DNA of 64,000 nt, taken from the NCBI RefSeq assembly GCF_021168475.1, contig NZ_JAJOZT010000001.1, positions 591,238 through 655,237 of the forward strand. Direction: 5' to 3'. Positions 1 to 64,000 of the stretch are shown in pieces (positions within the stretch are counted from its first letter, which is position 1; the number at the start of each line of letters is the position of its first letter). A model generated the notes under the pieces. The model had not been told where the DNA came from. It did no database searches and was given only the letters and a program-made list of their open reading frames with translations. Origin of the DNA: Pseudoclavibacter sp. 13-3 (GTDB lineage: Bacteria; Actinomycetota; Actinomycetes; Actinomycetales; Microbacteriaceae). The position numbers and the translations under genes were made by a program.

Positions 1-27
1 TCATTCACCCACAAACATTGTGGTCGT

Positions 28-76
<49 letters not shown>

Positions 77-99
77 GCTTCTCACCTCCGGTTCAAGAG

Positions 100-1569
100 C
101 TAACGCCGGAAGGGCTGATCGAGCAGCATCTCGACATCGTCGAAATCGCCGTGCGACCGCACCGCGGCCTGCGTGCCGCCGAACACTTCGACGACTCCGG
201 CATCCTCAGCCCAGCTCGGCCACCCGGGGGTGCCCGTCGCGATGAACGACACGGCAGCCGAGTGCATGGCCGTCGCCAGTGCCTGCGGCGGGTTCTCGCC
301 GGTGTGCAGTGCGACGTCGGTCGAGTCGAGGCAGTCGAACCAGAACGGCACGTCGAGGCAGTGCCCCGACAACCCGTAGCTGCCAGAGACGAACGCGAAG
401 CGGTACACCCAGGTGCGCTCCCCGCTACGCGCCCGCGCCGCGCGAACCACCGTGCTGCGGAAGATGCCGTCACTCAGATAGCGTCCGAGCACGGCGGCAT
501 TGCCACGGGCGACGTAGTCGTCGTGAGCCTGCACGTACTGGTGCTGCACGTCGCCGCTCAAGCCGACCGAGTCGAGCAGGCCCGCCAGCGGAACCTGTTG
601 GAACTGCTTCGACTGCCCCATCGTCAGCACGAGGAACTCTTCGTCGGTCGCTCCGAGCATGAGCGTCTTGTCTGCACCGATGCCGAGCGCGTACGATTCG
701 AAGGTGGGGCGCTTGATCAGCTCGCCATCGACCACCGGAGCCAGAAGCGGACCATCCTGCACCATCGACTTGAGATAGTCGAGGCCGGGAGGCGTGTCGA
801 GCACCTGCTGCACCTCGTAGATGCGGTCTTCGGGCACGGCGCGCAGCGCCTCGGCCGTGGGCTCCACCCCGAGCTGCTGCCCGAGCTGCCGAGCGAACTC
901 GATGGCCTCTTCTTTCGGGCGGTCTCCGAGCGCACCCGAGATCGAATGGATGCCTGAGAAGAGGTGCTGCGCGCACTCCATGCCCAGCAGCGTGAGTGCG
1001 GCGCCGCCGCCCGCCGACTGCCCCGAGACGGTCACGCGATCGGGATCACCGCCGAACTCGCGAATGTTGCGCTGCACCCATTCCAGCCCGGCGATCCAGT
1101 CGAGCACGCCACGATTGGCGGGGGCACCCTCGATCCAGCCGAAGCCGTCGAAACCGAGACGATACGACAGCGTCACCGTGACAACACCATCGCGGTTGTA
1201 CGTGCGCCCGTCGTACCACGGGCTGGCAGGCGAGCCTTCGTAGTAGCCGCCGCCGTGAATCCACACGAGCACCGGCAGACCCGCCTCGGTGTCGCCCGGC
1301 CGAGGCGTGAACACGTCGGCGTTCAGGGTCGAATCACCCGGCACGACCTGTTCCGGGATCATTCCGCTGTCAGGCTCACCGCGCTTCGGCGTCGGCCCGT
1401 ACTCGAGCGCATCCCGCACTCCAGTCCACGCATCCACCGCCTCAGGAGCGGCAAAGCGGAGATCCCCCACCGGAGCTTTCGCGAAGGGAATGCCCAAGAA
1501 CGCTGCACTCCGTGTCTTCCCCTGCTCTCGCCAACGACCGCGAACCTCGCCATCGTGAGTGCCCACCAT
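100..1569 (-). CDS. Carboxylesterase, type B family
   Basis: Serine hydrolase of the carboxylesterase/lipase type B family, 489 aa, predicted to hydrolyse carboxylic esters in the cytoplasm. The oxyanion motif HGGG lies near residue 105 and the nucleophile elbow GQSAGG (usually GESAGG) near residue 185. I chose the ATG at 1569 because AGAAGAG lies about 9 bases upstream and the family normally begins just before a DGEVRG-like strand. The upstream ATG at 1593 has its purine tract only one base away. It is divergent from cardiolipin synthase, and the shared intergenic region carries an operator-like inverted repeat. Substrate unknown. Confidence 0.88.
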   Translation of the reverse strand: MVGTHDGEVRGRWREQGKTRSAAFLGIPFAKAPVGDLRFAAPEAVDAWTGVRDALEYGPTPKRGEPDSGMIPEQVVPGDSTLNADVFTPRPGDTEAGLPVLVWIHGGGYYEGSPASPWYDGRTYNRDGVVTVTLSYRLGFDGFGWIEGAPANRGVLDWIAGLEWVQRNIREFGGDPDRVTVSGQSAGGGAALTLLGMECAQHLFSGIHSISGALGDRPKEEAIEFARQLGQQLGVEPTAEALRAVPEDRIYEVQQVLDTPPGLDYLKSMVQDGPLLAPVVDGELIKRPTFESYALGIGADKTLMLGATDEEFLVLTMGQSKQFQQVPLAGLLDSVGLSGDVQHQYVQAHDDYVARGNAAVLGRYLSDGIFRSTVVRAARARSGERTWVYRFAFVSGSYGLSGHCLDVPFWFDCLDSTDVALHTGENPPQALATAMHSAAVSFIATGTPGWPSWAEDAGVVEVFGGTQAAVRSHGDFDDVEMLLDQPFRR

Positions 1570-1647
1570 GCAATAGTTCTCTTCTGACAACATGCCCCCT
1601 ATGGAGTATTTGGAGTATTCACCGCACCGCGGCGATCAGTTTTCAAC

Positions 1648-1653
1648 TACTAT
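1648..1653 (+). promoter_or_regulatory. Candidate -10 box for leaderless cls transcript
   Basis: TACTAT ends seven bases before the ATG of cardiolipin synthase at 1661, which places transcription start at or next to the start codon. No Shine-Dalgarno sequence is visible upstream. No convincing -35 box was found. Confidence 0.4.
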
Positions 1654-1672
1654 CTAACGGATGTCAGATTAT
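1654..1672. promoter_or_regulatory. Operator-like inverted repeat (copy 1)
   Basis: CTAAC-GGAT-GTCAG followed by ATTAT. It overlaps the start codon of cardiolipin synthase. A closely related site (CTAAC-GACT-GTTAG followed by ATAAT) lies at 3882, upstream of the glycerophosphodiesterase. The TetR gene lies between the two targets and is the obvious candidate binder. Binding itself is inferred. Confidence 0.5.
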
Positions 1673-3136
1673 CAAACTTGGTTCACTCTACCTACACTGA
1701 TCTTCTTCACGACCGATCTCGTTATCCGGGTCGTCGCACTCTTCGTGGTGCCCCGCAACCGCACCCCGGCTTCCGGCACCGCATGGCTGCTGTTCATCTT
1801 TCTGCTGCCCATTCCCGGGCTCATCGTCTTTCTGCTCATCGGCGCGAACCGGATGCCGCGCGCTCGACGCGAGAAGCAGGACCGCGTGATCTCCCAGATG
1901 CAGAAGGCCGCGGCAGAGGACGCGAAAGTGTTCGGCAGCGACCTCGCCAGGCTTCCGCCCGGTCTCGAGAACACCGAGAAGCTCGGCCTGGATCTCGGCG
2001 CTCAGCCCATGATGGCAGGAAACCGAGCACACATCACCTACCAGTACGAGGAGTCCATCGAGGCCATGGCCTCCGCGATTCGCACGGCTGAGAAGTACGT
2101 GCATGTGGAGTTCTACATCCTCTCGTACGATCGCACGACGCACGACGTCTTCGAGGCGATACGAGAGGCCACCGCACGCGGGGTCAAGGTTCGGGTGATG
2201 CTCGACCATATCGCGACCATACGGCAGCCGAAACCGTCAGCGACCACGCGCAAGTTAGACGAAGTCGGCGCCCAGTGGGCCTTCATGCTGCCGGTACGGC
2301 CTTGGCGGGGCCAGTGGCAGCGCCCGGATCTGCGCAATCACCGCAAGATCCTGGTGGTTGACGGGCACATCGGCTTCATCGGTTCTCAGAACATGGTCGA
2401 CACGAGCTACAACAAACCAGGAAACCTGCGCAGGGGCCTGAAATGGCGAGACATCATGGTCAGAGTCACTGGTCCGATCGTATCGAGCCTCAATCGGGTC
2501 TTCATGGGCGACTGGTACATCGAGACCGGCGAGCTGCTCGAGGACAGCGCCCCGCACGCTGCAGACTCCGAGCAGCCCGGCGAGCTGCTCGACTGCCAGG
2601 TGCTCCCGAGCGGCCCGGGCTTCGGCGAAGAGAACAACCTGCAGGTGTTCATCGCCCTCATGGGAACCGCGACCAGGCGAATCAGTGTGACCAGCCCGTA
2701 CTTCGTTCCTGATCAGGCGATCATGTACGCGCTCAGGGCAGCCACCGCGCGAGGCGTCGCCGTCGAGCTCTTCGTCTCAGAAACCGGCGATCAGCCGATG
2801 GTCTATCACGCCCAGCGCTCGTATTACGAGGCTCTCCTGCGCGCCGGCGTTCGAATCTTCATGTTCAAGCCGCCGTACATTCTGCACTCCAAGCACTTCA
2901 CCATCGACGACTCGATCGCCGTTGTCGGCTCGTCGAACATGGATCAGCGATCGTTCAGCCTCAACATGGAGGTATCGATGGTCGTCAACGGGGCAGGATT
3001 CGTGCGACAGCTCGACAGAGTCAATGCCTACTATCACGAGAACTCTCGCGAGCTCACGCTCGAAGAGTGGAAGAAGCAGCCGCTGCGCAGCCAGTTGCTC
3101 GACGGGCTGTTCCGACTCACATCGGCTCTGCAGTAG
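1661..3136 (+). CDS. cls: Cardiolipin synthase
   Basis: Membrane phospholipase-D-superfamily enzyme that condenses two phosphatidylglycerol molecules into cardiolipin and glycerol; 491 aa, normal family length. The N-terminus has two membrane segments (about residues 10-30 and 41-62, PLDc_N type). Two HKD motifs follow: H227/K229/D234 and a second HSKHFTIDD near residue 410, both followed by the GS..N signature. The ATG at 1661 is used, with a -10-like TACTAT directly upstream that suggests a leaderless message. It is followed by a TetR regulator and a glycerophosphodiesterase, forming a phospholipid-turnover neighbourhood. Confidence 0.95.
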   Translation: MSDYQTWFTLPTLIFFTTDLVIRVVALFVVPRNRTPASGTAWLLFIFLLPIPGLIVFLLIGANRMPRARREKQDRVISQMQKAAAEDAKVFGSDLARLPPGLENTEKLGLDLGAQPMMAGNRAHITYQYEESIEAMASAIRTAEKYVHVEFYILSYDRTTHDVFEAIREATARGVKVRVMLDHIATIRQPKPSATTRKLDEVGAQWAFMLPVRPWRGQWQRPDLRNHRKILVVDGHIGFIGSQNMVDTSYNKPGNLRRGLKWRDIMVRVTGPIVSSLNRVFMGDWYIETGELLEDSAPHAADSEQPGELLDCQVLPSGPGFGEENNLQVFIALMGTATRRISVTSPYFVPDQAIMYALRAATARGVAVELFVSETGDQPMVYHAQRSYYEALLRAGVRIFMFKPPYILHSKHFTIDDSIAVVGSSNMDQRSFSLNMEVSMVVNGAGFVRQLDRVNAYYHENSRELTLEEWKKQPLRSQLLDGLFRLTSALQ

Positions 3137-3240
3137 GCGATGCCGAGTTCTGAGAGCACTGCTCGACTAGAATGCAGAGTTCAGCGTTACAACAGAGACT
3201 GCACCACACAGGCTGCAACCGCAGAGACAAGAAGGTCGGA

Positions 3241-3816
3241 ATGGCACGTCGACTCAGCCTCGAGGCCCGGCGCAGCGAGATACTGCAACGAACCCGGCAG
3301 ATGATCGCCGAGCAGGGCCCGGAGGGACTGAGCCTGCGGGCAGTGGCCAGATGGTGCGGCATGAGCGCCCCCGGCCTGCTGCACCACTTCGATGGCCTGA
3401 AGCCGCTTCTCGAGGCGGTGCTCAGGGAACGTGCAGAAGACGAAATGGCAGCGTACACTGCCGCCTTGCCGGCCAACCCCACCCTGAGAGACTGGGCAGA
3501 CACTGTGGCGCGAGTCGCGATGACCCGGGTAGAAGAGAACCGCAACTTCGACGCGTTGGAGACACAGGCGATCGCGAACCCTGATCATCCGGCACATGAC
3601 TTCTATCTCATGGAGACCCGCCCGTTTGCGGCCACGATCACACTCGCCGAAGAAGAGTACCCTCGAAACCCCCAGCTCGTCACGGAGGTGCTCTCCACCG
3701 TCGTAGACGGACTCCGAATGCACTGGCTTCGCTCGCGAGAAGCGCCGAACTATTTCGAAGACTGGCAACGAGTCGCCGATACGGTGTTTGCAGGCTTCGA
3801 GCAGTACCGCGCCTGA
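3241..3816 (+). CDS. TetR/AcrR family transcriptional regulator
   Basis: One-component DNA-binding repressor type, 191 aa. The N-terminal helix-turn-helix spans about residues 8-55 (ILQRTRQMIAEQGPEGLSLR ... GLLHHFD). The C-terminal half is the variable ligand/dimer domain. The ATG at 3241 is chosen because AAGAAGG lies five to six bases upstream and the protein then begins with the usual short basic lead. An upstream start at 3172 would add a 23-residue unrelated extension. Flanked by cls and a glycerophosphodiesterase, both preceded by near-identical inverted repeats, so it probably controls them. Ligand unknown. Confidence 0.9.
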   Translation: MARRLSLEARRSEILQRTRQMIAEQGPEGLSLRAVARWCGMSAPGLLHHFDGLKPLLEAVLRERAEDEMAAYTAALPANPTLRDWADTVARVAMTRVEENRNFDALETQAIANPDHPAHDFYLMETRPFAATITLAEEEYPRNPQLVTEVLSTVVDGLRMHWLRSREAPNYFEDWQRVADTVFAGFEQYRA

Positions 3817-3881
3817 GCACGGCTGAGACATCAGAGATACAGCCGCCATGGTGTGCACTCTTCTGCACTGCATCAAGATAG

Positions 3882-3900
3882 CTAACGACTGTTAGATAAT
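3882..3900. promoter_or_regulatory. Operator-like inverted repeat (copy 2)
   Basis: CTAAC-GACT-GTTAG followed directly by ATAAT. GATAAT (3895-3900) could serve as a -10 box, so binding here would block the promoter of the downstream glycerophosphodiesterase gene. It matches the site at 1654-1672 over most of about 19 positions, with one extra base of symmetry in this copy. Confidence 0.5.
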
Positions 3901-3987
3901 TGATACCATAGCAGCACAAACGCGCCGGGAATCGGCACGAGGCATCAACGATGCGCGCGGCAGAAGGGGCAGAAGGGCACGACGACC

Positions 3988-5811
3988 TTGAAGAGAGAAG
4001 CAGGCAACGAGAGCGTTCGACTCGGTCTTGGCGCACTGTTGCGAGCGACCCTGCGAACAGTGCGGCGCGGGGGCATCGCGGTCGTCGCATTCGCCTTCCT
4101 CACAAACATCGTGCTGGTCGTCGCGGCCGAACCGTTCATTGGCTTCCTGTTCCGCGAAGCACTGCTGCTGAGCGGCGAGCCCGGTGTCGACTTCGGCCAG
4201 CTGCGGCTCTCATCCGTGTCACTCCTGGTGCCCGCCCTGATCGTGCTGATCGGGCTCTTCGCCTTCGTGCTCGTCACGATGCAGCTGGTCTTGATCCTGC
4301 TTGCCCTGCAACAGACCGCCTCGACCGGGCGGGTGAGTGTGCACGACCTGCTCATCTCTCTCGGCGGGCTGCTCCGCCGGCTCCTCAGAGTCTCTTCGCT
4401 CCCGGTGTTCTGTTACCTCTTCCTCCTGCTTCCGATCAGCGGATTCGGATTTCTCTCAGCCCTCACGCAAGTGATCGCGGTGCCAAACTTCGTGTCGGGC
4501 GAGCTGTTGAAGAACCCGGTCACTGCAGCGCTCTGGAATCTGCTCATGCTGGCTCTCCTCATTGTCAACATCCGACTCGCGCTGACACTGCCGATCTTCG
4601 CGCGCTCAGACGCCTCGGGCAGCCGCGCCATGCGGGTCAGCTGGCGAACCGTCCACGGTCGCACGTTCTGGACGCTCGTCGCCGGTGTCCTCGTCATACT
4701 GCTCATCGCGGCTCCGATCGCCGTCACCGTCGCCGTCGCAATGGTGCTGCCGACGGCGATTACCGATCATCTCAATCCAGCTGTTTCTCCAGTTTCTGCC
4801 GCGATCAGCGCCGGCGTCGCCCAAGTGCTGCTCATACTGCTGCTCAGCACGGTCACGGTCGCTCTGTTCTCGATGCTCACTGCGGTGGCAGATCAGGCAG
4901 GTGTGACACAGCAGACAGAGACCTCATCATCCGGGGGCTACCGGCGCGCGCCATGGCGCTGGGGGCTTGCCGCCAGCGCCGCCCTGATGGTGATTCCGCT
5001 GAGTCTCAGCATGCTCGCGCCAATGCAGACCCTCGCATCTCCTCCACAGTCGGAGGTGATCGGGCACCGCGGTTTCGTGGCAGGCGGTGTCGAGAACACG
5101 ATTCCCGCGCTCGAGGCGGCGGCGCAGGCAGGCATCGATCGCGTCGAGATCGATGCGATGCAGACGAAAGACGGCAACTTCATCGTGATGCACGACCTCG
5201 ACCTCAGCCGGCTGGCCGGGCGCAATGAGGCGATCAAAGATCTCACGTTGGCCGAGCTGACCCAGATCACCGTGCACGATGAGGCGGGGCACAGCGCAAA
5301 GATCCCGTCGCTCGAGGAGTATGTCGTCAGAGCACGAGAGCTCGGGATGCCACTGCTCATCGAAGTGAAGATGGGCGGCCTCGACTCACCCGACCATGTG
5401 GATCTTCTGGTGCAGCAGCTCAAAGCCCTCAACGCGCTCGACGGCACCAAGTTCCACTCACTCGACCACACGAGCGTCGCGCGTCTGAAAGAGCTTCTTC
5501 CCGACGCCGAGGTGGGTTACATCCTCTCATTCGCCGGTGTCGGAGTACCCGACACCCCCGCCGACTTTCTGGTGATCGAAGAGTACACAGCCACCGAGCA
5601 CATGCGACGGGCAGCTGCGAAGGCGTGCCTGAAGTTCTACGTCTGGACGGTCGACGATGAGCTCGCCCAGCGCGTGCGCCTGCGACAGGGCGTCGATGCG
5701 ATGATCACAGATCGGCCCGATACCGCGCTGTCATCACGCGAGGAGATGCAGAGCGAAACGGGGCTGGCACCGGCATTGCTCGATCTGCTGCTGGGATTCG
5801 TGGCGCTGTAG
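3988..5811 (+). CDS. Membrane-anchored glycerophosphodiester phosphodiesterase
   Basis: Two-part protein of 607 aa. The first 350 residues are hydrophobic with several membrane helices (GPDPase_memb type). The remainder is a GDPD catalytic domain that hydrolyses glycerophosphodiesters to glycerol 3-phosphate and an alcohol. Catalytic signatures: GHRGFVAGGVENT near residue 360, EIDAMQTKDG, and VMHDLDLSRL. A TTG start at 3988 follows a purine-rich AGAAGGG. The ATG at 3951 is in a different frame. Fits with the upstream cardiolipin synthase in lipid remodelling; an operator-like repeat lies about 90 bases upstream. Confidence 0.92.
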   Translation: MKREAGNESVRLGLGALLRATLRTVRRGGIAVVAFAFLTNIVLVVAAEPFIGFLFREALLLSGEPGVDFGQLRLSSVSLLVPALIVLIGLFAFVLVTMQLVLILLALQQTASTGRVSVHDLLISLGGLLRRLLRVSSLPVFCYLFLLLPISGFGFLSALTQVIAVPNFVSGELLKNPVTAALWNLLMLALLIVNIRLALTLPIFARSDASGSRAMRVSWRTVHGRTFWTLVAGVLVILLIAAPIAVTVAVAMVLPTAITDHLNPAVSPVSAAISAGVAQVLLILLLSTVTVALFSMLTAVADQAGVTQQTETSSSGGYRRAPWRWGLAASAALMVIPLSLSMLAPMQTLASPPQSEVIGHRGFVAGGVENTIPALEAAAQAGIDRVEIDAMQTKDGNFIVMHDLDLSRLAGRNEAIKDLTLAELTQITVHDEAGHSAKIPSLEEYVVRARELGMPLLIEVKMGGLDSPDHVDLLVQQLKALNALDGTKFHSLDHTSVARLKELLPDAEVGYILSFAGVGVPDTPADFLVIEEYTATEHMRRAAAKACLKFYVWTVDDELAQRVRLRQGVDAMITDRPDTALSSREEMQSETGLAPALLDLLLGFVAL

Positions 5812-5863
5812 TTCTGATCGCGGCCAGGCAGGCTCTGCACCAGTCAGAACAGCCTGTTGCCAG

Positions 5864-5894
5864 AAAAGCAAACCCCCGCCGGAGCAGGGGTTTG
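5864..5894 (-). terminator. Rho-independent terminator after tRNA-Glu
   Basis: On the minus strand CAAACCCC pairs with GGGGTTTG across a short GC-rich loop and is followed by CTTTT. It lies just downstream of the tRNA-Glu gene on the same strand. It may also serve the converging phosphodiesterase gene. Confidence 0.75.
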
Positions 5895-5900
5895 TGATTG

Positions 5901-5973
5901 TGACCCCAGCGGGATTTGAACCCGCGTTACCGCCGTGAGAGGGCGATGTCCTAGGCCGCTAGACGATGGGGCC
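5901..5973 (-). tRNA. tRNA-Glu (CTC)
   Basis: A 73-base cloverleaf on the minus strand. The acceptor GGCCCCA pairs with TGGGGTC, with discriminator A. The anticodon loop CCCTCTCAC carries CTC. The T-arm is GCGGG-TTCAAAT-CCCGC. CCA is not encoded. Confidence 0.96.
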
Positions 5974-6065
5974 GTCTGTAAGCAACCAGATGATTATGCC
6001 ACAGATTCGATCACGCACACCAATTCTGGAGTCGATTTCGGGCGTGTCGCCTGTGCCGGCCGGGG

Positions 6066-6344
6066 TCAGTCAGCTCGGCCCTTGATGCCGTAGAGGCGCA
6101 CCATCTCGTCGATGGCGCGTTCGCGTTCGTCGCCACCCGCCTGCAGCATGTGCGGCACGTGCGTGCGCAGGTGATTCTCGACGAGCAGCGCGTTCAGCGA
6201 CGCGAGCGAGCGCTGCACGGCGAGCGACTGCGTGACGATGTCGACGCAGTAGTCTTCGTCTTCGATCTGACGCTCGATGGCACGCAGCTGCCCTTCGATG
6301 ATGCGCACGCGATGCAGGGCGCGCTTCTTGATGTCGTCGATCAT
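6066..6344 (-). CDS. CsoR/RcnR-family metal-sensing regulator (DUF156)
   Basis: Small all-helical metal- or formaldehyde-responsive repressor, 92 aa. The family pattern is clear: RRxxIEGQLRAI near residues 12-23, C33 in DYCVDI, and H58 and H62 in ENHLRTHV. Classical copper CsoR uses Cys-His-Cys, whereas here the third ligand is His, so the fingerprint is C-H-H as in RcnR-like members. It lies 27 bases downstream of the glycosyltransferase on the same strand and is probably cotranscribed. No copper exporter is adjacent, so the inducer is unclear. Confidence 0.88.
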   Translation of the reverse strand: MIDDIKKRALHRVRIIEGQLRAIERQIEDEDYCVDIVTQSLAVQRSLASLNALLVENHLRTHVPHMLQAGGDERERAIDEMVRLYGIKGRAD

Positions 6345-6370
6345 GCCGCCCAGACTACGCTGTCGCGAGC

Positions 6371-7243
6371 TCAGCGACGACTGAGCACGGGCACGCTCGG
6401 CAGACTGCTGCGCTCGATGTCATCACTGCCGAGGTGTCTGATCTGTCGCAGCCCGTGCAGAGACGGATAGATCATGTAGAGCACAGCCTGCGGAATGCGC
6501 TCGAGGCCGCGGTTGAGACTGTGCGCCCGATATGTGCGGCGAAAGCGCTGCACATAGTCGCTGTAGTCGCGAAACTTGGAGTCCATGCGTCGCGCCGAGA
6601 TGCCGCAGACCATGTTCGACTCGTAGCCGACGAACTGCCCGTTCTCGGCGAGATGAATCGACAGGTCGATGTCTTCGTGCAGCAGATCGCCCTCATCGGG
6701 GCACACCTCGTCGCGAATCAGATTCCACGCTTCGGCCCGCACCGCCATATTGCTGCCGAACACGAACCGGTACTCGCGGTTCAGCCGCATCAGCAGTTTG
6801 CGAAAGCGATCGTCAGCGCGCAGGCCGAAGCGGCGAAACGGCATGTCGTAGTACATGACCGGGCCGGTGAGGGCGCTGATGTGCTGGTTGCGAAAGGCGA
6901 GACGCACCTGGCGGCTCCATTCGGGAGCCAGCAGCGAGTCTGCGTCGATGCGGCCGAGCACGTCGCTGGTGGCTGCGTCGAACCCGGCGTCACGAGTGGG
7001 AATGAGCCCCTGGCGCTCGTTCTGGGCAAGCAGTCGGATGACCTGATTCGGGTGCTGTCGAGACACACGCCGCACCGTCGCTGCGGTGCCGTCGGTGCTG
7101 CGGTTGTCGACGACGATGATCTCGTCGAGCGGCACGGTCTGTGCGATCGCCGCTCGCAGGCACGCCTCGATGCGTTCTTCCTCGTTGTACGCCGGGATGA
7201 TCAGCGAGACGCTAGGGAGCAAGCCGGTAACCTCTGGGGTCAC
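6371..7243 (-). CDS. Glycosyltransferase family 2
   Basis: GT-A fold glycosyltransferase, 290 aa. It has the family opening SLIIPAYNEEERIEACL, a DNRSTDGT motif near residue 50, and a metal-binding GRIDADS (DxD equivalent). No clear membrane anchor is seen, so it is probably a cytoplasmic or peripheral enzyme transferring a sugar to a cell-envelope acceptor. A GTG start at 7243 is preferred over the ATG at 7273 because GGAAAGGAA lies about six bases before it. Donor and acceptor cannot be read from sequence. Confidence 0.87.
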   Translation of the reverse strand: MTPEVTGLLPSVSLIIPAYNEEERIEACLRAAIAQTVPLDEIIVVDNRSTDGTAATVRRVSRQHPNQVIRLLAQNERQGLIPTRDAGFDAATSDVLGRIDADSLLAPEWSRQVRLAFRNQHISALTGPVMYYDMPFRRFGLRADDRFRKLLMRLNREYRFVFGSNMAVRAEAWNLIRDEVCPDEGDLLHEDIDLSIHLAENGQFVGYESNMVCGISARRMDSKFRDYSDYVQRFRRTYRAHSLNRGLERIPQAVLYMIYPSLHGLRQIRHLGSDDIERSSLPSVPVLSRR

Positions 7244-7467
7244 TGCGGTTCCTTTCCAGTCTGTCGCCCTCAACCATAGCCGTCCCGCCGCACGAACGTC
7301 ATGATTCGACGTTGCAGATCGATAAAGTTCTCGTCTCCGAACACCCAGACGACGGTGGCGTTGACCCGATTTCTCGCCCTACTGTGGCGTACATACGCAG
7401 CGATGCTGCCCGTTCCGAGCAGCATCCGCCACCCAGACGACCAGTTCTCACGAGGAGGCCTGACTCC

Positions 7468-8205
7468 ATGTCAGCAGCGGCAACAGTGGTCGATCCGGCC
7501 AACCCGCACACCTACGATCACACGCACGCGAATGTGAGCGGGGGCTGGCTGCGCGCCTCGGTCTTCGGTGCGATGGATGGCCTGGTCTCGAACATCGGCC
7601 TGGTCACCGGCATCGGCGCAGCCGGTGCCTCGAACCACGTGGTGCTGCTGACCGGCGTCTCGGGGCTGCTGGCCGGCGCGTTCTCGATGGCACTCGGCGA
7701 GTTCACCTCGGTGCGCAGCCAGAACGAGCAGCTCGACAAAGAGATCGCCGTCGAGGTGGCCGCACAGAAGCGCAACCCGGCCGGCGAGCAGGCCGAGCTC
7801 GCCCGAGAGTTCCAGCAGATGGGCATGAGCGAGCAGACGGCGCACACCGCCGCGGCCGAGATTCACAGCACGTCGGTCTCGACCCGCACCGTGCACGTGC
7901 ACCTCATGCAGGAGCTCGGCATCAACCCAGACGATCGCCCCTCACCCATCGCCGCAGGTCTGCTCTCATTCCTGTTCTTCTCGATGGGCGCGATCGTGCC
8001 GATTCTGCCCTATCTCTTCGGCATCGGCTCACTCATGACGGGCCTCATCGCCGGCTGTGTCGGGCTGCTGCTCGCCGGCGGCATCGCCGCAAAGGTGTCT
8101 GGCCGCAACTGGTTCAGAGGCGCCGCACGCCAGCTGGTGCTCGGCTTGGTCGCCGTTGCGGTGACCTACGTCGTCGGCATGCTCATCGGCGTCGACGCGC
8201 ACTGA
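7468..8205 (+). CDS. VIT1/CCC1 family transporter
   Basis: Predicted iron/manganese transporter of the vacuolar-iron-transporter family, 245 aa. The signature near residue 28-45 (GWLRASVFGAMDGLVSNIGL) is the family N-terminus. The first two helices are followed by a cytoplasmic E-rich metal-binding stretch (residues 85-150) and three C-terminal helices. The ATG at 7468 has ACGAGGAGG nine bases upstream; the longer frame from 7312 has no such site. Its 3' end overlaps the convergent glycosylase-like gene by 177 bases. Confidence 0.9.
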   Translation: MSAAATVVDPANPHTYDHTHANVSGGWLRASVFGAMDGLVSNIGLVTGIGAAGASNHVVLLTGVSGLLAGAFSMALGEFTSVRSQNEQLDKEIAVEVAAQKRNPAGEQAELAREFQQMGMSEQTAHTAAAEIHSTSVSTRTVHVHLMQELGINPDDRPSPIAAGLLSFLFFSMGAIVPILPYLFGIGSLMTGLIAGCVGLLLAGGIAAKVSGRNWFRGAARQLVLGLVAVAVTYVVGMLIGVDAH

Positions 8206-9156
8206 TCGCCGTTGACCCCCCTTCGAGCCGGCCGCGACACAGTCACATGCCTCGGCATCCGCCGCAGCCGCCTGACGCGCATGGTCGACAGCGTGCAGCA
8301 TGCGCTCGCGCAGCTCGTTGGCGCGTGATGCGAAGCCCTGCTGCCGCTCGGCGAACTCGCGTCGTCCCTGCTGCGTCTCGATGCGCACCGCCTCCAGCCC
8401 GAATCGCCGCACGTCATAGGGCGATGCCTGCATGTCGAGATCGCGCACTTCGCGAGCGAGTTCGAAGGTGTCGATCAGCAGCTCGCCGGGAATGATCGGC
8501 CCGAGTTTCATGGCCCACTTGTAGAGATCCATGTTGGCGTGCAGACAGCCGGGCTGCTCGAGGTCTGGCTGTGCGGCACGGGTCGGCTGCAGCGCGTTCA
8601 GAGGTCGGGCCGCGGGGGTGAAGAAGCGGAAGGCATCGAAGTGCGTGCACTCGATGCGGCTCGACTCGACCACGGTATCGGTGCCGGCGTGCCCCAGTCG
8701 CAGCGGGAGTTTCGTGTGGCGCTCCTGCCCGTCGCGCATGCCGTAGACCATCGCCCACTCGTGCAGGCAGGAGCAGCCGAGCTTGGGGCGGCGCTCGGCG
8801 GTGCGGCGCAGCAGCCCTTCGACGAAGCCGACCGCGCCGCGTCGATCGGCGAGAAAGGCGGCCGCGTCGACACGGGTGTCGGCCCCGTCAGTCACGTACC
8901 AGCGCCACTGGGCCCGCGGTTCGGCGGATGCTCCCTCGAGCTCGACTCCGGCGCCCGGGTGCCAGCGCCGCAGGAGCGATGGCCGATACGAGTAGTAGGT
9001 GAACAGAAAGTCATCGACTTCGTTGATCTCGCCGGTCTGTCGGCGTGCGCGCCACCCGGCGGTGAGCTGATCGGCGCGCTGCTGGTGCCGAGCTTCTCGC
9101 GCACGCCACACGTGGTCCGAGAGGCGTTCGAAGGCACGGGGCTGAGGAACATCCAC
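8029..9156 (-). CDS. Conserved actinobacterial protein, often named 3-methyladenine DNA glycosylase
   Basis: About 375 aa. The conserved core (VDDFLFTYYSYRPSLLRRWH, GCSCLHEWAMVY, HFDAFRFFTPAARPLN, EQPGCLHANMDLYKWAMKL) matches an actinobacterial family that databases label 3-methyladenine DNA glycosylase, although it is unlike Tag or AlkA and the activity is unproven. The GTG at 9156 is my best start; the frame extends to a TTG at 9255 without conserved sequence. The last 60 residues are low-complexity and run antisense through the VIT-family gene for 177 bases, suggesting a lost stop codon or a sequence error. Confidence 0.75.
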   Translation of the reverse strand: MDVPQPRAFERLSDHVWRAREARHQQRADQLTAGWRARRQTGEINEVDDFLFTYYSYRPSLLRRWHPGAGVELEGASAEPRAQWRWYVTDGADTRVDAAAFLADRRGAVGFVEGLLRRTAERRPKLGCSCLHEWAMVYGMRDGQERHTKLPLRLGHAGTDTVVESSRIECTHFDAFRFFTPAARPLNALQPTRAAQPDLEQPGCLHANMDLYKWAMKLGPIIPGELLIDTFELAREVRDLDMQASPYDVRRFGLEAVRIETQQGRREFAERQQGFASRANELRERMLHAVDHARQAAAADAEACDCVAAGSKGGQRRSVRVDADEHADDVGHRNGDQAEHQLACGASEPVAARHLCGDAAGEQQPDTAGDEARHE

Positions 9157-9273
9157 TCCCCCATCGTATGACGCACCACCGGGCCGTTTCGAGCCCGAGT
9201 TGTGTTTCGGGCGAGAATGCCCTAATGTTGACTCTCGGTTCGCAAACGTGCACAACGGATGCGCAACTGCCCT

Positions 9274-9345
9274 TGGGGTATGGTGTAATTGGCAACACGA
9301 CGGTTTCTGGTACCGTTATTCTTGGTTCGAGTCCAGGTACCCCAG
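9274..9345 (+). tRNA. tRNA-Gln (CTG)
   Basis: A 72-base cloverleaf. The acceptor TGGGGTA pairs with TACCCCA, with discriminator G. The anticodon loop TTCTGGT carries CTG. The T-arm contains GGTTCGAGTCC. CCA is not encoded. A TTGACT hexamer at 9228-9233 might be its -35 box, but the -10 region is poor. Confidence 0.95.
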
Positions 9346-9397
9346 CAAGTTCTTCTGCGTGGTTCTCCCCTCCTTGTTCGGCATTCTGCCGCTCGTA

Positions 9398-10618
9398 TCA
9401 GCCGCGTGCGGTGCTGAACCGGCTGTAGGCCGTCATCGAACGTTCGAGCGCGGCCGATTCCCGCTCGGTCAGAGTCTCACCCTCGAACAGGCTGACTTCG
9501 GCGGTCTTCGTCTTCCAGGTGCCCCGGATGCGCCCCGCGCTCAGCACCGTCGGTCGCCCCACTCCGTTCTTCGACATGACCGCCATGTTGAACTTCGGAT
9601 CGAGCACCATCGAACGATCTCTGTACCCGAGCAGAAACTCGTCGAAGGCGGGCAGCGCCAAGGTCTCGCTCAGCGCATCGGCGGCCGAGCATCCCGTCGT
9701 CTGCCCTTCGTCTTGCGCCCAGGCCAGCTGCGGCTCGGTCGCCCACAGCTGTTCGCCGTTCGGCCCGGCGCATTCCACGAGTCGTTCACGTGCTGCATCC
9801 GACTCGGCGAGGCGCAGCGCCCTACGGCTCTCGCCGACGGTCAGGGCCGTCCACCAGCTGAGATCTGCCGCAGTCGCAGGGCCGTGCCCGACGATGTACC
9901 GCCGAGCGAGTGCGGCCAGTGCATCATCGCCCTCGAGCAGCTGCGGCGAGACGATCCACTCGTCGGTCAGCACGAGGTCAAGGTCTCGGCCGTTGTCGTT
10001 CACGGGGCCGAACACCACATCACCGAGCTGATTGAGCGCCCACACCAAGTGGTACGTCCACCCTGCCCGCATCTCGATCCCGGCGTCCTGCCACACCTGT
10101 GTCAGTGCGTCTCGATGCAGCCGCCGCCCGCCAGACAGGGCCTGGCGCGTGATCTCTCTCACCTGATCGACGACGGCAAGGTCAAGCTGCAGGCGTGCAC
10201 GGCGCTTGGGCCAGTCTCTGAGCACGCGGTGATTCGTGGCCTGCTGCACCCAGCCGATGTCTGCCGCTGCCACGAGGTGCACCGTCGAGCGTATCGGCCA
10301 CGAGCGCACGATCAGCCCGTGGTCGAAGGCAGCCCGAACCGCCTGTGCCGAGGCCCCGGCCCGCAGTCCCAACGCCCATTGCGCAGAGAGAAAATCCTGC
10401 CCCTGCACCGCGAGCAGGTGCGAGGTCGCCGCGGCCACGTCGTCGGCCGTGCCCCTGTGGGGGCTGTTCGTACCGGCCGAACGGGCCGAAGACTCCGCAG
10501 CCGTCGCCTCAGCGGGCAGCAGCTCGGGAGGCAGCGGCTCAGTGCGCAGAGCATCAGCGAGCAGCTGAGCGACGATTCTGGCTGCTGCGATCTGTGGCTT
10601 GCTGAGTGTGATGGCCAT
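9398..10618 (-). CDS. Winged-helix DNA-binding (HTH_42/AlkZ-like) protein
   Basis: 406 aa, belonging to the winged-helix domain family that includes AlkZ and YcaQ DNA glycosylases. The diagnostic region is AVQGQDFLSAQWAL near residue 70, which contains the QxQ element used for catalysis in AlkZ-type enzymes, followed by TVHLVAAADIGW. The C-terminal PAFDEFLLGYRDRS is also typical. The N-terminus carries an insertion of about 30 residues rich in Ala and Ser before the QxQ region. A DNA repair role is likely but inferred. Stands alone between tRNA-Gln and heme O synthase. Confidence 0.83.
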   Translation of the reverse strand: MAITLSKPQIAAARIVAQLLADALRTEPLPPELLPAEATAAESSARSAGTNSPHRGTADDVAAATSHLLAVQGQDFLSAQWALGLRAGASAQAVRAAFDHGLIVRSWPIRSTVHLVAAADIGWVQQATNHRVLRDWPKRRARLQLDLAVVDQVREITRQALSGGRRLHRDALTQVWQDAGIEMRAGWTYHLVWALNQLGDVVFGPVNDNGRDLDLVLTDEWIVSPQLLEGDDALAALARRYIVGHGPATAADLSWWTALTVGESRRALRLAESDAARERLVECAGPNGEQLWATEPQLAWAQDEGQTTGCSAADALSETLALPAFDEFLLGYRDRSMVLDPKFNMAVMSKNGVGRPTVLSAGRIRGTWKTKTAEVSLFEGETLTERESAALERSMTAYSRFSTARG

Positions 10619-10672
10619 GGCACCACTCTATTCACCGCGCAGGTCTGCCGAGGCAGCGGCCCTCGCCCTGCG

Positions 10673-10696
10673 TGCCTACGTGCCTACGTGCCTACG
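10673..10696. repeat. TGCCTACG x3 tandem repeat
   Basis: Three perfect copies of an 8-base unit. They span the stop codon of heme O synthase (minus strand, stop at 10692) and its 3' flank. Short and of unknown significance. Confidence 0.9.
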
Positions 10697-11720
10697 GCAG
10701 CCAGGGGTCAAGACCGAGCATGATGCACAGCGCCATGATCGACACGAGCGAGAACCCGAACATGCGGTGCGACCAGGCGATTCTGTCGGCGGCCGTGAAG
10801 CCGAGCGCACCGATCACGATCCACACGACGCCGAGCAGCCCCAAGACGCTGGTGGTGGTCAGGCTGGCGAAGCCCAGCACGCCGAGCAGCACCACACTCG
10901 CCACGTACAGCACGGTGTAGACGAAGATGTGCACGATGGTCGTCGGCACGCCCTTCACCACGGTGATCACGGGAACCCCTGCAGCGGCGTACTCCTCGCG
11001 CCGATAGATCGCGATCGAGTAGAACTCGGGCATCTGCCAGAAGAACAGCGCGAGAAAGACCAGCACGGCACCGGCATCCACACGCCCCGTGGCGCCGACG
11101 TAACCGGCGAGAATGGGCACAGCGCCCGAGACCGATCCGACCAGGGTGCCGTGATACGACATGCGCTTCGAAGTCGCCCCGTAGAGCCAGACGTAGCAGA
11201 CGAAGCCGAACGCGCCGAGACCGAGCACCAGCGGCGTCGACCAGATGCCCAGCACCGCGGCGCCGAGCAGCCCCAGCACGATCGAGAAGATCGTCGCTCG
11301 TCTCGCGCGTACTCCCCCGGTGACGGTCGCTCGCTTCTTGGTGCGCTCCATGCGCTGATCGATGTCGCGATCGAGCACGTTGTTGAGCACGGTCGCCGAA
11401 CCGACGATCAGCGTCGTTCCGATTGTGACGATCACCAGCGAGAAGAGGTCGACGCCGTTCTGACTGCCGAAGAGAAAGCCGGCGACGGCGCTCAGCACGT
11501 TCGCATAGAGCACTCCCGGCTTCGTCAGCGAGTAGTAGCGCGCGATCACGTCGCGCAGTGATTCTCCGGGGTGTCGAGAGGCTATCGCGGCATCGGTGCC
11601 GGGCTGAGCGACGTGCGTCTGCGAGCACTGTGCGGGTGAGACTCCCGGTGCCGAGGTGCCCAGGTGCTCGCCCGCCGGTGTCTGCGCGGCGCCTGCCGCA
11701 CGATCGGATGACGCACTCAT
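10692..11720 (-). CDS. ctaB: Heme O synthase (protoheme IX farnesyltransferase)
   Basis: UbiA-family membrane prenyltransferase, 342 aa, transferring farnesyl to protoheme to make heme O for the terminal oxidase. The first allylic-diphosphate motif is seen as NNVLDRDIDQRMERT near residue 115, and a second aspartate-poor loop WQMPEFYSIAIYRREEY lies near 230. About nine hydrophobic segments are present. The N-terminal 60 residues are a polar extension. AAGGGC lies just before ATG, and a 16-codon upstream ORF ends four bases before it. No oxidase subunit genes are adjacent. Also named cyoE in other systems. Confidence 0.93.
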   Translation of the reverse strand: MSASSDRAAGAAQTPAGEHLGTSAPGVSPAQCSQTHVAQPGTDAAIASRHPGESLRDVIARYYSLTKPGVLYANVLSAVAGFLFGSQNGVDLFSLVIVTIGTTLIVGSATVLNNVLDRDIDQRMERTKKRATVTGGVRARRATIFSIVLGLLGAAVLGIWSTPLVLGLGAFGFVCYVWLYGATSKRMSYHGTLVGSVSGAVPILAGYVGATGRVDAGAVLVFLALFFWQMPEFYSIAIYRREEYAAAGVPVITVVKGVPTTIVHIFVYTVLYVASVVLLGVLGFASLTTTSVLGLLGVVWIVIGALGFTAADRIAWSHRMFGFSLVSIMALCIMLGLDPWLP

Positions 11721-11724
11721 GCCC

Positions 11725-11775
11725 TTATACCTCGTTCGCTCTCACCCACGACAACGAGACGTCGAAGGCAGACAT
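11725..11775 (-). CDS. Short upstream ORF before heme O synthase (16 codons)
   Basis: Encodes MSAFDVSLSWVRANEV and ends with TAA four bases before the heme O synthase ATG. A -10-like TACAAC (11782-11787, minus) ends six bases before its ATG, so it would be the first codon of a leaderless message. It has no homology that I recognise and no runs of a single regulatory codon. It might couple translation into the downstream gene, or be chance. Confidence 0.3.
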   Translation of the reverse strand: MSAFDVSLSWVRANEV

Positions 11776-11939
11776 TCCAAAGTTGTAGGCTAACACGCCC
11801 CGGTCGTCTTTCTCACCCCAGGCTGTTCGTGTGGCACGGGCCGATCGACCGAAGTGCCGACGTGCCCGGGTCACTCGCGAATGTCGGCGGATGCTGCGGT
11901 CGCGTCGGCATGATCGCCTCCTGTGGTCGGTAGCGGGGG

Positions 11940-12731
11940 TCAGTCTCGGGCCCGGCGATATCTGAGCAGTAACAGGTCTTCGGCACGCAGTGCGCCGGCG
12001 AGATGAAAGCGCCGGCTGAACGCTGCCACGCCGCTGGTCAGTCGCGGGCCGGAGCCGCCGACGGCCAGCGAGTCGAGTGAGAGGCACAGCTCGGCGACCG
12101 CGTCGGCGTCGAAGAGCGCCGACGCCAGACGCGGCCCGCCCTCGCAGAGCACATCGGTGAGGCCCCGCTCGTGCAGCTCGGCGACCAGGCCGGCAATGTC
12201 GAGAGAGGTCTCGCCCACCACGACGACCTCTGCCACTTCGGCGAGCGCAGCCCGTCGTTCGGCGGCGGCACTCGCCAGGGTGAAGACGATCGGCCGTGTC
12301 GGCGCGTTCGCGAAGATGTCGCTGCCCGGGTCGAGGTTCGCTCGCCCCGAGACCAGGGCGAACGCGGGGTGCGCTGCCAGGCCATGCGCCTGGCGCCACG
12401 CCCCCGAGGCCTCGTCGACGCGCATCGCGCCGTAGCCTTCGTCGCGAGCGGTGCCGGCGCCGAGCAGCACGACGTGCGCCTGCCGCCGCAGCAGGTCGAA
12501 GACCCGGTGGTCGGCCTCGCCGCCCAGCGGCCCTGAGACGCCCCCGACCGTGACCGCACCGTCGAGGCTGGTCACGAAGTTCAGTCGAATGCGCACGCCG
12601 TCGCCATCGGGCCATGCATAGCGCTGCAGCAGGTCGTCGTCGCTCAGCGCTGCGGCTGCATCGCCGGCAGGGATGCGTTCGCCGGCACTGACGGGTTTTC
12701 CTGTACTGACGAATTCGGTGATCGCGCTCAT
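11940..12731 (-). CDS. RibD C-terminal-type (pyrimidine/dihydrofolate) reductase family protein
   Basis: 263 aa, NAD(P)H-dependent reductase fold of the RibD C-terminal/DHFR superfamily. Recognisable elements: RLNFVTSLDGAVTVGG near residue 50, a nucleotide-binding loop VVLLGAGTARDEGYG, and VLCEGGPRLASALFDADAV near residue 195. No deaminase domain is present and no other riboflavin genes are nearby, so it may act in flavin synthesis or as an independent reductase of the kind common in actinobacteria. Follows the FolP2-like gene on the same strand with 32 bases between them. Confidence 0.86.
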   Translation of the reverse strand: MSAITEFVSTGKPVSAGERIPAGDAAAALSDDDLLQRYAWPDGDGVRIRLNFVTSLDGAVTVGGVSGPLGGEADHRVFDLLRRQAHVVLLGAGTARDEGYGAMRVDEASGAWRQAHGLAAHPAFALVSGRANLDPGSDIFANAPTRPIVFTLASAAAERRAALAEVAEVVVVGETSLDIAGLVAELHERGLTDVLCEGGPRLASALFDADAVAELCLSLDSLAVGGSGPRLTSGVAAFSRRFHLAGALRAEDLLLLRYRRARD

Positions 12732-12763
12732 GCTCCGACCCTACCGGCAGCCGCCGACTGTGT

Positions 12764-13675
12764 TCAGATGTTGTGCCGTTCGTAGGCCGGTTCGCGCCAG
12801 CCGAGCACGGCCTCGACGAGACGCATCGCGTCGACCGACTCGCGAGCGGCGTGCATGCGCACGATGCGAGCGCCCTGCATCGCGCAGACCGTCGCCGCAG
12901 CGAGTGACCCGGCCAGCCGGTCGGGCTTGTCTCGATCGAGCGTCTCGCCGATGAAGTCTTTGTTCGACACCGCCGCGAGCGCAGGCAGGCCGATTTCGGC
13001 GATCTCGGCGAAGCGACGGGTGAGCTCGAGCGTCTGTCGGGTGCTCTTGTTGAGGTCGTGCCCTGGGTCGATCACGATGCGCTCGGGCGGCACGCCGAGT
13101 TCGACCGCGCGGTCGACGCGCCTGCGCAGAAAGGTGGCCACCTCCCCGACGACGTCGTCATAGTGCGGATGCGGAAACGGCGTGCGAGGCTCGGCCAGAC
13201 TGTGCGTGATCACCAGTGTCGCATCGCTGTCGGCGACCACTCGCGCGACGTCGGGATCGTGCAGCCCGGTGGTGTCGTTGATCACCGCCGCGCCGGCCGT
13301 GATGCATGCTTCGGCCACTTCGTGGCGAAAGGTGTCGACCGAGATCACCACGTCGCTGCGCTGCGCCACCGCTCGCACCACGGGCAGTACGCGTTCGATC
13401 TCGTCGTCAGCCGACAGCTCGGGCCCTGGAGCGAACTTGACCCCGCCGATGTCGACCCAGTCGGCACCGGCCCGCACCGCATCCATCGCCGCCTCGACGG
13501 CCGCATCGAGCGCGAAGGTGCGCCCCTCGTCGAAGAACGAGTCGGGTGTGCGGTTGACGATCGCCATCACCGCGATCTGGCGAGAGAAATCGAAGCTGCG
13601 GCGACCGACAGTGCGACGTGGGTGCTGCAGCGGTGGCAGAAAGAGGGAGCCCGAAGTCGTATCGCTGATGCGCAT
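12764..13675 (-). CDS. Dihydropteroate synthase-like protein (FolP2 type)
   Basis: 303 aa with the pterin-binding TIM-barrel fold. MAIVNRTPDSFF (about residue 35) replaces the usual NVTPDSF motif, and the loop reads DIGGVKFAPGPE where authentic DHPS has GGESTRPG. ISVDTF and an INDTTG element are retained. These substitutions match the mycobacterial FolP2 group, for which dihydropteroate synthase activity is doubtful, so folate synthesis should not be assumed. The ATG at 13675 is chosen; the longer frame to 13846 would run antisense through the Trp-rich leader and terminator. Confidence 0.85.
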   Translation of the reverse strand: MRISDTTSGSLFLPPLQHPRRTVGRRSFDFSRQIAVMAIVNRTPDSFFDEGRTFALDAAVEAAMDAVRAGADWVDIGGVKFAPGPELSADDEIERVLPVVRAVAQRSDVVISVDTFRHEVAEACITAGAAVINDTTGLHDPDVARVVADSDATLVITHSLAEPRTPFPHPHYDDVVGEVATFLRRRVDRAVELGVPPERIVIDPGHDLNKSTRQTLELTRRFAEIAEIGLPALAAVSNKDFIGETLDRDKPDRLAGSLAAATVCAMQGARIVRMHAARESVDAMRLVEAVLGWREPAYERHNI

Positions 13676-13762
13676 GCGCCCATTGTCTCGCAGACGTCTG
13701 CTCGGCGACAGCACCCTGAGATCTGCGGCGAGTTCGCCCAGGCGCAGCGAGACGACCAGGTG

Positions 13763-13768
13763 TATAGT
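13763..13768 (+). promoter_or_regulatory. -10 box for Trp-rich leader
   Basis: TATAGT lies seven bases before the ATG of the Trp-rich leader peptide at 13776, placing transcription start at the initiation codon. No good -35 hexamer is visible. Confidence 0.55.
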
Positions 13769-13775
13769 CGTGGCC

Positions 13776-13826
13776 ATGCAGTTCTCGCGCAGCGCTTGGT
13801 GGTGGCCGTCCTTCCGACGGCACTGA
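13776..13826 (+). CDS. Trp-rich leader peptide, candidate attenuator
   Basis: Sixteen codons, MQFSRSAWWWPSFRRH, with three consecutive Trp codons (13797-13805). This composition is the hallmark of Trp attenuator leaders in actinobacteria. A stem (13802-13810 with 13816-13823, one bulge) begins at the third Trp codon. A second hairpin with a T-containing tail lies at 13849-13878. A leaderless start is suggested by TATAGT directly upstream. It precedes an MHS-family transporter rather than trp biosynthetic genes. Confidence 0.68.
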   Translation: MQFSRSAWWWPSFRRH

Positions 13827-13848
13827 CCCGCGCCTCGCGCACACATTC

Positions 13849-13878
13849 AGGCCGCCGATCGAGCGGCCTTTCGCCTTT
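13849..13878 (+). terminator. Attenuator terminator hairpin
   Basis: AGGCCGC pairs with GCGGCCT across a 7-base loop, followed by TTCGCCTTT. Outer arms CGCACA (13838-13843) and TGTGCG (13878-13883) can extend it. CGACGGC at 13815-13821 can pair with GCCGCCG at 13851-13857 with one mismatch, offering a competing antiterminator. Confidence 0.65.
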
Positions 13879-13952
13879 GTGCGATTCTCTCTCGTCGGCG
13901 GTGCCGCTCCGAATCCGATCAGTCGATCGGCCTCACACACAGAGAGATCCCC

Positions 13953-15374
13953 GTGAATCAGCGAACAACCCACGAGCCGTCACCCAAGCTGCACCTGCCC
14001 GATGACCCGCCGCAGGCGGTGAATCCGAGCCCGCTCGCCGACCCGCCCGCGCAGAAGGGGCTGCTCGGCCGCCTCGCCCTCGCATCGGGCGTCGGCACCG
14101 CCCTCGAGTTCTACGACTTCGCCCTCTACGCCACCGCGACGTCACTCGTGTTCAACAAGGTCTTCTTCGTCGTCGACGACCCCTGGTTCGGCACCTTTCT
14201 GGGGTTCGTGACCTTCGCCGTGGGCTTTCTGATGGCCCCGATCGGCGCCGTCGTCTTCGGCCATCTGGGCGATCGCATCGGCCGCCGCAACACCCTGATC
14301 GCCACGTTCACGCTGATGGGCGGCGCGACCCTGCTCATGGGGCTGCTGCCGAGCCACGCGACGATCGGCGTGGCTGCTCCCCTGTTGCTGCTCTTTCTTC
14401 GCCTCGTGCACGGCGTCGCCCGCGGCGGCGAGGTCGGCGGCGCGGCGCTCATCGCCATCGAGCAGGCCCCGGCAAAGCACCGCGGCCTCTATGGCAGCTT
14501 CGTCACCCTCGGCTCGCCCGTCGGAGCAGGTCTCGCGAACCTCTCGTTTCTGCTGATTCTGCTGCTGCCCAATGAGGCGGTCATCGGCTGGGCATGGAGA
14601 ATTCCGTTTCTTCTCGGCGGCCTCGTGCTGGTCGTCGGTCTGGTCACGCGGCTGCACGTCGACGAGACCCCGGTGTTCAAACAGTTGCAGAGCGAGCGCA
14701 AGGTCGCGAAGCGGCCAGTCGCCGATGTGCTTGGACACAGCTGGGGCCGTGTGCTGGGGGCCGCGGGCGTCATGTTCGGCTTCAACGCCTTTCAATACGT
14801 GCTCTTCACCTTTCTGCTGTCGTTCGGCTCTGAACCGGTCGCGCAGCACGGCCTCGGCCTTGCGCGCAATGCGCTGGTCACCGGCACGCTGCTCGGCTGC
14901 CTCGGGCACGCCATCGCCATCGCCGTCGCCAGCGTGCTCTCTGACCGCGTCGGCCGCAAACCGGTGATTCTCACCGGTGCGATCGGCCTCGCGCTCTATG
15001 CGTTTCCGATGTTCTCGCTGTTCACCGCCGGCTCGGCGAGCGAGGCCGCGGCCGCCATCGTGATCGGGCTCACCCTGGCCGGCATCATGTTCGGCCCGAT
15101 GCTCACCTGGTTCGCGCAGCTGTTCGCTCCGGCTCAGCGCTACACGGGCATCGGTCTCGGGTTTCAGATCGGTGCCGCCCTCGGCGGCGGGTTCTCACCG
15201 CTGATCGCCAACCGTCTGCTCGCCGCCACCGGCACCACCGTGTCGATCTCGATCTTTCTGGTCGCGGCCATGGTGCTGAGCCTCGTGTGCATCGTCGTGC
15301 TGCCCGAACAGCACGCGAGCTCGCGCGCCGACGACGCGAGCCAGCGCGACGGGGGCTACAATCACGACCTGTGA
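13953..15374 (+). CDS. MFS transporter, metabolite:H+ symporter (MHS) type
   Basis: 473 aa with twelve predicted membrane helices. The MHS hallmarks are ALEFYDFALYATATSLVF near residue 50, GHLGDRIGRRN between helices 2 and 3, and LHVDETPVF after helix 6. This family includes shikimate, proline/betaine and dicarboxylate importers. GTG start at 13953 with AGAGAGA upstream. The Trp-rich leader and terminator directly before it suggest control by tryptophan supply, hence an aromatic substrate such as shikimate or tryptophan; that is inference. Its TGA overlaps the GTG of the next gene. Confidence 0.9.
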   Translation: MNQRTTHEPSPKLHLPDDPPQAVNPSPLADPPAQKGLLGRLALASGVGTALEFYDFALYATATSLVFNKVFFVVDDPWFGTFLGFVTFAVGFLMAPIGAVVFGHLGDRIGRRNTLIATFTLMGGATLLMGLLPSHATIGVAAPLLLLFLRLVHGVARGGEVGGAALIAIEQAPAKHRGLYGSFVTLGSPVGAGLANLSFLLILLLPNEAVIGWAWRIPFLLGGLVLVVGLVTRLHVDETPVFKQLQSERKVAKRPVADVLGHSWGRVLGAAGVMFGFNAFQYVLFTFLLSFGSEPVAQHGLGLARNALVTGTLLGCLGHAIAIAVASVLSDRVGRKPVILTGAIGLALYAFPMFSLFTAGSASEAAAAIVIGLTLAGIMFGPMLTWFAQLFAPAQRYTGIGLGFQIGAALGGGFSPLIANRLLAATGTTVSISIFLVAAMVLSLVCIVVLPEQHASSRADDASQRDGGYNHDL

Positions 15375-16627
15375 CAAGCCCAGCTGCTGAGACCTCGACC
15401 CTGCTGCCCGGTCTCGATCGAGACCAGGGGCGGCTGGCGCAGCGCATCACCGCGTTCTGCGACGAGCACCTCGCGACCGGCTCTGCTCGGCACCGGTCGA
15501 GCGATGACCGACCGGCCGTCTTCCTCGTGCAGGGCGCCGCAGGCACGGGCAAGAGCGCGCTGCTCTCGCAGCTGTTCGTCGCGCTGAGCGCACGATCGCG
15601 TCTGCGGGCGTCGGCCGACCCGATGGCCGGCGCCCGCATCCGCATGCTCGTCAACCATGCCGAGATGTGGCGGCGCTACCGCGATCTCGCCGGGCAGCAG
15701 CCCGCGCTGCGCAAGATGCAGGTCATGCGGCCGACGCCCTACATCAACGCAGCCGCCCGCGACGCGTCGCAGCGTGCTGACATCGCGCTCGTCGACGAAG
15801 GCCACCTGCTGCTCACCCGTGCCGACCCCTACACCCGGTTTCGCGGCGAGAATCAGCTGGCCGACATCATTCGCGCCTCTCGCATCACAGTGGTCGTCTA
15901 CGACGATGCACAGGTGCTGCGCATGCGCAGCCACTGGAGTCTGGCGCTGCTCGAGCGGGTGATCGGGCACGCGACACTCGAACGCGGCGAGTTGCACCGT
16001 CAGCACCGCATGGGCGCGTCTCTCGAGGTTCGCGAGTGGATCGACCGCTTCGTCTCGGGGGGTGCGCCCGTGTGCCCGCCCCCGGCAGGCGACGCCTCGT
16101 TCTCGATGCAGGTCTTCGACGACGCCGGCGCTCTCTACCGTTGGGTGCGCTCGCACCAGGCACAGGGCTCGGCACGCATGCTGTCGACCTATGACTACCC
16201 CTATGCCCTCGACGGGCGCGACCACTTCATCGACGAGCCGGGCCTGCACGTGCGCTGGGATCGCTACCGTCCAGAGGCCACCCTGCCGTGGCCTGAGCGC
16301 CCCGACAGCGCAGACGAGGTGGGCTCGGTCTATACCGTGCAGGGGCTCGACGTCGATTGGGCGGGCGTACTGCTCGGCCCGTCTGTCGTGCTGGGTGATG
16401 ACGACTGCCTGCGGATGCTGCCCGACCGCTACGAGGATCGCGCCGCGCTGAGCGGTGGCGCGGCAGCGCGCGCATCGGGCTCGACTGCGGCGGATGCCCG
16501 CGCGGCGCACGAGCGCATCTTGCGTGACGCGCTGCTCACGCTGCTGACGCGACCCCGCCGCGGGCTCGGCATCTCTGCACACGACCCCGCGCTCAGGCGG
16601 GCACTCGACGGGCGGCCAAACTCGTGA
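15371..16627 (+). CDS. DUF2075-domain ATPase/helicase-like protein
   Basis: 418 aa P-loop protein of the DUF2075 (schlafen group 3-like DNA/RNA helicase) family. Walker A QGAAGTGKS lies near residue 55 and Walker B DIALVDEGH near 140. Later motifs include VVVYDDAQVL, LHRQHRM and VYTVQGLDVDWAGV, resembling superfamily 1 helicase motifs III to VI. GTG at 15371 overlaps the stop of the MHS transporter (GTGA), so translation is probably coupled although the functions seem unrelated. Its 3' end overlaps the convergent EamA gene by 35 bases. Confidence 0.85.
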   Translation: MTSPAAETSTLLPGLDRDQGRLAQRITAFCDEHLATGSARHRSSDDRPAVFLVQGAAGTGKSALLSQLFVALSARSRLRASADPMAGARIRMLVNHAEMWRRYRDLAGQQPALRKMQVMRPTPYINAAARDASQRADIALVDEGHLLLTRADPYTRFRGENQLADIIRASRITVVVYDDAQVLRMRSHWSLALLERVIGHATLERGELHRQHRMGASLEVREWIDRFVSGGAPVCPPPAGDASFSMQVFDDAGALYRWVRSHQAQGSARMLSTYDYPYALDGRDHFIDEPGLHVRWDRYRPEATLPWPERPDSADEVGSVYTVQGLDVDWAGVLLGPSVVLGDDDCLRMLPDRYEDRAALSGGAAARASGSTAADARAAHERILRDALLTLLTRPRRGLGISAHDPALRRALDGRPNS

Positions 16628-17489
16628 TGACGACGCCGACGATGACGAGCAGGCCCCCGACGGCAGCTGACAGGGTCAGCGGCTGACCGGCCACGAGACC
16701 GATGATCACGACGAAGACGGTGATCAGGTTGAGGTAGATGGCCGCTGTCGATGAGGGCACGATGCTCACTGCGCTGTTCCAGAGCAGATATGAGCAGACC
16801 GACGGCAGCAGGGCGATGACGATCAGCCCGATCGTCGCACCCGAGTCGCCGAGAGGCAGACCTGCGCCCTGCACCGCAGCCACGGGGCCGAGCATCACGC
16901 AGACCAGCACGGCCTGCACCGCAGTCGAGGTGATCGGTCGCACACCCGGCACGCGCCCATAGATCGTGTAGAGGCTCCACACCAGAATCGCACCGAGCAT
17001 GATGATCTGCCCGACGTTGAAATCGAGCTCGGCGATGGTCTGCCATGATCCTTCGGTCAGCACCAGCAGAACGCCGACCAGGCTCAGCACGATGCCGCCC
17101 ACACCGGTCTTCGAGACGTGCTGGCCGACCAGCAGCACAGAGAGCATCACCATCAGCGCCGGGTTGCCGGCGTTGACCAGCGAGGCGCCGACCGGCGTCG
17201 TATAGTGCAAGGCCATGTAGAGCAGCAGGTTGTATGCGACGAGCCCGAGCAGCGAGAGCACGACCAGCCTCGGCAGAGCGCGGGCGACAGCGCGCCAGTC
17301 TGGTCGTTCGATGATCTGCGCGAGCACGAGCAGGGGCACAGCGGCGATCATCCAGCGCCAGAAGGTGAGCCCGACCGGCGACATCTGCTGCAGCACGATG
17401 GCGCTGATCTGATAGTTGAGCGCCCAGAACACGGTCGCACCGACCATCTCGGCAGACGCGCGAAGACGGCTCGAAGTCTGTGTGGTCAT
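16593..17489 (-). CDS. EamA/DMT family transporter
   Basis: 298 aa with ten hydrophobic helices in two EamA repeats (residues 15-145 and 160-290), the architecture of drug/metabolite exporters such as RhaT or YdcZ relatives. Motif VFWALNYQISAIVLQQMSPVG opens repeat one, and LLWNSAVSIVPSSTAAIYLN closes repeat two. Substrate cannot be told from sequence; amino acids or metabolites are usual. Shares a 35-base tail-to-tail overlap with the DUF2075 gene. Confidence 0.88.
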   Translation of the reverse strand: MTTQTSSRLRASAEMVGATVFWALNYQISAIVLQQMSPVGLTFWRWMIAAVPLLVLAQIIERPDWRAVARALPRLVVLSLLGLVAYNLLLYMALHYTTPVGASLVNAGNPALMVMLSVLLVGQHVSKTGVGGIVLSLVGVLLVLTEGSWQTIAELDFNVGQIIMLGAILVWSLYTIYGRVPGVRPITSTAVQAVLVCVMLGPVAAVQGAGLPLGDSGATIGLIVIALLPSVCSYLLWNSAVSIVPSSTAAIYLNLITVFVVIIGLVAGQPLTLSAAVGGLLVIVGVVITSLAARRVPA

Positions 17490-17545
17490 AGCGGGACTTT
17501 ACCGCTGTGACCACACAGAACTCGCATCGCTGGCCGGTGAGGTGC

Positions 17546-19135
17546 TCAGTCGACCTTGGTCGTGCCTGCCGCAGCGGTCTTCACATCGGCGTTGTCAGCC
17601 GCAGCCGCCGGCGCCTGTGTGATGACCTGCAGCGGCATGGTGCTGGTGTCGATGTAGGGGTTCTCGGTCTGATCGCGCACGAGTCGGCGGGCCTCGGCCT
17701 CAGACTCGACCGTGGGCATCGAGCCCAGCAGCGGCCGTTTCGCCGTCTCACGCATGCACAGCATCGCGACGCCGCCGAGCAGGCCGAAGAACATGATGTA
17801 GAACGCCGGCATGTAGTGGTTGCCGGTCAGTGAGATGAGCCCCTGCGAGAACACCGGCGTGGTGCCGCCGAACAGCGCTACTGCGACGTTGTACGAGATC
17901 GCCATCGCCCCGAAGCGCGATGCCGTCGGGAACAGCGCCGGCAGGGCCGCCGCCGAGATCGCCACGTAGAAGGCCACTGGAATCGCGACCAGCACCAGTG
18001 CACCCTGAATCGCCCAGAAGGTGCCGACGTGCATGAGCATGAATGCGGGCAGCATCAGCACCAGTGTCGCGACGACGGCAATGCCGTAGACCGGGCGACG
18101 GCCGATGCGGTCAGACAGGCGCCCGATCAGCGGCAGGCAAAGTGCCATCACGATCAGCACAGGCACCGTTGCGGCGGCGGCCATGGTCGGCGTCGTGCCC
18201 ACCTCGGTCTCGAGATATGCGGGCATGTAGCTGGTCAGGGCATACCCTGCGGTGTTCGTGGCCGCGACGATGGCGATGCCGATGAGCACCTCACGCCAGT
18301 AGTGCTTGAGGATGCCGCCGATGCCGAGTCGCTGGAACATGGGATCTGCCGTTTCGGGCTTCGGTGCGTCGTCTTCGTCTTCTTCGAAGTGCGGGGTCTC
18401 GGGAATTCTCGTTCGCAGATAGATGGCGACGGCGCCGAGCGGAATGGCGATCAGGTATGGAATGCGCCAGGCACCGTCGGCCATGGCCGTCTCACCCCAC
18501 ACTGACTCGGCGATGATCGTGGTCACAGCCACCGTCGCAGCACCTGCGGCGAACCCCAGGTACGAGCCGACGTCGAGCCATGAGGCGAAGTAGCCGCGCT
18601 TCTTGTCTGGCGAGAACTCTGAGACATATGTCGTCGCACCGGCGTACTCGCCGCCGGTCGAGAACCCCTGCACCATCTTGAGCAGATAGAGCGGAACGGT
18701 CGCCCACAACCCGATCTGAGCTGCCGTCGGCAGCAGTCCGATGAGTGCTGTGGCGAGGGCCATCATGCCCATGGTCAGAAACAGCACCTTCTGACGACCG
18801 ATGCGGTCACCGAGCGGCCCGAGCACCATGCCGCCCAGCGGGCGCACCAGAAAGCTCACGGCAAACCCGAGCAGCATGATGATCAGACCGGTCTGCTGCG
18901 GCAGCCCCTCGGTGAACACATGAGTCATCACGACGGCCAGGTAGCCGTAGATGCCGAAGTCGAACCACTCCATGAAGTTGCCCACCACGGTGCCGCCGAT
19001 GGCCTGTTTCATCGGGCGTCGCTTCACGATCACCACGTCTTCTTTGCGCAGACGGCGCCGACGTGCTCGCGCCTGGCCGGGGCCTGCGCCGACGCCCTCT
19101 GGCGCCATCTGTGAACTGTTGTCATTCGTCTGCAT
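17546..19135 (-). CDS. MFS transporter, MHS type (proline/betaine-like)
   Basis: 529 aa with twelve membrane helices. The family marks are NFMEWFDFGIYGYLAVVM near residue 55, GPLGDRIGRQKVL and FSTGGEYAGATTYVSEFSP. These are closest in feel to ProP-like proline/glycine-betaine or citrate symporters. A polar N-terminal 40 residues and a polar C-terminal tail of about 60 residues are present. Upstream at 19215 a perfect 11-base inverted repeat could bind a regulator. Substrate not assignable. Confidence 0.9.
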   Translation of the reverse strand: MQTNDNSSQMAPEGVGAGPGQARARRRRLRKEDVVIVKRRPMKQAIGGTVVGNFMEWFDFGIYGYLAVVMTHVFTEGLPQQTGLIIMLLGFAVSFLVRPLGGMVLGPLGDRIGRQKVLFLTMGMMALATALIGLLPTAAQIGLWATVPLYLLKMVQGFSTGGEYAGATTYVSEFSPDKKRGYFASWLDVGSYLGFAAGAATVAVTTIIAESVWGETAMADGAWRIPYLIAIPLGAVAIYLRTRIPETPHFEEDEDDAPKPETADPMFQRLGIGGILKHYWREVLIGIAIVAATNTAGYALTSYMPAYLETEVGTTPTMAAAATVPVLIVMALCLPLIGRLSDRIGRRPVYGIAVVATLVLMLPAFMLMHVGTFWAIQGALVLVAIPVAFYVAISAAALPALFPTASRFGAMAISYNVAVALFGGTTPVFSQGLISLTGNHYMPAFYIMFFGLLGGVAMLCMRETAKRPLLGSMPTVESEAEARRLVRDQTENPYIDTSTMPLQVITQAPAAAADNADVKTAAAGTTKVD

Positions 19136-19214
19136 TCTGACCTCTGTTCGTGTGCGTACGCGGGAGCGCAGCGGCTACGCAGAACTGACTCGAGGCTGGC
19201 TGCACCTCGAAGGA

Positions 19215-19239
19215 GTGCATCAGGAATCTCCTGATGCAC
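19215..19239. promoter_or_regulatory. Perfect 11-base inverted repeat, candidate operator
   Basis: GTGCATCAGGA and TCCTGATGCAC are separated by three bases. The site is 80-104 bases upstream of the minus-strand MHS transporter start. No T-run follows on either strand, so an operator is more likely than a terminator. Confidence 0.55.
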
Positions 19240-19483
19240 CATGTGCGTCATGATCAGCCCACCAGCCGCGCATCGGGCGCAGGGCGAGGGCTACGGTGCC
19301 GCGGCTCAGCAAACGTTGCTGTCATCCGCCAGCCCGTGGACAGGGCGCTGAAGCTGCTCTTCACGAATCATCGGGATTCGACCGTCACGGGCAATAGCAA
19401 GACATCATAGCAGATGTGCAGTGCAGCGACGAGTGAGCGCCGTGCGAGGGTTGGGACGCCTAGTGCGAAACCTCGTGCGGAGA

Positions 19484-19500
19484 GCAGTCGACCAAAGCTG
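19484..19500. repeat. Relict IS3 terminal repeat
   Basis: Seventeen bases (CAGTCGACCAAAGCTGC) match 16 of 17 positions of the right inverted repeat of the IS3 element at 21455-21471. It stands alone, just past the 3' end of the hipA fragment, and may be all that is left of another copy or of a one-ended event. Confidence 0.45.
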
Positions 19501-19519
19501 CCGGAGACCCCTCCTACGC

Positions 19520-20211
19520 TCAGCTCACTGCCGACGTGGCCGCAGCGATTCGAGGGGCCATGACCTCGATGGTGAGAGCGTCGGCACCATGGGTGGCGGC
19601 GTAGCGGGGCAGCGTCGCCAGCGCGGGGCGTAGTCGTCCGAGGAACTCGTGAGCTGCGGTCTGGCTGACGCTGAACAGGTCCAATGCGTCCTTTTCCATG
19701 AAGGAGTCGAGTTCGAGGTCGTGGGCGCCCATGAGTGCGAGCTGGTGCTGGTTGCCGTCGCCGAGGGGTGTCGGGTTGACATCGAATGCGGGAGCGAGGG
19801 CCCATGCGGGTCCGCGGCGGAGGAAGCCGTGGTTTCGGAGGTGATCGTCGAGGTTGCCCGTGAGAGCACCGAACACGGCTCGTCGCCACAGCTCGGTCGT
19901 GTCGGCCCCGGCCATCTGTGCGAAGTCGACGACGTCAACCCAGTCCGCGCCGTCGCCATCGACGGCTTCGAGCGCCGTCATCGCGGAAATGTACGGGATG
20001 CGGGTAGCATCCTCAGTCCGATCGAACCGTTTCAGGAACAGCACGGTGCGTGCCGTGCCGTCGACGACCATCCGCTTCGTCATGTGTGGGGGAACATGGA
20101 TTCCCGCCTCTTGCATGGCATCGAGCATGGCTGCTTCCCACGCCATGACGTTCCAGTCGTCGCCGACCGGCTTCGGGAACTTCGCCAGCCAGAGCTCAAC
20201 GCCGATCCTGA
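19520..20211 (-). pseudogene. hipA-like kinase, 3' part only (interrupted by IS3)
   Basis: About 230 codons of a HipA-type serine/threonine kinase toxin. It keeps the IPYISAMTALE segment, the catalytic loop GNLDDHLRNHGF and the metal-binding APAFDVNPTP, and ends with a normal stop. The N-subdomain and ATP-binding loop are missing: upstream of RIGVELWLAKFPKPVGDDW the frame runs straight into the IS3 left end. No hipB antitoxin is nearby, and the sequence beyond the IS is a different IS remnant. Therefore the toxin is a non-functional relic, though an IS-derived start could still give a fragment. Confidence 0.82.
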
Positions 20212-20279
20212 GGGTGTGCTGCAGGTTTGGTTGACTCTGAGATTGCATGGCTTTCGGGTCGTGCGGGAGGATGTTGATC

Positions 20280-20570
20280 ATGCCGAGGAAATTCAGTGAT
20301 GAGTTCAAGGCCGATGCGGTGGGTCTGGTGGAGTCGGGGATGTCCCAGAAGCAGGTCTGCGCGGATCTGGACATCTCGAAGTCTGCTCTGCAGGCCTGGG
20401 TTCGCAAGGCCCAGGCCGCCGCTCATGGGCTGCCGACGAGTGGGGACGCGGAGACGATGAGAGCGTCCGCGCAGGCGTTGAAACGGATTCGTGAGCTGGA
20501 GATGGAGAACGAGGTGCTGCGCCGGGCAGCGGCGTATCTGTCTCAAGCGAACCTGCGTCTCCCAAAATAA
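20280..20570 (+). CDS. IS3-family transposase OrfA (HTH protein)
   Basis: 96 aa. It opens MPRKFSDEFKADAVGLVESG and carries a helix-turn-helix (SQKQVCADLDISKSALQAWV), then a leucine-zipper-like helix (LKRIRELEMENEVLRRAAAYL) used for oligomerisation. GGGAGG lies about nine bases before the ATG. The heptamer CCCAAAA at 20561-20567 sits directly before the TAA in the correct phase for -1 slippage into orfB, so a fused OrfAB transposase is probably made. Confidence 0.93.
   Translation: MPRKFSDEFKADAVGLVESGMSQKQVCADLDISKSALQAWVRKAQAAAHGLPTSGDAETMRASAQALKRIRELEMENEVLRRAAAYLSQANLRLPK
20561..20567 (+). other. Programmed -1 frameshift heptamer
   Basis: CCCAAAA fits X-XXY-YYZ with zero-frame codons CCA-AAA followed immediately by TAA. 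Slippage by one base opens the orfB frame (ATA ATC TAC CCG ...), joining OrfA to OrfB. This is the standard IS3 expression mode; slippage here is inferred. Confidence 0.7.
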
Positions 20571-20617
20571 TCTACCCGCTCGTCCAAGAACTGGCCGCGA
20601 CCGGTGCCCGTGTTCGG

Positions 20618-21448
20618 GTGCCGGTCGCGGTGACGTGCCGGGTGCTGGGTATCACGAAGCAGGGCTATCACCGGTGGGTGGCTGCCGGTGTCTGCCAGCG
20701 GGACTGGGACGACGCCCACCTGGCCAACGCCGCCATGGATGTGCATGCTGATGATCCAGAGTTCGGGTACCGGTTGATCGCTGACGAGCTCGAACGCGAC
20801 GGGTTCGACGTGTCGGAGCGGCGAGTCTGGCGCGTCTGTTCCATCAACGGGATCCGCTCGGTCATCACCGGTAAGGGCAAGCGCAAGGGGTCGTGGGGTC
20901 CGCCGACTGCGACGGACAAGGTCCGTCGCGACTTCACCGCTGACGGCCCGAACCAGTTGTGGTTGACCGACATCACCGAGCACTGGACGCGCGAAGGCAA
21001 GCTCTACCTCTGCGCACTCAAAGACGTGTTCTCCAACCGGATCGTGGGCTACTCCATCGACTCTAGAATGAAAGCCAGCCTCGCTGTCGCAGCACTCACC
21101 GACGCGATCAATCGGCGATCCCCCGCGCCCGGTCTGATCGTCCATAGCGATAGAGGCAGTCAATTTCGGGCACGGAAATTTCGTCGCGTTCTCGACTCCA
21201 ACGGGCTGGCGCAGTCGATGGGTGCGGTCGGGACCTGCGCGGACAACGCCGCCATGGAATCGTTCTTCAACCTCGTGCAGACCAACGTTCTCGACCGCAA
21301 GAAATGGACCACCAGACAAGAGCTCCGCCTCGCGCTGGTCCGCTGGATCAACGGCACCTACAACAGACGACGCAGACAACGAGCACTCGGAAAACTCACC
21401 CCACTCGAATACGAGATAACCTATCAACCAACTGCACAAGCAGCATAA
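20618..21448 (+). CDS. IS3-family transposase OrfB (DDE integrase)
   Basis: 276 aa from the first ATG, with in-frame coding that reaches back to the frameshift site at 20567. HTH_21-like region DDPEFGYRLIADELERDGF precedes the rve catalytic core. The DDE triad is complete: D in LWLTDITEHW, D in IVHSDRGSQF, and E in NAAMESFFNLVQ, followed by the usual YNRRRRQRALGKLTPLEYE ending. It therefore looks active. Confidence 0.93.
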   Translation: MPVAVTCRVLGITKQGYHRWVAAGVCQRDWDDAHLANAAMDVHADDPEFGYRLIADELERDGFDVSERRVWRVCSINGIRSVITGKGKRKGSWGPPTATDKVRRDFTADGPNQLWLTDITEHWTREGKLYLCALKDVFSNRIVGYSIDSRMKASLAVAALTDAINRRSPAPGLIVHSDRGSQFRARKFRRVLDSNGLAQSMGAVGTCADNAAMESFFNLVQTNVLDRKKWTTRQELRLALVRWINGTYNRRRRQRALGKLTPLEYEITYQPTAQAA

Positions 21449-21480
21449 GGAAAACAGTCAACCAAAGCTGCAGCACACCC

Positions 21481-21833
21481 TTTCGCCCTTGTGATGCCTG
21501 ACAGTCCCAGCACCCGCATCGCACGGTCCACCGCACCCCGAGATGCGTCACCGATCGCAGTCCGGCGGATGAACGCGGTCATCTTCTTCCGCCCGTACAG
21601 CCCCTCCGGTGTCATCCGACGCCGTGTCGTCCCATCAGGCAGCTCCTCGACGCGCCAGGCGGCGTCACGGGCGGCGTCGAGCTCCATCGCGTCGGTGATC
21701 TCCGGAGCGCGATACGGGGACGCTTCCAGGCCCGGTAGGTACCTGCCGCGACCTTCACGCCCTGCTCACGCAGGACGCGGACGATCGACTCGACGGCGAA
21801 GCCCTCCGACCTCATCTGATCGACGAAACTCAT
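21481..21833 (-). pseudogene. Second IS3 OrfB remnant, N-terminal part only
   Basis: Starts MSFVDQMRSEGFAVESIVRV, the typical beginning of an actinobacterial IS3 OrfB. It then shifts frame after AWKRP and continues as ELDAARDAAWRVEELPD ... RVLGLSGITRAKG. It is cut off exactly at the right end of the complete IS3 element. The catalytic domain is absent. Confidence 0.8.
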
Positions 21834-21835
21834 GA

Positions 21836-22146
21836 TCAACGCCCCCGGGGGTCGAGTTCCCCCACGAAGAAAGCCGTCGCCGCTTTCAAGATCGCCACGT
21901 CCTCACGCAACGCACGGTTCTCAGCCTTCAACCGCTTGATCTCGGCGTGCTCCTCGGTGGTCTGACGTCACGGTCACCCGCGTCGATCTCGGCCTGGATC
22001 ACCCACAGGCGCAGCGACTCCGCACCCACGCCCTCCTGCCGGGCAACAGCCGCAATCGCCTTCGCGTTCGACGGCTACTCGGACCGGTGCTCAAGCACCA
22101 ACCTCACAGCTCGCTCACGGAGCTGGGGATCAATCTTCTTTGGCAT
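21836..22146 (-). pseudogene. Second IS3 OrfA remnant with nonsense and frameshift
   Basis: Reads MPKKIDPQLRERAVRLVLEH, then meets an in-frame TAG at codon 24 (22075-22077). It resumes NAKAIAAVARQEGVGAESLR and shifts frame after AGDRD, finishing TTEEHAEIKRLKAENRAL and ELDPRGR. The TGA lies two bases before the OrfB ATG. Unrelated in sequence to OrfA of the intact element, so this is a different IS3-type element that has decayed. Confidence 0.8.
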
Positions 22147-22171
22147 GACGCCATCCTTTCAACTCGAAAAG

Positions 22172-22621
22172 ATGCGGCATCAAACCTACGGCGATTCAAC
22201 TGAGCTTGAGCGGCTTCTGAGTGAGTTCAACACCAAACTTGAGGCTGAGAACATCCCGCCCATCACGAAAGATGAGCTGATCTCGAGCATTCTGTTGTCG
22301 AGGAAGCAGGCTTGGATCCCGTTGGTCGCGTCGCTGCTAGGGTTCGCCATGCTGGGGTTCGTGATGACCCAGATCCCACTGAACTCGCACATTCTCTACA
22401 ACGGCCGCGGAGCAAGCAACGCACACGTCAACCGCTACGTCATGCTCATCGTCCCGACCGGACTATTCGCACTCGGCCTAGCAGCCCGTCGGCCAAAGAA
22501 CGGCATAGGTATTCCCAGCAAACGTCGATTCGAGACACAGGTCGCGTGGGGTGTCACCCTCTCTTTCCTTGCCGCTCAAGCGGTCGGAATGTATGCATTC
22601 CTAACAGCGAGTTTCTCCTAG
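22172..22621 (+). CDS. Hypothetical membrane protein
   Basis: 149 aa, not recognised. The first 50 residues are polar and acidic (MRHQTYGDSTELERLLSEFN). Three hydrophobic helices follow, at about residues 55-75, 92-112 and 128-148. The frame could also start at the ATG at 22145, inside the decayed IS orfA start region. Base composition is visibly lower in GC than the surrounding genes and it abuts IS remnants, so it may have been acquired horizontally or be a truncated gene. Confidence 0.55.
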   Translation: MRHQTYGDSTELERLLSEFNTKLEAENIPPITKDELISSILLSRKQAWIPLVASLLGFAMLGFVMTQIPLNSHILYNGRGASNAHVNRYVMLIVPTGLFALGLAARRPKNGIGIPSKRRFETQVAWGVTLSFLAAQAVGMYAFLTASFS

Positions 22622-22739
22622 ACGCGCTACCAGCGCGAGGCTCGCGTCGTCTTGTGCGCATCGCATCCACACGAAACTGGCGCCGACGGCCTGGCCGACC
22701 GAGGTGAGACAGACCGGCCCACATCATCCCCAGACCCAC

Positions 22740-23489
22740 TCAGATCTGCACCCCGAAGATGTCGAGCAGCCCGCGCCCCAGCGTGACCACGCCACCCGCA
22801 TAGCTGATCACGAGCACGGCCATGCGCGCCGCACCCGCCGGCACTTTCTTCGCCACCAGGCTGCCGCAGGTCACCCCGAGCACCAGTGTGACGAAGATGC
22901 CGATCCAGACCAGCGCCGGCAGGCTGACCAGACGCCCCGGGTCGATCAGAAACTTCACCAGGAACGAGGCGATGCCGGTCATCATGAAGAACGGCTGCAG
23001 CGTCGCAGAGAACGACTTCTGCGGCCACTTCGAGAGCACCGCATAGACCGTCATCGCCGGCCCGCCGATGCCCGCCGCCGAGTTCATCGCACCGGCCGCG
23101 AACCCGCTGCCGGCGATCCAGCTCGGCCCCGCCGCGACGAACGAGGTGCGACCGATCAGCTGCGAGACGGTCAGCGCGATGATCAGCGTCGCGCCGATGA
23201 TCGCTTCGAGCCACTCCCCCGGCAGCGCATGCGCGAGCATGCCTCCGGCCACGATGCCGAGCAGCGTCGTGGGCGCGAAGCCGATGAACCGCTGCCAGTC
23301 GACGTCGCGCCAGACGCGGCTGAGCACCAGCGACGCCGAGACGATGGCTGCGAGGTTCAGAATCATCACGCCGCTGTAGGGCCCCAAGAGCAGCACGATG
23401 AAGGGTGACACGACCAGCCCGAACCCCAGGCCGGTGATGCGTTGGGCGAACGAGCCGATGAAGACGAGAATGAGCAGCGCGGCGATCAC
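22740..23489 (-). CDS. TauE/SafE family permease (sulfite exporter type)
   Basis: 249 aa, about eight hydrophobic helices. The family signature is seen at the N-terminus (GSFAQRITGLGFGLVVSPFIVLLLGP) and in the second repeat (AGAMNSAAGIGGPAMTVYAVL). Members move sulfite, sulfonates or related anions; the substrate here is unknown. Transcribed away from the zincin gene. Confidence 0.88.
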   Translation of the reverse strand: MIAALLILVFIGSFAQRITGLGFGLVVSPFIVLLLGPYSGVMILNLAAIVSASLVLSRVWRDVDWQRFIGFAPTTLLGIVAGGMLAHALPGEWLEAIIGATLIIALTVSQLIGRTSFVAAGPSWIAGSGFAAGAMNSAAGIGGPAMTVYAVLSKWPQKSFSATLQPFFMMTGIASFLVKFLIDPGRLVSLPALVWIGIFVTLVLGVTCGSLVAKKVPAGAARMAVLVISYAGGVVTLGRGLLDIFGVQI

Positions 23490-23553
23490 CGGGGCAGATT
23501 ACCCCCTGCACCCTCGATCTCCCTACTCGACAGCGACAGATGTCGGCGATCGA

Positions 23554-23559
23554 TATGAT
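23554..23559 (+). promoter_or_regulatory. -10 box for leaderless zincin gene
   Basis: TATGAT ends six bases before the ATG at 23566. Transcription would begin at or next to the start codon, and no Shine-Dalgarno is present. Confidence 0.5.
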
Positions 23560-23565
23560 GACCTC

Positions 23566-23919
23566 ATGCCGATCGAGATGGACGAGTCCCGCTTCGCCGA
23601 GCTGGTCGACGATGTCTTCGACGACATTCCGCAACAGGTGATCGACGAGCTCGACAACGTGGTCTTCGTCATCGAGAACCGCCCCGCCGACGGGTCGCTC
23701 GACCTGCTCGGCGAGTACGACGGCCTCGCGCTGACCGAGCGCGACGACTACGGCATGGTCGACCTGCCCGACCGCATCGTGCTCTATCGTGAGTCGCTGC
23801 TCGACATTGTCGACGACGAGCAGAGTCTCGTCGAACAGGTGCACATCACCCTGATGCACGAGATCGCGCACTACTTCGGCATCGACGAAGAGAAGCTGCA
23901 TGAACTCGGCTGGGGCTGA
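23566..23919 (+). CDS. Zincin-like metallopeptidase family protein
   Basis: 117 aa, acidic, of the small zincin (PF06262-type) family common beside actinobacterial housekeeping genes. The zinc motif HEIAH lies near residue 100, followed by YFGIDEEKLHELGWG. Start at 23566 is chosen because family members open with a short acidic helix (MDESRFAELVDDVFDDIP) and a -10 box lies directly upstream. The last 20 bases overlap the downstream glycosylase gene, so the two are coupled. Substrate unknown. Confidence 0.88.
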   Translation: MPIEMDESRFAELVDDVFDDIPQQVIDELDNVVFVIENRPADGSLDLLGEYDGLALTERDDYGMVDLPDRIVLYRESLLDIVDDEQSLVEQVHITLMHEIAHYFGIDEEKLHELGWG

Positions 23920-24484
23920 CCTCGTCGTCGGCGCCGATGGTCGGGCACGACCACCGTGGGCGGCCGCAGACCCACTGCTGCGCGACTACTACGACACCGA
24001 GTGGGGCCTGCCCGTCACCGACGAGCGCGGCGTCTTCGAGCGGCTCAGTCTCGAGGCGTTCCAGGCCGGTCTGTCGTGGCGCACGATCCTCGCCCGACGG
24101 CCGGGTTTTCGGGCCGCCTTCGCCGACTTCGAGGTGGATGCCGTGGCCACCTTCGACGAATCGGACGTCGCCCGCCTGCTGGCCGACGAGCGCATCATCC
24201 GCCAGCGCCGCAAGATCGAGGCGACCGTGCGCAACGCGCGCGCAGCCGCCGCCATGCGCGACTCCGGCGGGCTGGCCGCGTTCGTCTGGTCGTTCCGCCC
24301 GGCGACGTGGGATGCGCCGCTCACCCTGCATGACATCCCCACCCAGACCACCGAGTCGCGTGCGCTGGCCGACGGGCTGCGAGCGCAGGGGTTCTCGTTC
24401 GTCGGCCCCACGACCATGTTCGCCCTGATGGAGGCCATCGGCATCGTCGACACCCACTTGCCCGGTGCGCACCGGCCCGCCTGA
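23900..24484 (+). CDS. DNA-3-methyladenine glycosylase I-like protein
   Basis: 194 aa of the Tag family, base-excision repair of alkylated adenine. The family core is clear: YYDTEWGLPVTDERGVFERL, LEAFQAGLSWRTIL, GFSFVGPTTMFALMEAIGIV. However, the zinc-binding residues of Tag appear lost: RCPW is RPPW, YHDxEWG is YYDTEWG, and the C-terminal GCHR-like end is GAHR. Only the His in VDTHL remains. It overlaps the zincin gene by 20 bases. Repair activity is therefore plausible but uncertain. Confidence 0.85.
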   Translation: MNSAGADLVVGADGRARPPWAAADPLLRDYYDTEWGLPVTDERGVFERLSLEAFQAGLSWRTILARRPGFRAAFADFEVDAVATFDESDVARLLADERIIRQRRKIEATVRNARAAAAMRDSGGLAAFVWSFRPATWDAPLTLHDIPTQTTESRALADGLRAQGFSFVGPTTMFALMEAIGIVDTHLPGAHRPA

Positions 24485-24602
24485 GCCGGCGACGTGCACC
24501 GGCCTCGACGAGATCGCGCAAGATCGACACGCGACAAGCCGATACAGATCTGGAACGATAGAGGCACCCATCCATCACAGTCGCTGGAGAGGAAGTGGTC
24601 TC

Positions 24603-25556
24603 ATGACTTGGACGATCAACCCAGAGTTTCGTGCCTTTCTGGAGCGTGACGATCTCTATTCGAAAGTGCGCCCGGCCAAGCTGCCCGTCGGCGACGTCGA
24701 GGGGCGCCGGCGACGTGCGGCGCTGCGTCTCGGCTTCGTGACAGATCCGGCCCGCACGCCCGAGGTGGTCACTCGCGACTACCCGATTCCCACACCAGAC
24801 GGCCACAGACTGCGCGCCAGACTGTATCTGCCGCTCGACTGGCGCCCCGGCCCCCTCGGCCTCTTTCTGCACGGCGGCGGCTGGTTCGTCGGCACGCTCG
24901 ATCAGGTCGACGCCTCGATCGCCGACTACGTGGCCCGCTCGGGGGTCGCGCTGCTGGCACCCGAATACCGTCTCGCACCCGAGCATCCGCACCCCACCCC
25001 GCTCGAAGACGCCTACAGCACGCTGACCTGGGTGTTCGAGCATCTCGACGAGCTCGATGCCGATGCTCGCCGCATCTTCGTCATGGGCGACAGCGCCGGC
25101 GGCGGCATGGCCGCAGGCCTCACCCTGCTCAGCCGCGACCGTGGCGGCCCCACCCCTGCAGCCCAGATTCTGATCGCACCGATGCTCGACGACCGCACGG
25201 TGCTCTCAGACCCGCTGCTCGACGAGCACCTCACCTGGACGTACAACGACAACATCACCGCCTGGCAGGCGCTGCTCGCAGATCAGGCCGCCGCCGACGA
25301 GCCTGCGTCGGTCTATGCGACACCGGTGCGCGCCGATGATCTCTCGGGCCTGCCCGACACCTTCATCGACACCAGCACGCTCGACATCTTTCGCGACGAA
25401 GACATCGCCTTCGCGAGCCGGCTGCTGCAGGCCGGGGTGCAGACCGAGCTGCATGTCTATCCCGGAGTTCCCCACCGGTGGGATCGCATCGCCCCTGAGA
25501 TCGAGATCTCGCGTCAGGCGATTCTCGCCCGCATCCGCGTGATGCAGGCGGTCTGA
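24603..25556 (+). CDS. Alpha/beta hydrolase (HSL-type esterase)
   Basis: 317 aa, hormone-sensitive-lipase family. Oxyanion motif HGGGW lies near residue 90, nucleophile GDSAGGG near 160, and a late Asp (SVYATPV..., DIFRDEDIAF) and His (YPGVPHRWDR) complete the triad. The ATG at 24603 follows AGAGGAAG. Hydrolyses short-chain esters or related compounds; substrate unknown. It is convergent with the Lrp-type regulator, with only two bases between the stop codons. Confidence 0.9.
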   Translation: MTWTINPEFRAFLERDDLYSKVRPAKLPVGDVEGRRRRAALRLGFVTDPARTPEVVTRDYPIPTPDGHRLRARLYLPLDWRPGPLGLFLHGGGWFVGTLDQVDASIADYVARSGVALLAPEYRLAPEHPHPTPLEDAYSTLTWVFEHLDELDADARRIFVMGDSAGGGMAAGLTLLSRDRGGPTPAAQILIAPMLDDRTVLSDPLLDEHLTWTYNDNITAWQALLADQAAADEPASVYATPVRADDLSGLPDTFIDTSTLDIFRDEDIAFASRLLQAGVQTELHVYPGVPHRWDRIAPEIEISRQAILARIRVMQAV

Positions 25557-25558
25557 CC

Positions 25559-26011
25559 CTAGAGCGGGATCGGCCGACTCACCACGACCGAACGCATGAC
25601 GAGGGTCGAGCGGATGCGCTCGATGCCGGGGATGACCGAGATGCGCTGGTCGTAGAGCTCTTGGTAGTCGGCGAGCGTGCGTGTGAGCACTCTGACCAGA
25701 AAATCGGGCTCACCGAAGAGACGCTGACACTCGATGATCTCGTCGAGGTCTGCCAGCGAGCGTTCGATGGCCGCCATGGTGACGGCGTCGCTGCGACTCA
25801 CCGTGATGAAGAGCAGCGCCTGAAACTCCAGGCCGGCCTTTCGTGGGTCGATGCTGGCGTGATAGCCCGTGATGACGCCGGTGCGCTCCAGCTGACGCAC
25901 GCGCCGCAGACACGGCGAGACGCTCAGCTGCACCTTTTCGGCGAGTTCGGTGACGGTCTGACGACCATCTTTCTGCAGCAACGCAAGGATCTTTCTATCC
26001 GTGGCATCCAT
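25559..26011 (-). CDS. Lrp/AsnC family transcriptional regulator
   Basis: 150 aa. The N-terminal winged HTH (DATDRKILALLQKDGRQTVTEL ... LSVSPCLRRVRQLERTGVITGY) is followed by an AsnC ligand-binding RAM domain. A consensus TATAAT (26019-26024, minus) lies seven bases before the ATG at 26011, so the message is probably leaderless. Divergent from a LysE-type exporter, which is the classic target arrangement: amino acid binds the regulator and switches on export. Confidence 0.93.
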   Translation of the reverse strand: MDATDRKILALLQKDGRQTVTELAEKVQLSVSPCLRRVRQLERTGVITGYHASIDPRKAGLEFQALLFITVSRSDAVTMAAIERSLADLDEIIECQRLFGEPDFLVRVLTRTLADYQELYDQRISVIPGIERIRSTLVMRSVVVSRPIPL

Positions 26012-26093
26012 GCGCAAGATTATATCTTTATTCGACCCTCTGCGAACCAGACTTGGCACCACATGCGAAAGCTGTGCACATACCATTCACTCT
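26012..26093. promoter_or_regulatory. Divergent Lrp/LysE control region
   Basis: 82-base AT-rich spacer (AAGATTATATCTTTATTCG near 26016) between the Lrp-type regulator and the LysE-type exporter. It contains the TATAAT for the regulator on the minus strand. Probable binding region of the regulator for both promoters; binding is inferred. Confidence 0.5.
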
Positions 26094-26801
26094 ATGGATA
26101 CCGCATTGCTGCCGGCGTTCTTCGCCGTGAGCCTCATCGTCATCATCACACCGGGTGCCGACTGGGCGTACATTCTCTCGCATGCGCGCAGCACGCGCGA
26201 GGCGATGGCATCGATCGGCGGGCTGCTGATCGGCTATGCCGGCCACACGATTCTCGCGACCGCAGGGCTCACCGTAGCGCTGGCGCTGCTGCCCGGCGCG
26301 CTCACCACGCTCACCTTCGTGGGGGCGGCCTATCTGTGCTGGCTCGGCGTGCAGTCGCTGCGGCATCCTGACGGGTTCGTCCTGCCGGCTCCTGTGCAGG
26401 CGCAGGCGATCTCGACGACGACCGGCACCATCCCGGTGGTGACCAGATCGATCACGCTGCCGGCGCTGGTCGCCCAGCCGCAGCATCCGCTCGGGCGCGT
26501 CGTCGCCAAAGGCGCCGGAGTCAGCGGTCTCAACCCCAAGGTCGTGCTGTTGTACCTGTCGATACTGCCGCAGTTCATCAGTCCCGACGCCGCGTGGTCG
26601 CTGAGCGCGCAGACCGCGATGCTCGGCGGCGTGCACGTGCTGGCCACGATGTGCTTCTATACGCTGCTGGCGCTGGCGGCGGTGCGCGTGCTCGACCGGC
26701 ATCCGGGCGTTTTCAAGCCGATCTCGATCGTCTCGGGCATTCTGATGCTCTGCTTCGGCGTCGCACTGATCGCCGACCAGGTCGTCACACTGCTGCGCTG
26801 A
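26094..26801 (+). CDS. LysE family amino-acid exporter
   Basis: 235 aa, membrane exporter of the LysE/RhtB superfamily. FFAVSLIVIITPGADWAYIL is the family opening with the conserved TPG, followed by GLLIGYAGHTI. A non-conserved Ala/Thr/Pro-rich loop of about 35 residues lies near 95-140, longer than usual, before KGAGVSGLNPKVVLLYLSILPQF. Start ATG at 26094. Divergent from the Lrp-type gene, which probably controls it. Amino acid not assignable. Confidence 0.88.
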   Translation: MDTALLPAFFAVSLIVIITPGADWAYILSHARSTREAMASIGGLLIGYAGHTILATAGLTVALALLPGALTTLTFVGAAYLCWLGVQSLRHPDGFVLPAPVQAQAISTTTGTIPVVTRSITLPALVAQPQHPLGRVVAKGAGVSGLNPKVVLLYLSILPQFISPDAAWSLSAQTAMLGGVHVLATMCFYTLLALAAVRVLDRHPGVFKPISIVSGILMLCFGVALIADQVVTLLR

Positions 26802-26823
26802 TCGGAGCATCGCACACAGCGCG

Positions 26824-26860
26824 AACGAGCCCCGGCACCAGAGTTGGGCCGGGGCTCGTT
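26824..26860. terminator. Strong terminator between lysE and ssadh genes
   Basis: AACGAGCCCCGGC and GCCGGGGCTCGTT form a perfect 13-bp stem with an 11-base loop, followed by GTTG. It can serve the plus-strand lysE-type gene and the converging aldehyde dehydrogenase gene. Confidence 0.8.
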
Positions 26861-26916
26861 GTTGACACTGGCTGCAGCGCCGCTGGTTCGGACGACCAGA
26901 GCGACGCTCAGGCCGA

Positions 26917-28314
26917 TCAGAACGGCGTGTTGATGTCCTGCACGTCGATCAGCTTCTTGTTCACGAACTCGTCGAAGCCGAGATCGATCAGCTCGTTGCC
27001 GAAGCCCGAGCGCTTGATGCCGCCGAACGGGATGTCGGCGAACACCCCGGTGGGATGGTTCACGAACACCATGCCGGTGTCGATGCGCTTGGCCACCTCG
27101 ACGCCACGCGCCTCGTCAGCGGTGAACACCGAGCCGCCAAGACCGTAGGGCGAGTCGTTGGCGATGCGCACGGCGTCGTCTTCGTCTTTCGCACGGTAGA
27201 ACGTGGCCACCGGGCCGAACAGCTCCTGGTGGTAGGCCGGGTTCTCCGGGGTCACGCCGGTGAGCACGGCCGGCTGGTAGTAGGCGCCCTGAGCCGGGAT
27301 CGGCGCGCCGACCTCGACCTTGGTGGCACCGGCTGCGACGGCGCCGTCGACCTGTGCGGTCAGCATCTCTTTGGCGCGCTGTGACGACAGCGGAGCCATC
27401 GTCGTCTGCGGATCTTTCGGATCGCCGGGCTTGATCGTCGCGTTCGCCTCGGCGATGTACTTCTCGAGGAACTCATCGTAGAGCGCGTCGACGACGATGA
27501 TGCGCTTGGCTGACACGCACACCTGCCCCGCGTTCCAGTTGCGACCGCGCACGGCGAGGTGCACCGCCTTGTCGAGGTCGGCGTCGTCGAGCACGATGAA
27601 CGCGTCAGAGCCGCCGAGTTCGAGGGTGGCCTTCTTCATGGCCGCCCCGGCGACGGATGCGACGGCCGAGCCCGCCCGCTCGCTGCCGGTGAGCGCGACG
27701 CCGACGACGCGATCGTCTTCGAGCACGAGCTTGGTGTGCTCATGCGTGGCGAACACGTTGGCGAAGACGCCCTCGGGTGCGCCGGCGGCGCGGAACAGGT
27801 CGTCGAACGCCTGCGCGGCCTGCGGCACGATCTCGGCGTGCTTGAGAATCACGGTGTTGCCGGCGGCGATCTGCGGCGCAGCGGCACGGGCGATCTGGTA
27901 GTAGGGGAAGTTCCAGGGCTCGATCAGGTAGACCACGCCGAGAGGCTGCGTCACGAGCTGTGCCTTGCCCTCTGCCGGGTCGGCGACGGGGAGCACGCGC
28001 GGTGCCAGCAGCTCGTCGATGTGATCGGCGAAGTACTGCAGGATGTCGGCTGAGAGATCGACCTCGCCCAGCGCCTCAGCGGTCAGCTTGCCCATCTCGA
28101 GGGTGAGGATGTCAGCGTACTTCTGCTTGTCGGCGCGCAGCAGGTCGGCCGCCTTGGCGAGCACAGCGGCACGATCGGCCAGCGGAGTGTTTCTCCAGTC
28201 AAGGAAGGCATTGTGTGCTTTGGCGACCTTGTCGAGGATCTCCTCGTCAGTCGCGTTCGGAAAAGTGGCCACGACTTCGTTCGTGGCCGGGTTCACAGTC
28301 TGATACTGCAGCAT
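26917..28314 (-). CDS. gabD: NAD(P)-dependent succinate-semialdehyde dehydrogenase-type enzyme
   Basis: 465 aa aldehyde dehydrogenase. Start is set by AAGGAGATCC directly before the ATG at 28314. It opens YQTVNPATNEVVATF, then has EPWNFPYYQIARAAAPQIAAGN, the catalytic Glu in TLELGGSDAFIVLDD, and the catalytic Cys in GQVCVSAKR. These features match the succinate-semialdehyde branch. It oxidises succinate semialdehyde to succinate, for example in GABA breakdown. No transaminase lies beside it, so the exact aldehyde is inferred. Confidence 0.88.
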   Translation of the reverse strand: MLQYQTVNPATNEVVATFPNATDEEILDKVAKAHNAFLDWRNTPLADRAAVLAKAADLLRADKQKYADILTLEMGKLTAEALGEVDLSADILQYFADHIDELLAPRVLPVADPAEGKAQLVTQPLGVVYLIEPWNFPYYQIARAAAPQIAAGNTVILKHAEIVPQAAQAFDDLFRAAGAPEGVFANVFATHEHTKLVLEDDRVVGVALTGSERAGSAVASVAGAAMKKATLELGGSDAFIVLDDADLDKAVHLAVRGRNWNAGQVCVSAKRIIVVDALYDEFLEKYIAEANATIKPGDPKDPQTTMAPLSSQRAKEMLTAQVDGAVAAGATKVEVGAPIPAQGAYYQPAVLTGVTPENPAYHQELFGPVATFYRAKDEDDAVRIANDSPYGLGGSVFTADEARGVEVAKRIDTGMVFVNHPTGVFADIPFGGIKRSGFGNELIDLGFDEFVNKKLIDVQDINTPF

Positions 28315-28655
28315 GGATCTCCTTGGTCCGGTTTCGCGTGGCGTTCGCCGCACCGATCGAGGCACTTCCCCGTCGGCCCCGAGAATCCTGACTGCTGATC
28401 GCGGTGCGGCACTTCGACGCCACATCGCGTGAGTGAGGCGACTTCTGAGCGTCGACCCGAAGACCGAGTGTAGAACCGGAATGGTCGTGTGACGGTCTGC
28501 TGGCGCAGGGATGTGCCAGAACAGGACATCTCGCAGACGCAGTCACAGACACCTGCTGCAGAACTCCGCACACATGCGCGAAAGGCACGCATCGCCCTGA
28601 CTCGCGCACCGCACCACCGCGATGATCGACAGCCTCGACATACCCCGCAGACGAT

Positions 28656-28698
28656 GAATCCCCATGTCTCGACATATTCGTCAGAGACACGGGGATTC
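28656..28698. terminator. Long hairpin, possible terminator beyond hpf
   Basis: A 15-base inverted repeat with one wobble (GAATCCCCATGTCTC / GAGACACGGGGATTC) and a 13-base loop. There is no T-run afterwards, so intrinsic termination is uncertain. Confidence 0.4.
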
Positions 28699-28708
28699 AA
28701 CAATTCAG

Positions 28709-28772
28709 GCGCTCAGACGCCCAGACGCTCAGACGCTCAGACGCTCAGACGCCCAGACGCTCAGACGCTCAG
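28709..28772. repeat. 8-bp tandem array (ACGCYCAG x8)
   Basis: Eight units in which the fifth base varies in the order T,C,T,T,T,C,T,T. Thus a 32-base block (four units) is duplicated: 28709-28740 and 28741-28772 differ only at the first base. It lies just beyond the hpf stop. Confidence 0.92.
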
Positions 28773-28815
28773 AGCGTGACCTCAGCGGCTGGAGCCAAAC
28801 CGTCCAGGATCGAGC

Positions 28816-29418
28816 TCACTCGTCGATGGTCTCTTCGGCCTCGCCCAAGGCGATCACGCCATAGTTGTAGCCCTTGCGGCGGTAGACGACACTCGACTTG
28901 CCGGTCTCGACGTCTTCGAAGAGATAGAAGTCATGCCCGACCAGCTCCATGCGGTCGACGGCCTGCTCGGGAGACAGTCGCTCGGCTGGGAACTCCTTGC
29001 GACGGATCACCAGCGGCGACTCCGGCTGCTCGTCGACAGCCGCCTCGCTCGCGACCGAGGCGTCAGGCACGACGACTCCGGCATCCACACTCACCTGAAC
29101 ACGGCTGGGGCGACCCTTCGAGATCTTGCGGCGATCTTTGCTGCGCCGCAGACGCTCTGAGAGCTTGCCCAGCGCCTGGTCGAACGCCGAGAAGCGGTCG
29201 CCGCCTTCGGCCTCGGCACGAATCACCGGGCCAGGAGCGATCACGGTGAGTTCGACACGTTCGCCGAGATCGGGAGTCTTGTCGTTGATGTTCGAGACCT
29301 TCACCTCGAACCGCTGAGCGCGGTCTGAGAGCTGCGTGACTTTGTCGGCTTTCTGATCAACATAGTTCTCGAAACGATCGGAGTTTTTCACTCCCCGTGC
29401 CAGGACGCTGATCTGCAT
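28816..29418 (-). CDS. hpf: Ribosome hibernation promoting factor, long form
   Basis: 200 aa. The N-terminal S30AE domain (MQISVLARGVKNSDRFENYV ... FSAFDQALGKLSERLRR) blocks the decoding centre. A linker and the C-terminal long-HPF domain (VIRRKEFPAERLSPEQAVDRMELVGH) mediate ribosome dimerisation into 100S particles. Start at 29418 is fixed by AGAAGGAGG just upstream. Usual actinobacterial length. Confidence 0.95.
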   Translation of the reverse strand: MQISVLARGVKNSDRFENYVDQKADKVTQLSDRAQRFEVKVSNINDKTPDLGERVELTVIAPGPVIRAEAEGGDRFSAFDQALGKLSERLRRSKDRRKISKGRPSRVQVSVDAGVVVPDASVASEAAVDEQPESPLVIRRKEFPAERLSPEQAVDRMELVGHDFYLFEDVETGKSSVVYRRKGYNYGVIALGEAEETIDE

Positions 29419-29513
29419 GGCAGACCTCCTTCTGTCGTCGGCCGTGCCGAACACCGGCACCGCCGGGAATTAGGTTGCGACCATTGTACGGTACACAGCC
29501 GGCGACGGCGGCC

Positions 29514-30443
29514 TCAGCGACCTGGCGCGTCGAACGTCGCGAAGATCAGATCGTTGTTCAGCCCGATGCCGGCCCGAGCACCCTCACCCGCAGCGATGAT
29601 CAGCTGCGACGGGGTGATGCCGCGCACGTCACCGGCGGCATAGACTCCGTCGACGCCTGAGCGACCGTACTCGTCAGTCTTGACGCCTCCGAGGTCGCCA
29701 GCCGTGGGCACAAGGTCGGCGACGACCTGCGGCAGGCTCCACTCGGGCTGCACGAACCCGCCGGTCGCCGGCAGCACGCGGCCGTCTGCGAGCTCGACCG
29801 ACTCGAGACGGCTGCCGTCGCCGTGCAGCGCTGCGATCGGGGTGTCGTCGACCTCGATGCCCTGTCGGCCCAGCACCTCGGCCTGATGCGCCTCGATGAT
29901 GCCCGAGCCGTTCGTGAGCACCACTTCGTGATCGGCCCACTGCGACGCTCGCTTGGCGGTGTTGACCAGTTCGGGGTTCTCGCCGATGACCACCAGCGAC
30001 TGCTCGCGGCGTTCCCAGCCGTCGCAGTGCACACAGCTGAAGATGGTCGAGCCGTAGTAGCTGATCAGGTCTGGCACCTGCGGCAGGGTCTCAAGCACCC
30101 CGGTCGCCAGCAGCACCTTACGGGCCTGCACCTCGCCGCTGGGCCCGCCGCGCACTCCCTTGATCGATGCGGTGAATGCGCCGTCGACACCCGTGATGCG
30201 CTGCACCTCGCCCCATTGAAAGTGCACGTTGGGGTACGTCGCGAGATCTTCGCGACCCAGCTCGCGCAGCGTCATCGGCGGGGTGCCGTCGCGGGTGATG
30301 AAACCGTGCGACATATAGGTCGCACGGTTTCGCGGGCGATTGCCGTCGACCACGAGCACCTCGCGCCGGGCCCGGGCGAGCACCAGTGCGGCGCTCAGCC
30401 CGGCCGGTCCCCCGCCGACCACGATGCAGTCGTAGTTGTTCAT
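29514..30443 (-). CDS. Thioredoxin-reductase-like NAD(P)/FAD oxidoreductase
   Basis: 309 aa flavoprotein. FAD-binding GGGPAGLSAALV near residue 10, redox CVHC in FSCVHCDGWE near residue 137, an NAD(P) region LVVIGENPELVN, and the FAD loop YAAGDVRGITPSQ near 270. It resembles TrxB-type or ferredoxin-NADP reductase-type disulfide reductases. The NAD(P) motif lacks the normal GxGxxA (GENPEL), so the electron donor could differ. Convergent with nothing; gltX lies 57 bases downstream on the same strand. Confidence 0.85.
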   Translation of the reverse strand: MNNYDCIVVGGGPAGLSAALVLARARREVLVVDGNRPRNRATYMSHGFITRDGTPPMTLRELGREDLATYPNVHFQWGEVQRITGVDGAFTASIKGVRGGPSGEVQARKVLLATGVLETLPQVPDLISYYGSTIFSCVHCDGWERREQSLVVIGENPELVNTAKRASQWADHEVVLTNGSGIIEAHQAEVLGRQGIEVDDTPIAALHGDGSRLESVELADGRVLPATGGFVQPEWSLPQVVADLVPTAGDLGGVKTDEYGRSGVDGVYAAGDVRGITPSQLIIAAGEGARAGIGLNNDLIFATFDAPGR

Positions 30444-30500
30444 CTGCAGCTCACCTCTCTGTGACCGTGCCGTTCGACGGGGTTGGATGCCACCCGTGTG

Positions 30501-32018
30501 TCAGAGACCGCGCTCGGCGAGCATCGCAGAGAAGCGATCGAACCGCGCGAACGTCTCATCGCGGCCGAGAATCTCGAGCGACTCGAAGAGCGGCGGAGAG
30601 ACTCTGCGGCCAGAGATGAGCGTGCGGATCGGCCCGAATGCCAGGCGCGGCTTGACGCCGAGACCGTCGACCAGCGCCGTCTGCAGCGCGGCGTGGATGG
30701 CATCGGTGTTCCAGCTGGTGGCCGGCAGCGCCTCGAGCGCAGCCCGCGCAGCCGAGACCACCACTGCGGGATCGCCCTTGAGCTTCATGGCGTCATCCTG
30801 ATACTCGATCTGATCTGCCGTGATGAACAGAAAACGCAGCATGTCGGGGGCTTCGCCCAACACGTTGAGACGCGGCTGCACCAGTGGCGACGCCTCATGC
30901 AGAATCTCGGCCTCTCGGTCGCTCAGCGGTGTGCTGACGAGCCCGCCGTGCTGCAGAAACTCGACGAGTCGAGCTTCGAAGTCTGCCGCATCAAGAGCAC
31001 GCAGGTGATCGCCGTTGATGGCCGTGGCCTTCTTCAGGTCGAAGCGCGCCGGGTTCGGGTTCACATCGACGATGTCGAAGTGCTCGACCAGCTCGGCCGG
31101 GCTGAACACGTCGCGGTCGGGGGCGATCGACCAGCCCAGCAGCGCCAGGTAGTTGACCAGCCCCTCAGGGATGAACCCGTTGTCGCGGTGGTTGAACAGG
31201 TTCGACTCGGGGTCGCGCTTGCTGAGCTTCTTGTTGCCCTCGCCCATCACGAAGGGCAGATGGCCGAAACGCGGGATGAACGTGGTCAGCCCGATCTCGA
31301 TCAGTGCGTGGTACAGAGCGATCTGCCGAGGCGTCGACGAGAGCAGGTCTTCGCCGCGCAGCACATGGGTGATGCCCATCAGCGCATCGTCGACCGGGTT
31401 GACCAGCGTGTAGAGCGGCTGCCCGTTGGGGCGCACCACGACGAAGTCGGTGAACGAGCCGGCCGGGAACACGATCTCGCCGCGCACCAAGTCGTCGTAC
31501 GAGAGGTCGGTGTCGGGCACCCGCAGGCGCAGAGCGGGCTGACGCCCCTCGGCACGGTATGCCGCGCGCTGCTCGTCGGTGAGGTCGCGCTCGAAGTTGT
31601 CGTAGCCCTGCTTGGGGTTGCGCCCCTGTGCGACGTTGCGGGCTTCCATCTCTTCACCCGTGACGTAGCTCTCGTAGAGAAAGCCGGCGGCCTTCAGCTT
31701 TTCGATGACGTCTTGATAGATGTCGCCGCGCTGCGACTGACGGTACGGACCGTGCGGGCCGCCCACGTCGATGCCTTCGTCCCAGTCGAGGTGCAGCCAG
31801 CGCAGAGCCTCGACGATCTGCGCATAGCTCTCTTCGCTGTCACGCTCGGCGTCGGTGTCTTCGATGCGGAAGACGAATGTGCCGCCGACGTGGCGAGCAT
31901 AGGCCCAGTTGAAGAGTGCGGTGCGCGCCATGCCGACGTGGGGTGTGCCGGTGGGCGACGGGCAGAAACGCACGCGGATGTCAGAACCGGTCGCGTGAGA
32001 GAAAAGGTCTGTGGTCAT
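30501..32018 (-). CDS. gltX: Glutamyl-tRNA synthetase
   Basis: 505 aa class I synthetase. The HIGH equivalent is in [19 protein letters not shown] near residue 20, and KMSKS is KLSKRD near residue 270. Catalytic and anticodon-binding regions are of normal length. It charges tRNA-Glu and possibly tRNA-Gln if this organism uses the amidotransferase route. A palindrome (CCCCGACA-GA-TGTCGGGG) lies 15 bases upstream of the start at 32033-32050. Confidence 0.96.
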
Positions 32019-32032
32019 GATGACCCAGTCTA

Positions 32033-32050
32033 CCCCGACAGATGTCGGGG
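32033..32050. promoter_or_regulatory. 8-base inverted repeat in gltX leader
   Basis: CCCCGACA and TGTCGGGG separated by GA. Immediately upstream of the gltX start on the minus strand. Could be an mRNA hairpin or an operator. Confidence 0.35.
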
Positions 32051-32270
32051 AGCACAGTGCGGCGCGCGCAACCAGCGAGCGATCGCCGAGACGGATGCCG
32101 GAGGAGGCATCCGGCCAGACCGTCGGCTCAGGCCACCCTTATGACGATCAAATGTTTCATTAAACTATCGGTTCCGGCCGGGGCCACGGCTCTTGCGCAG
32201 ACACGATGTATCATCGGCACCAATCTGCACCGCGACTCGGTCAACCGTCACACAGTTGAAGAGGGAACCC

Positions 32271-34058
32271 ATGAACCACCTGCTGCTCTTCACCCTGCTC
32301 ATGATGTCGGTGCTCATCACCGCCTTCGCGCGCCGACGCGGCTGGTCGTCTCCCCTGGTGATCGTCATCCTCACCTCGGCGATCTCGTTTCTGCCCTTCG
32401 TGCCCCACTTCGACATCGACTCCGAGCTGATTCTCACGCTGGTGCTGCCGCCGCTGCTGTACTCGTCAGCCCTCAACGTGTCGGTGATCAGCTTTCGCAA
32501 GAACCTGCGCGACATCTCGATGCTGGGCGTCGTGCTGGTGGTCGTCACGGCAGCCGTGGCCGGTTTCATCGCCTATATGGTGATTCCCGATATGACCTGG
32601 GCTGCGGCGCTGCTGCTCGGCGCGATCATCGCACCGCCGGATGCCGTGTCGGCTGCGTCGGTCGGGCGCAAGCTGAATTTGCCGAGACGCCTGATGACCG
32701 TGCTGCTCGGCGAGAGCCTCATCAACGACGCCACCTCGCTGACGCTGATGAAGGTGGCCCTCACCCTGGTCGGCGGGGCGGCCCTCACCTTCGCCGACGA
32801 TCTCGGCATCTTCGGTCTGGCCGTCGGTGTCGGCATCGGCCTGGGCGTGGTCATGGGCGTGGTCTACAACTGGCTGCGCAGACGGCTCAACGACCCGGTG
32901 ATCGAGTCGCTGCTCGGGCTGCTGCTGCCGTTCTTCGCCTACACCGGCGCCGAGCACTTCGGCGGCTCGGGCGTGCTCGCCGTCGTCGCAGCCGGTCTCC
33001 TGGTCGGCTACGCGTCTCCCACGTTCAACTACCGCACCCGTCTGCAGGACGAACCACTCTGGAACGCCATCGACGTGTTGCTCGAGGGCATGGTCTTCGC
33101 GCTCATCGGCCTGCAGCTGCACAGTGTCAGCACGAGCCTGGTCGACGGCGGACGCGGCATTCTATGGAGCCTGAGCGTCGCCGCTCTGGTGCTCGTCGCC
33201 GTGATTCTGGTGCGGCCGGCTTTCGTGTTCACCACCTACGGGCTGCAGCTCTTGGTGATGCGCCTGAGCCGAGGCCGACGTGGCAGATCGCCTGACCCAG
33301 CCGACGCATCCACCCCACCCGGCCGTCGAGCTGCCTCAGGAGACCCCAGTCTGCTGACCCGGTCGATCATGGTGCTGACGCCCGAGAACAGCTCGACCCG
33401 ACGCTTCGCCGTTCGTGCGAAAGAGACCGTCAGAGCGTTCGGCAGTTCGCAGGATCCTCTCAAGTGGAACGAGCTGCTGGTGCTTTCGTGGACGGGGATG
33501 CGCGGTGTGGTGACGCTGGCGGCCTCGCTGAGCATCCCGGTGATGCTCTCTGACGGGTCGCGCTTTCCCGGGCACGACATGCTGGTCTTCATCGCGTTCG
33601 TCGTCACCGTCGGCACGCTGCTGCTGCAGGGACTGACCCTGCCGACGCTCATCCGAGTGCTCAACGTCGAAGACAAAGAACAGCCCAAGCGCGATCGCGC
33701 CGCACGTCAGCGGCTGCTGCGCACGAGTCTGGCCGAGGCCACCGACTTCGTCAAGAGGCGTGAGGGCAACTGGCGCAAGAAGTTCGGCGACGAAGCCGTC
33801 GACCGGGCGATCACGAACATCGAGTCGCGACTGAGCCGCATCGAGCACCAGCTCGACGCAGCAGAACACCAAGAAGTCACCGCACTCGCATCTCGGCATA
33901 TCACCGAGCTGCGCCGCCAGGTGCTGCGCACTCGGCGCGAGATCCTGCTGCGCGAGCGCAACGCCGGGCACATCGACGAAGAGCTGATGCGCGAGGTGAT
34001 GGCCGGGCTCGACGCCGAAGAGCTGGCGCTCGACGAGTCGGTCGTCGGGGCACGCTGA
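32271..34058 (+). CDS. Na+/H+ antiporter, CPA1 family
   Basis: 595 aa, twelve or so membrane helices (residues 1-400) followed by a cytoplasmic tail of about 150 charged residues. CPA1 motifs: LVLPPLLYSSALNVS near 60, and the ion-binding ND in LLGESLINDATSLTLMKVAL near 150. The tail has long coiled helices (DAAEHQEVTALASRHITEL). AGAGGGAACCC precedes the ATG at 32271. Exchanges Na+ (or K+) for protons; pH and salt homeostasis. Confidence 0.92.
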   Translation: MNHLLLFTLLMMSVLITAFARRRGWSSPLVIVILTSAISFLPFVPHFDIDSELILTLVLPPLLYSSALNVSVISFRKNLRDISMLGVVLVVVTAAVAGFIAYMVIPDMTWAAALLLGAIIAPPDAVSAASVGRKLNLPRRLMTVLLGESLINDATSLTLMKVALTLVGGAALTFADDLGIFGLAVGVGIGLGVVMGVVYNWLRRRLNDPVIESLLGLLLPFFAYTGAEHFGGSGVLAVVAAGLLVGYASPTFNYRTRLQDEPLWNAIDVLLEGMVFALIGLQLHSVSTSLVDGGRGILWSLSVAALVLVAVILVRPAFVFTTYGLQLLVMRLSRGRRGRSPDPADASTPPGRRAASGDPSLLTRSIMVLTPENSSTRRFAVRAKETVRAFGSSQDPLKWNELLVLSWTGMRGVVTLAASLSIPVMLSDGSRFPGHDMLVFIAFVVTVGTLLLQGLTLPTLIRVLNVEDKEQPKRDRAARQRLLRTSLAEATDFVKRREGNWRKKFGDEAVDRAITNIESRLSRIEHQLDAAEHQEVTALASRHITELRRQVLRTRREILLRERNAGHIDEELMREVMAGLDAEELALDESVVGAR

Positions 34059-34071
34059 TGGGCGGGCGCAG

Positions 34072-34500
34072 GTGAGCGGGTTCTGGTCGTCGTCTTCGGG
34101 TGCATGCATCGAGGTCTCGCTGCGCGGGCTTCGGTCGGCTGACACCGAGTGGACGGACGTGCCCAACGCATCCACCGGCTATGCCTTCGGCGAGATCGTC
34201 TGGACGTGGGTGCCCTTCGACGAGCGCGGTGATCACGGCAAAGACCGCCCCTGCGTCGTGGTGGGGTCGATCTCAGACCGAGGCGACCTGCTGATGGTCT
34301 ATCTGACCAGCCGAGACCACGACGACGACGCCGATCATCTGTTTCTGGGCTACGGTGCCTGGGACCGCAGCGACCGGGGCAGCTGGGCCCAGGTGCGCAG
34401 ACTCTTTCAAGTGCACCACACCGAGGTGAGAGACGGCGGCGCAGCGCTCGATCGCATGCAGGCGAGAGCGCTGCGCCGCACGCTGCGACTGCGCGACTGA
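34072..34500 (+). CDS. PemK/MazF-like toxin-family protein
   Basis: 142 aa. The PemK-type core GEIVWTWVPFDERGDHGKDRPCVVVG and LTSRDHDDDADHLFLG is recognisable, as is the late conserved Arg-rich end. Members are ribosome-independent mRNA endonucleases when paired with an antitoxin, but no antitoxin gene is next to it and the N-terminus differs. GTG start at 34072, 13 bases after the antiporter stop, so it probably shares its transcript. Activity unproven. Confidence 0.75.
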   Translation: MSGFWSSSSGACIEVSLRGLRSADTEWTDVPNASTGYAFGEIVWTWVPFDERGDHGKDRPCVVVGSISDRGDLLMVYLTSRDHDDDADHLFLGYGAWDRSDRGSWAQVRRLFQVHHTEVRDGGAALDRMQARALRRTLRLRD

Positions 34501-34549
34501 GCGCGTTCGTCGTTCACGTCGTTCACGGGCAGCCGCGACGATTCGTCGA

Positions 34550-35563
34550 TCAGCAGGGACGCGTCTTGGGCGCCCGCTCGGCCGTCTTGGCCGGATCGGT
34601 CTCGGCGAAGGGCAGGATGACCTCGTCGATCGCAGTGAGCGTCGCGTCGTCGAGTTCGACCTCGGCGGCCTGCACGTTCGAGGTGACCTGCTCGGGCCGT
34701 GAGGCGCCGATGATCGCGCCCGCGATGCCGTCGCGGTGCAGCACCCACGCCAGCGACAGCTGCGCGAGGGTGATGCCGTGGTCGTCGGCGATGGGACGCA
34801 GTCGCTGCACGGCTGCGAGCAGATCGTCATGCAGGAAGGGTGCGATCGTCTGAGCTCCGCCGTGCTCGTCGGTGGCGCGACTGCCGGCCGGCGGCTGCTG
34901 ACCCGGCAGGTATTTGCCGGTGAGCACTCCCTGCGCGAGCGGCGACCAGACGATCTGCGAGATGCCGAGTGCCTTCGACGCGGGCACGACCTCGCCCTCG
35001 ATGACGCGCCACAGCATCGAGTACTGCGGCTGGTTCGAGATGATGCGGAAGCCGGCCTGACGAGCGAGCTCCTGCCCGGCGCGCAGCTGGTCGGCCGTCC
35101 ACTCTGAGACGCCGATGTAGAGCGCCTTGCCGGCGCTGACGACGTCTGCGAACGCCTGAATGGTCTCTTCAAGCGGGGTCTCGGTGTCGTAGCGGTGCGC
35201 CTGATACAGATCGACGTAGTCGGTGTCGAGCCGTTCGAGCGAGCCATTGATCGATTCGAGGATGTGTTTGCGGCTCAGACCGCAGTCGTTGTGCCCTTTG
35301 GGTCCGGTCGGCCAGTAGACCTTGGTGAAGATCTCGAGCGACTCGCGTCGCTGCCCGCGCAGCGCCTCGCCGAGCACCGACTCAGCCTTCGTGTTGGCAT
35401 AGACGTCGGCCGTGTCGAACGAGGTCACCCCCGCATCGAGCGCCGCGTGCACGCTGGCGATCGCCGCGTCGTTCTCGACCTGCGACCCGTGCGTGAGCCA
35501 GTTGCCGAAGATGAGGGATGAGATTTTGAGGCCGCTGTCGCCCAGATACCGGAATTCAGTCAT
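34550..35563 (-). CDS. Aldo/keto reductase (Kv-beta-like)
   Basis: 337 aa TIM-barrel NADPH oxidoreductase. FGNWLTHG near residue 20, catalytic Asp/Tyr in SFDTADVYANTKAE, Lys in IFTKVYWPTG, and His in YQAHRYD. The GVSEW and SPLAQGVLTGKYLPG motifs place it with potassium-channel-beta-like enzymes. Substrate unknown; often methylglyoxal or other aldehydes. Confidence 0.88.
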   Translation of the reverse strand: MTEFRYLGDSGLKISSLIFGNWLTHGSQVENDAAIASVHAALDAGVTSFDTADVYANTKAESVLGEALRGQRRESLEIFTKVYWPTGPKGHNDCGLSRKHILESINGSLERLDTDYVDLYQAHRYDTETPLEETIQAFADVVSAGKALYIGVSEWTADQLRAGQELARQAGFRIISNQPQYSMLWRVIEGEVVPASKALGISQIVWSPLAQGVLTGKYLPGQQPPAGSRATDEHGGAQTIAPFLHDDLLAAVQRLRPIADDHGITLAQLSLAWVLHRDGIAGAIIGASRPEQVTSNVQAAEVELDDATLTAIDEVILPFAETDPAKTAERAPKTRPC

Positions 35564-35648
35564 GAGTGCACGTTATCGCATGCACCGCCTCGGTCGCTGT
35601 GAACACGACGTGAACGTTCACAGGCTGGGCGAATGAGAACGGGCCCGT

Positions 35649-36527
35649 TCACACCAGGGTGAACGACCCGTCGAAGACCAGCTCGGCAGGCCCGCCCAAC
35701 GCCACGTGCTCGCCGTCTTCGGCGGCGAACATGCGCACGGTGAGCGCTCCACCCGGCACCTGCACCCGCCACAGGTTCGGGGCGTGCTCCCCCATCCAGT
35801 GACGGGTGGCCAGTGCGGCGGCTGCAGTGCCGGTGCCGCACGACAGGGTCTCGCCGACACCGCGTTCGAAGACGCGCATGCTGATCTGTCCGACGCCGTC
35901 GACGATGGGCTGCTCCCCCAGCGCGACGAATTCGACGTTCGCCCCGGCTGCCGGAGCCGGGGTCAGCACGGGCTGCTCGATCAGTCGCAGCTGCTGCTGC
36001 GTGGCGCGATCCGGCAGCAGGACGACCACGTGCGGGTTGCCCAGATCGATGCCGAGGCCGGGCCGGCTCGCGTCGCCGAGTTCGTCGTCGACCGTGACGT
36101 CGCCGGGCACCAGGCTCCAGCGTCCGAGGTCGACCTGGAAGCCGGCCGCCGCAGTCTGCACGTCTTTGATGCCGGCGCGAGTGGCGACCGGCAGTGTGCT
36201 GCCCGGCGTGATCGCGGCCAGGCCCCGTGAGGTGAGAAAGCGGCTGAAGACGCGCACGCCGTTGCCGCACATCTCGGCGATGCTGCCGTCGGCGTTGCGG
36301 TAGTCCATGAACCACTCCGCGCGGGGCTCTTCGGCCAGCAGCGTGCGCCCCTCGGGCAGGTGCGCCGATCGCACGACGCGGATCAGTCCGTCGGCTCCCA
36401 CGCCGAAGTGTCGATCGCAGATCTGCGCGACCTGCTCAGGCGCGAGGTCGAGCGCACCCTCGGCATCTTCGACCAGCACGAAGTCATTGCCGGTGCCCTG
36501 CCCCTTGGTGAACGCAATCGTGGTCAT
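35649..36527 (-). CDS. dapF: Diaminopimelate epimerase
   Basis: 292 aa. Converts LL- to meso-diaminopimelate for peptidoglycan and lysine. The two catalytic cysteines appear in [12 protein letters not shown] near residue 85 and [12 protein letters not shown] near residue 235. [14 protein letters not shown] is the standard opening. Starts four bases before the end of miaA, as the last gene of recA-recX-miaB-miaA-dapF. Confidence 0.96.
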
Positions 36528-37489
36528 CGTCGCTCCGTTTCGTGATCTGCCAGCGCATCTGCGCCTGGTGCGAGGTCGTCGACCACAGCGTCGACGATGC
36601 GCTGGATATTCCGCGGGTCACCGGTCTGCAGCCGCACAGCATCATGGTATCGCCGAAACCAGGTGCGCTGCTTCTTGACGAGTCTCGTCGTGGCGAGCAC
36701 CGTGGCACTGATCGCCTGGGCCTCGGAGCATGCGCCGTGCAGCTGGTCGAGCGCTTCTCGATAGCCTGTGGCGTGTATCGCCGTCGGGCTGGACGCGAGC
36801 CCCAGCCGCTCGAGCGCTCGCACCTCGTCGAGCATGCCGTCACGCCACATCGCCCGGGCGCGCTCGGCGATGCGTGTGTTGAGCACTGCGCGGTCGTCTT
36901 CGAGCACGAAGAGACTCGTCGGCTGCCACAGGGCTGCTGTCTCGGCGCGAAACGAACTGAAAGGGCGGCCGGTGAGGTCATACACCTCGATCGCGCGAAT
37001 GACCCGACGTCGGTTGCGCTGGTCGATGCGCCCGGCTGCGATCGGGTCGACTGCGTGCAACCGCTGATGCAGCTGTTCGTCGCTCAGCCGCAGCGCCTGC
37101 AGCTCGAGTCTCGACCGGATGCTCGGGTCGGTTCCCGGCATCGACTGTCGGCGGATCACCGCCTCGATGTAGAACCCTGAGCCCCCCACCATGATGGGGT
37201 GCACACCGCGGCGCTGCATCTCGGTGATGACGGCCCGGGCACGCTCTCGGTACCAGGCCGCCGTCGACTCCTCAGTGACGTCGAGCTCGTCGAGCAGGTG
37301 ATGGGGCACGTCACTGCGTTCGAGCGAGGTGATCTTCGCCGTGCCGATATCCATGCCCCGGTAGACCTGCATCGCATCGGCGTTGACGATCTCACTGGGG
37401 ATGCCCTGCTCACGCAGGGCGAGGGCGACGTCGACGGCCAGTGCGCTCTTGCCCGTGGCGGTGGCGCCTCCGATGACGGTCAGCGTCAT
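36524..37489 (-). CDS. miaA: tRNA dimethylallyltransferase
   Basis: 321 aa. Adds a dimethylallyl group to A37 of tRNAs that read U-starting codons. P-loop [16 protein letters not shown] near residue 8; [26 protein letters not shown]. Overlaps dapF by 4 bases and miaB by 4 bases, so translation is coupled. Together with MiaB it makes ms2i6A. Confidence 0.96.
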
Positions 37490-38991
37490 CGGGACGCAGT
37501 GGTGGCTCTGGTGGGGATGCTCGGCATGCCGAGGCTGACTCGTCCGTCGTCGACGGCGCAGGCGTCGGCTTCGGCTGCCTCCCAGGCATCACCAGACACC
37601 GTTCGACGCACCTGGTACTGGTCTGCGCTCGGATCGGCCAGCAGATGGAACGGTGCTGCCTCGGTCACGGGCACCGTCACGAAGTCGCCGGGACGCGGCT
37701 CTTCTGCCCCGACCGGCACGCTGAAGTGCACAAGACGGTTGTCGGCGGCACGGCCGCTCAGACGATGGTTCGCATGGTCTTTGCGGCCTTCTGCCGGGGC
37801 GACCAGCACCTCGACGCTGCGGCCGATCTGGTGACGGTTCTCTTCGAGCGAGATCTGGTTCTGCACCTCGACCAGTCGCTCGTAGCGCTCTTGGACCACG
37901 GCCTTCGGCACCTGATCGGGCATGGTGGCGGCGGGCGTGCCGGGACGAATCGAGTACTGGAACGTGAACGCACTCGCGAAGCGCGACCGGCGCACGACGT
38001 CGAGCGTCTGCTCGAAGTCTTCGTCGGTCTCACCAGGGAATCCGACGATGATGTCTGTGCTGATGGCGGCCTCGGGCATGCGGTCTCGAACACTGTCGAG
38101 GATGCGCAGGAACTTGGCGCTGCGATACGAGCGACGCATCGCCTTGAGCACCCGGTCAGAGCCCGATTGCAAGGGCATGTGCAGCTGAGGCATGACAGAA
38201 GGGGTGTCAGCCATGGCCTCGATGACGTCGTCGGTGAACATCGCCGGGTGCGGGCTGGTGAAGCGCAGGCGCTCCAGGCCGTCGATGTCACCGGCAGCGC
38301 GCAGCAGTTTGCCGAACGCTCTGCGATCGCCGAAGCCGACGCCGTAGGAGTTCACGTTCTGCCCGAGCAGCGTGACCTCGATCACGCCCTGATCGACGAG
38401 GGCTCCGACCTCGCTGAGCACGTCGCCCGGGCGCCGGTCTTGCTCTTTGCCGCGCAGGGATGGGACGATGCAGAACGTGCAGGTGTTGTTGCAGCCCACC
38501 GAGATCGAGACCCAGCCCGAAGCATGAGACTCCCGTTTGCTGGGCAGAGTCGACGGAAAGACCTCGAGCGATTCGAGAATCTCGACCTGAGCCTCATGAT
38601 TGTGTCGTGCACGTTCGAGCAGCACCGGCAGCGAACCCATGTTGTGGGTTCCGAAGACCACATCGACCCAGGGGGCCTTCTCGATGATGCGGCCCTGGTC
38701 TTTCTGGGCGAGGCAGCCTCCGACGGCGATCTGCATGCCTTCGTGCTCGCGCTTGACCGAGGCCAGGTAGCCGAGGTTGCCGTAGAGGCGATTGTCGGCG
38801 TTCTCACGAACGGCACACGTATTGAGCACGACGACGTCGGGCTCCTGCCCGTCTGCTTCGACGTAACCGGCGGCCTCAAGCGACCCGCGCAGGTGCTCGG
38901 AGTCGTGCACGTTCATCTGACAGCCGAACGAGCGCACTTCGTAAGTGCGGGGCTGCTCGGTGTGTGGTGCGCTCTGTTCGATGGTGCTCAT
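37486..38991 (-). CDS. miaB: tRNA-2-methylthio-N6-dimethylallyladenosine synthase
   Basis: 501 aa radical-SAM methylthiotransferase. The N-terminal UPF0004 domain opens [20 protein letters not shown], with further Cys in NTCAVRENA and GGCLAQ. The SAM cluster is CNNTCTFC near residue 170. A C-terminal TRAM domain ends the protein. Product of MiaA is its substrate. Sits 100 bases downstream of recX. Confidence 0.96.
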
Positions 38992-39091
38992 GATGAAGTC
39001 ATTCTAGGCGACGTCGGCGATCGGGCCGAACGCCGCTGATCTGGGGGATCTGCCGGGTGCTGAGGCTTCTGGGAGGATGCCTCCGGCAAAC

Positions 39092-39844
39092 TCAGCCGAG
39101 CACTCGAGCGATCGCCAGGTGAACCGTCTCGGAGTCGAAGCCCTTGCGCTGCAGCGTCGCTGAGAGCCGCTGGCGCTGCACCGCAGGCTGCTGGGCACCA
39201 AGGCTGCGCAGCCGCTTGCGTGCAAGTGCCTCAGCCTGATCGATCTGCTGGTCGTCATCGAGCTCGGCGAGAGTGTCGTCGATCACCGAACGGTCGAGCC
39301 CACGCTCTTCGAGCGCACGTCGAATGACGATCGTGCCCTGGCCTCGACGCCGCAGAATCTGCTCAGCGATGTCTTGGGCGATCTGCCGGTCATCGATGTC
39401 GCCGCGCTGCTGGGCCTCAGCGATCACCGCGTCGACCGCCGAGGGAGCGATCTCATGTGCGCAGAGCGCGCCGCGCAACTCTGCCTCTGTGCGGTCGCGA
39501 CGCGTCAGCAGACGGTCGAGCTCGGCGCGGGCCTGCAGCAGCTCGGGATCGGCTCCCAGCATCTCTCCGAGGGCCGTCGCCGCGTCGGTGGCGCCGGCCA
39601 GCGCTGCGTCTGCAGCGGGTTCGTCGCCGGGATGCCCGCTGTTGCACGTCGTGGCTGCCGCAGATGCCTGCGATGGAGCCTCTGCCAGACCGTGGCCCTG
39701 CGCGGCGCGATGACGCTGTGCGAGCGAGATCACCCGGGCCTCCGCGCCCGTCTGCCGATGCTCGGGAGCAGTCGCAGCCGGCTCGACCTGCTCGCCGGCG
39801 TCTCTGCGCCAGGTCCCCAGGCTGACGACGTTGTCGTCACTCAT
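39092..39844 (-). CDS. recX: Regulatory protein RecX
   Basis: 250 aa. The C-terminal half holds three tandem helical repeats (AQDIAEQILRRRGQGTIVIRRALEERGLD and similar) that bind the RecA filament groove. The N-terminal 100 residues are a low-complexity extension. Start overlaps the last base of the recA stop (TGATG), so it is translated with RecA and restrains it. Confidence 0.93.
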   Translation of the reverse strand: MSDDNVVSLGTWRRDAGEQVEPAATAPEHRQTGAEARVISLAQRHRAAQGHGLAEAPSQASAAATTCNSGHPGDEPAADAALAGATDAATALGEMLGADPELLQARAELDRLLTRRDRTEAELRGALCAHEIAPSAVDAVIAEAQQRGDIDDRQIAQDIAEQILRRRGQGTIVIRRALEERGLDRSVIDDTLAELDDDQQIDQAEALARKRLRSLGAQQPAVQRQRLSATLQRKGFDSETVHLAIARVLG

Positions 39845-40908
39845 CAGGCCCCTTTCGCCACGCGCTTGCCGTCGAGCGACTCGACGTTCGACTCTTCTGC
39901 GGCCTCGGGCCCGTCGATGATGCCCAGGCTGACCTTGATCTTTGTCTCGATCTCGTCGGCGATCTCGGTGTGGTCTTTGAGGAACTGACGAGCGTTCTCT
40001 TTGCCCTGACCGAGCTGCTCGCCCTCATAGGTGTACCAGGCACCTGACTTGCGCACGAAGCCGTTCTCAACGCCATAGTCGATGAGGCTGCCTTCACGGG
40101 AGATGCCCTCGCCGTAGAGGATGTCGAACTCGGCCTGTTTGAACGGCGGCGCCATCTTGTTTTTGACGACTTTGACACGTGTGCGGTTGCCCACCGCACT
40201 GCCGCTGTCTTTCAGCGTCTCGATGCGACGGATGTCAAGACGAACCGACGCGTAGAACTTCAGCGCCTTACCGCCTGAGGTGGTCTCAGGGCTGCCGAAG
40301 AACACCCCGACCTTCTCACGCAGCTGGTTGATGAAGATCGCGGTGGTCTTCGAATGCGAGAGCGCACCGGTGAGCTTTCGCAGCGCCTGGCTCATCAGTC
40401 GAGCCTGCAGGCCGACATGCGAATCGCCCATGTCGCCCTCGAGCTCGGCTCGCGGAACCAGCGCGGCCACCGAGTCGATGACGATGACGTCGATCGACCC
40501 AGAGCGAATCAGCATGTCGGCGATCTCAAGCGCCTGCTCGCCGGTGTCGGGTTGAGAGACGAGCAGCTGATCAATGTCGACACCGAGTTTGTGCGCATAA
40601 TCAGGATCGAGCGCATGCTCGGCATCGATGAACGCCGCGATGCCGCCGTTCTTCTGGGCGTTGGCGAGCGCGTGCAGAGCCACCGTTGTCTTGCCTGACG
40701 ACTCAGGGCCGTAGATCTCGACGATTCGGCCTCGTGGCAACCCGCCGATGCCGAGGGCGGCGTCAAGGGCGATCGATCCCGTGGGAATCACTTCGACAGG
40801 CGCACGCTCGTCACTGCCCAGTCGCATGACCGACCCTTTGCCGAACTGGCGGTCGATCTGTGCCAGCGCCGTGTCAAGCGCCTTCTGACGATCATTTGCT
40901 GCAGCCAT
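39844..40908 (-). CDS. recA: Recombinase RecA
   Basis: 354 aa. ATP-dependent strand exchange and SOS co-protease. Walker [10 protein letters not shown] near residue 68, MAW motif [13 protein letters not shown], and L1/L2 loops ([35 protein letters not shown]). Start at 40908 with AGGAAG upstream. A LexA-type box lies at 41053-41068. No intein. Confidence 0.97.
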
Positions 40909-41052
40909 GTGCTTCCTCATCTCTGGTCGACGTTCACATCCTGTGATGAAGATCACGCTAGAGCCGACCACTGACATTCATGTGCGACGTCGGCTGCCTG
41001 TGGAGAGATCCATGGGCGACGACGTGTTCTGCAGAGAACGTTAGCAGATGAT

Positions 41053-41068
41053 TCGAAGATGTGTTCGA
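41053..41068. promoter_or_regulatory. LexA (SOS) box upstream of recA
   Basis: TCGAAG-ATGT-GTTCGA matches the actinobacterial SOS consensus TCGAAC-N4-GTTCGA with one mismatch. It lies about 145 bases before the recA start, just after the DUF3046 gene stop. Confidence 0.85.
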
Positions 41069-41114
41069 AGAGCGTGCTGCGTGTCATCAAAGCCCGAGCG
41101 GCGCCTGGAGCGCT

Positions 41115-41351
41115 TCACGAACGCCGCTGATGCTTCGCAGCCTTGGGGTCGACGCCGTGCCAACGGCTCTTGGGCACATCGGCTGCGGCGCACAGCGCCA
41201 GCCAGACTTCGCGCGGCTCATCGCCTCTTGCCAAGGCGACTCTGCCGGTCACGTCGCCGCAGGCGCCGAGCACGAGGTCATCGACCAGAACCTGCCCGTA
41301 CGCGCTGCCGAACTCGTTCTCGATGAACTCCCAGAACTGACTGGTGCGCAT
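41115..41351 (-). CDS. DUF3046 family protein
   Basis: 78 aa. MRTSQFWEFIENEFGSAYGQ and DVPKSRWHGVDPK are the family marks. Function unknown. It is nearly always found upstream of recA in actinobacteria and here lies between clgR (10 bases) and the SOS box. Confidence 0.93.
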   Translation of the reverse strand: MRTSQFWEFIENEFGSAYGQVLVDDLVLGACGDVTGRVALARGDEPREVWLALCAAADVPKSRWHGVDPKAAKHQRRS

Positions 41352-41360
41352 TCGCCGCGC

Positions 41361-41696
41361 TCAGCGCGCCGTCGGAGCGTAGCGGTCGACGTCGTCGAGC
41401 AGCTCGTCTGGAATGGTGTCGGGAATGCCCGCCATGTCTTCGAAGGGATGCGCCGTAATGCCTTCGAGTGTCGCCATGCGGTCGCTGACCTGGCGCATGA
41501 TCTGCGAGACTGGCACATCGAGCGCGTCGGCGACCGATGCCAGAATCTCGCTCGAGGCCTCTTTCTGCCCGCGCTCGACCTCACTGAGATAGCCGAGCGC
41601 CACACTGGCGCGTCCGGCGACCTGCCGAAGCGTGTGGCCGCGTTCTTGTCGCAGATCCCGGAGCACGTCACCGAGCTCCTGCCGAAGCAATACCAT
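41361..41696 (-). CDS. clgR: ClgR-type helix-turn-helix regulator
   Basis: 111 aa. XRE-type HTH (LRDLRQERGHTLRQVAGRASVALGYLSEVERGQKEASSEIL) identical in pattern to ClgR, the activator of clp protease and related stress genes. GGAGAGGAG lies directly before the ATG. The position upstream of DUF3046-recA is the typical one. The C-terminal tail is short and acidic, without the usual AA degron. Confidence 0.9.
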   Translation of the reverse strand: MVLLRQELGDVLRDLRQERGHTLRQVAGRASVALGYLSEVERGQKEASSEILASVADALDVPVSQIMRQVSDRMATLEGITAHPFEDMAGIPDTIPDELLDDVDRYAPTAR

Positions 41697-41905
41697 CGGT
41701 TCTCCTCTCCGGCCCGCTTGAGCCTGTCTGTGCGGCTACGAACCAGAGTAGCCCACCCCGGTGACAAGGTATGCAGAGTGACAGCTCATGCACAAGCACT
41801 GATTGCCACGGGGTTCGGTCGATACAACGAGGGCGCATCGCGCGCTATTCCCACGGCTCTGGCACATGCTCGTGGCACTGTGACGCACGAGACGTCGAGT
41901 CCTCT

Positions 41906-42232
41906 TCAGTGCCGGTGCGCGTCGGCGGCCTGGAACGCCAGCCTCCCGTGGGCATAGGCTCCCCCGGCACGCAGCGCCGCAGCGACCCAGGCGGCCTCGG
42001 CCAGCTCAGTGTCGGTCGCGCCCGCTGCGACCGCCCGCGCCGTGTGCCCCTCAATGCAGAACTCGCACTGAGTGGTGAATGCCACTCCCAGTGCGATCAG
42101 CTCGAGATACTTGACCGGGATCTCACGCTGGTCTGAGAAGACGGCGTCGTTGAACGCGCCGAACGCCTTGAGCACATCAGGGGTGCTCTCCCGGTAGACC
42201 CTGCCGTACGCTTTGCTCTCCTGCTGTGCCAT
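41906..42232 (-). CDS. Carboxymuconolactone decarboxylase/AhpD-like protein
   Basis: 108 aa. The AhpD core contains CEFCIEGHTARAVAAGA near residue 57 with a CxxC and a following His, the peroxidase-like signature. It is likely a small antioxidant or alkylhydroperoxidase. First gene of a block that separates clgR from pncC. Confidence 0.87.
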   Translation of the reverse strand: MAQQESKAYGRVYRESTPDVLKAFGAFNDAVFSDQREIPVKYLELIALGVAFTTQCEFCIEGHTARAVAAGATDTELAEAAWVAAALRAGGAYAHGRLAFQAADAHRH

Positions 42233-42479
42233 CCTGCACCTCTCCGTTCGTTCCCGGCGACCTTACCCGCACACATCAGCGAGCATCCGCCGAGCCGACG
42301 CACGACGTAACAGTGCGCCGCGCAGGCGAGCCCGACGCCGCCGTGCCGGTCACGCCCGACGCCCCGGCAGTAGACTCGTCCGAGATCCGTGCGGCACACC
42401 GAGCAGCGAGACCGCCTCGCTCCCAGCTTCATCGCGGCCTCCGACAGGCCGCTGTGCCCGCCGAGAGATGAGGAGTCCC

Positions 42480-43937
42480 ATGCCTGACGGGCAGACGAGC
42501 GCAGAGACGAGCTCAAGCACGACGCAGCCGAGCGGCGGCTTTCGCACGAGGCATCTGACCATGATGGGCCTGGGCTCGGCCATCGGCGCCGGACTCTTTC
42601 TGGGCAGTGGCACCGGCATCGCAACAGCTGGCCCGGCGATCATCGTCTCGTACGCCGTCGCCGGCGTACTCGTGCTCATCGTGATGCGAGCCGTCGCAGA
42701 GATGGTGTCGGCCCGCCCTTCGACCGGTTCGTTCGCGACGTACGCATCGCAGGCCTTCGACAAGAAGGCGGGCTTCACACTCGGCTGGCTCTACTGGTTT
42801 CTGCTCATCATGGTGCTCATCGCCGAGATCAGCGGCGCCGCCGGCATCCTCAACTCGCTGATACCGGCCGTGCCGCAGTGGGTCTGGGCGCTCATCTTCG
42901 TCGTCGCGTTCGCCGTGGTCAACCTCTGGGGCGTGCGCAGCTTCGGCGAGTTCGAGTTCTGGCTCTCAGGCGTCAAAGTCGCCACTGTCGTGGTCTTCTT
43001 GGTCATCGGCGTCGCCCTCATCGCCGGCGTTCTGGGTGACGGTCCGGTGGGCTTCTCGAATCTGGTCGACCACGGCGGCTTCGCACCGCAGGGCATCAGC
43101 GGCATCGCCGCCGGACTGCTCGCCGTGATGTTCAGCTTCGGCGGCATCGAGATCATCACGATCGCCGCTGCCGAGGCCGAGCGACCGCGCGAGGCGATCC
43201 GCGCGGCGACCAAGAGCATCTTCTGGCGCATCTTGATCTTCTACATCGGCAGCATGCTCGTCATCGTCACCCTGCTGCCGTGGAACGACCCGGCCGTGAA
43301 CGGCCCGAACGGCCCGTTCGTGGCAGTGCTGCAGCTGGCCCACGTCCCGGCCATCGCAGTCATCATGCAGGTCATCGCCGCCCTCGCACTGCTGTCGGCG
43401 TTCAACGCGAACATCTACGCGACCTCGCGCATGGCCTATTCGCTCACCGCTCAGGGTGAGGGGTTCGCTCCCCTGCTGCACCTGTCGAAGCGAAAGGTGC
43501 CGGCAAACGGCGTCATGGTCTCGATCGTGCTCTCGCTCGTCGGCGTGTTCCTCAATTGGTGGATTCCCGGTCAGGTGTTCACGGTGCTGCTCGACCTGGT
43601 GGGTGCCGCACTCGTGGTCGTCTGGGCAGGCATGCTCGCCTCGCAGCTGCGACTGCATAGTGAGCTCGAGCGCGAGGGCTCGATCACGCTGCGCATGTGG
43701 TGGCACCCATGGCTGTCATGGATCGGTCTGGCCGGTCTCGCCGCGTTCGCCGCTCTGATGCTCTGGAACGACCAGACGCGCTGGCAGCTGCTCGGCACGA
43801 TCGCCATCACGCTGGCGATCTGGCTGATCGGGCTCGTCAGGGGCGTCGACCGTCACCGGCGCGACGCGCTGTCACACGAGGCGGGTCAGGTCAGCGGGCC
43901 CGTCGCGACGGGGCGTCCGGGTGTCAACGACCATTGA
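42480..43937 (+). CDS. Amino acid permease (APC family)
   Basis: 485 aa, twelve membrane helices. The opening MMGLGSAIGAGLFLGSGTGIATAGPAI is the APC glycine-rich unwound helix 1, and FSFGGIEIITIAAAEAERPREAI is typical of the AAT group (aromatic/GABA/proline permeases). ATG at 42480 follows AGAGATGAGGAG. A -10-like TAGACT lies about 110 bases upstream. Substrate unresolved. Its 3' end overlaps the sulfurtransferase gene by 52 bases tail to tail. Confidence 0.92.
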   Translation: MPDGQTSAETSSSTTQPSGGFRTRHLTMMGLGSAIGAGLFLGSGTGIATAGPAIIVSYAVAGVLVLIVMRAVAEMVSARPSTGSFATYASQAFDKKAGFTLGWLYWFLLIMVLIAEISGAAGILNSLIPAVPQWVWALIFVVAFAVVNLWGVRSFGEFEFWLSGVKVATVVVFLVIGVALIAGVLGDGPVGFSNLVDHGGFAPQGISGIAAGLLAVMFSFGGIEIITIAAAEAERPREAIRAATKSIFWRILIFYIGSMLVIVTLLPWNDPAVNGPNGPFVAVLQLAHVPAIAVIMQVIAALALLSAFNANIYATSRMAYSLTAQGEGFAPLLHLSKRKVPANGVMVSIVLSLVGVFLNWWIPGQVFTVLLDLVGAALVVVWAGMLASQLRLHSELEREGSITLRMWWHPWLSWIGLAGLAAFAALMLWNDQTRWQLLGTIAITLAIWLIGLVRGVDRHRRDALSHEAGQVSGPVATGRPGVNDH

Positions 43938-44746
43938 CTCCACGAGCCCGGATAGAGCGCCGCATCGATCCCGGCGATGCTGAGCGCCAGAATCGTATGG
44001 GTCGCCGACACACCTGACCCGCAGTGCACCGCCGTGGGAGTCGAGCCGTCGACGCCGAGGCCGGCGAAACGGTCGCGCAGCTCGCTCGCCGGGCGGAACG
44101 TGCCGTCGTCGGCGAGGTTCTCATCGGTCGGCGCGTTCACGGCTCCGGGGATGTGACCGGCCTGTGGGTCGACCGGCTCGCTCTCGCCTCGGTAGCGTTC
44201 TCGTGCGCGGATGTCGACCAGAGTGCCCTGCTGCGGCAGATGGCCCGCCTCGTCCATGGTGACGGTCGGCAGATGGCCGAAGCGCACGGTCACCGTGCCG
44301 TCGTCGGCCGCTGCGACGTCACCGGATTGCAATGGTCGCCCCTCGGCTCGCCACTTGGCGAGCACTCCGTCGAGCAGCCTGACGCTCTCGAAGCCGGCGT
44401 CGCGCAGCAGCCACCACGCACGGGTCGCGGCTGTGCCGCTGACATCGTCATAAACCACCACCACGTCGTCGGGGCGCAGCCCCCACCGGCGCACGGCCCG
44501 CTGAAAGCGCTCGGCAGACGGCAGCGGATGCCGTCCGAGCTGCGGTGTGGCAGGATCAGCCAGTTCGTCGTCGAGGTCGACGTAGATCGCTCCCGGCAGG
44601 TGCGCGGCGAGATACTCGTCATGGGTGTGGTCATTGCCGAGCTGCCAGCGCACGTCGAGCAGCACCAGACGGGGAGCATCCGCCTGCCCCTGCTCGTCGA
44701 TGAGCTCGGCGGCGGCGGCGGTCGAGATGAGTGGATCGACGGTCAT
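43886..44746 (-). CDS. Sulfurtransferase (tandem rhodanese)
   Basis: 286 aa, two rhodanese domains. The inactive N-terminal one has LLDVRWQLGNDHTHDEYLAAH. The active C-terminal loop is CGSGVSATHT with the catalytic Cys near residue 235. Resembles thiosulfate or 3-mercaptopyruvate sulfurtransferases; the CGSGV loop is closer to the mercaptopyruvate type. AGGAG lies four bases before ATG 44746. Confidence 0.9.
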   Translation of the reverse strand: MTVDPLISTAAAAELIDEQGQADAPRLVLLDVRWQLGNDHTHDEYLAAHLPGAIYVDLDDELADPATPQLGRHPLPSAERFQRAVRRWGLRPDDVVVVYDDVSGTAATRAWWLLRDAGFESVRLLDGVLAKWRAEGRPLQSGDVAAADDGTVTVRFGHLPTVTMDEAGHLPQQGTLVDIRARERYRGESEPVDPQAGHIPGAVNAPTDENLADDGTFRPASELRDRFAGLGVDGSTPTAVHCGSGVSATHTILALSIAGIDAALYPGSWSQWSLTPGRPVATGPLT

Positions 44747-44799
44747 GAGACTCCTCTGTCGGTGAGATCTCTGCACGGCATCGCTCAGAGCGGTGGCGG

Positions 44800-45309
44800 T
44801 CAGCGCATGCCGAGGTCGATGTGCTCCCAGAGGTGGTCGAGCGCGGCTGAGACCGTCGCCTCGCGAATCGCCTGTCGGCTGCCGCCGAAGTGGTGCGCGA
44901 AGTGGGTGACGCCAGATTGCGACGCCAGGCCGATGAAGACTGTGCCCGGAGGCTGTTCATCCTGCCAGTCGGGGCCGGCGACTCCTGTGGTCGAGATGCC
45001 CACCGTCGACACCAGCGGCCCCTGTGCCAGCCGCTCGCGCACGCCGAGGGCCATCTCTTCGGCCACCTGTGGATCGACCGCGCCTCGTTCGTCGAGCAGC
45101 TGCTTGTCGACGCCGAGCAGTCGATGCTTGAGCGGCGTCTGGTAGGCCGTGATGCCTCCGGCGAGCACCTCCGATGCACCGGGCACATCTGCCAGTGCGG
45201 CGCTGACGAGACCGGCGGTGAGCGACTCGGCGACGGCGATGGTGAGACCGAGCCGCGTGTAGTGCTGAATGATGAACCCCTGGCGGCTGATCGGCTGTTC
45301 TGCCATCAT
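44800..45309 (-). CDS. pncC: CinA C-terminal domain protein (NMN amidohydrolase type)
   Basis: 169 aa. VAESLTAGLVSAALADVPGASEVLAGGITAYQ is the PncC signature, and VGISTTGVAGPD follows. This stand-alone form deamidates nicotinamide mononucleotide; the N-terminal CinA domain is absent, as is usual in actinobacteria. Start overlaps the pgsA stop, so it is coupled to pgsA. Confidence 0.93.
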   Translation of the reverse strand: MMAEQPISRQGFIIQHYTRLGLTIAVAESLTAGLVSAALADVPGASEVLAGGITAYQTPLKHRLLGVDKQLLDERGAVDPQVAEEMALGVRERLAQGPLVSTVGISTTGVAGPDWQDEQPPGTVFIGLASQSGVTHFAHHFGGSRQAIREATVSAALDHLWEHIDLGMR

Positions 45310-45956
45310 CGTGTGCCTCCTGACTGTGACGAATCGTCGACGGCCGAACGGGATCGGTGCCCGCGAACGGCATCGACGACATAGGCGATGCCGCTGTAGA
45401 GCGTGAGCAGCACAGCAGCGGCGAGCAGCACCCACGTCACCCATTGGAACCAGACGACGTGCAGCGCGAAGGGAGCGAGGGCACAGGCGATGGCCACCGA
45501 CTGCACCACCGTCTTGAGCTTGCCGGCTCGCGAGGCCGGGATCACCAGGTGCGAGCGCAGAGCGATGATGCGATAGACCGTGATGCCGATCTCGCGCACC
45601 AGAATGACGATCGTCACCGCCCACCACACGTCGCCGACGATGCTCAGCCCGATGAGCGCCAAACCGGTCATGCCCTTGTCTGCTATCGGATCGGCGATCT
45701 TGCCGAAGTCGGTGACCTGCCCCCGGCTGCGCGCGAGATGACCGTCAACGCCGTCTGAGGCCATGGCCACGACGAACAGCGCAGTCGCCCACCAGCGCAG
45801 ACTGCCGCCATGCGGCCCCGCAGCGTCGACCAGAAGGAGCGCGAAGACCGCGGGTGCGAAGAGGATGCGCACGACCGTGATCGTGTTCGGCAGGTTCCAG
45901 GGCGACGGCTGCGCGTCGCTCGAGCGTGCCGGTGTGGGTGTGGTCATCTGGATCAT
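45306..45956 (-). CDS. pgsA: CDP-diacylglycerol--glycerol-3-phosphate 3-phosphatidyltransferase
   Basis: 216 aa membrane enzyme making phosphatidylglycerol phosphate. The CDP-alcohol phosphotransferase signature spans [13 protein letters not shown] and [11 protein letters not shown] near residues 68-90. The ATG at 45956 overlaps the ftsK stop (ATGA). Provides substrate for the cardiolipin synthase seen elsewhere in the window. Confidence 0.94.
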
Positions 45957-48829
45957 CTTCCTGTCAGCTGCCAGGCGTCCTGACTCGAGCCGCCTTGCCG
46001 CCGGGCGTCGTCCAGATCGCCCAAGTCGTTCGAGAGCACCGGTTTGCTGGGATCGACGCCTCGGGCGTCGGGCCCTGTGGGAGCGTGGTTGTCGGGGCCG
46101 GCATAGCCGGCGACGTGCCCGCGGGCCGCGGCGGGGCTGGTGGCGTGTTGGGCGTTGCGATCGTCGCGGGCAGGCCCGGCCTCAGTGCCGGCAGAGCCGG
46201 TCGGGTGCCCGCCGCTGGGAGCACCGCCGCCCGCAGAGGGCGGCGCAGCGCCGTCGGCGCCGTCGTCATCGGAGTCGTAGATGCTGTCGCGCTCGCCTCG
46301 AAGATAAGCCAGCACGTTCGGCAGATACTCTGGTGTCACGAGCACGTCGCGTGCCTTCGACCCCTCGGAGGGGCCCACGATGTCACGAGACTCGAGCAGA
46401 TCCATGAGGCGTCCGGCTTTTGCGAAGCCGACCCGCAGTTTGCGCTGCAGCATCGACGTGGACCCGAACTGATTCGAGACGATCAGCTCGGCCGCGGCCA
46501 GCAGGTCTTCGAGGTCGTTGCCGATGTCTGCGTCGATGTGCTTCTTCTCGGCCTCGGGTGCGGCCGTGACGTCTTCGCGGTAGTCCGGGTTCGCCTGCTG
46601 ACGAACGTGATCGACGATCTCATGGATCTCGCCCTCTTCGACCCAGGCGCCCTGCACACGGGCCGGCTTGTTCGCCCCCATCGGCAGGAAGAGCGCATCG
46701 CCCTGCCCGATCAGCTTGTCTGCGCCGGCCTGATCGAGAATCACTCGGGAGTCGGTGACGCTGGTCACGGCGAACGCGAGGCGGCTCGGAACATTGGCCT
46801 TGATGAGCCCGGTGACCACGTCGACGCTCGGGCGCTGCGTCGCGAGCACCAGGTGGATGCCGCTGGCACGAGCGAGCTGGGTGATGCGCACGATCGAGTC
46901 TTCGACGTCTTTCGGTGCGACCATCATCAGGTCGGCGAGCTCGTCGACGACCACCAGCAGATAGGGATACGGTCGCAACACGCGCTTCGAGCCGGCAGGC
47001 GGCTGCACCTCACCGTTGACGACGGCCTTGTTGAAGTCGTCGATGTGTTTGAAGCCGTAGTTCGCCAGATCGTCGTAGCGGTGATCCATCTCTTTGACCA
47101 CCCACTGCAGCGCGTCTGCCGCCCGTTTGGGGTTCGTGATGATCGGTGTGATCAGGTGCGGCACACCGGCGTAGTTCGAGAGCTCCACGCGCTTGGGATC
47201 GACGAGCACGAGTCGCACCTGTGCCGGCGTCGAACGCAGCAGAATCGAGGTGATCATCGAGTTCACGAAGCTCGACTTGCCCGACCCCGTGGAGCCGGCC
47301 ACGAGCAGGTGCGGCATCTTGGCGAGGTTCGCCAGCACGAACCCGCCTTCGACATCTTTGCCCACACCGATGGTGAGCGGGTGGTGGCTCTTCTGCGCCG
47401 CGGGTGACCGAAGGATGTCGCCCAAGTGCACGGTCTCGCGGTCGCGATTGGGAATCTCGACGCCGATGGCCGACTTGCCCGGGATCGGCGAGAGGATGCG
47501 CACGTCGGCGCTGGCCACCTGATAGGCGATGTTCTTGCTCAGCGCGGTGAAGCGCTCGACTTTGACGCCCGGGCCGAGCTCGACTTCGTAACGGGTGACC
47601 GTCGGGCCTCTGCTGAAACCGGTCACCTTGCCGTCGACGCCGAACTGCTGCATCACGTCGGTGAGCTGTGCGATGACCTCGTCATTGACCTTGGTGCGCG
47701 CCTGAGCCGGTGCACCCTTGCTCAGCAGGGCGATGTCGGGCAGCTGGTAGGGATGCTCCGGGTCGTCGAACGAGGCAGGCTCAGGCTCGAAGGTGTCTGG
47801 CTCGTCGCTGGGAGCGGCACCGTGCTCGCCCTCGCTGAGCACCTCGGTGTGAGTGTTGTCAGCGGCATGGACGGTCGCGGCGGGTTCGTCTGGAATGTCG
47901 AAGAGCGCGGCGACTTCGTCTGCGGCAGGGGTCTCTGCACTCTCGATCGCCTCGTGTTCGGCGGCCTCGGCGGCCTTCTTCGCTCTACGTTCGGCGCGGC
48001 TCGGGCGGGTGCGCCGACCGGGCTGTTCCGGGGTCTCTGCAGAACGGTCGCTCGTCAGCAGCGGACGTGTCGGGGGCAGCTCTTCACCAGGACGCCTCTC
48101 GACGTCGGCGGCATCGTTCGGGGCGGCGTGGTCGACGCCGAACATGTAGGCGTACGCTTCTCGCAGCCGATTCGGGATGCGGTTCGGCGGCGTCTTCGTG
48201 AGGATGAGCAGCGAGAGCAGCAGCAGCACCGTGAGCACCGGCACGGCAAACCAGACGGTGAGACGGATCGGCAGGAATGCGACGGTGAAGCCGATGATGC
48301 CGCCAGCCTGGGCGACACGCTCGAGGCCGTCGTCCGCTGGAACGGGATTGCCTGCCGCGACCTGCCAGAGGCCGGCGAGCATGGCGACGAAGAGTCCGAG
48401 GCCGATGCCGATGCGACCGGTCTCAGCAGCCTTGACCGGATGATGGAAGAGCCAGAGGCTGAGCAGGAAGAAGAGCACTGGCAGCAGCGTGGCCGACCCG
48501 CCGAAGAGAGCGCCGAACGTCGCGGTGTGCAGGGCGTGACCGACGGCGGAGGTCGGCAGGAACCACTCGACGATGACACCGAGAACGGCCAGCACGAAGA
48601 GCGCGAAGGGAAAGCCGTCGCGGCGTTCGTCTGCTGGCACCTTGTCGGGTGCGAACGCGCGTGCGGCGGCTCCCACGCCATGGGCGCACGCGATGTAGGC
48701 ACGCCTCACGAACGGACCGAAGCCCTCGCCCTCAGTCTGCACGCGCTTGGCCTCGCCCTTCTGCGTGTCTTTGAGCACGCGGGTCTTCGCCGTCTTCGCA
48801 GCGGGTTTCGTTCGGGGTTGTCGAGCCAT
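45953..48829 (-). CDS. ftsK: DNA translocase FtsK
   Basis: 958 aa. Four to five N-terminal membrane helices (residues 50-210), a linker, then the motor: Walker [16 protein letters not shown], Walker [10 protein letters not shown], and a C-terminal gamma winged-helix ([20 protein letters not shown]) that reads KOPS. About 110 further residues rich in Gly, Pro, Ala and His follow, an unusual C-terminal tail. The start at 48829 is taken because the longer frame adds only weak residues. Confidence 0.95.
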
Positions 48830-48838
48830 GGCCTCAAC

Positions 48839-48885
48839 GGTACCGCCAGCCGCAGACGCTTGCACGCGTACACGCTGGCGGCACC
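48839..48885. other. 12-base inverted repeat between rnj and ftsK
   Basis: GGTACCGCCAGC and GCTGGCGGCACC (one wobble) with a 23-base loop. No T-run, so it may be an mRNA processing or stability hairpin between ribonuclease J and FtsK transcripts. Confidence 0.45.
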
Positions 48886-48913
48886 GGGAAGAGTCCGGGC
48901 GGCAGAGACGAGA

Positions 48914-50635
48914 TCAGTCGCTCTCTGTGACGATCTCGACGTCGTCGATCGACTCGGCGGGAAGCACGATCGGAACGATCATGGGCTTGCGCCGCAGCCG
49001 CTGGCTGACCCAACGGCCGACTGTGCGACGCACGACCTGCTGCATGACGTGCGGGTTGCGCTCGCCCTCGGCATAGACGTCGGCGATCGCACGCTCGACC
49101 CTGGGCACGACGTCATCGAACACCTTGTCGTCTTCGGCGAGACCGCGTGCCTGAATCTCTGGGCCGACGACCAGGTGGCCGTCGGTCAGGTTGATGCCGA
49201 TGATCACCGTGATGAAGCCCTCGGCGCTCAGCGTGCGACGGTCTCGCAGGTCGGCCTCGGTGATCTCGCCCACCGACGAGCCGTCGACGAAGATGTGGTC
49301 GTTGCGGTACTGACCGGTGATCTTCGCCCGACCCTTGGCCAGGTCGATGACCGAACCAGAGTGCGCCACGACGACGCCTTTGGGGTTCACCCCGGTCGAG
49401 GCCGCCAGCGCGGCGTTGGCGTGCAGATGGCGAACCTCGCCATGCACCGGCATCGCCATGTGCGGGCGCACCACGTTGTACCACTGCAGCAGCTCGCCCG
49501 AGTTGCCGTGCCCTGAGACGTGCACCTTGGCGTTGCCCTTGTGGATGACGTCGGCGCCCTTCTCGATCAGCTTGTTGATCAGGCCTGAGACGGCCGTCTC
49601 GTTGCCCGGGATCAGTGACGAGGCGAGCAGGACGGTGTCGCCACTCTCGACGGTGATCGAAGGATGGGATCCGTTGGCGATGCGAGACAGCGCCGCAAGC
49701 GATTCGCCCTGCGAACCGGTGCAGATGTAGACGAGCTTCTCGCGCGGCATCTTGCCGGCCTTCTTGAGGTCGACCAGGGCGTTGTCCGGAATGTTGAGAT
49801 AGCCCAGCTCGCGGGCGATCGTCAGGTTGCGCAGCATGGAACGGCCGACCAGAACGATCTTGCGTCGCGCCTTGATCGCGGCGTCGGCGATCTGCTGCAC
49901 GCGGTGCACGTGCGATGAGAACGTCGATACGATCACCTGCTGCTTCGCCTCGCTGATCACTCGTCGAATGGCGGGGCCGACGCTGCGCTCTGAGTCGGAG
50001 TGCCCCGGAACCTCGGCGTTGGTCGAGTCCATCAGCAGCAGGTCGACGCCCTCGGCGCCGAGACGTCCCAGACCTTGGAAGTCGGTGACGCGTCCGTCGA
50101 TCGGCGTCTGGTCGACCTTGATGTCACCAGTGTGCAGCAGCGTGCCCGCCGGTGTGTGCATGGCGACGGCGAGGCAGTCGGGAATCGAATGGGTCACGGT
50201 GAAGAACTCGAGCACGAACTCGCCGACGGTCAGCTTGTCTCGCGCCTCGACGACGATCGACTCCGGGGTGATGTGGTGCTCTTTGAGCTTCGCCTCGGTC
50301 AGGCCGAGCGTCAGACGCGAGCCGATCAGCGGAATGTCGTCGCGCAGCTTGAGCAGGTACGGCACCGCACCGATGTGGTCTTCGTGACCGTGCGTGAGCA
50401 CGAGCGCTTCGACGTCGTCGAGGCGATCGGCGATCGGTGCGAAGTCGGGCAGGATGAGGTCGACGCCGGGCTGCGAGTCTTCAGGGAAGAGCACGCCGCA
50501 GTCGACGATGAGCAGACGACCGTTGAGCTCGAACGCCGTCATGTTGCGTCCGACCTCGCCGAGGCCGCCCAGAGGGATGATGCGCAGGGTGTCTTTGCGC
50601 AGTTTCGGTGGCTGGTTGATGACTACAGCGGACAA
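48914..50635 (-). CDS. rnj: Ribonuclease J
   Basis: 573 aa metallo-beta-lactamase/beta-CASP ribonuclease with 5'-exo and endo activity, for mRNA turnover and rRNA maturation. Metal motif THGHEDHIGAVPYLL near residue 85; VVIVSTFSSHVHRV-like region in the CASP domain; KVHVSGHGNSGELLQW near 400. TTG start at 50635 with GGAAGG upstream. Lies between dapA and ftsK, as in many actinobacteria. Confidence 0.95.
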   Translation of the reverse strand: MSAVVINQPPKLRKDTLRIIPLGGLGEVGRNMTAFELNGRLLIVDCGVLFPEDSQPGVDLILPDFAPIADRLDDVEALVLTHGHEDHIGAVPYLLKLRDDIPLIGSRLTLGLTEAKLKEHHITPESIVVEARDKLTVGEFVLEFFTVTHSIPDCLAVAMHTPAGTLLHTGDIKVDQTPIDGRVTDFQGLGRLGAEGVDLLLMDSTNAEVPGHSDSERSVGPAIRRVISEAKQQVIVSTFSSHVHRVQQIADAAIKARRKIVLVGRSMLRNLTIARELGYLNIPDNALVDLKKAGKMPREKLVYICTGSQGESLAALSRIANGSHPSITVESGDTVLLASSLIPGNETAVSGLINKLIEKGADVIHKGNAKVHVSGHGNSGELLQWYNVVRPHMAMPVHGEVRHLHANAALAASTGVNPKGVVVAHSGSVIDLAKGRAKITGQYRNDHIFVDGSSVGEITEADLRDRRTLSAEGFITVIIGINLTDGHLVVGPEIQARGLAEDDKVFDDVVPRVERAIADVYAEGERNPHVMQQVVRRTVGRWVSQRLRRKPMIVPIVLPAESIDDVEIVTESD

Positions 50636-50812
50636 ATCCGACCTTCCATGGGCACACTCGTGCCCTTGCTTCTTGCGGCTCCAACGTGGAGACTCGCGTC
50701 TTCATGGCCGTGCCTCGTGCACGACCCGTACATCTGTCGTCGCCAGAGCCTGCGAGAGGCTCGCGATCAGTCTGCGCTGACTGCACCGTGCGTCATGCGC
50801 AGGCAGATCGGC

Positions 50813-51805
50813 TCAGGCGTTGCGACGTGCCGCGCCGGGAATGCGCGGCAGTGCCCCACCGGCCGCTGCGTTGCGGTCGGGGCGGAAATCGGTGAAGTCG
50901 ACGCCGGGAATGCTCTCGACCGCGTCGATGTCGGCCTCGATGAGTGCGGCCTCGGCGTCTTCCGGGCCGACCAGCGGCAGCCGCACACGCGGGCTGCCGA
51001 TGCGCCCGAGACCATGCAGGATGTACTTCGTCGACACCGTGCCCGGAATGTGCGTCATGGTCGCGCGCACCAGCGGCTCGAGGTCACGATGCACGGAGAG
51101 CGCCGTCGCGAAGTCGTTGGCGTTCACTGCGTCGAACATCTTGCGGTAGGCGGCCGACACGATGTTGGCGGTGACGCTCACGACGCCCACCGCGCCCAGC
51201 GCGGCGTGGGCCAGCGCATGCGTGTCGTCGCCGGAGTAGTAGGCCAGGCTGGTCTCGTTCAGCACGCGCGAGACTTGTGCGAAGTCGCCCTTGGCGTCTT
51301 TGACCGCGACCACGTTGGGGTGCTTCGCAGCGCGCACGATGGTCTCGTAGGTGAGCGGGATGCCGGCGCGCCCGGGGATGTCATAGAGGATGACCGGCAG
51401 GTCGGTGGCGTCTGCGACCATGCGGATGTGCGTGAGCACGCCCGACTGCGTCGGCTTCAGGTAGTACGGGGTCACGAGCAGAATGCCGTCTGCGCCTGCA
51501 GCCTCAGACTCTCGGGCCAGCTGAATGGCGTGTGCCGTCTCATTGGACGGCCCGCCCGAGATGATGCGAGCGCGGCCCGAGGCCACCTGCTTCGCTGTGC
51601 GCACGAGCTGGATCTTCTCGGCATCGGTGAGCGTCGACGTCTCACCGGTCGTACCGCTGACGACGATCCCGTCGGCTCCCTGAGTGACGCAATCGTCGAT
51701 CAGCGCCTCGACCCCGGCCCAATCGACCTCGCCGTCAGCGCGCATGGGAGTGACGACGGCGACCAGCACCTGGCCGAGCTGATTGATGATCTCTGTCTGT
51801 GGCAT
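50813..51805 (-). CDS. dapA: 4-hydroxy-tetrahydrodipicolinate synthase
   Basis: 330 aa. Condenses pyruvate with aspartate semialdehyde. GTTGETSTLTDAEK near residue 55, TPYYLKPTQSG near 115, and the Schiff-base lysine in VVAVKDAKGD near 170. ATG at 51805 is preferred to GTG at 51808. A run of 22-base tandem repeats lies 45-150 bases upstream. Confidence 0.95.
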   Translation of the reverse strand: MPQTEIINQLGQVLVAVVTPMRADGEVDWAGVEALIDDCVTQGADGIVVSGTTGETSTLTDAEKIQLVRTAKQVASGRARIISGGPSNETAHAIQLARESEAAGADGILLVTPYYLKPTQSGVLTHIRMVADATDLPVILYDIPGRAGIPLTYETIVRAAKHPNVVAVKDAKGDFAQVSRVLNETSLAYYSGDDTHALAHAALGAVGVVSVTANIVSAAYRKMFDAVNANDFATALSVHRDLEPLVRATMTHIPGTVSTKYILHGLGRIGSPRVRLPLVGPEDAEAALIEADIDAVESIPGVDFTDFRPDRNAAAGGALPRIPGAARRNA

Positions 51806-51848
51806 CACCTCAGTTTACCTCGAAGGCACCCGACCGGCCACATTTCAC

Positions 51849-51954
51849 TGTGCCCCAGCCGAAAGGTCCGGGAGGGACGGCGTGTGCCCCACGCAGAAAG
51901 GCACATAGACGTGTGCTTTCACCGGGAAAGGCGTATGCCTTCACAGAGAAAGGC
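51849..51954. repeat. 22-bp tandem repeat, four copies, upstream of dapA
   Basis: Copies at 51933-51954, 51911-51932 (contiguous), 51882-51902, and a decayed one at 51849-51867. Consensus GTGTGCCTTCACNGNGAAAGGC on the plus strand. Each copy can fold because GCCTT/AAGGC-like arms are part of the unit. On the dapA strand it could lie in the 5' leader. Confidence 0.8.
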
Positions 51955-52196
51955 TTCTAGTAAGGGTCCGTGTAGTCTCCTGGGTAGATGCGCGGGGAAA
52001 CTGAGCAGGGGGACGCCGGAAATCACGAAGGGACTCGCGAGAGAACACCGTGCAGCGGATCGGGCCAGGAAAGCATGCCGCCACAAGACTGCGTGCCACC
52101 TGCCCATGGGTCTCAGAGTCTGTTCTGGAGTGCACTCTCGATGGTGGTGATGGCCGCGACTTGCCGGCGCCTGACCGCGAGTCAGGTGTCGTCCGA

Positions 52197-52440
52197 GGAA
52201 GCACGACTGGAACCTGCCGAGGCACTGGCTTCTGGAACAAACGACCGGTTCCAACCGAGCACACACCACCGCCCCCAGCGCAAGCACAACCAGAACCCGA
52301 TCGAGGCACAGACTCCTGAGACAAACCACCGATTCCAACCGAGCACACACCACCGCCCCGTTCACGGCAAGCACAACCAGAACATCCCGAGCACGCGCAA
52401 CCGGCCGCCCAGAGCAAGCACAACCAGAACATCCCGAGTA
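52197..52440. repeat. About 86-bp degenerate tandem repeat
   Basis: Units begin near 52197, 52280, 52367 and 52414. Two shared blocks are TTCCAACCGAGCACACACCA (52249 and 52333) and GCAAGCACAACCAGAAC (52280, 52367, 52414). The last unit is shortened to 47 bases. Open frames here are a by-product of the repetition. Confidence 0.75.
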
Positions 52441-52447
52441 TGCACTG

Positions 52448-52486
52448 CCGAAGCCTGCAGGACAGGTCGATCGGCGCAGGCTTCGG
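52448..52486. other. 11-base perfect hairpin
   Basis: CCGAAGCCTGC and GCAGGCTTCGG with a 17-base loop, just beyond the 86-bp array. No T-run on either side. Confidence 0.6.
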
Positions 52487-52702
52487 CCGAAGTCGTGCAG
52501 CAGAAGTACCGGGTCATCCCACGGTGGCTCTCCATCATCCACGATGACGAGACTCCCCTCCCCGCCCACAGCAATTGACACCATGCTTGGGGACTCACGC
52601 GAAGATGCTCGACTCCGCAGTGCCGCTCGGCGGCACCAAACAAGAACCACAATCCCAGCAGGAGCAAACACGCCGAAGAGGAGCACGAGCTACAGTCTGA
52701 GC

Positions 52703-52814
52703 GCTCCCGCTTGGTGCGAATGCTCCTGCACTGCACAAGCGCTCCTGCACGCTTGAAGTGCTCCGGCACGACACAAGTTCCTGCAGGGCACGAGTGCTCC
52801 TGCACGGTTGGGCG
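52703..52814. repeat. 19-bp tandem repeat, six copies
   Basis: Units start at 52703, 52722, 52741, 52760, 52779 (two bases short) and 52796. Core GCTCCTGCAC followed by nine variable bases. It ends four bases before the stop of the two-TM protein, so it would be transcribed as its 3' UTR. Confidence 0.82.
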
Positions 52815-52818
52815 CAGG

Positions 52819-53310
52819 TCAGCCGCGCTGAGCCGCACCCGGCTGAGGAGATCTGCGCTCGGCGCGGATGGCCCGCACAATGGTGCGCCGACCGTCGGAT
52901 CGATGACCGGCGGCATCCTGCATGAGGCCCAGGCGCAGGAGATCCTGCCAGGTGGCGCGCTCTCCGGCCTGCTCGACCACCCCGGAGAGTGCGCCGACGC
53001 GCTGTGCGGCGGCGTCGCGATCGGCTCTGCCGCTCGGGCTCAGCGGCAGGTCGTCAGTGGGGAGCCCCCCCTCGTGCGACAGCCTCGCGATGAGCCGGTT
53101 GGCGCACACGGCGAAGCGGATCTCGGCGTAGATCACGTAGACGCCGAGCAGCGGAAAGAGCAGCAGGACGACGCCCATCGTCTGCGCGATCGGGTCGTGC
53201 AGGCCGATCAGCAGGAAGGCCCGCTCGAACACCGTGAAGATGTACAGAGCGAGAAAGACGATCATGACGATCGCCAGGGTCAGCGCCCGCGACTGTGCGT
53301 GACGATCCAT
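52819..53310 (-). CDS. Conserved two-TM membrane protein following dapB
   Basis: 163 aa. Two membrane helices (about residues 10-32 and 42-64), then a cytoplasmic part with HEGGLPTDDLPLSPSGRADRDAA and a TPR-like helix pair (WQDLLRLGLMQDAAGHRSDGRRTIVRAI). A protein of this pattern commonly follows dapB in actinobacteria. Function unknown. ATG is one base after the dapB stop, so it is coupled. The frame to 53394 is not supported. Confidence 0.85.
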   Translation of the reverse strand: MDRHAQSRALTLAIVMIVFLALYIFTVFERAFLLIGLHDPIAQTMGVVLLLFPLLGVYVIYAEIRFAVCANRLIARLSHEGGLPTDDLPLSPSGRADRDAAAQRVGALSGVVEQAGERATWQDLLRLGLMQDAAGHRSDGRRTIVRAIRAERRSPQPGAAQRG

Positions 53311-53311
53311 C

Positions 53312-54022
53312 TCAGAGCCCGATGACGTCGGCGAGGCCGATGGTCGTCCCGGTCTGCTCGTGTGCGAAGACGATGCTGCGCGCGATACCGTCACGGTAGG
53401 CGTCGATGCTCAGCGTGTCATGCCGAAGCGTCAGCGTCTCAGCGGTGCCGCCGAAGATGACCTGCTGCACGGCGTCGACTCCCTGCAGGCGCAGCGAGTG
53501 CACCGGTATGCCGTCGACCAGCTGGCCACGAGCGGTCTGATCAGTGTTGGGCTGCGCATAGGGCCCGTGGGCGGCGGCGATGAGTTCGGCCGTGCGAACC
53601 GCGGTGCCCGACGGTGAGTCCTTCTTGCGGGCGGGGTGCGCCTCGACCACCTCGACCGAGTCATAGAGCGGTGCGGCGAACTGCGCGAGCTTGGTGGCCA
53701 GCGCCGAGCTGACCGAGAAGTTCGGCACGATCACCAGCGAACTGCGGTCGGCCCGGTCGGCGACCTCGGCGATGCGCTCGGCGTTCCATCCCGACGTGCC
53801 GACGACCACGTCGATGCCATGGGCCAGCGCGTGCTCGACGATCTTTCGACTGGCGTCATAGATCGTGAAGTCGACCACGACGTCGGCGCCGTCCATCTCG
53901 TTCAGCGGGCTGTGCGAATCAAGCGTGGAGTGCAGCGCGAAGCGGTCGTCATTCTCGATGATGTCGGCGACAAGCCGTCCCATGCGCCCGGTGGCGCCGG
54001 TGACAGAGATGTTGAGAGTCAT
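53312..54022 (-). CDS. dapB: 4-hydroxy-tetrahydrodipicolinate reductase
   Basis: 236 aa. NAD(P)-dependent step after DapA. Nucleotide motif VTGATGRMGRLVAD near residue 8, VVVGTSGW near 75, and the substrate loop HPARKKDSPSGTA near 130. The catalytic HH pair seen in many DapB is HP here, though the Lys and SGTA are kept. Start at 54022; the longer frame to 54157 is antisense of deoC's end. Confidence 0.93.
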   Translation of the reverse strand: MTLNISVTGATGRMGRLVADIIENDDRFALHSTLDSHSPLNEMDGADVVVDFTIYDASRKIVEHALAHGIDVVVGTSGWNAERIAEVADRADRSSLVIVPNFSVSSALATKLAQFAAPLYDSVEVVEAHPARKKDSPSGTAVRTAELIAAAHGPYAQPNTDQTARGQLVDGIPVHSLRLQGVDAVQQVIFGGTAETLTLRHDTLSIDAYRDGIARSIVFAHEQTGTTIGLADVIGL

Positions 54023-54065
54023 GCGTTCAGTGTAGTGCGGGCCGCCGCCGTGTCCGGCGATGCGG

Positions 54066-55025
54066 TCAGCGCAGCGGCTCGAGCGTGCGCAGAACGTCAT
54101 CGAGCAGTGCCGATGCGCCGAAGCGCAACGACGCCGGGGTGACGAACGAGTCACCACAGATCACCCGCGCCAAGCGCAGGTAGGCCCTGGCCTGCTCCAC
54201 CGCGCGCACGCCTCCGGAGACCTTCACCCCGACGGTCTCGCCGGTCTCTTCACGCCAGTGCGCACTGGCCTGCAGCAGCACGGCGGCAGCCTCCGGAGTC
54301 GCTCCGGCCTGCCCCTTGCCGGTCGACGTCTTGACGAAATCGGCGCCGGCGAGCAGCGCGATGATCGCGGCATGGAACACGGAGTCGTAGCTGGGCAGCT
54401 CTCCCGTCTCGAGAATGACTTTGAGATGCGCACGGGTGCCGTCGCCGCGCTCCACCAGGCGTCGTGCGGCGAGCACCCAGTCGTAGACCCGCGCATAGCG
54501 CTCGCTGAGCAGCGCACCGCGGTCGATGACGATGTCGATCTCGTCTGCCCCTGCGGCCACGGCGTATTCGACCTCGGCGGCCTTCGCCGCGAACGGCGAC
54601 CGACCATGCGGAAACCCGCCGGCCACGGCTGCGAGCGCGACCGGGGCATCCGCCGCATCATCGAGCGCGACCCGAGCAGCACCCACCAGGTCGGCGTGCA
54701 CGCAGACCGCGGCCGTCGCGGGCAGCAACGCCGGCCGCACGAGATCGGCCTCGGGCGAGACCGCACGTCGCACCAGAGCCGCCACGCTCTCGGGGGTGTC
54801 GTTCGCCGACAGGCTGGTCAGGTCGATCAGCGAGGTGATCAGCCGCAGTTCGTCAGGTGTCACCGCGTCGCTGCTCGCGCTCTGGGTCTGCTGTCGCACC
54901 CACGGCGTCAGCTGGGCCGGGTCGATATGCGGCAGCGAGCGCAGCAGCGTCGAGATGCGTGCGTCGGTGGCCGGCCCGTCGAGCAGCTGCGCCGAGCGCT
55001 CCAGGATGCGATCGAAATCTGACAT
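54066..55025 (-). CDS. deoC: Deoxyribose-phosphate aldolase
   Basis: 319 aa. Cleaves 2-deoxyribose 5-phosphate to glyceraldehyde 3-phosphate and acetaldehyde. The Schiff-base lysine is in GADFVKTSTGKG and the second in VGVKVSGGVR. About 90 extra N-terminal residues relative to short DeoC forms. Divergent from a GntR regulator, 59 bases apart, which suggests control by it. Confidence 0.93.
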   Translation of the reverse strand: MSDFDRILERSAQLLDGPATDARISTLLRSLPHIDPAQLTPWVRQQTQSASSDAVTPDELRLITSLIDLTSLSANDTPESVAALVRRAVSPEADLVRPALLPATAAVCVHADLVGAARVALDDAADAPVALAAVAGGFPHGRSPFAAKAAEVEYAVAAGADEIDIVIDRGALLSERYARVYDWVLAARRLVERGDGTRAHLKVILETGELPSYDSVFHAAIIALLAGADFVKTSTGKGQAGATPEAAAVLLQASAHWREETGETVGVKVSGGVRAVEQARAYLRLARVICGDSFVTPASLRFGASALLDDVLRTLEPLR

Positions 55026-55071
55026 GCACGTCATTCTAGGCGGGCGGCCCGGCCCGGTCGACGCCGCCGGG

Positions 55072-55077
55072 TACGAT
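55072..55077 (+). promoter_or_regulatory. -10 box for leaderless GntR gene
   Basis: TACGAT ends seven bases before the ATG at 55085, placing transcription start at the codon. No Shine-Dalgarno. Confidence 0.45.
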
Positions 55078-55084
55078 GATGGGC

Positions 55085-55807
55085 ATGCAGAGACCCCGTT
55101 CCGTTCCGCTGAAGCACGAGCGCATCGCCGACGCTCTCGCAGCCGACATCCAGGCCGGGGTCTTCGCCGCCGACGAGCCGCTGCCCAGCGAGGCCGCGCT
55201 CGGTCGGCGTTTCGCTGCGAGCCGCAACACGGTGCGTCAGGCACTGGCCGCACTGACCGATCTGGGGCTCATCACGACGCGACCGGGCGTCGGCTCGTTC
55301 GTGACGTTTCATCCGGTGGATGCCGAACCTGCGCTGGGCTGGGCGAACGCGATTCAGCAGAAGGGTGCGGTCGGTCACGTTCGACTGCTCTCGATTCAGC
55401 GGGTGGCAGCTTCGGAACTGCCGGCCGGGCTGCTCGGCTCGCTCTCAGCACCGGCCGACCAGCTGCTGCGCATCGAGCGGGTGCGGCAAGTGGTCGGGGC
55501 GCGCACGATCTCGCTCGAGCGATCGCTGGTGCCGGCTGTCGCCGAGCTCGACGGACTGACCGAGCGGGGTCTGGTCGACGACTCGATCATCGCGACTCTG
55601 CGCGAGGCCGGTCTGGTCGCGGCGTCTGGCGAGCAGTGGGTCGACGTCGGTGCGCTCGGCGAGCGCGATGCGCAGTTGTTCGGCGGTGCCGCCGGATCGA
55701 GCGTTCTGGTGTCGCGCTGCGTCACGCGAGCAGCCGACGGCACGCTGGTCGAGTATGCCGAGTCGCTGATGGACCCCGGCTATTTTCGCCTGCATCTGAC
55801 TTTCTGA
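55085..55807 (+). CDS. GntR family regulator (HutC/UTRA type)
   Basis: 240 aa. N-terminal winged HTH (KHERIADALAADIQAGVFAADEPLPSE ... ASRNTVRQALAALTDLGLI) and a C-terminal UTRA ligand domain. The ATG at 55085 fits a leaderless message with TACGAT upstream; the ATG at 55076 is also possible. Divergent from deoC, so a deoxyribose- or nucleoside-responsive repressor is likely, but the ligand is inferred. Confidence 0.88.
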   Translation: MQRPRSVPLKHERIADALAADIQAGVFAADEPLPSEAALGRRFAASRNTVRQALAALTDLGLITTRPGVGSFVTFHPVDAEPALGWANAIQQKGAVGHVRLLSIQRVAASELPAGLLGSLSAPADQLLRIERVRQVVGARTISLERSLVPAVAELDGLTERGLVDDSIIATLREAGLVAASGEQWVDVGALGERDAQLFGGAAGSSVLVSRCVTRAADGTLVEYAESLMDPGYFRLHLTF

Positions 55808-55842
55808 CGCGCCCCGGCCCGGTGCTCTTCTAGGCTGGAGAC

Positions 55843-56232
55843 ATGACGAATCCAGACCTGCCCAAGTTCGACCCGCCAGCCTACCCGTCGACGCCCGCTC
55901 CCCCGCCCTACGGAGCACCGGGTCAGACCTACGGGGCACCGGGACAGGCCCCGTACCCGGCGCCCTACCAGCCGGTCGCCCAGTACAAGAGTCGCATCGC
56001 CGCCGGCCTGTTCGGCATCTTCTTCGGCACCGTGGGGGTGCACAACTTCTACCTCGGCAAGACCGGGCTCGCCGTAGCACAGCTGCTCATCACCGTGCTG
56101 TCGCTCGGCATGCTCGCCGTCGTCTCCACGATCTGGGGCCTGGTCGAAGGCATCCTCATTCTGGCGAAGGCGCCCAACTACCGCACAGACGGCACCGGCC
56201 AGCCGCTGCACGACTACATGACCGAAGACTGA
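55843..56232 (+). CDS. TM2 domain-containing protein
   Basis: 129 aa. A Pro/Gly/Tyr-rich N-terminus (residues 1-48) precedes a TM2 domain: SRIAAGLFGIFFGTVGVHNFYLG and the second helix with VVSTIWGLVEGI. Small membrane protein of unknown role. TAGGCT lies six bases before the ATG, so it may be leaderless. Confidence 0.88.
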   Translation: MTNPDLPKFDPPAYPSTPAPPPYGAPGQTYGAPGQAPYPAPYQPVAQYKSRIAAGLFGIFFGTVGVHNFYLGKTGLAVAQLLITVLSLGMLAVVSTIWGLVEGILILAKAPNYRTDGTGQPLHDYMTED

Positions 56233-56252
56233 GCCGCGCGCCCACCAGTGCA

Positions 56253-57752
56253 TCAGTGCTGGTGTGCGGCGGGCAGGCGCAGTGAGACGCCGCCTTCGGT
56301 TCCCGGTTCGACCACGACGAACTGCCCCATCATGCCTTCGTCTTCATGCCGCAGCAGGTGGCAGTGATACATGTAGGGCGTCAGCGGATCGGTGTCAGAG
56401 CCGAACTGCACAGCCAGGCGCACGCGTGTGGCGTGCGGCACGAAGACGGTGTCTTTCGGCCCGCGCATCCATTCAGGCGGTTCGGCGCCGTCGTACTCGA
56501 CGACACGGAACGAGCAGGAGTGGATGTGAAAGTTATGCGGGTCGACGGTGTTCGCCACCCGCCATTCCTCGAGCGCCGATGCAGGAACGACTTCGTCGAT
56601 GCGCTCCATGTCCATCGACAGCCCGTTGATGCGGTTGGCGTTGTCGAACGAGAAGTCGCGAGCCTTGCTGCCGACGGCAGGCGCACCGGCGGCCCGAGCG
56701 CCGGGCAGATCGGCTGCGAGCGGCGGCGAGGGCTGCAGCTGTTCGGCGGCGTCAAGCCTCAGCAGGTTGAAATCGGCGTTGTCGAGCACGTCGTTGCCGC
56801 CTTTGGCGCTGCGCAGCATCACCCGCTCGCCGGGCTGCAGCTCGATGACGATCTCGATGCGCTCGGCCGGGCTCAGCAGCACCTGCGTCGCGCTCACCGG
56901 CTGCTCCAGCAGCCCGGTGTCGGTGCCGATCACCGAGAAGGCGCGCTGATCGTCGCATTCGACGTGGTAAACGCGCGCGTTCGACCCGTTGACGATGCGC
57001 AGACGCACGCGTGTGGTCGTGACGGTGAAGTGCGGCAGCAGCGTGCCATTGACGAGAATGCTGTCGCCGAGCAGGCCGAACGCCGAGGCGTCGCCTGACA
57101 TCGAGAGGTCTCCGTCTCTCGTGAACGAACGATCCTGCAGGATCACCGGCACGTCGTCGACGCCGTAGGTGCTCGGGACGCCGGCCCGGCTCACAGCGGG
57201 GTCGTCGATCAGAAAGAGTCCGGCCAGCCCTCGGTACACCTGCTGCGCAGTCTCGCCGTGCGGATGCGGGTGGTACCAGAGCGTCGCAGCCGGCTGGGTG
57301 ATCGTCCAGTCAGGGTGCCAGTCGCCGCCGGCGTCGACCATCTGATGCGGGCCGCCATCCATTCTGGCCGGCAGCATCATGCCGTGCCAGTGCACGGTCG
57401 TGGCCTCGTCGAGGCCGTTGATGAAGTCGACCGCGACGTGCTCGCCGGGCTTCGCCCGCAGCGTCGGCCCCAGGTAGTCGCCGTTGTAGCCGGCGGTCTG
57501 CGCGGTCTTTCCCGAGACGAACTCGGTGCTGCCCCGTTGGGCGTGCAGCGCGAATCGGCGAATGCCTGCCGCGTCGACGGTGGCCGGCGCCTCAGCCGGG
57601 ATGTGCAGCGCATTGGTGAATGCCTCTGCGTCAGCCGTCGACACGGCCTGCGAGCAGCCGGCCAGCGTCGACCCCATGGCCCCGATGCCCAACGCGCCGA
57701 CGGCGATCAGCCCGGTGCGCTCGAGAAAGCCTCGACGACTGACTTCGGTCAT
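56253..57752 (-). CDS. Tat-exported lipoprotein multicopper oxidase
   Basis: 499 aa, three cupredoxin domains. Twin-arginine signal SRRGFLERTGLI followed by a lipobox LAGC near residue 33, so it is exported folded and lipid-anchored. Copper ligands: TVHWHGM, WYHPHPHG, HNFHIHS and HCHLLRHEDEGMM. The last motif with axial Met matches CotA/bilirubin-oxidase enzymes. Probably oxidises Cu(I), Mn or phenolics. Begins two bases after the M16 stop. Confidence 0.92.
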   Translation of the reverse strand: MTEVSRRGFLERTGLIAVGALGIGAMGSTLAGCSQAVSTADAEAFTNALHIPAEAPATVDAAGIRRFALHAQRGSTEFVSGKTAQTAGYNGDYLGPTLRAKPGEHVAVDFINGLDEATTVHWHGMMLPARMDGGPHQMVDAGGDWHPDWTITQPAATLWYHPHPHGETAQQVYRGLAGLFLIDDPAVSRAGVPSTYGVDDVPVILQDRSFTRDGDLSMSGDASAFGLLGDSILVNGTLLPHFTVTTTRVRLRIVNGSNARVYHVECDDQRAFSVIGTDTGLLEQPVSATQVLLSPAERIEIVIELQPGERVMLRSAKGGNDVLDNADFNLLRLDAAEQLQPSPPLAADLPGARAAGAPAVGSKARDFSFDNANRINGLSMDMERIDEVVPASALEEWRVANTVDPHNFHIHSCSFRVVEYDGAEPPEWMRGPKDTVFVPHATRVRLAVQFGSDTDPLTPYMYHCHLLRHEDEGMMGQFVVVEPGTEGGVSLRLPAAHQH

Positions 57753-57754
57753 CG

Positions 57755-59131
57755 TCAGTGCGCCTGTGCTGCCGAGCCCGTCGACTGGAGCTCACTCACC
57801 CGCAGTCGATCGGCGTCGATCGGCCCGACGGCGGCGATCTGCAGCGGCCCGGCGACGAGCTGGGTGGCGAGGTCGCGCACCTGCTCGGCGGTGACGTCGC
57901 GAATGCGCTCGATCGTCGCCGGCAGATCCCAGAGCTCCCCGAGCCCGATCTCTGACTTACCCAGACGCGTCATATGGTGCGAGCTGTCTTCGAACCCCAG
58001 CGTGATGCCGCCGGAGAGCTGTCCCTTGACACGCGCGAGCTCGGCAGAAGTCGGCCCCTGCTCGGCGAACCGGGCCATGACGTCCTGCATCAGACGCGCA
58101 ACCTCAGGCGCCGAGTCGGGCCGGGTGCCGGCATACAGGCCGAACGACCCGGCGTCGGCGTACGTGCCTGCGAACGAGTAGACCGAGTAGGCGAGGCCGC
58201 GCTGCTCGCGCACCTCTTGGAACAGGCGCGAGCTCATGCCCCCGCCGAGCACGCCGTTGAGCACGCTGAGTGTGAAGCGGCGGTTGTCCCAGCCTGCGAT
58301 GCCGCGCGTGCCCATGATCAGGTTGACCTGCTCGGCGTCGCGCTGACGCAGGTCGAAGCTCGGCTCGGCGAGTGCTGACAGCGAGCCGCGCGCGCGCCGC
58401 GGATGCAGGGCGCCGTGTGCGGATGCTCCCATGCCTCCGGCTGCGAGCGCCTCGCCGAGTCGGGCGAGCAGGTCATCGTGGTCGATGGCTCCGGCCGCGG
58501 TGACGACGATGTCTTCGGCGCGATAGTTCGCACGGTAATGCGCCCAGACGGCGTCGCGCCCGACCGCGCTGATCGACTCGGGAGTGCCGCCGATCGGGCG
58601 CCCCAGGCTCTCGCCGCGATACACGAGCGACGAGAAGAGCTCGTGCACGACGTCGGTGGGGTCGTCTTCGCTCATCGCGAGCTCTTCGAGAATGACCTTG
58701 CGCTCGCGCTCGAACTCGTCAGGGTCGATCACCGAGCTGATCACCATGTCGGTGAGCACGTCGACGGCGACTCCGAGGTCGGCGTCGCGCACCTTGGCAT
58801 AGTAGCAGGTGTGCTCTTTGCCGGTCAGCGCGTTCGATTCGCCGCCGATCTCGTCGAAGGCCACGGCGATGTCCATGGCCGTGCGCGTCGGCGTGCCCTT
58901 GAACAGCAGGTGCTCGAGAAAGTGCGTCGACCCGAATTGCCCCTCGTGCTCGTCGCGTGAGCCGACCGGCACCCAGATGCCCAAGGTCACCGAGTGTGCG
59001 CCGGGCATGTTCTCGGTGAGCACCCGCACGCCGTTGGGCAGCACCGTTCGGCGCACGGTCGCGCCGCCGTCGAGGTCGAATGAGGAGTCGTCCACGTCAA
59101 GTGGAAGCGAAAAAGGAGAGGTAGTAGCCAT
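57755..59131 (-). CDS. M16 family zinc metallopeptidase
   Basis: 458 aa pitrilysin/insulinase-type protease like mitochondrial processing peptidase beta. The inverted zinc motif HFLEH lies in GSTHFLEHLLFKGT near residue 62, with the distal Glu in ERKVILEELAMSEDD. Start at 59131 (MATTSPF). In many actinobacteria it follows pnp and precedes dapB; here it is followed by the multicopper oxidase. Confidence 0.92.
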   Translation of the reverse strand: MATTSPFSLPLDVDDSSFDLDGGATVRRTVLPNGVRVLTENMPGAHSVTLGIWVPVGSRDEHEGQFGSTHFLEHLLFKGTPTRTAMDIAVAFDEIGGESNALTGKEHTCYYAKVRDADLGVAVDVLTDMVISSVIDPDEFERERKVILEELAMSEDDPTDVVHELFSSLVYRGESLGRPIGGTPESISAVGRDAVWAHYRANYRAEDIVVTAAGAIDHDDLLARLGEALAAGGMGASAHGALHPRRARGSLSALAEPSFDLRQRDAEQVNLIMGTRGIAGWDNRRFTLSVLNGVLGGGMSSRLFQEVREQRGLAYSVYSFAGTYADAGSFGLYAGTRPDSAPEVARLMQDVMARFAEQGPTSAELARVKGQLSGGITLGFEDSSHHMTRLGKSEIGLGELWDLPATIERIRDVTAEQVRDLATQLVAGPLQIAAVGPIDADRLRVSELQSTGSAAQAH

Positions 59132-59205
59132 CCCGCTGAGTCTAGTCGGCCGGCCGGCCTCCTGCCCCGCGATCCGGCTGCCCCGACGATCCGGCCGGGA
59201 ATGGA

Positions 59206-60399
59206 ATGGGGGCCGTCGTCGCTGAGATCGCTGTGTCAGAATTCGAGGCCTCCGATCGTTCGCTCCCTGTGCCCGCACGTGCGCCCGTCGTGGTCATCGG
59301 AGCCGGCCAGGCAGGTCTCTCGACCGCGTACTGGCTGCTGCGTCGTGGGCTGCGCCCGAACGTCGACATGGTGGTCGTCGACCGCGACGCGGATGCAGGC
59401 GGGGCCTGGCAGCATCGCTGGCCGGCCATGCGCCTCGGCGACGCACACCGCGTGCACGATCTGCCGGGCATGCGCGATCTCGGGCTCAGCTTCGAGACGG
59501 CAGAACGGCAGCGTCCCGCACGCGACGTGGTCGTCGACTACTACCGCGCATACGAGGCGCATTTTCGCCTGCAGGTGCACCACGGGCATCGGGTCGAGCG
59601 CGTCGCCCGGCTGCCTCGTGCCCGACAGACCGGGGCAGACCGCTTCGAGGTCGTCGGCACCAGCGCCGCCGGGCCGTTCCGCATTCGCGCACAGGTCGTC
59701 GTCAGCGCGGCGGGCACGTGGGGTGCGCCGTTTCTGCCCTGGTACCCGGGCCGAGACCGCTTCGCCGGCCGCCAGCTGCACACACACGACTACCGATCGG
59801 CCGAGGAGTTCCGCGGGCAGCGGGTCGGCGTCGTCGGCGGCGGCACATCGGCCATCGAGCATCTCGCCGAGCTCGACGGCGTCGCCGCCCAGACCTGCTG
59901 GTTCGCCAGGCGACCGGTTCGCATCGTGCCCACGCACGGTCTCAGTGCCGAAGCGGGCCGCGCATCCGTCGCCGCTGCCGACGAGGCCGCGCGCGCCGGT
60001 CGAACGCTGCCCAGCATCGTGAGCACGACGGATGTGCCGGTCTCGTCATACATGAGAGATCTGTACGAGCGCGGCGGGCTGCGGCCACAGCCGATGTTTC
60101 GCCGACTCGACGAGCACGGTGCGGTGCTGGTCGACGGCACACGCATCGCACTCGACGCCGTGATCTGGGACACCGGGTTTCGCCCCGATCTCAGGCACCT
60201 GACCGGGCTGGGCCTGCGGGAGCAGGCCGGTGGGATCAGAGTGGTAGACGGTGTCGCGCATCGCGATCCAGCCCTGATTCTGGCCGGCTACGGCCCGCAG
60301 GCCAGCACGATCACGGCCGAGCGTTCTGGACGCGTCAATGCGCAGGCGGCGCTGGATGCGCTGAGCTCGCCGCCGTCCGGGCTGCATCTCGGCCAGTGA
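59206..60399 (+). CDS. Flavin-containing monooxygenase-like protein
   Basis: 397 aa. FAD motif VVIGAGQAGLSTAYWLL near residue 29, then NADPH motif VGVVGGGTSAIEHLAEL near residue 208, and late DTGFRPDLRHL. It resembles YUCCA/CzcO-like oxidoreductases. ATG at 59206 follows GGGAATGGA. Substrate unknown. Its stop lies directly beside a palindromic site. Confidence 0.85.
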   Translation: MGAVVAEIAVSEFEASDRSLPVPARAPVVVIGAGQAGLSTAYWLLRRGLRPNVDMVVVDRDADAGGAWQHRWPAMRLGDAHRVHDLPGMRDLGLSFETAERQRPARDVVVDYYRAYEAHFRLQVHHGHRVERVARLPRARQTGADRFEVVGTSAAGPFRIRAQVVVSAAGTWGAPFLPWYPGRDRFAGRQLHTHDYRSAEEFRGQRVGVVGGGTSAIEHLAELDGVAAQTCWFARRPVRIVPTHGLSAEAGRASVAAADEAARAGRTLPSIVSTTDVPVSSYMRDLYERGGLRPQPMFRRLDEHGAVLVDGTRIALDAVIWDTGFRPDLRHLTGLGLREQAGGIRVVDGVAHRDPALILAGYGPQASTITAERSGRVNAQAALDALSSPPSGLHLGQ

Positions 60400-60413
60400 T
60401 AAGGCATGCCTTA
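60400..60413. promoter_or_regulatory. Perfect 14-bp palindrome, possible DtxR-type site
   Basis: TAAGGCATGCCTTA. It resembles the core of DtxR/IdeR iron boxes (TTAGGCnnGCCTAA-like). It lies about 30 bases upstream of a TACAAT -10 box (60443-60448) for the TetR gene and near the heme-iron genes. Binding is inferred. Confidence 0.4.
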
Positions 60414-60442
60414 CTTTCATATGTCGTGAAGAGCCCGTACTT

Positions 60443-60448
60443 TACAAT
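60443..60448 (+). promoter_or_regulatory. -10 box for TetR gene
   Basis: TACAAT, about 30 bases before the ATG at 60478. A GGAAGG Shine-Dalgarno then follows, so this transcript has a conventional short leader. Confidence 0.5.
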
Positions 60449-60477
60449 GAAGTCAGCTCGAATCCGGAAGGCATGAG

Positions 60478-61197
60478 ATGACACCTCGCACCTATCGACG
60501 GGTCGAAACGCACGGCGCCGGCCCCACCGCATCAGGCTCGCACCGCAGTGCCCAGGCCATTCGAACGCGCGCCGAGCTGCTCTACGCCTCGGCCACCGCC
60601 ATCGGCGAACGCGGCTACGAGGCGACGTCTCTGGCCGACATCACGGCCGTGCTGCACAAGCCGAAGACCGCTCTGCGCTATCACTTCGACACGAAGGCCG
60701 ACATCGCGACCGCGCTGCTCGAGGCCGAGTTCGAGCGCTGGGAGACGATGCACGAGCTCGTCGACGACACCAATCGCACCGGGCTCGCCGGCCTCATCAC
60801 GATGATGCGCACCTTTCTCGCAGACAACGGCACCGGGCCTTACCAGCGGGCCGCCATCTCGCTGCTGCTCGATGCACCGGTGCTCGATGTCACGCTGCCC
60901 GCCCCGCCGTTCACCGCACGGCAGCTCGTGGCCGAGTACCTGACCGAGGCTCTTGAAGACGGCGAGGTCGACGGCGCGATCGAGGTGAAGACTGCCAGCG
61001 ACAGCATCGTCGACGCGACGCTCGGCGTCGTGCTGCGCTACCGGCTCGAGCCAGTCGTCGACCTCGAAGACAAGGCCGAATCGATTTGGAGCTGGTCTCT
61101 CATGGGGCTCGGCGTGAAGCGCCCGCATGTGCTGCTCGAGAAGTATCGGGCCATCGCACTGCCGCCGCACGACATCGAGACGAAGCGTCTGCTGTGA
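60478..61197 (+). CDS. TetR/AcrR family regulator (gamma-butyrolactone-receptor-like)
   Basis: 239 aa. HTH from residue 28 (AIRTRAELLYASATAIGERGYEATSLADITAVLHKPKTALRYHFDTK). The helix pattern and overall length recall ScbR/ArpA-type receptors, but ligand cannot be told. Ends nine bases before the tail of heme oxygenase (convergent). GGAAGG precedes the ATG. Confidence 0.87.
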   Translation: MTPRTYRRVETHGAGPTASGSHRSAQAIRTRAELLYASATAIGERGYEATSLADITAVLHKPKTALRYHFDTKADIATALLEAEFERWETMHELVDDTNRTGLAGLITMMRTFLADNGTGPYQRAAISLLLDAPVLDVTLPAPPFTARQLVAEYLTEALEDGEVDGAIEVKTASDSIVDATLGVVLRYRLEPVVDLEDKAESIWSWSLMGLGVKRPHVLLEKYRAIALPPHDIETKRLL

Positions 61198-61206
61198 TCG
61201 CGAGGG

Positions 61207-61866
61207 TCAGCGTGTGCGACCGAGGTCGTCGAAGAGGTCGGCGTTGAGCCGATACGCGCGCTTCGATTCGGCGACGAGCTGATCGATCTGCGCCGAGTCC
61301 AGGCCGAGATGGTCGATATGCTCGCGATAGGCCCGCTTGTAGCCGACCAGTTTGTCGATCTGGTCGAAGCGATAGAACGTGAGCTGGTCTTCGGTCGCAC
61401 CGTAGTGCCGCGACATCATCGTCGCGATGACCTGCCCGCCCGAGAGATCACCGAGATACCGGGTGTAGTGCTGGGCCAGGTAGGGAACCATGTCGTTGTC
61501 GGCCGCGACGGTGCGCAGATGCTCGACGTATCGACGAGTGGCGGCGAGCGCCGGGTGCTCGGCGCGCCAGTCGAGAACGCCCAGTTCGGTGAGGTCGTGG
61601 CGTGCCGCAGCGAATCTGTGCAGTCGTGGATCATGCAGGAACTCAGGCTCCTCGCTTCGAGACATGCGGTTCTCCAGAGCCTCATAGACATAGGCGAGCT
61701 GGGCCAGATATCTGGTGTAGTCGGCGAGGGTGAGACGACCTTCGATGAGGTCGGCGATGAAGGTCTTCGTCTCGGCCGCAGAATGCTCGGCGACAGTCGC
61801 GTCGCGCAGCCGGGCCGAGGGAGTCGCAGCAGCCGGTCGTTCCCTGCTCGTCGCTGTCATGGTCAT
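61207..61866 (-). CDS. hmuO: Biliverdin-producing heme oxygenase
   Basis: 219 aa, opens heme to biliverdin, CO and iron. Proximal His in VAEHSAAETKTFIADLIEG near residue 28 and distal helix YLGDLSGGQVIATMM near residue 143. Start may be 61866 or 61860; AGGTG precedes. Upstream of its start is TAAGGTA (61949-61955, minus), half of a DtxR-type site. Next to HtaA-type genes on the same strand, so part of heme-iron use. Confidence 0.93.
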   Translation of the reverse strand: MTMTATSRERPAAATPSARLRDATVAEHSAAETKTFIADLIEGRLTLADYTRYLAQLAYVYEALENRMSRSEEPEFLHDPRLHRFAAARHDLTELGVLDWRAEHPALAATRRYVEHLRTVAADNDMVPYLAQHYTRYLGDLSGGQVIATMMSRHYGATEDQLTFYRFDQIDKLVGYKRAYREHIDHLGLDSAQIDQLVAESKRAYRLNADLFDDLGRTR

Positions 61867-61967
61867 GGCACCTCATCTGTCTCTGTGTGTGGTCGTGCGC
61901 GCCACGAGCACTTGTTCGATTGAAAGAGCAACGCTCGTGTGTATGTTCTACCTTAGTCGCAATGCGG

Positions 61968-63716
61968 TCATCTTCGGCCACCCCGTCTGAGCAGCAGCAG
62001 GCTGGCCCCACCGGCGATCACGATCACTCCCCCGGCGACGATGAGCAGCGTGGTCCACAACGAGTCGCCGCTGCGCTGTTCTGGGGCAGCTGCCTGCTCC
62101 TCGGCCTCGGGCTGCTGCGCAGACGCCTGAGCAGCGGTGCCGCGCTGCATCGTGTGCACCGCGATCGTCTTTCCTGTGTTGCCGAAGAAGACGAAATATC
62201 GGTCGCCATCGTCGCCCTGTGGCAGCGCCGACGAGTCCACGACGAGGCGAACCTGCCCGTCGGTGACGGCGAAGCCCCCGACATACTGCGCACCCGGATA
62301 GGCCATAACGGTTCCCCCGGTGGCCTCCGCGTCATCCTCGGGCCAGGCGAATCCGAGAGCGAGCTGGTCGCCCCAGGCGAAGGAGTCTGCAAGTCCTGCC
62401 TCGGTGCCCTCGATCTGCTGCACCCGCCCATCCTGAATCGCGGCGGTCAGGTCGTCGATCGTCTGCAGCTGTGCGGGTGTGGCCGCCAGCGCGGAGGCTG
62501 CAGCCGGTGCCGAGTCCGTGCCCAAGGCCTCAGTTCGCCGTGGAGCCGTCGCGGTCTGAGGCTGCGAGTCGGCAGCCGGTGCGGGTGCCGGTTGTGCGGC
62601 GCTGTTCCCGCCGTCGCCCCCGGTGACACTGTTCACCGTCACCTGTTGCGTGACGGGTGCGTTGCCATAGCGAACGGTGACGGGCGCAGCCACCTTGTTC
62701 GCATCGGCTGCGCCGTTCGAGGAATACCAGTACGCACCCTGACCGGTGGCCTGCTGAAAGCTCACGAAGTCCTGTGGGAAGGAGCCCTGTGGATTGCCCG
62801 TCTCGTTCAGCACCGTGCCCGAGTCGTCCTTCACCCTGACGCCTTCGTAGTCGGGGAGGATGTCGAACCCCACGGCCTCTTGATCAGTCGTGTCGGCCCG
62901 TCGAAGTGCCCCCTCCGCGAGCGCGGCACGGCCTTTCGCCTTGTCGAACGTCGCCAGAGTGATCTCTCTCGGTTCGACCGGCCTCCACTGCGTCATGTCC
63001 TCCATCGACGATGCGAATCCGCTGCCGGTCGCAGTGATCTTCGCACTGCCGTCGGCGTTGACGGTGAGCTTGGGATCTGCTGCGTACCAGAATGTCAGCC
63101 CGTTGTAGTACGCGACGGTCCATGCGCCGTGCCATTGGATGGTTCCCGCGCCAGTGCGCCAGTCGACGCTGCCGGTTCCGCCAGAGATCTCGATGCGGTT
63201 GTGGCTGTAGTCTCCGTCGTCTTTGTGCACGCCGGAGACGAGCTTGGTTCCGTTCGCCGACTGACAGCGATCGGCGAACGTCGAGTCGACGCGTGTCTTG
63301 CGGTCTGCCGACGGCCTGGTCACGCGCACGTTGCCGGCACCGTTCTGACGAGCCGTGTCATAGGCGGCCTCATCGATCTGCTGACTGCCGCGTCCGGGAT
63401 CGGGCACCTTTCCGGCAACGAGGAAGTTGCAGCTGCCGGGCATGAACGCACCGTTGCCTGACTCGTTGTTCATCTCCCAGGCAAAGCTCGCATCCTCGAT
63501 CGCAACGAGATTGCTCTCGGGTTTCACCGCCGTCACCGCGGCCTGGGCAAACGCGCCGCCGCCGACTCCAACCGCCAGCAGCGTCAGCACTGCAGCGACA
63601 CCACGCCCCCGGCGCCGCCTGCGCGAGGCGACCGCGGCATCCGCCCGCGGTTCTGGCCGCCGCTGACCGCTCGACTCTGACTCGTTGCGTGCCGACTCGT
63701 TCATCTGCTTGCCCAT
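61968..63716 (-). CDS. HtaA-domain heme-binding surface protein
   Basis: About 582 aa. Basic N-terminus then a hydrophobic signal/anchor (residues 38-60). The HtaA domain follows (SFAWEMNNESGNGAFMPGSC ... GSVDWRTGAGTIQWHGAWTVAYYNGLTF). A second region carries GAYWYSSNGAADANKVAAPVTVRYG, then an Ala/Pro-rich linker, and a C-terminal helix (LWTTLLIVAGGVIVIAGGAS) ending in RRGGRR. It probably captures heme at the cell surface and passes it inward to the heme oxygenase. The start is uncertain (63716 or 63704). Confidence 0.85.
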   Translation of the reverse strand: MGKQMNESARNESESSGQRRPEPRADAAVASRRRRRGRGVAAVLTLLAVGVGGGAFAQAAVTAVKPESNLVAIEDASFAWEMNNESGNGAFMPGSCNFLVAGKVPDPGRGSQQIDEAAYDTARQNGAGNVRVTRPSADRKTRVDSTFADRCQSANGTKLVSGVHKDDGDYSHNRIEISGGTGSVDWRTGAGTIQWHGAWTVAYYNGLTFWYAADPKLTVNADGSAKITATGSGFASSMEDMTQWRPVEPREITLATFDKAKGRAALAEGALRRADTTDQEAVGFDILPDYEGVRVKDDSGTVLNETGNPQGSFPQDFVSFQQATGQGAYWYSSNGAADANKVAAPVTVRYGNAPVTQQVTVNSVTGGDGGNSAAQPAPAPAADSQPQTATAPRRTEALGTDSAPAAASALAATPAQLQTIDDLTAAIQDGRVQQIEGTEAGLADSFAWGDQLALGFAWPEDDAEATGGTVMAYPGAQYVGGFAVTDGQVRLVVDSSALPQGDDGDRYFVFFGNTGKTIAVHTMQRGTAAQASAQQPEAEEQAAAPEQRSGDSLWTTLLIVAGGVIVIAGGASLLLLRRGGRR

Positions 63717-63772
63717 CAACCGTTCTGTTCCCTCGAAATGTGACCGGTGCTGTGCCACCAGTCGAGAAGACC

Positions 63773-63803
63773 GGGGTGCGACCCGCATCGCAGATCGCAC
63801 CCC
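63773..63803. other. 9-base hairpin upstream of HtaA gene
   Basis: GGGGTGCGA and TCGCACCCC with a 13-base loop, about 57-87 bases before the HtaA gene start on the minus strand. Could be a leader hairpin or operator. Confidence 0.4.
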
Positions 63804-63818
63804 AGCTCATTCATCTGT

Positions 63819-63863
63819 CTGGTCTCTTGTCAGCTGCTGTCCTGCCAGTTGACAAGAGGCCAG
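63819..63863. terminator. 14-base hairpin after sortase-anchored gene
   Basis: CTGGTCTCTTGTCA and TGACAAGAGGCCAG (one wobble) with a 17-base loop. It lies six bases past the stop of the partial gene at the window end, as expected for a terminator, but has no T-run. Confidence 0.5.
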
Positions 63864-63868
63864 TGCGA

Positions 63869-64000
63869 TCAGTGCTGAGACGCCTGATCGTCACGACGGC
63901 GACGAGCACGGGTCAGCAGCAGGCCGCCGGCCAGCAGCGCGAGGCCGATGGCACCTCCGGCGATCCCCTGACCGGTTCGGGCGAGCTGCTGCTCCGAGGT
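63869..64000 (-). CDS. Partial: C-terminus of a sortase-anchored surface protein
   Basis: Only 43 residues are inside the window, ending at a TGA at 63869-63871. They read TSEQQLARTGQG, a membrane helix (IAGGAIGLALLAGGLLL) and TRARRRRDDQASQH. LARTG is an LAxTG-type sorting signal used by class E sortases in high-GC actinobacteria. The neighbourhood suggests the missing part carries HtaA or another heme-binding domain; that is inferred. Confidence 0.8.
   Translation of the reverse strand, partial: TSEQQLARTGQGIAGGAIGLALLAGGLLLTRARRRRDDQASQH

Follow-up and report, generated by a model that had tools for sequence, protein, structure and literature searches.

Leaderless Trp leader peptides precede trpE and trpS in Streptomyces, and Trp attenuators are found on the trp operons of Corynebacterium (PMC1262725, PMC8079986). 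In the window, which is the whole 64 kb stretch of Pseudoclavibacter sp. 13-3 DNA that was analyzed, a related arrangement was found in front of a transporter gene. As in the S. lividans trpL1-trpE system, whose leader peptide MFAHSTRNWWWTAHPAAH is leaderless, it begins with a short ORF that carries a run of Trp codons and is predicted to be leaderless, and as in the trp attenuators of S. lividans and Corynebacterium, GGCC-rich antiterminator and terminator helices compete with one another (PMC8079986, PMC1262725). Unlike these actinobacterial attenuators, the leader in the window stands not on trp genes or trpS but on an MHS-type transporter gene, its U tract is weaker, and trpE of the same genome is without such a leader.

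A leader has been proposed for the importer genes metNIQ, and S. lividans metL-metNIQ resembles our locus in being a leaderless actinobacterial leader peptide followed by importer genes, but metL concerns methionine, its codon run is weak and termination there is unclear (PMC8079986). In Streptococcus suis, trpX likewise places a Trp uptake system under a Trp-responsive leader RNA; this RNA is a tRNA-binding T-box of a Firmicute, which has no leader peptide and serves another type of transporter (PMC9382623). The Trp_leader family of Rfam (RF00513) shares the working principle of our element, but the ORF in the window is of the leaderless type, its target gene differs and its score is below gathering. 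RF00513 was the best subthreshold Rfam match of the window leader (13791-13876, 16.2 bits vs. a gathering score of 41) and gave no match in the homologs tested; the Rfam scan at gathering scores returned tRNAs only. The mechanism is already known, and the target, an MHS-type transporter, is new. Our literature search found no report of an MHS transporter under a Trp attenuator, nor of any Trp attenuator in Pseudoclavibacter; related sites may be listed in a 2015 survey of actinobacterial Trp attenuators (Korolev et al., as it is cited in PMC4833913). Among Actinobacteria, it would be unusual for a leaderless Trp attenuator to act on an importer gene and not on trp genes or trpS.

The leader ORF occupies positions 13776-13826 of the forward strand and encodes MQFSRSAWWWPSFRRH in 16 codons plus a stop (ATG CAG TTC TCG CGC AGC GCT TGG TGG TGG CCG TCC TTC CGA CGG CAC TGA). 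Its three tandem Trp codons (13797-13805), the putative control codons, are invariant in the leader alignments and end six codons ahead of the stop codon at 13824-13826. A -10-like box, TATAGT (13763-13768), is located 7 nt upstream of the ATG, and the 5' end of the mRNA probably coincides with this ATG or adjoins it. Because transcription driven by the box leaves no room for a Shine-Dalgarno site, a leaderless transcript is probable. This ORF is the sole short WWW ORF within the 64 kb. Simulation of random sequence with the dinucleotide make-up of the window gave an expectation of 0.05 short WWW ORFs (35 codons or fewer) per 64 kb, both strands counted, and a TAnnnT box at leaderless spacing accompanied none of the simulated ORFs.

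Three helices were located on the same strand downstream of the control codons. Stem 1:2 (13805-13821), a candidate protector or pause hairpin seen in minimum free energy (MFE) folds and in pair conservation, joins GCCGUC at 13805-13810 with GACGGC at 13816-13821 and begins at the final base of the third Trp codon. The antiterminator 2:3 (13815-13857), which is the MFE structure when the Trp-codon side is masked, pairs mainly 13815-13821 with 13851-13857 and is extended by pairing of 13823-13826 with 13847-13850. The terminator-like hairpin 3:4 (13849-13869), identified by pair conservation, joins AGGCCGC at 13849-13855 with GCGGCCU at 13863-13869. The three helices are mutually exclusive; the Trp codons fall at region 1, and region 2 is where the stop codon lies. 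This layout was examined in four Pseudoclavibacter leaders and in a trpE leader from a second genus (see below). The first-pass annotation, made from the letters of the DNA, had picked out the leaderless ORF with its three consecutive Trp codons, the stem at the third of these and a possible antiterminator, and each of these features was recovered here and is kept in relatives.

We propose that transcription would start at or adjoining the leader ATG. When charged tRNA-Trp is plentiful, the ribosome would reach the stop codon and mask region 2, so that region 3 would pair with region 4 and transcription would end ahead of the transporter gene. When charged tRNA-Trp is scarce, the ribosome would halt on the Trp codons and mask region 1; helix 2:3 would then pair, the terminator would be blocked and the transporter would be made.

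To assess the conservation of the leader, we analyzed orthologs of the transporter. Such orthologs (E <= 1e-100) were present in 5 of 400 family genomes, were 60-86% identical across the five species, which belong to two genera, and all five were preceded by a Trp leader. Among these are all four species of Pseudoclavibacter (the window genome, sp. CFCC 11306, P. soli DSM 23366 and P. caeni JCM 16921; leader present in 4/4). The leader peptide of CFCC 11306 is identical to that of the window, the P. caeni peptide is MNTVPTTRIAVPLRAWWWPSSRRS, and the P. soli peptide has 32 residues and ends in AWWWPSARRS. Start boxes (TATAGT, TAAAGT and TATAGT in CFCC 11306, P. soli and P. caeni, respectively) are each separated from the ATG by a 7-base spacer. 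The N-termini of the leaders differ among the species (16, 24 and 32 residues), with the Trp codons and the arms kept, and in the leader alignment TGGTGGTGGCCGTC, CGACGG, CAGGCCGCCG and TCGAGCGG are invariant amid diverged flanks. The loss of Trp codons or paired arms in close relatives, which would have spoken against the element, was looked for, and conservation was found instead. A dihydropteroate synthase gene is the divergent neighbor of the leader in the window (12767-13678, reverse strand) and also adjoins it in CFCC 11306, and other genes take this place in P. soli and P. caeni. Since the neighbors vary between lineages, the leader goes with the transporter and not with the neighborhood.

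The fifth ortholog comes from G091, a genome of the same family but another genus (83% complete, 1% contamination, probably a MAG), where it lies on contig C36 and is 60% identical to the window transporter (E 3e-166). Its leader ORF, MTSNRIGWWPSN followed by a stop codon, is of the leaderless type, with two Trp codons and a TACTGT box seven bases upstream of the ATG. The stem GGCCGUC/GACGGCC is intact in this leader even though the stop codon falls inside the stem and the peptide ends in PSN. As the stem nucleotides persist past the stop of the reading frame, selection appears to act on the RNA, not on the peptide. On contig C3 of G091, a near-copy of the window leader, MNSSRLFAAWWWPSSRRH, with TATACT six bases upstream of its ATG, directly precedes the operon trpE-trpG-trpD-trpC-trpB-trpA (L188:1062-7171; genes named from their translations, trpD also by a TIGR01245 match). 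The motif PS.RR at the peptide C-terminus is common to this trpE leader and the four Pseudoclavibacter leaders. Contig C3 also carries genes that by eye look to be of arsenic, phage and transposase type, and a second trpD is located on contig C63; the trpEGDCBA operon of G091 may have been acquired, or contig C3 may be foreign. Because the Trp codons and arms are kept in the four Pseudoclavibacter species, an independent Trp leader stands on the G091 ortholog and the same leader type precedes trpEGDCBA there, we consider it likely that the MHS-type transporter is under the control of a classical ribosome-mediated Trp attenuator.

We also examined whether the leader RNAs fold as such a mechanism would predict. 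When the Trp-codon side was masked, which simulates a stalled ribosome, and the RNA was folded up to region 3, helix 2:3 formed in all four Pseudoclavibacter leaders and in the G091 trpE leader. When the simulated ribosome instead occupied the stop codon, hairpin 3:4 with its GGCC motif formed, and without a ribosome, 1:2 and 3:4 coexisted. Once the complete hairpin was included, the stalled state had no thermodynamic preference for the antiterminator in most species, the terminator usually being at least as stable. The model therefore needs a co-transcriptional order of folding, on which known attenuators likewise rely. Against the high GC content of this DNA, the folding energy of the window leader did not reach significance (z -1.68; 11 of 200 shuffles folded as well), and since energy alone is unremarkable, it is conservation and layout that carry the argument. 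In the alignment of five sequences, pairs were kept at 100% in stem 1:2 and at 97% in hairpin 3:4 (98.5% of pair cells for the two jointly), and antiterminator 2:3 kept 85.7% of its pair cells, with one A-C mismatch in Pseudoclavibacter. Retention of pairs exceeded every slid control for all three helices. No compensatory base changes were found in the arms among these five sequences, in which the pairs were mostly invariant or changed on one side to G-U; the arms are too conserved and the sequences too few for covariation to speak for or against the helices. Thus, Trp attenuation of an MHS transporter, as the first-pass annotation proposed it, is well supported by the conservation of the leader in relatives and by its folding under simulated stalling. 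Of the checks that this annotation had listed, alignment of relatives showed conservation and no covariation, and folding yielded the alternative helices at the simulated ribosome positions and an ordinary energy.

The same annotation had described a terminator hairpin with a T-containing tail; the hairpin is conserved, but the tail is weak in the window (TTTCGCCTTTG) and is not conserved. A scan for consensus terminators, which required at least 5 T in 8, found no site in the window leader, and the U tract, weak both here and in CFCC 11306, is missing from P. soli and P. caeni. As a result, termination itself can only be predicted; the transcript may end without a U tract or with help from Rho, or control may be exerted at translation. 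These weak or absent U tracts favor a reading in which the same Trp leader acts by an output other than intrinsic termination, so that ribosome stalling would set Rho access or, through sequestration of the Shine-Dalgarno site, the start of translation. The G091 transporter leader points in the same direction, since its terminal hairpin, CUUUCAGUG/CACUGAAAG, sequesters the AAAGGA Shine-Dalgarno site ahead of the GTG start codon (L236, contig C36), which suggests, speculatively, a change from transcriptional to translational output, and actinobacterial leaders without obvious terminators are known (PMC1262725). However, the GGCC hairpin is, together with the Trp codons, the most conserved part of the element, its 5' arm competes with region 2, and it precedes the transporter start codon by ~85 nt in the window, where it leaves the ribosome site uncovered. 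We regard an output of this kind as possible but rather unlikely. A small second hairpin, CCGATC-AGTC-GATCGG (13915-13930, forward strand), lies between the attenuator and the transporter gene; in CFCC 11306 its arms are kept and its loop is changed.

The putative regulated gene (13953-15374, forward strand, GTG start) encodes an MFS transporter of 473 residues (TIGR00883, MFS_1/Sugar_tr). It matched TIGR00883, the general model for metabolite:H+ symporters (MHS), over the full model length with E=3e-104; because the score of 349 bits is below the curated cut-off of 443 but the protein falls among MHS proteins in the tree, we refer to it as MHS-type. In the maximum-likelihood tree, the transporters that carry a leader group in a single clade with full support; its sister is the Crossiella protein, and it is separate from ShiA, YhjE, YdfJ, ProP and KgtP. 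A search of PDB sequences with the transporter gave no match. The first-pass annotation had suggested a link to the shikimate importer ShiA, and import of shikimate under the same attenuator would agree with ShiA being an MHS protein, with ShiA being the highest-scoring specific model after the general one (251 bits, below the cut-off of 538) and with the ~37% identity of the transporter to E. coli ShiA. Identity of ~37% is typical between MHS proteins of different function. The transporter is related to E. coli ShiA no more closely than to the remaining MHS branches, L227, a further MHS protein encoded in this genome, is nearer to ShiA, and aroE is present, so that shikimate can be made by the cell. 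On these comparisons, the transporter is not a ShiA ortholog, the suggested link is not supported, and shikimate import is improbable.

The leader could also be an arrest peptide or drug sensor, at which an antibiotic or, as with TnaC, free Trp would stall the ribosome and induce a possible exporter. To our knowledge, the characterized MHS proteins are importers. Ribosome-mediated leader-peptide attenuation is known for a transporter operon, bmrCD (PMC4191407), and the conserved PS.RR terminus might suit an arrest peptide, but the G091 transporter leader lacks this terminus while keeping its stem nucleotides, and the same type of leader precedes trpEGDCBA in G091, which together make an arrest peptide very improbable. 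That a chance ORF met chance hairpins in GC-rich intergenic DNA is hardly credible, for although the folding energy alone is not unusual, such ORFs are scarcely expected in a stretch of this length and the leader is kept ahead of the same gene in five species of two genera.

Next, we considered how the attenuator relates to Trp biosynthesis. In Pseudoclavibacter, trpE, trpC, trpB and trpA lie in a his-trp cluster (assigned by position and translation; trpE by PF04715), and trpD is present along with aroE. With these genes in place, there is no sign of an auxotrophy that would explain a need for the transporter. No convincing Trp leader was found at the Pseudoclavibacter trp loci examined, including trpE and trpD, or at trpE of other Microbacteriaceae and at 30 Micrococcales trpE loci. 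A covariance model of the leader (R1), searched against 200 family and 296 phylum genomes, gave one strong new match, which was the G091 trpE leader; at its other matches, a mechanical ORF scan showed no convincing Trp leader, and they look like chance hits. R1 missed the G091 transporter leader, which was found by the ortholog search, and differently built leaders elsewhere may therefore escape detection. The pattern TGGTGGTGGCCGTCNNNNCGNCGG, searched in 347 genomes of the order, matched its own locus and three other sites, which were rejected for want of a leader-like short ORF. At the locus of the Crossiella ortholog (51% identity, another family), a Trp leader was not found; its neighbors there resemble purF and purM and give no hint of the substrate.

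The attenuator points to a role in Trp supply for a transporter clade whose sequence does not reveal the substrate, and its retention in two genera predicts import of Trp or of a compound that is converted to Trp. From this regulation, Trp itself is the simplest choice, and we tentatively predict its import, at a little under an even chance; an aromatic precursor (anthranilate, indole or shikimate) comes next, as a possible but more doubtful substrate. The leader thus offers a route to a first substrate for the leader-bearing MHS clade. It is also possible, though on balance doubtful, that these loci form a lineage-specific trp regulon, in which an attenuator akin to the trpEGDCBA leader controls a new type of MHS importer for Trp or an aromatic precursor, the Pseudoclavibacter trp genes examined are leader-free, and the output shifted between genera from a terminator to Shine-Dalgarno sequestration. 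The comparison suggests that attenuators can shift between biosynthesis and uptake genes with the sensor unchanged.

Two genes near the transporter were also noted. A second MHS-type transporter gene (17549-19135, reverse strand) is ProP-like by the tree and by NCBIfam (418 bits, cut-off 544). Directly downstream of the first transporter gene, the product of a gene on the forward strand (15287-16627) carries a Schlafen group 3 DNA/RNA helicase domain (PF09848, E 4.7e-75), and in CFCC 11306 a similar-looking gene lies near the transporter gene, with other genes intervening.
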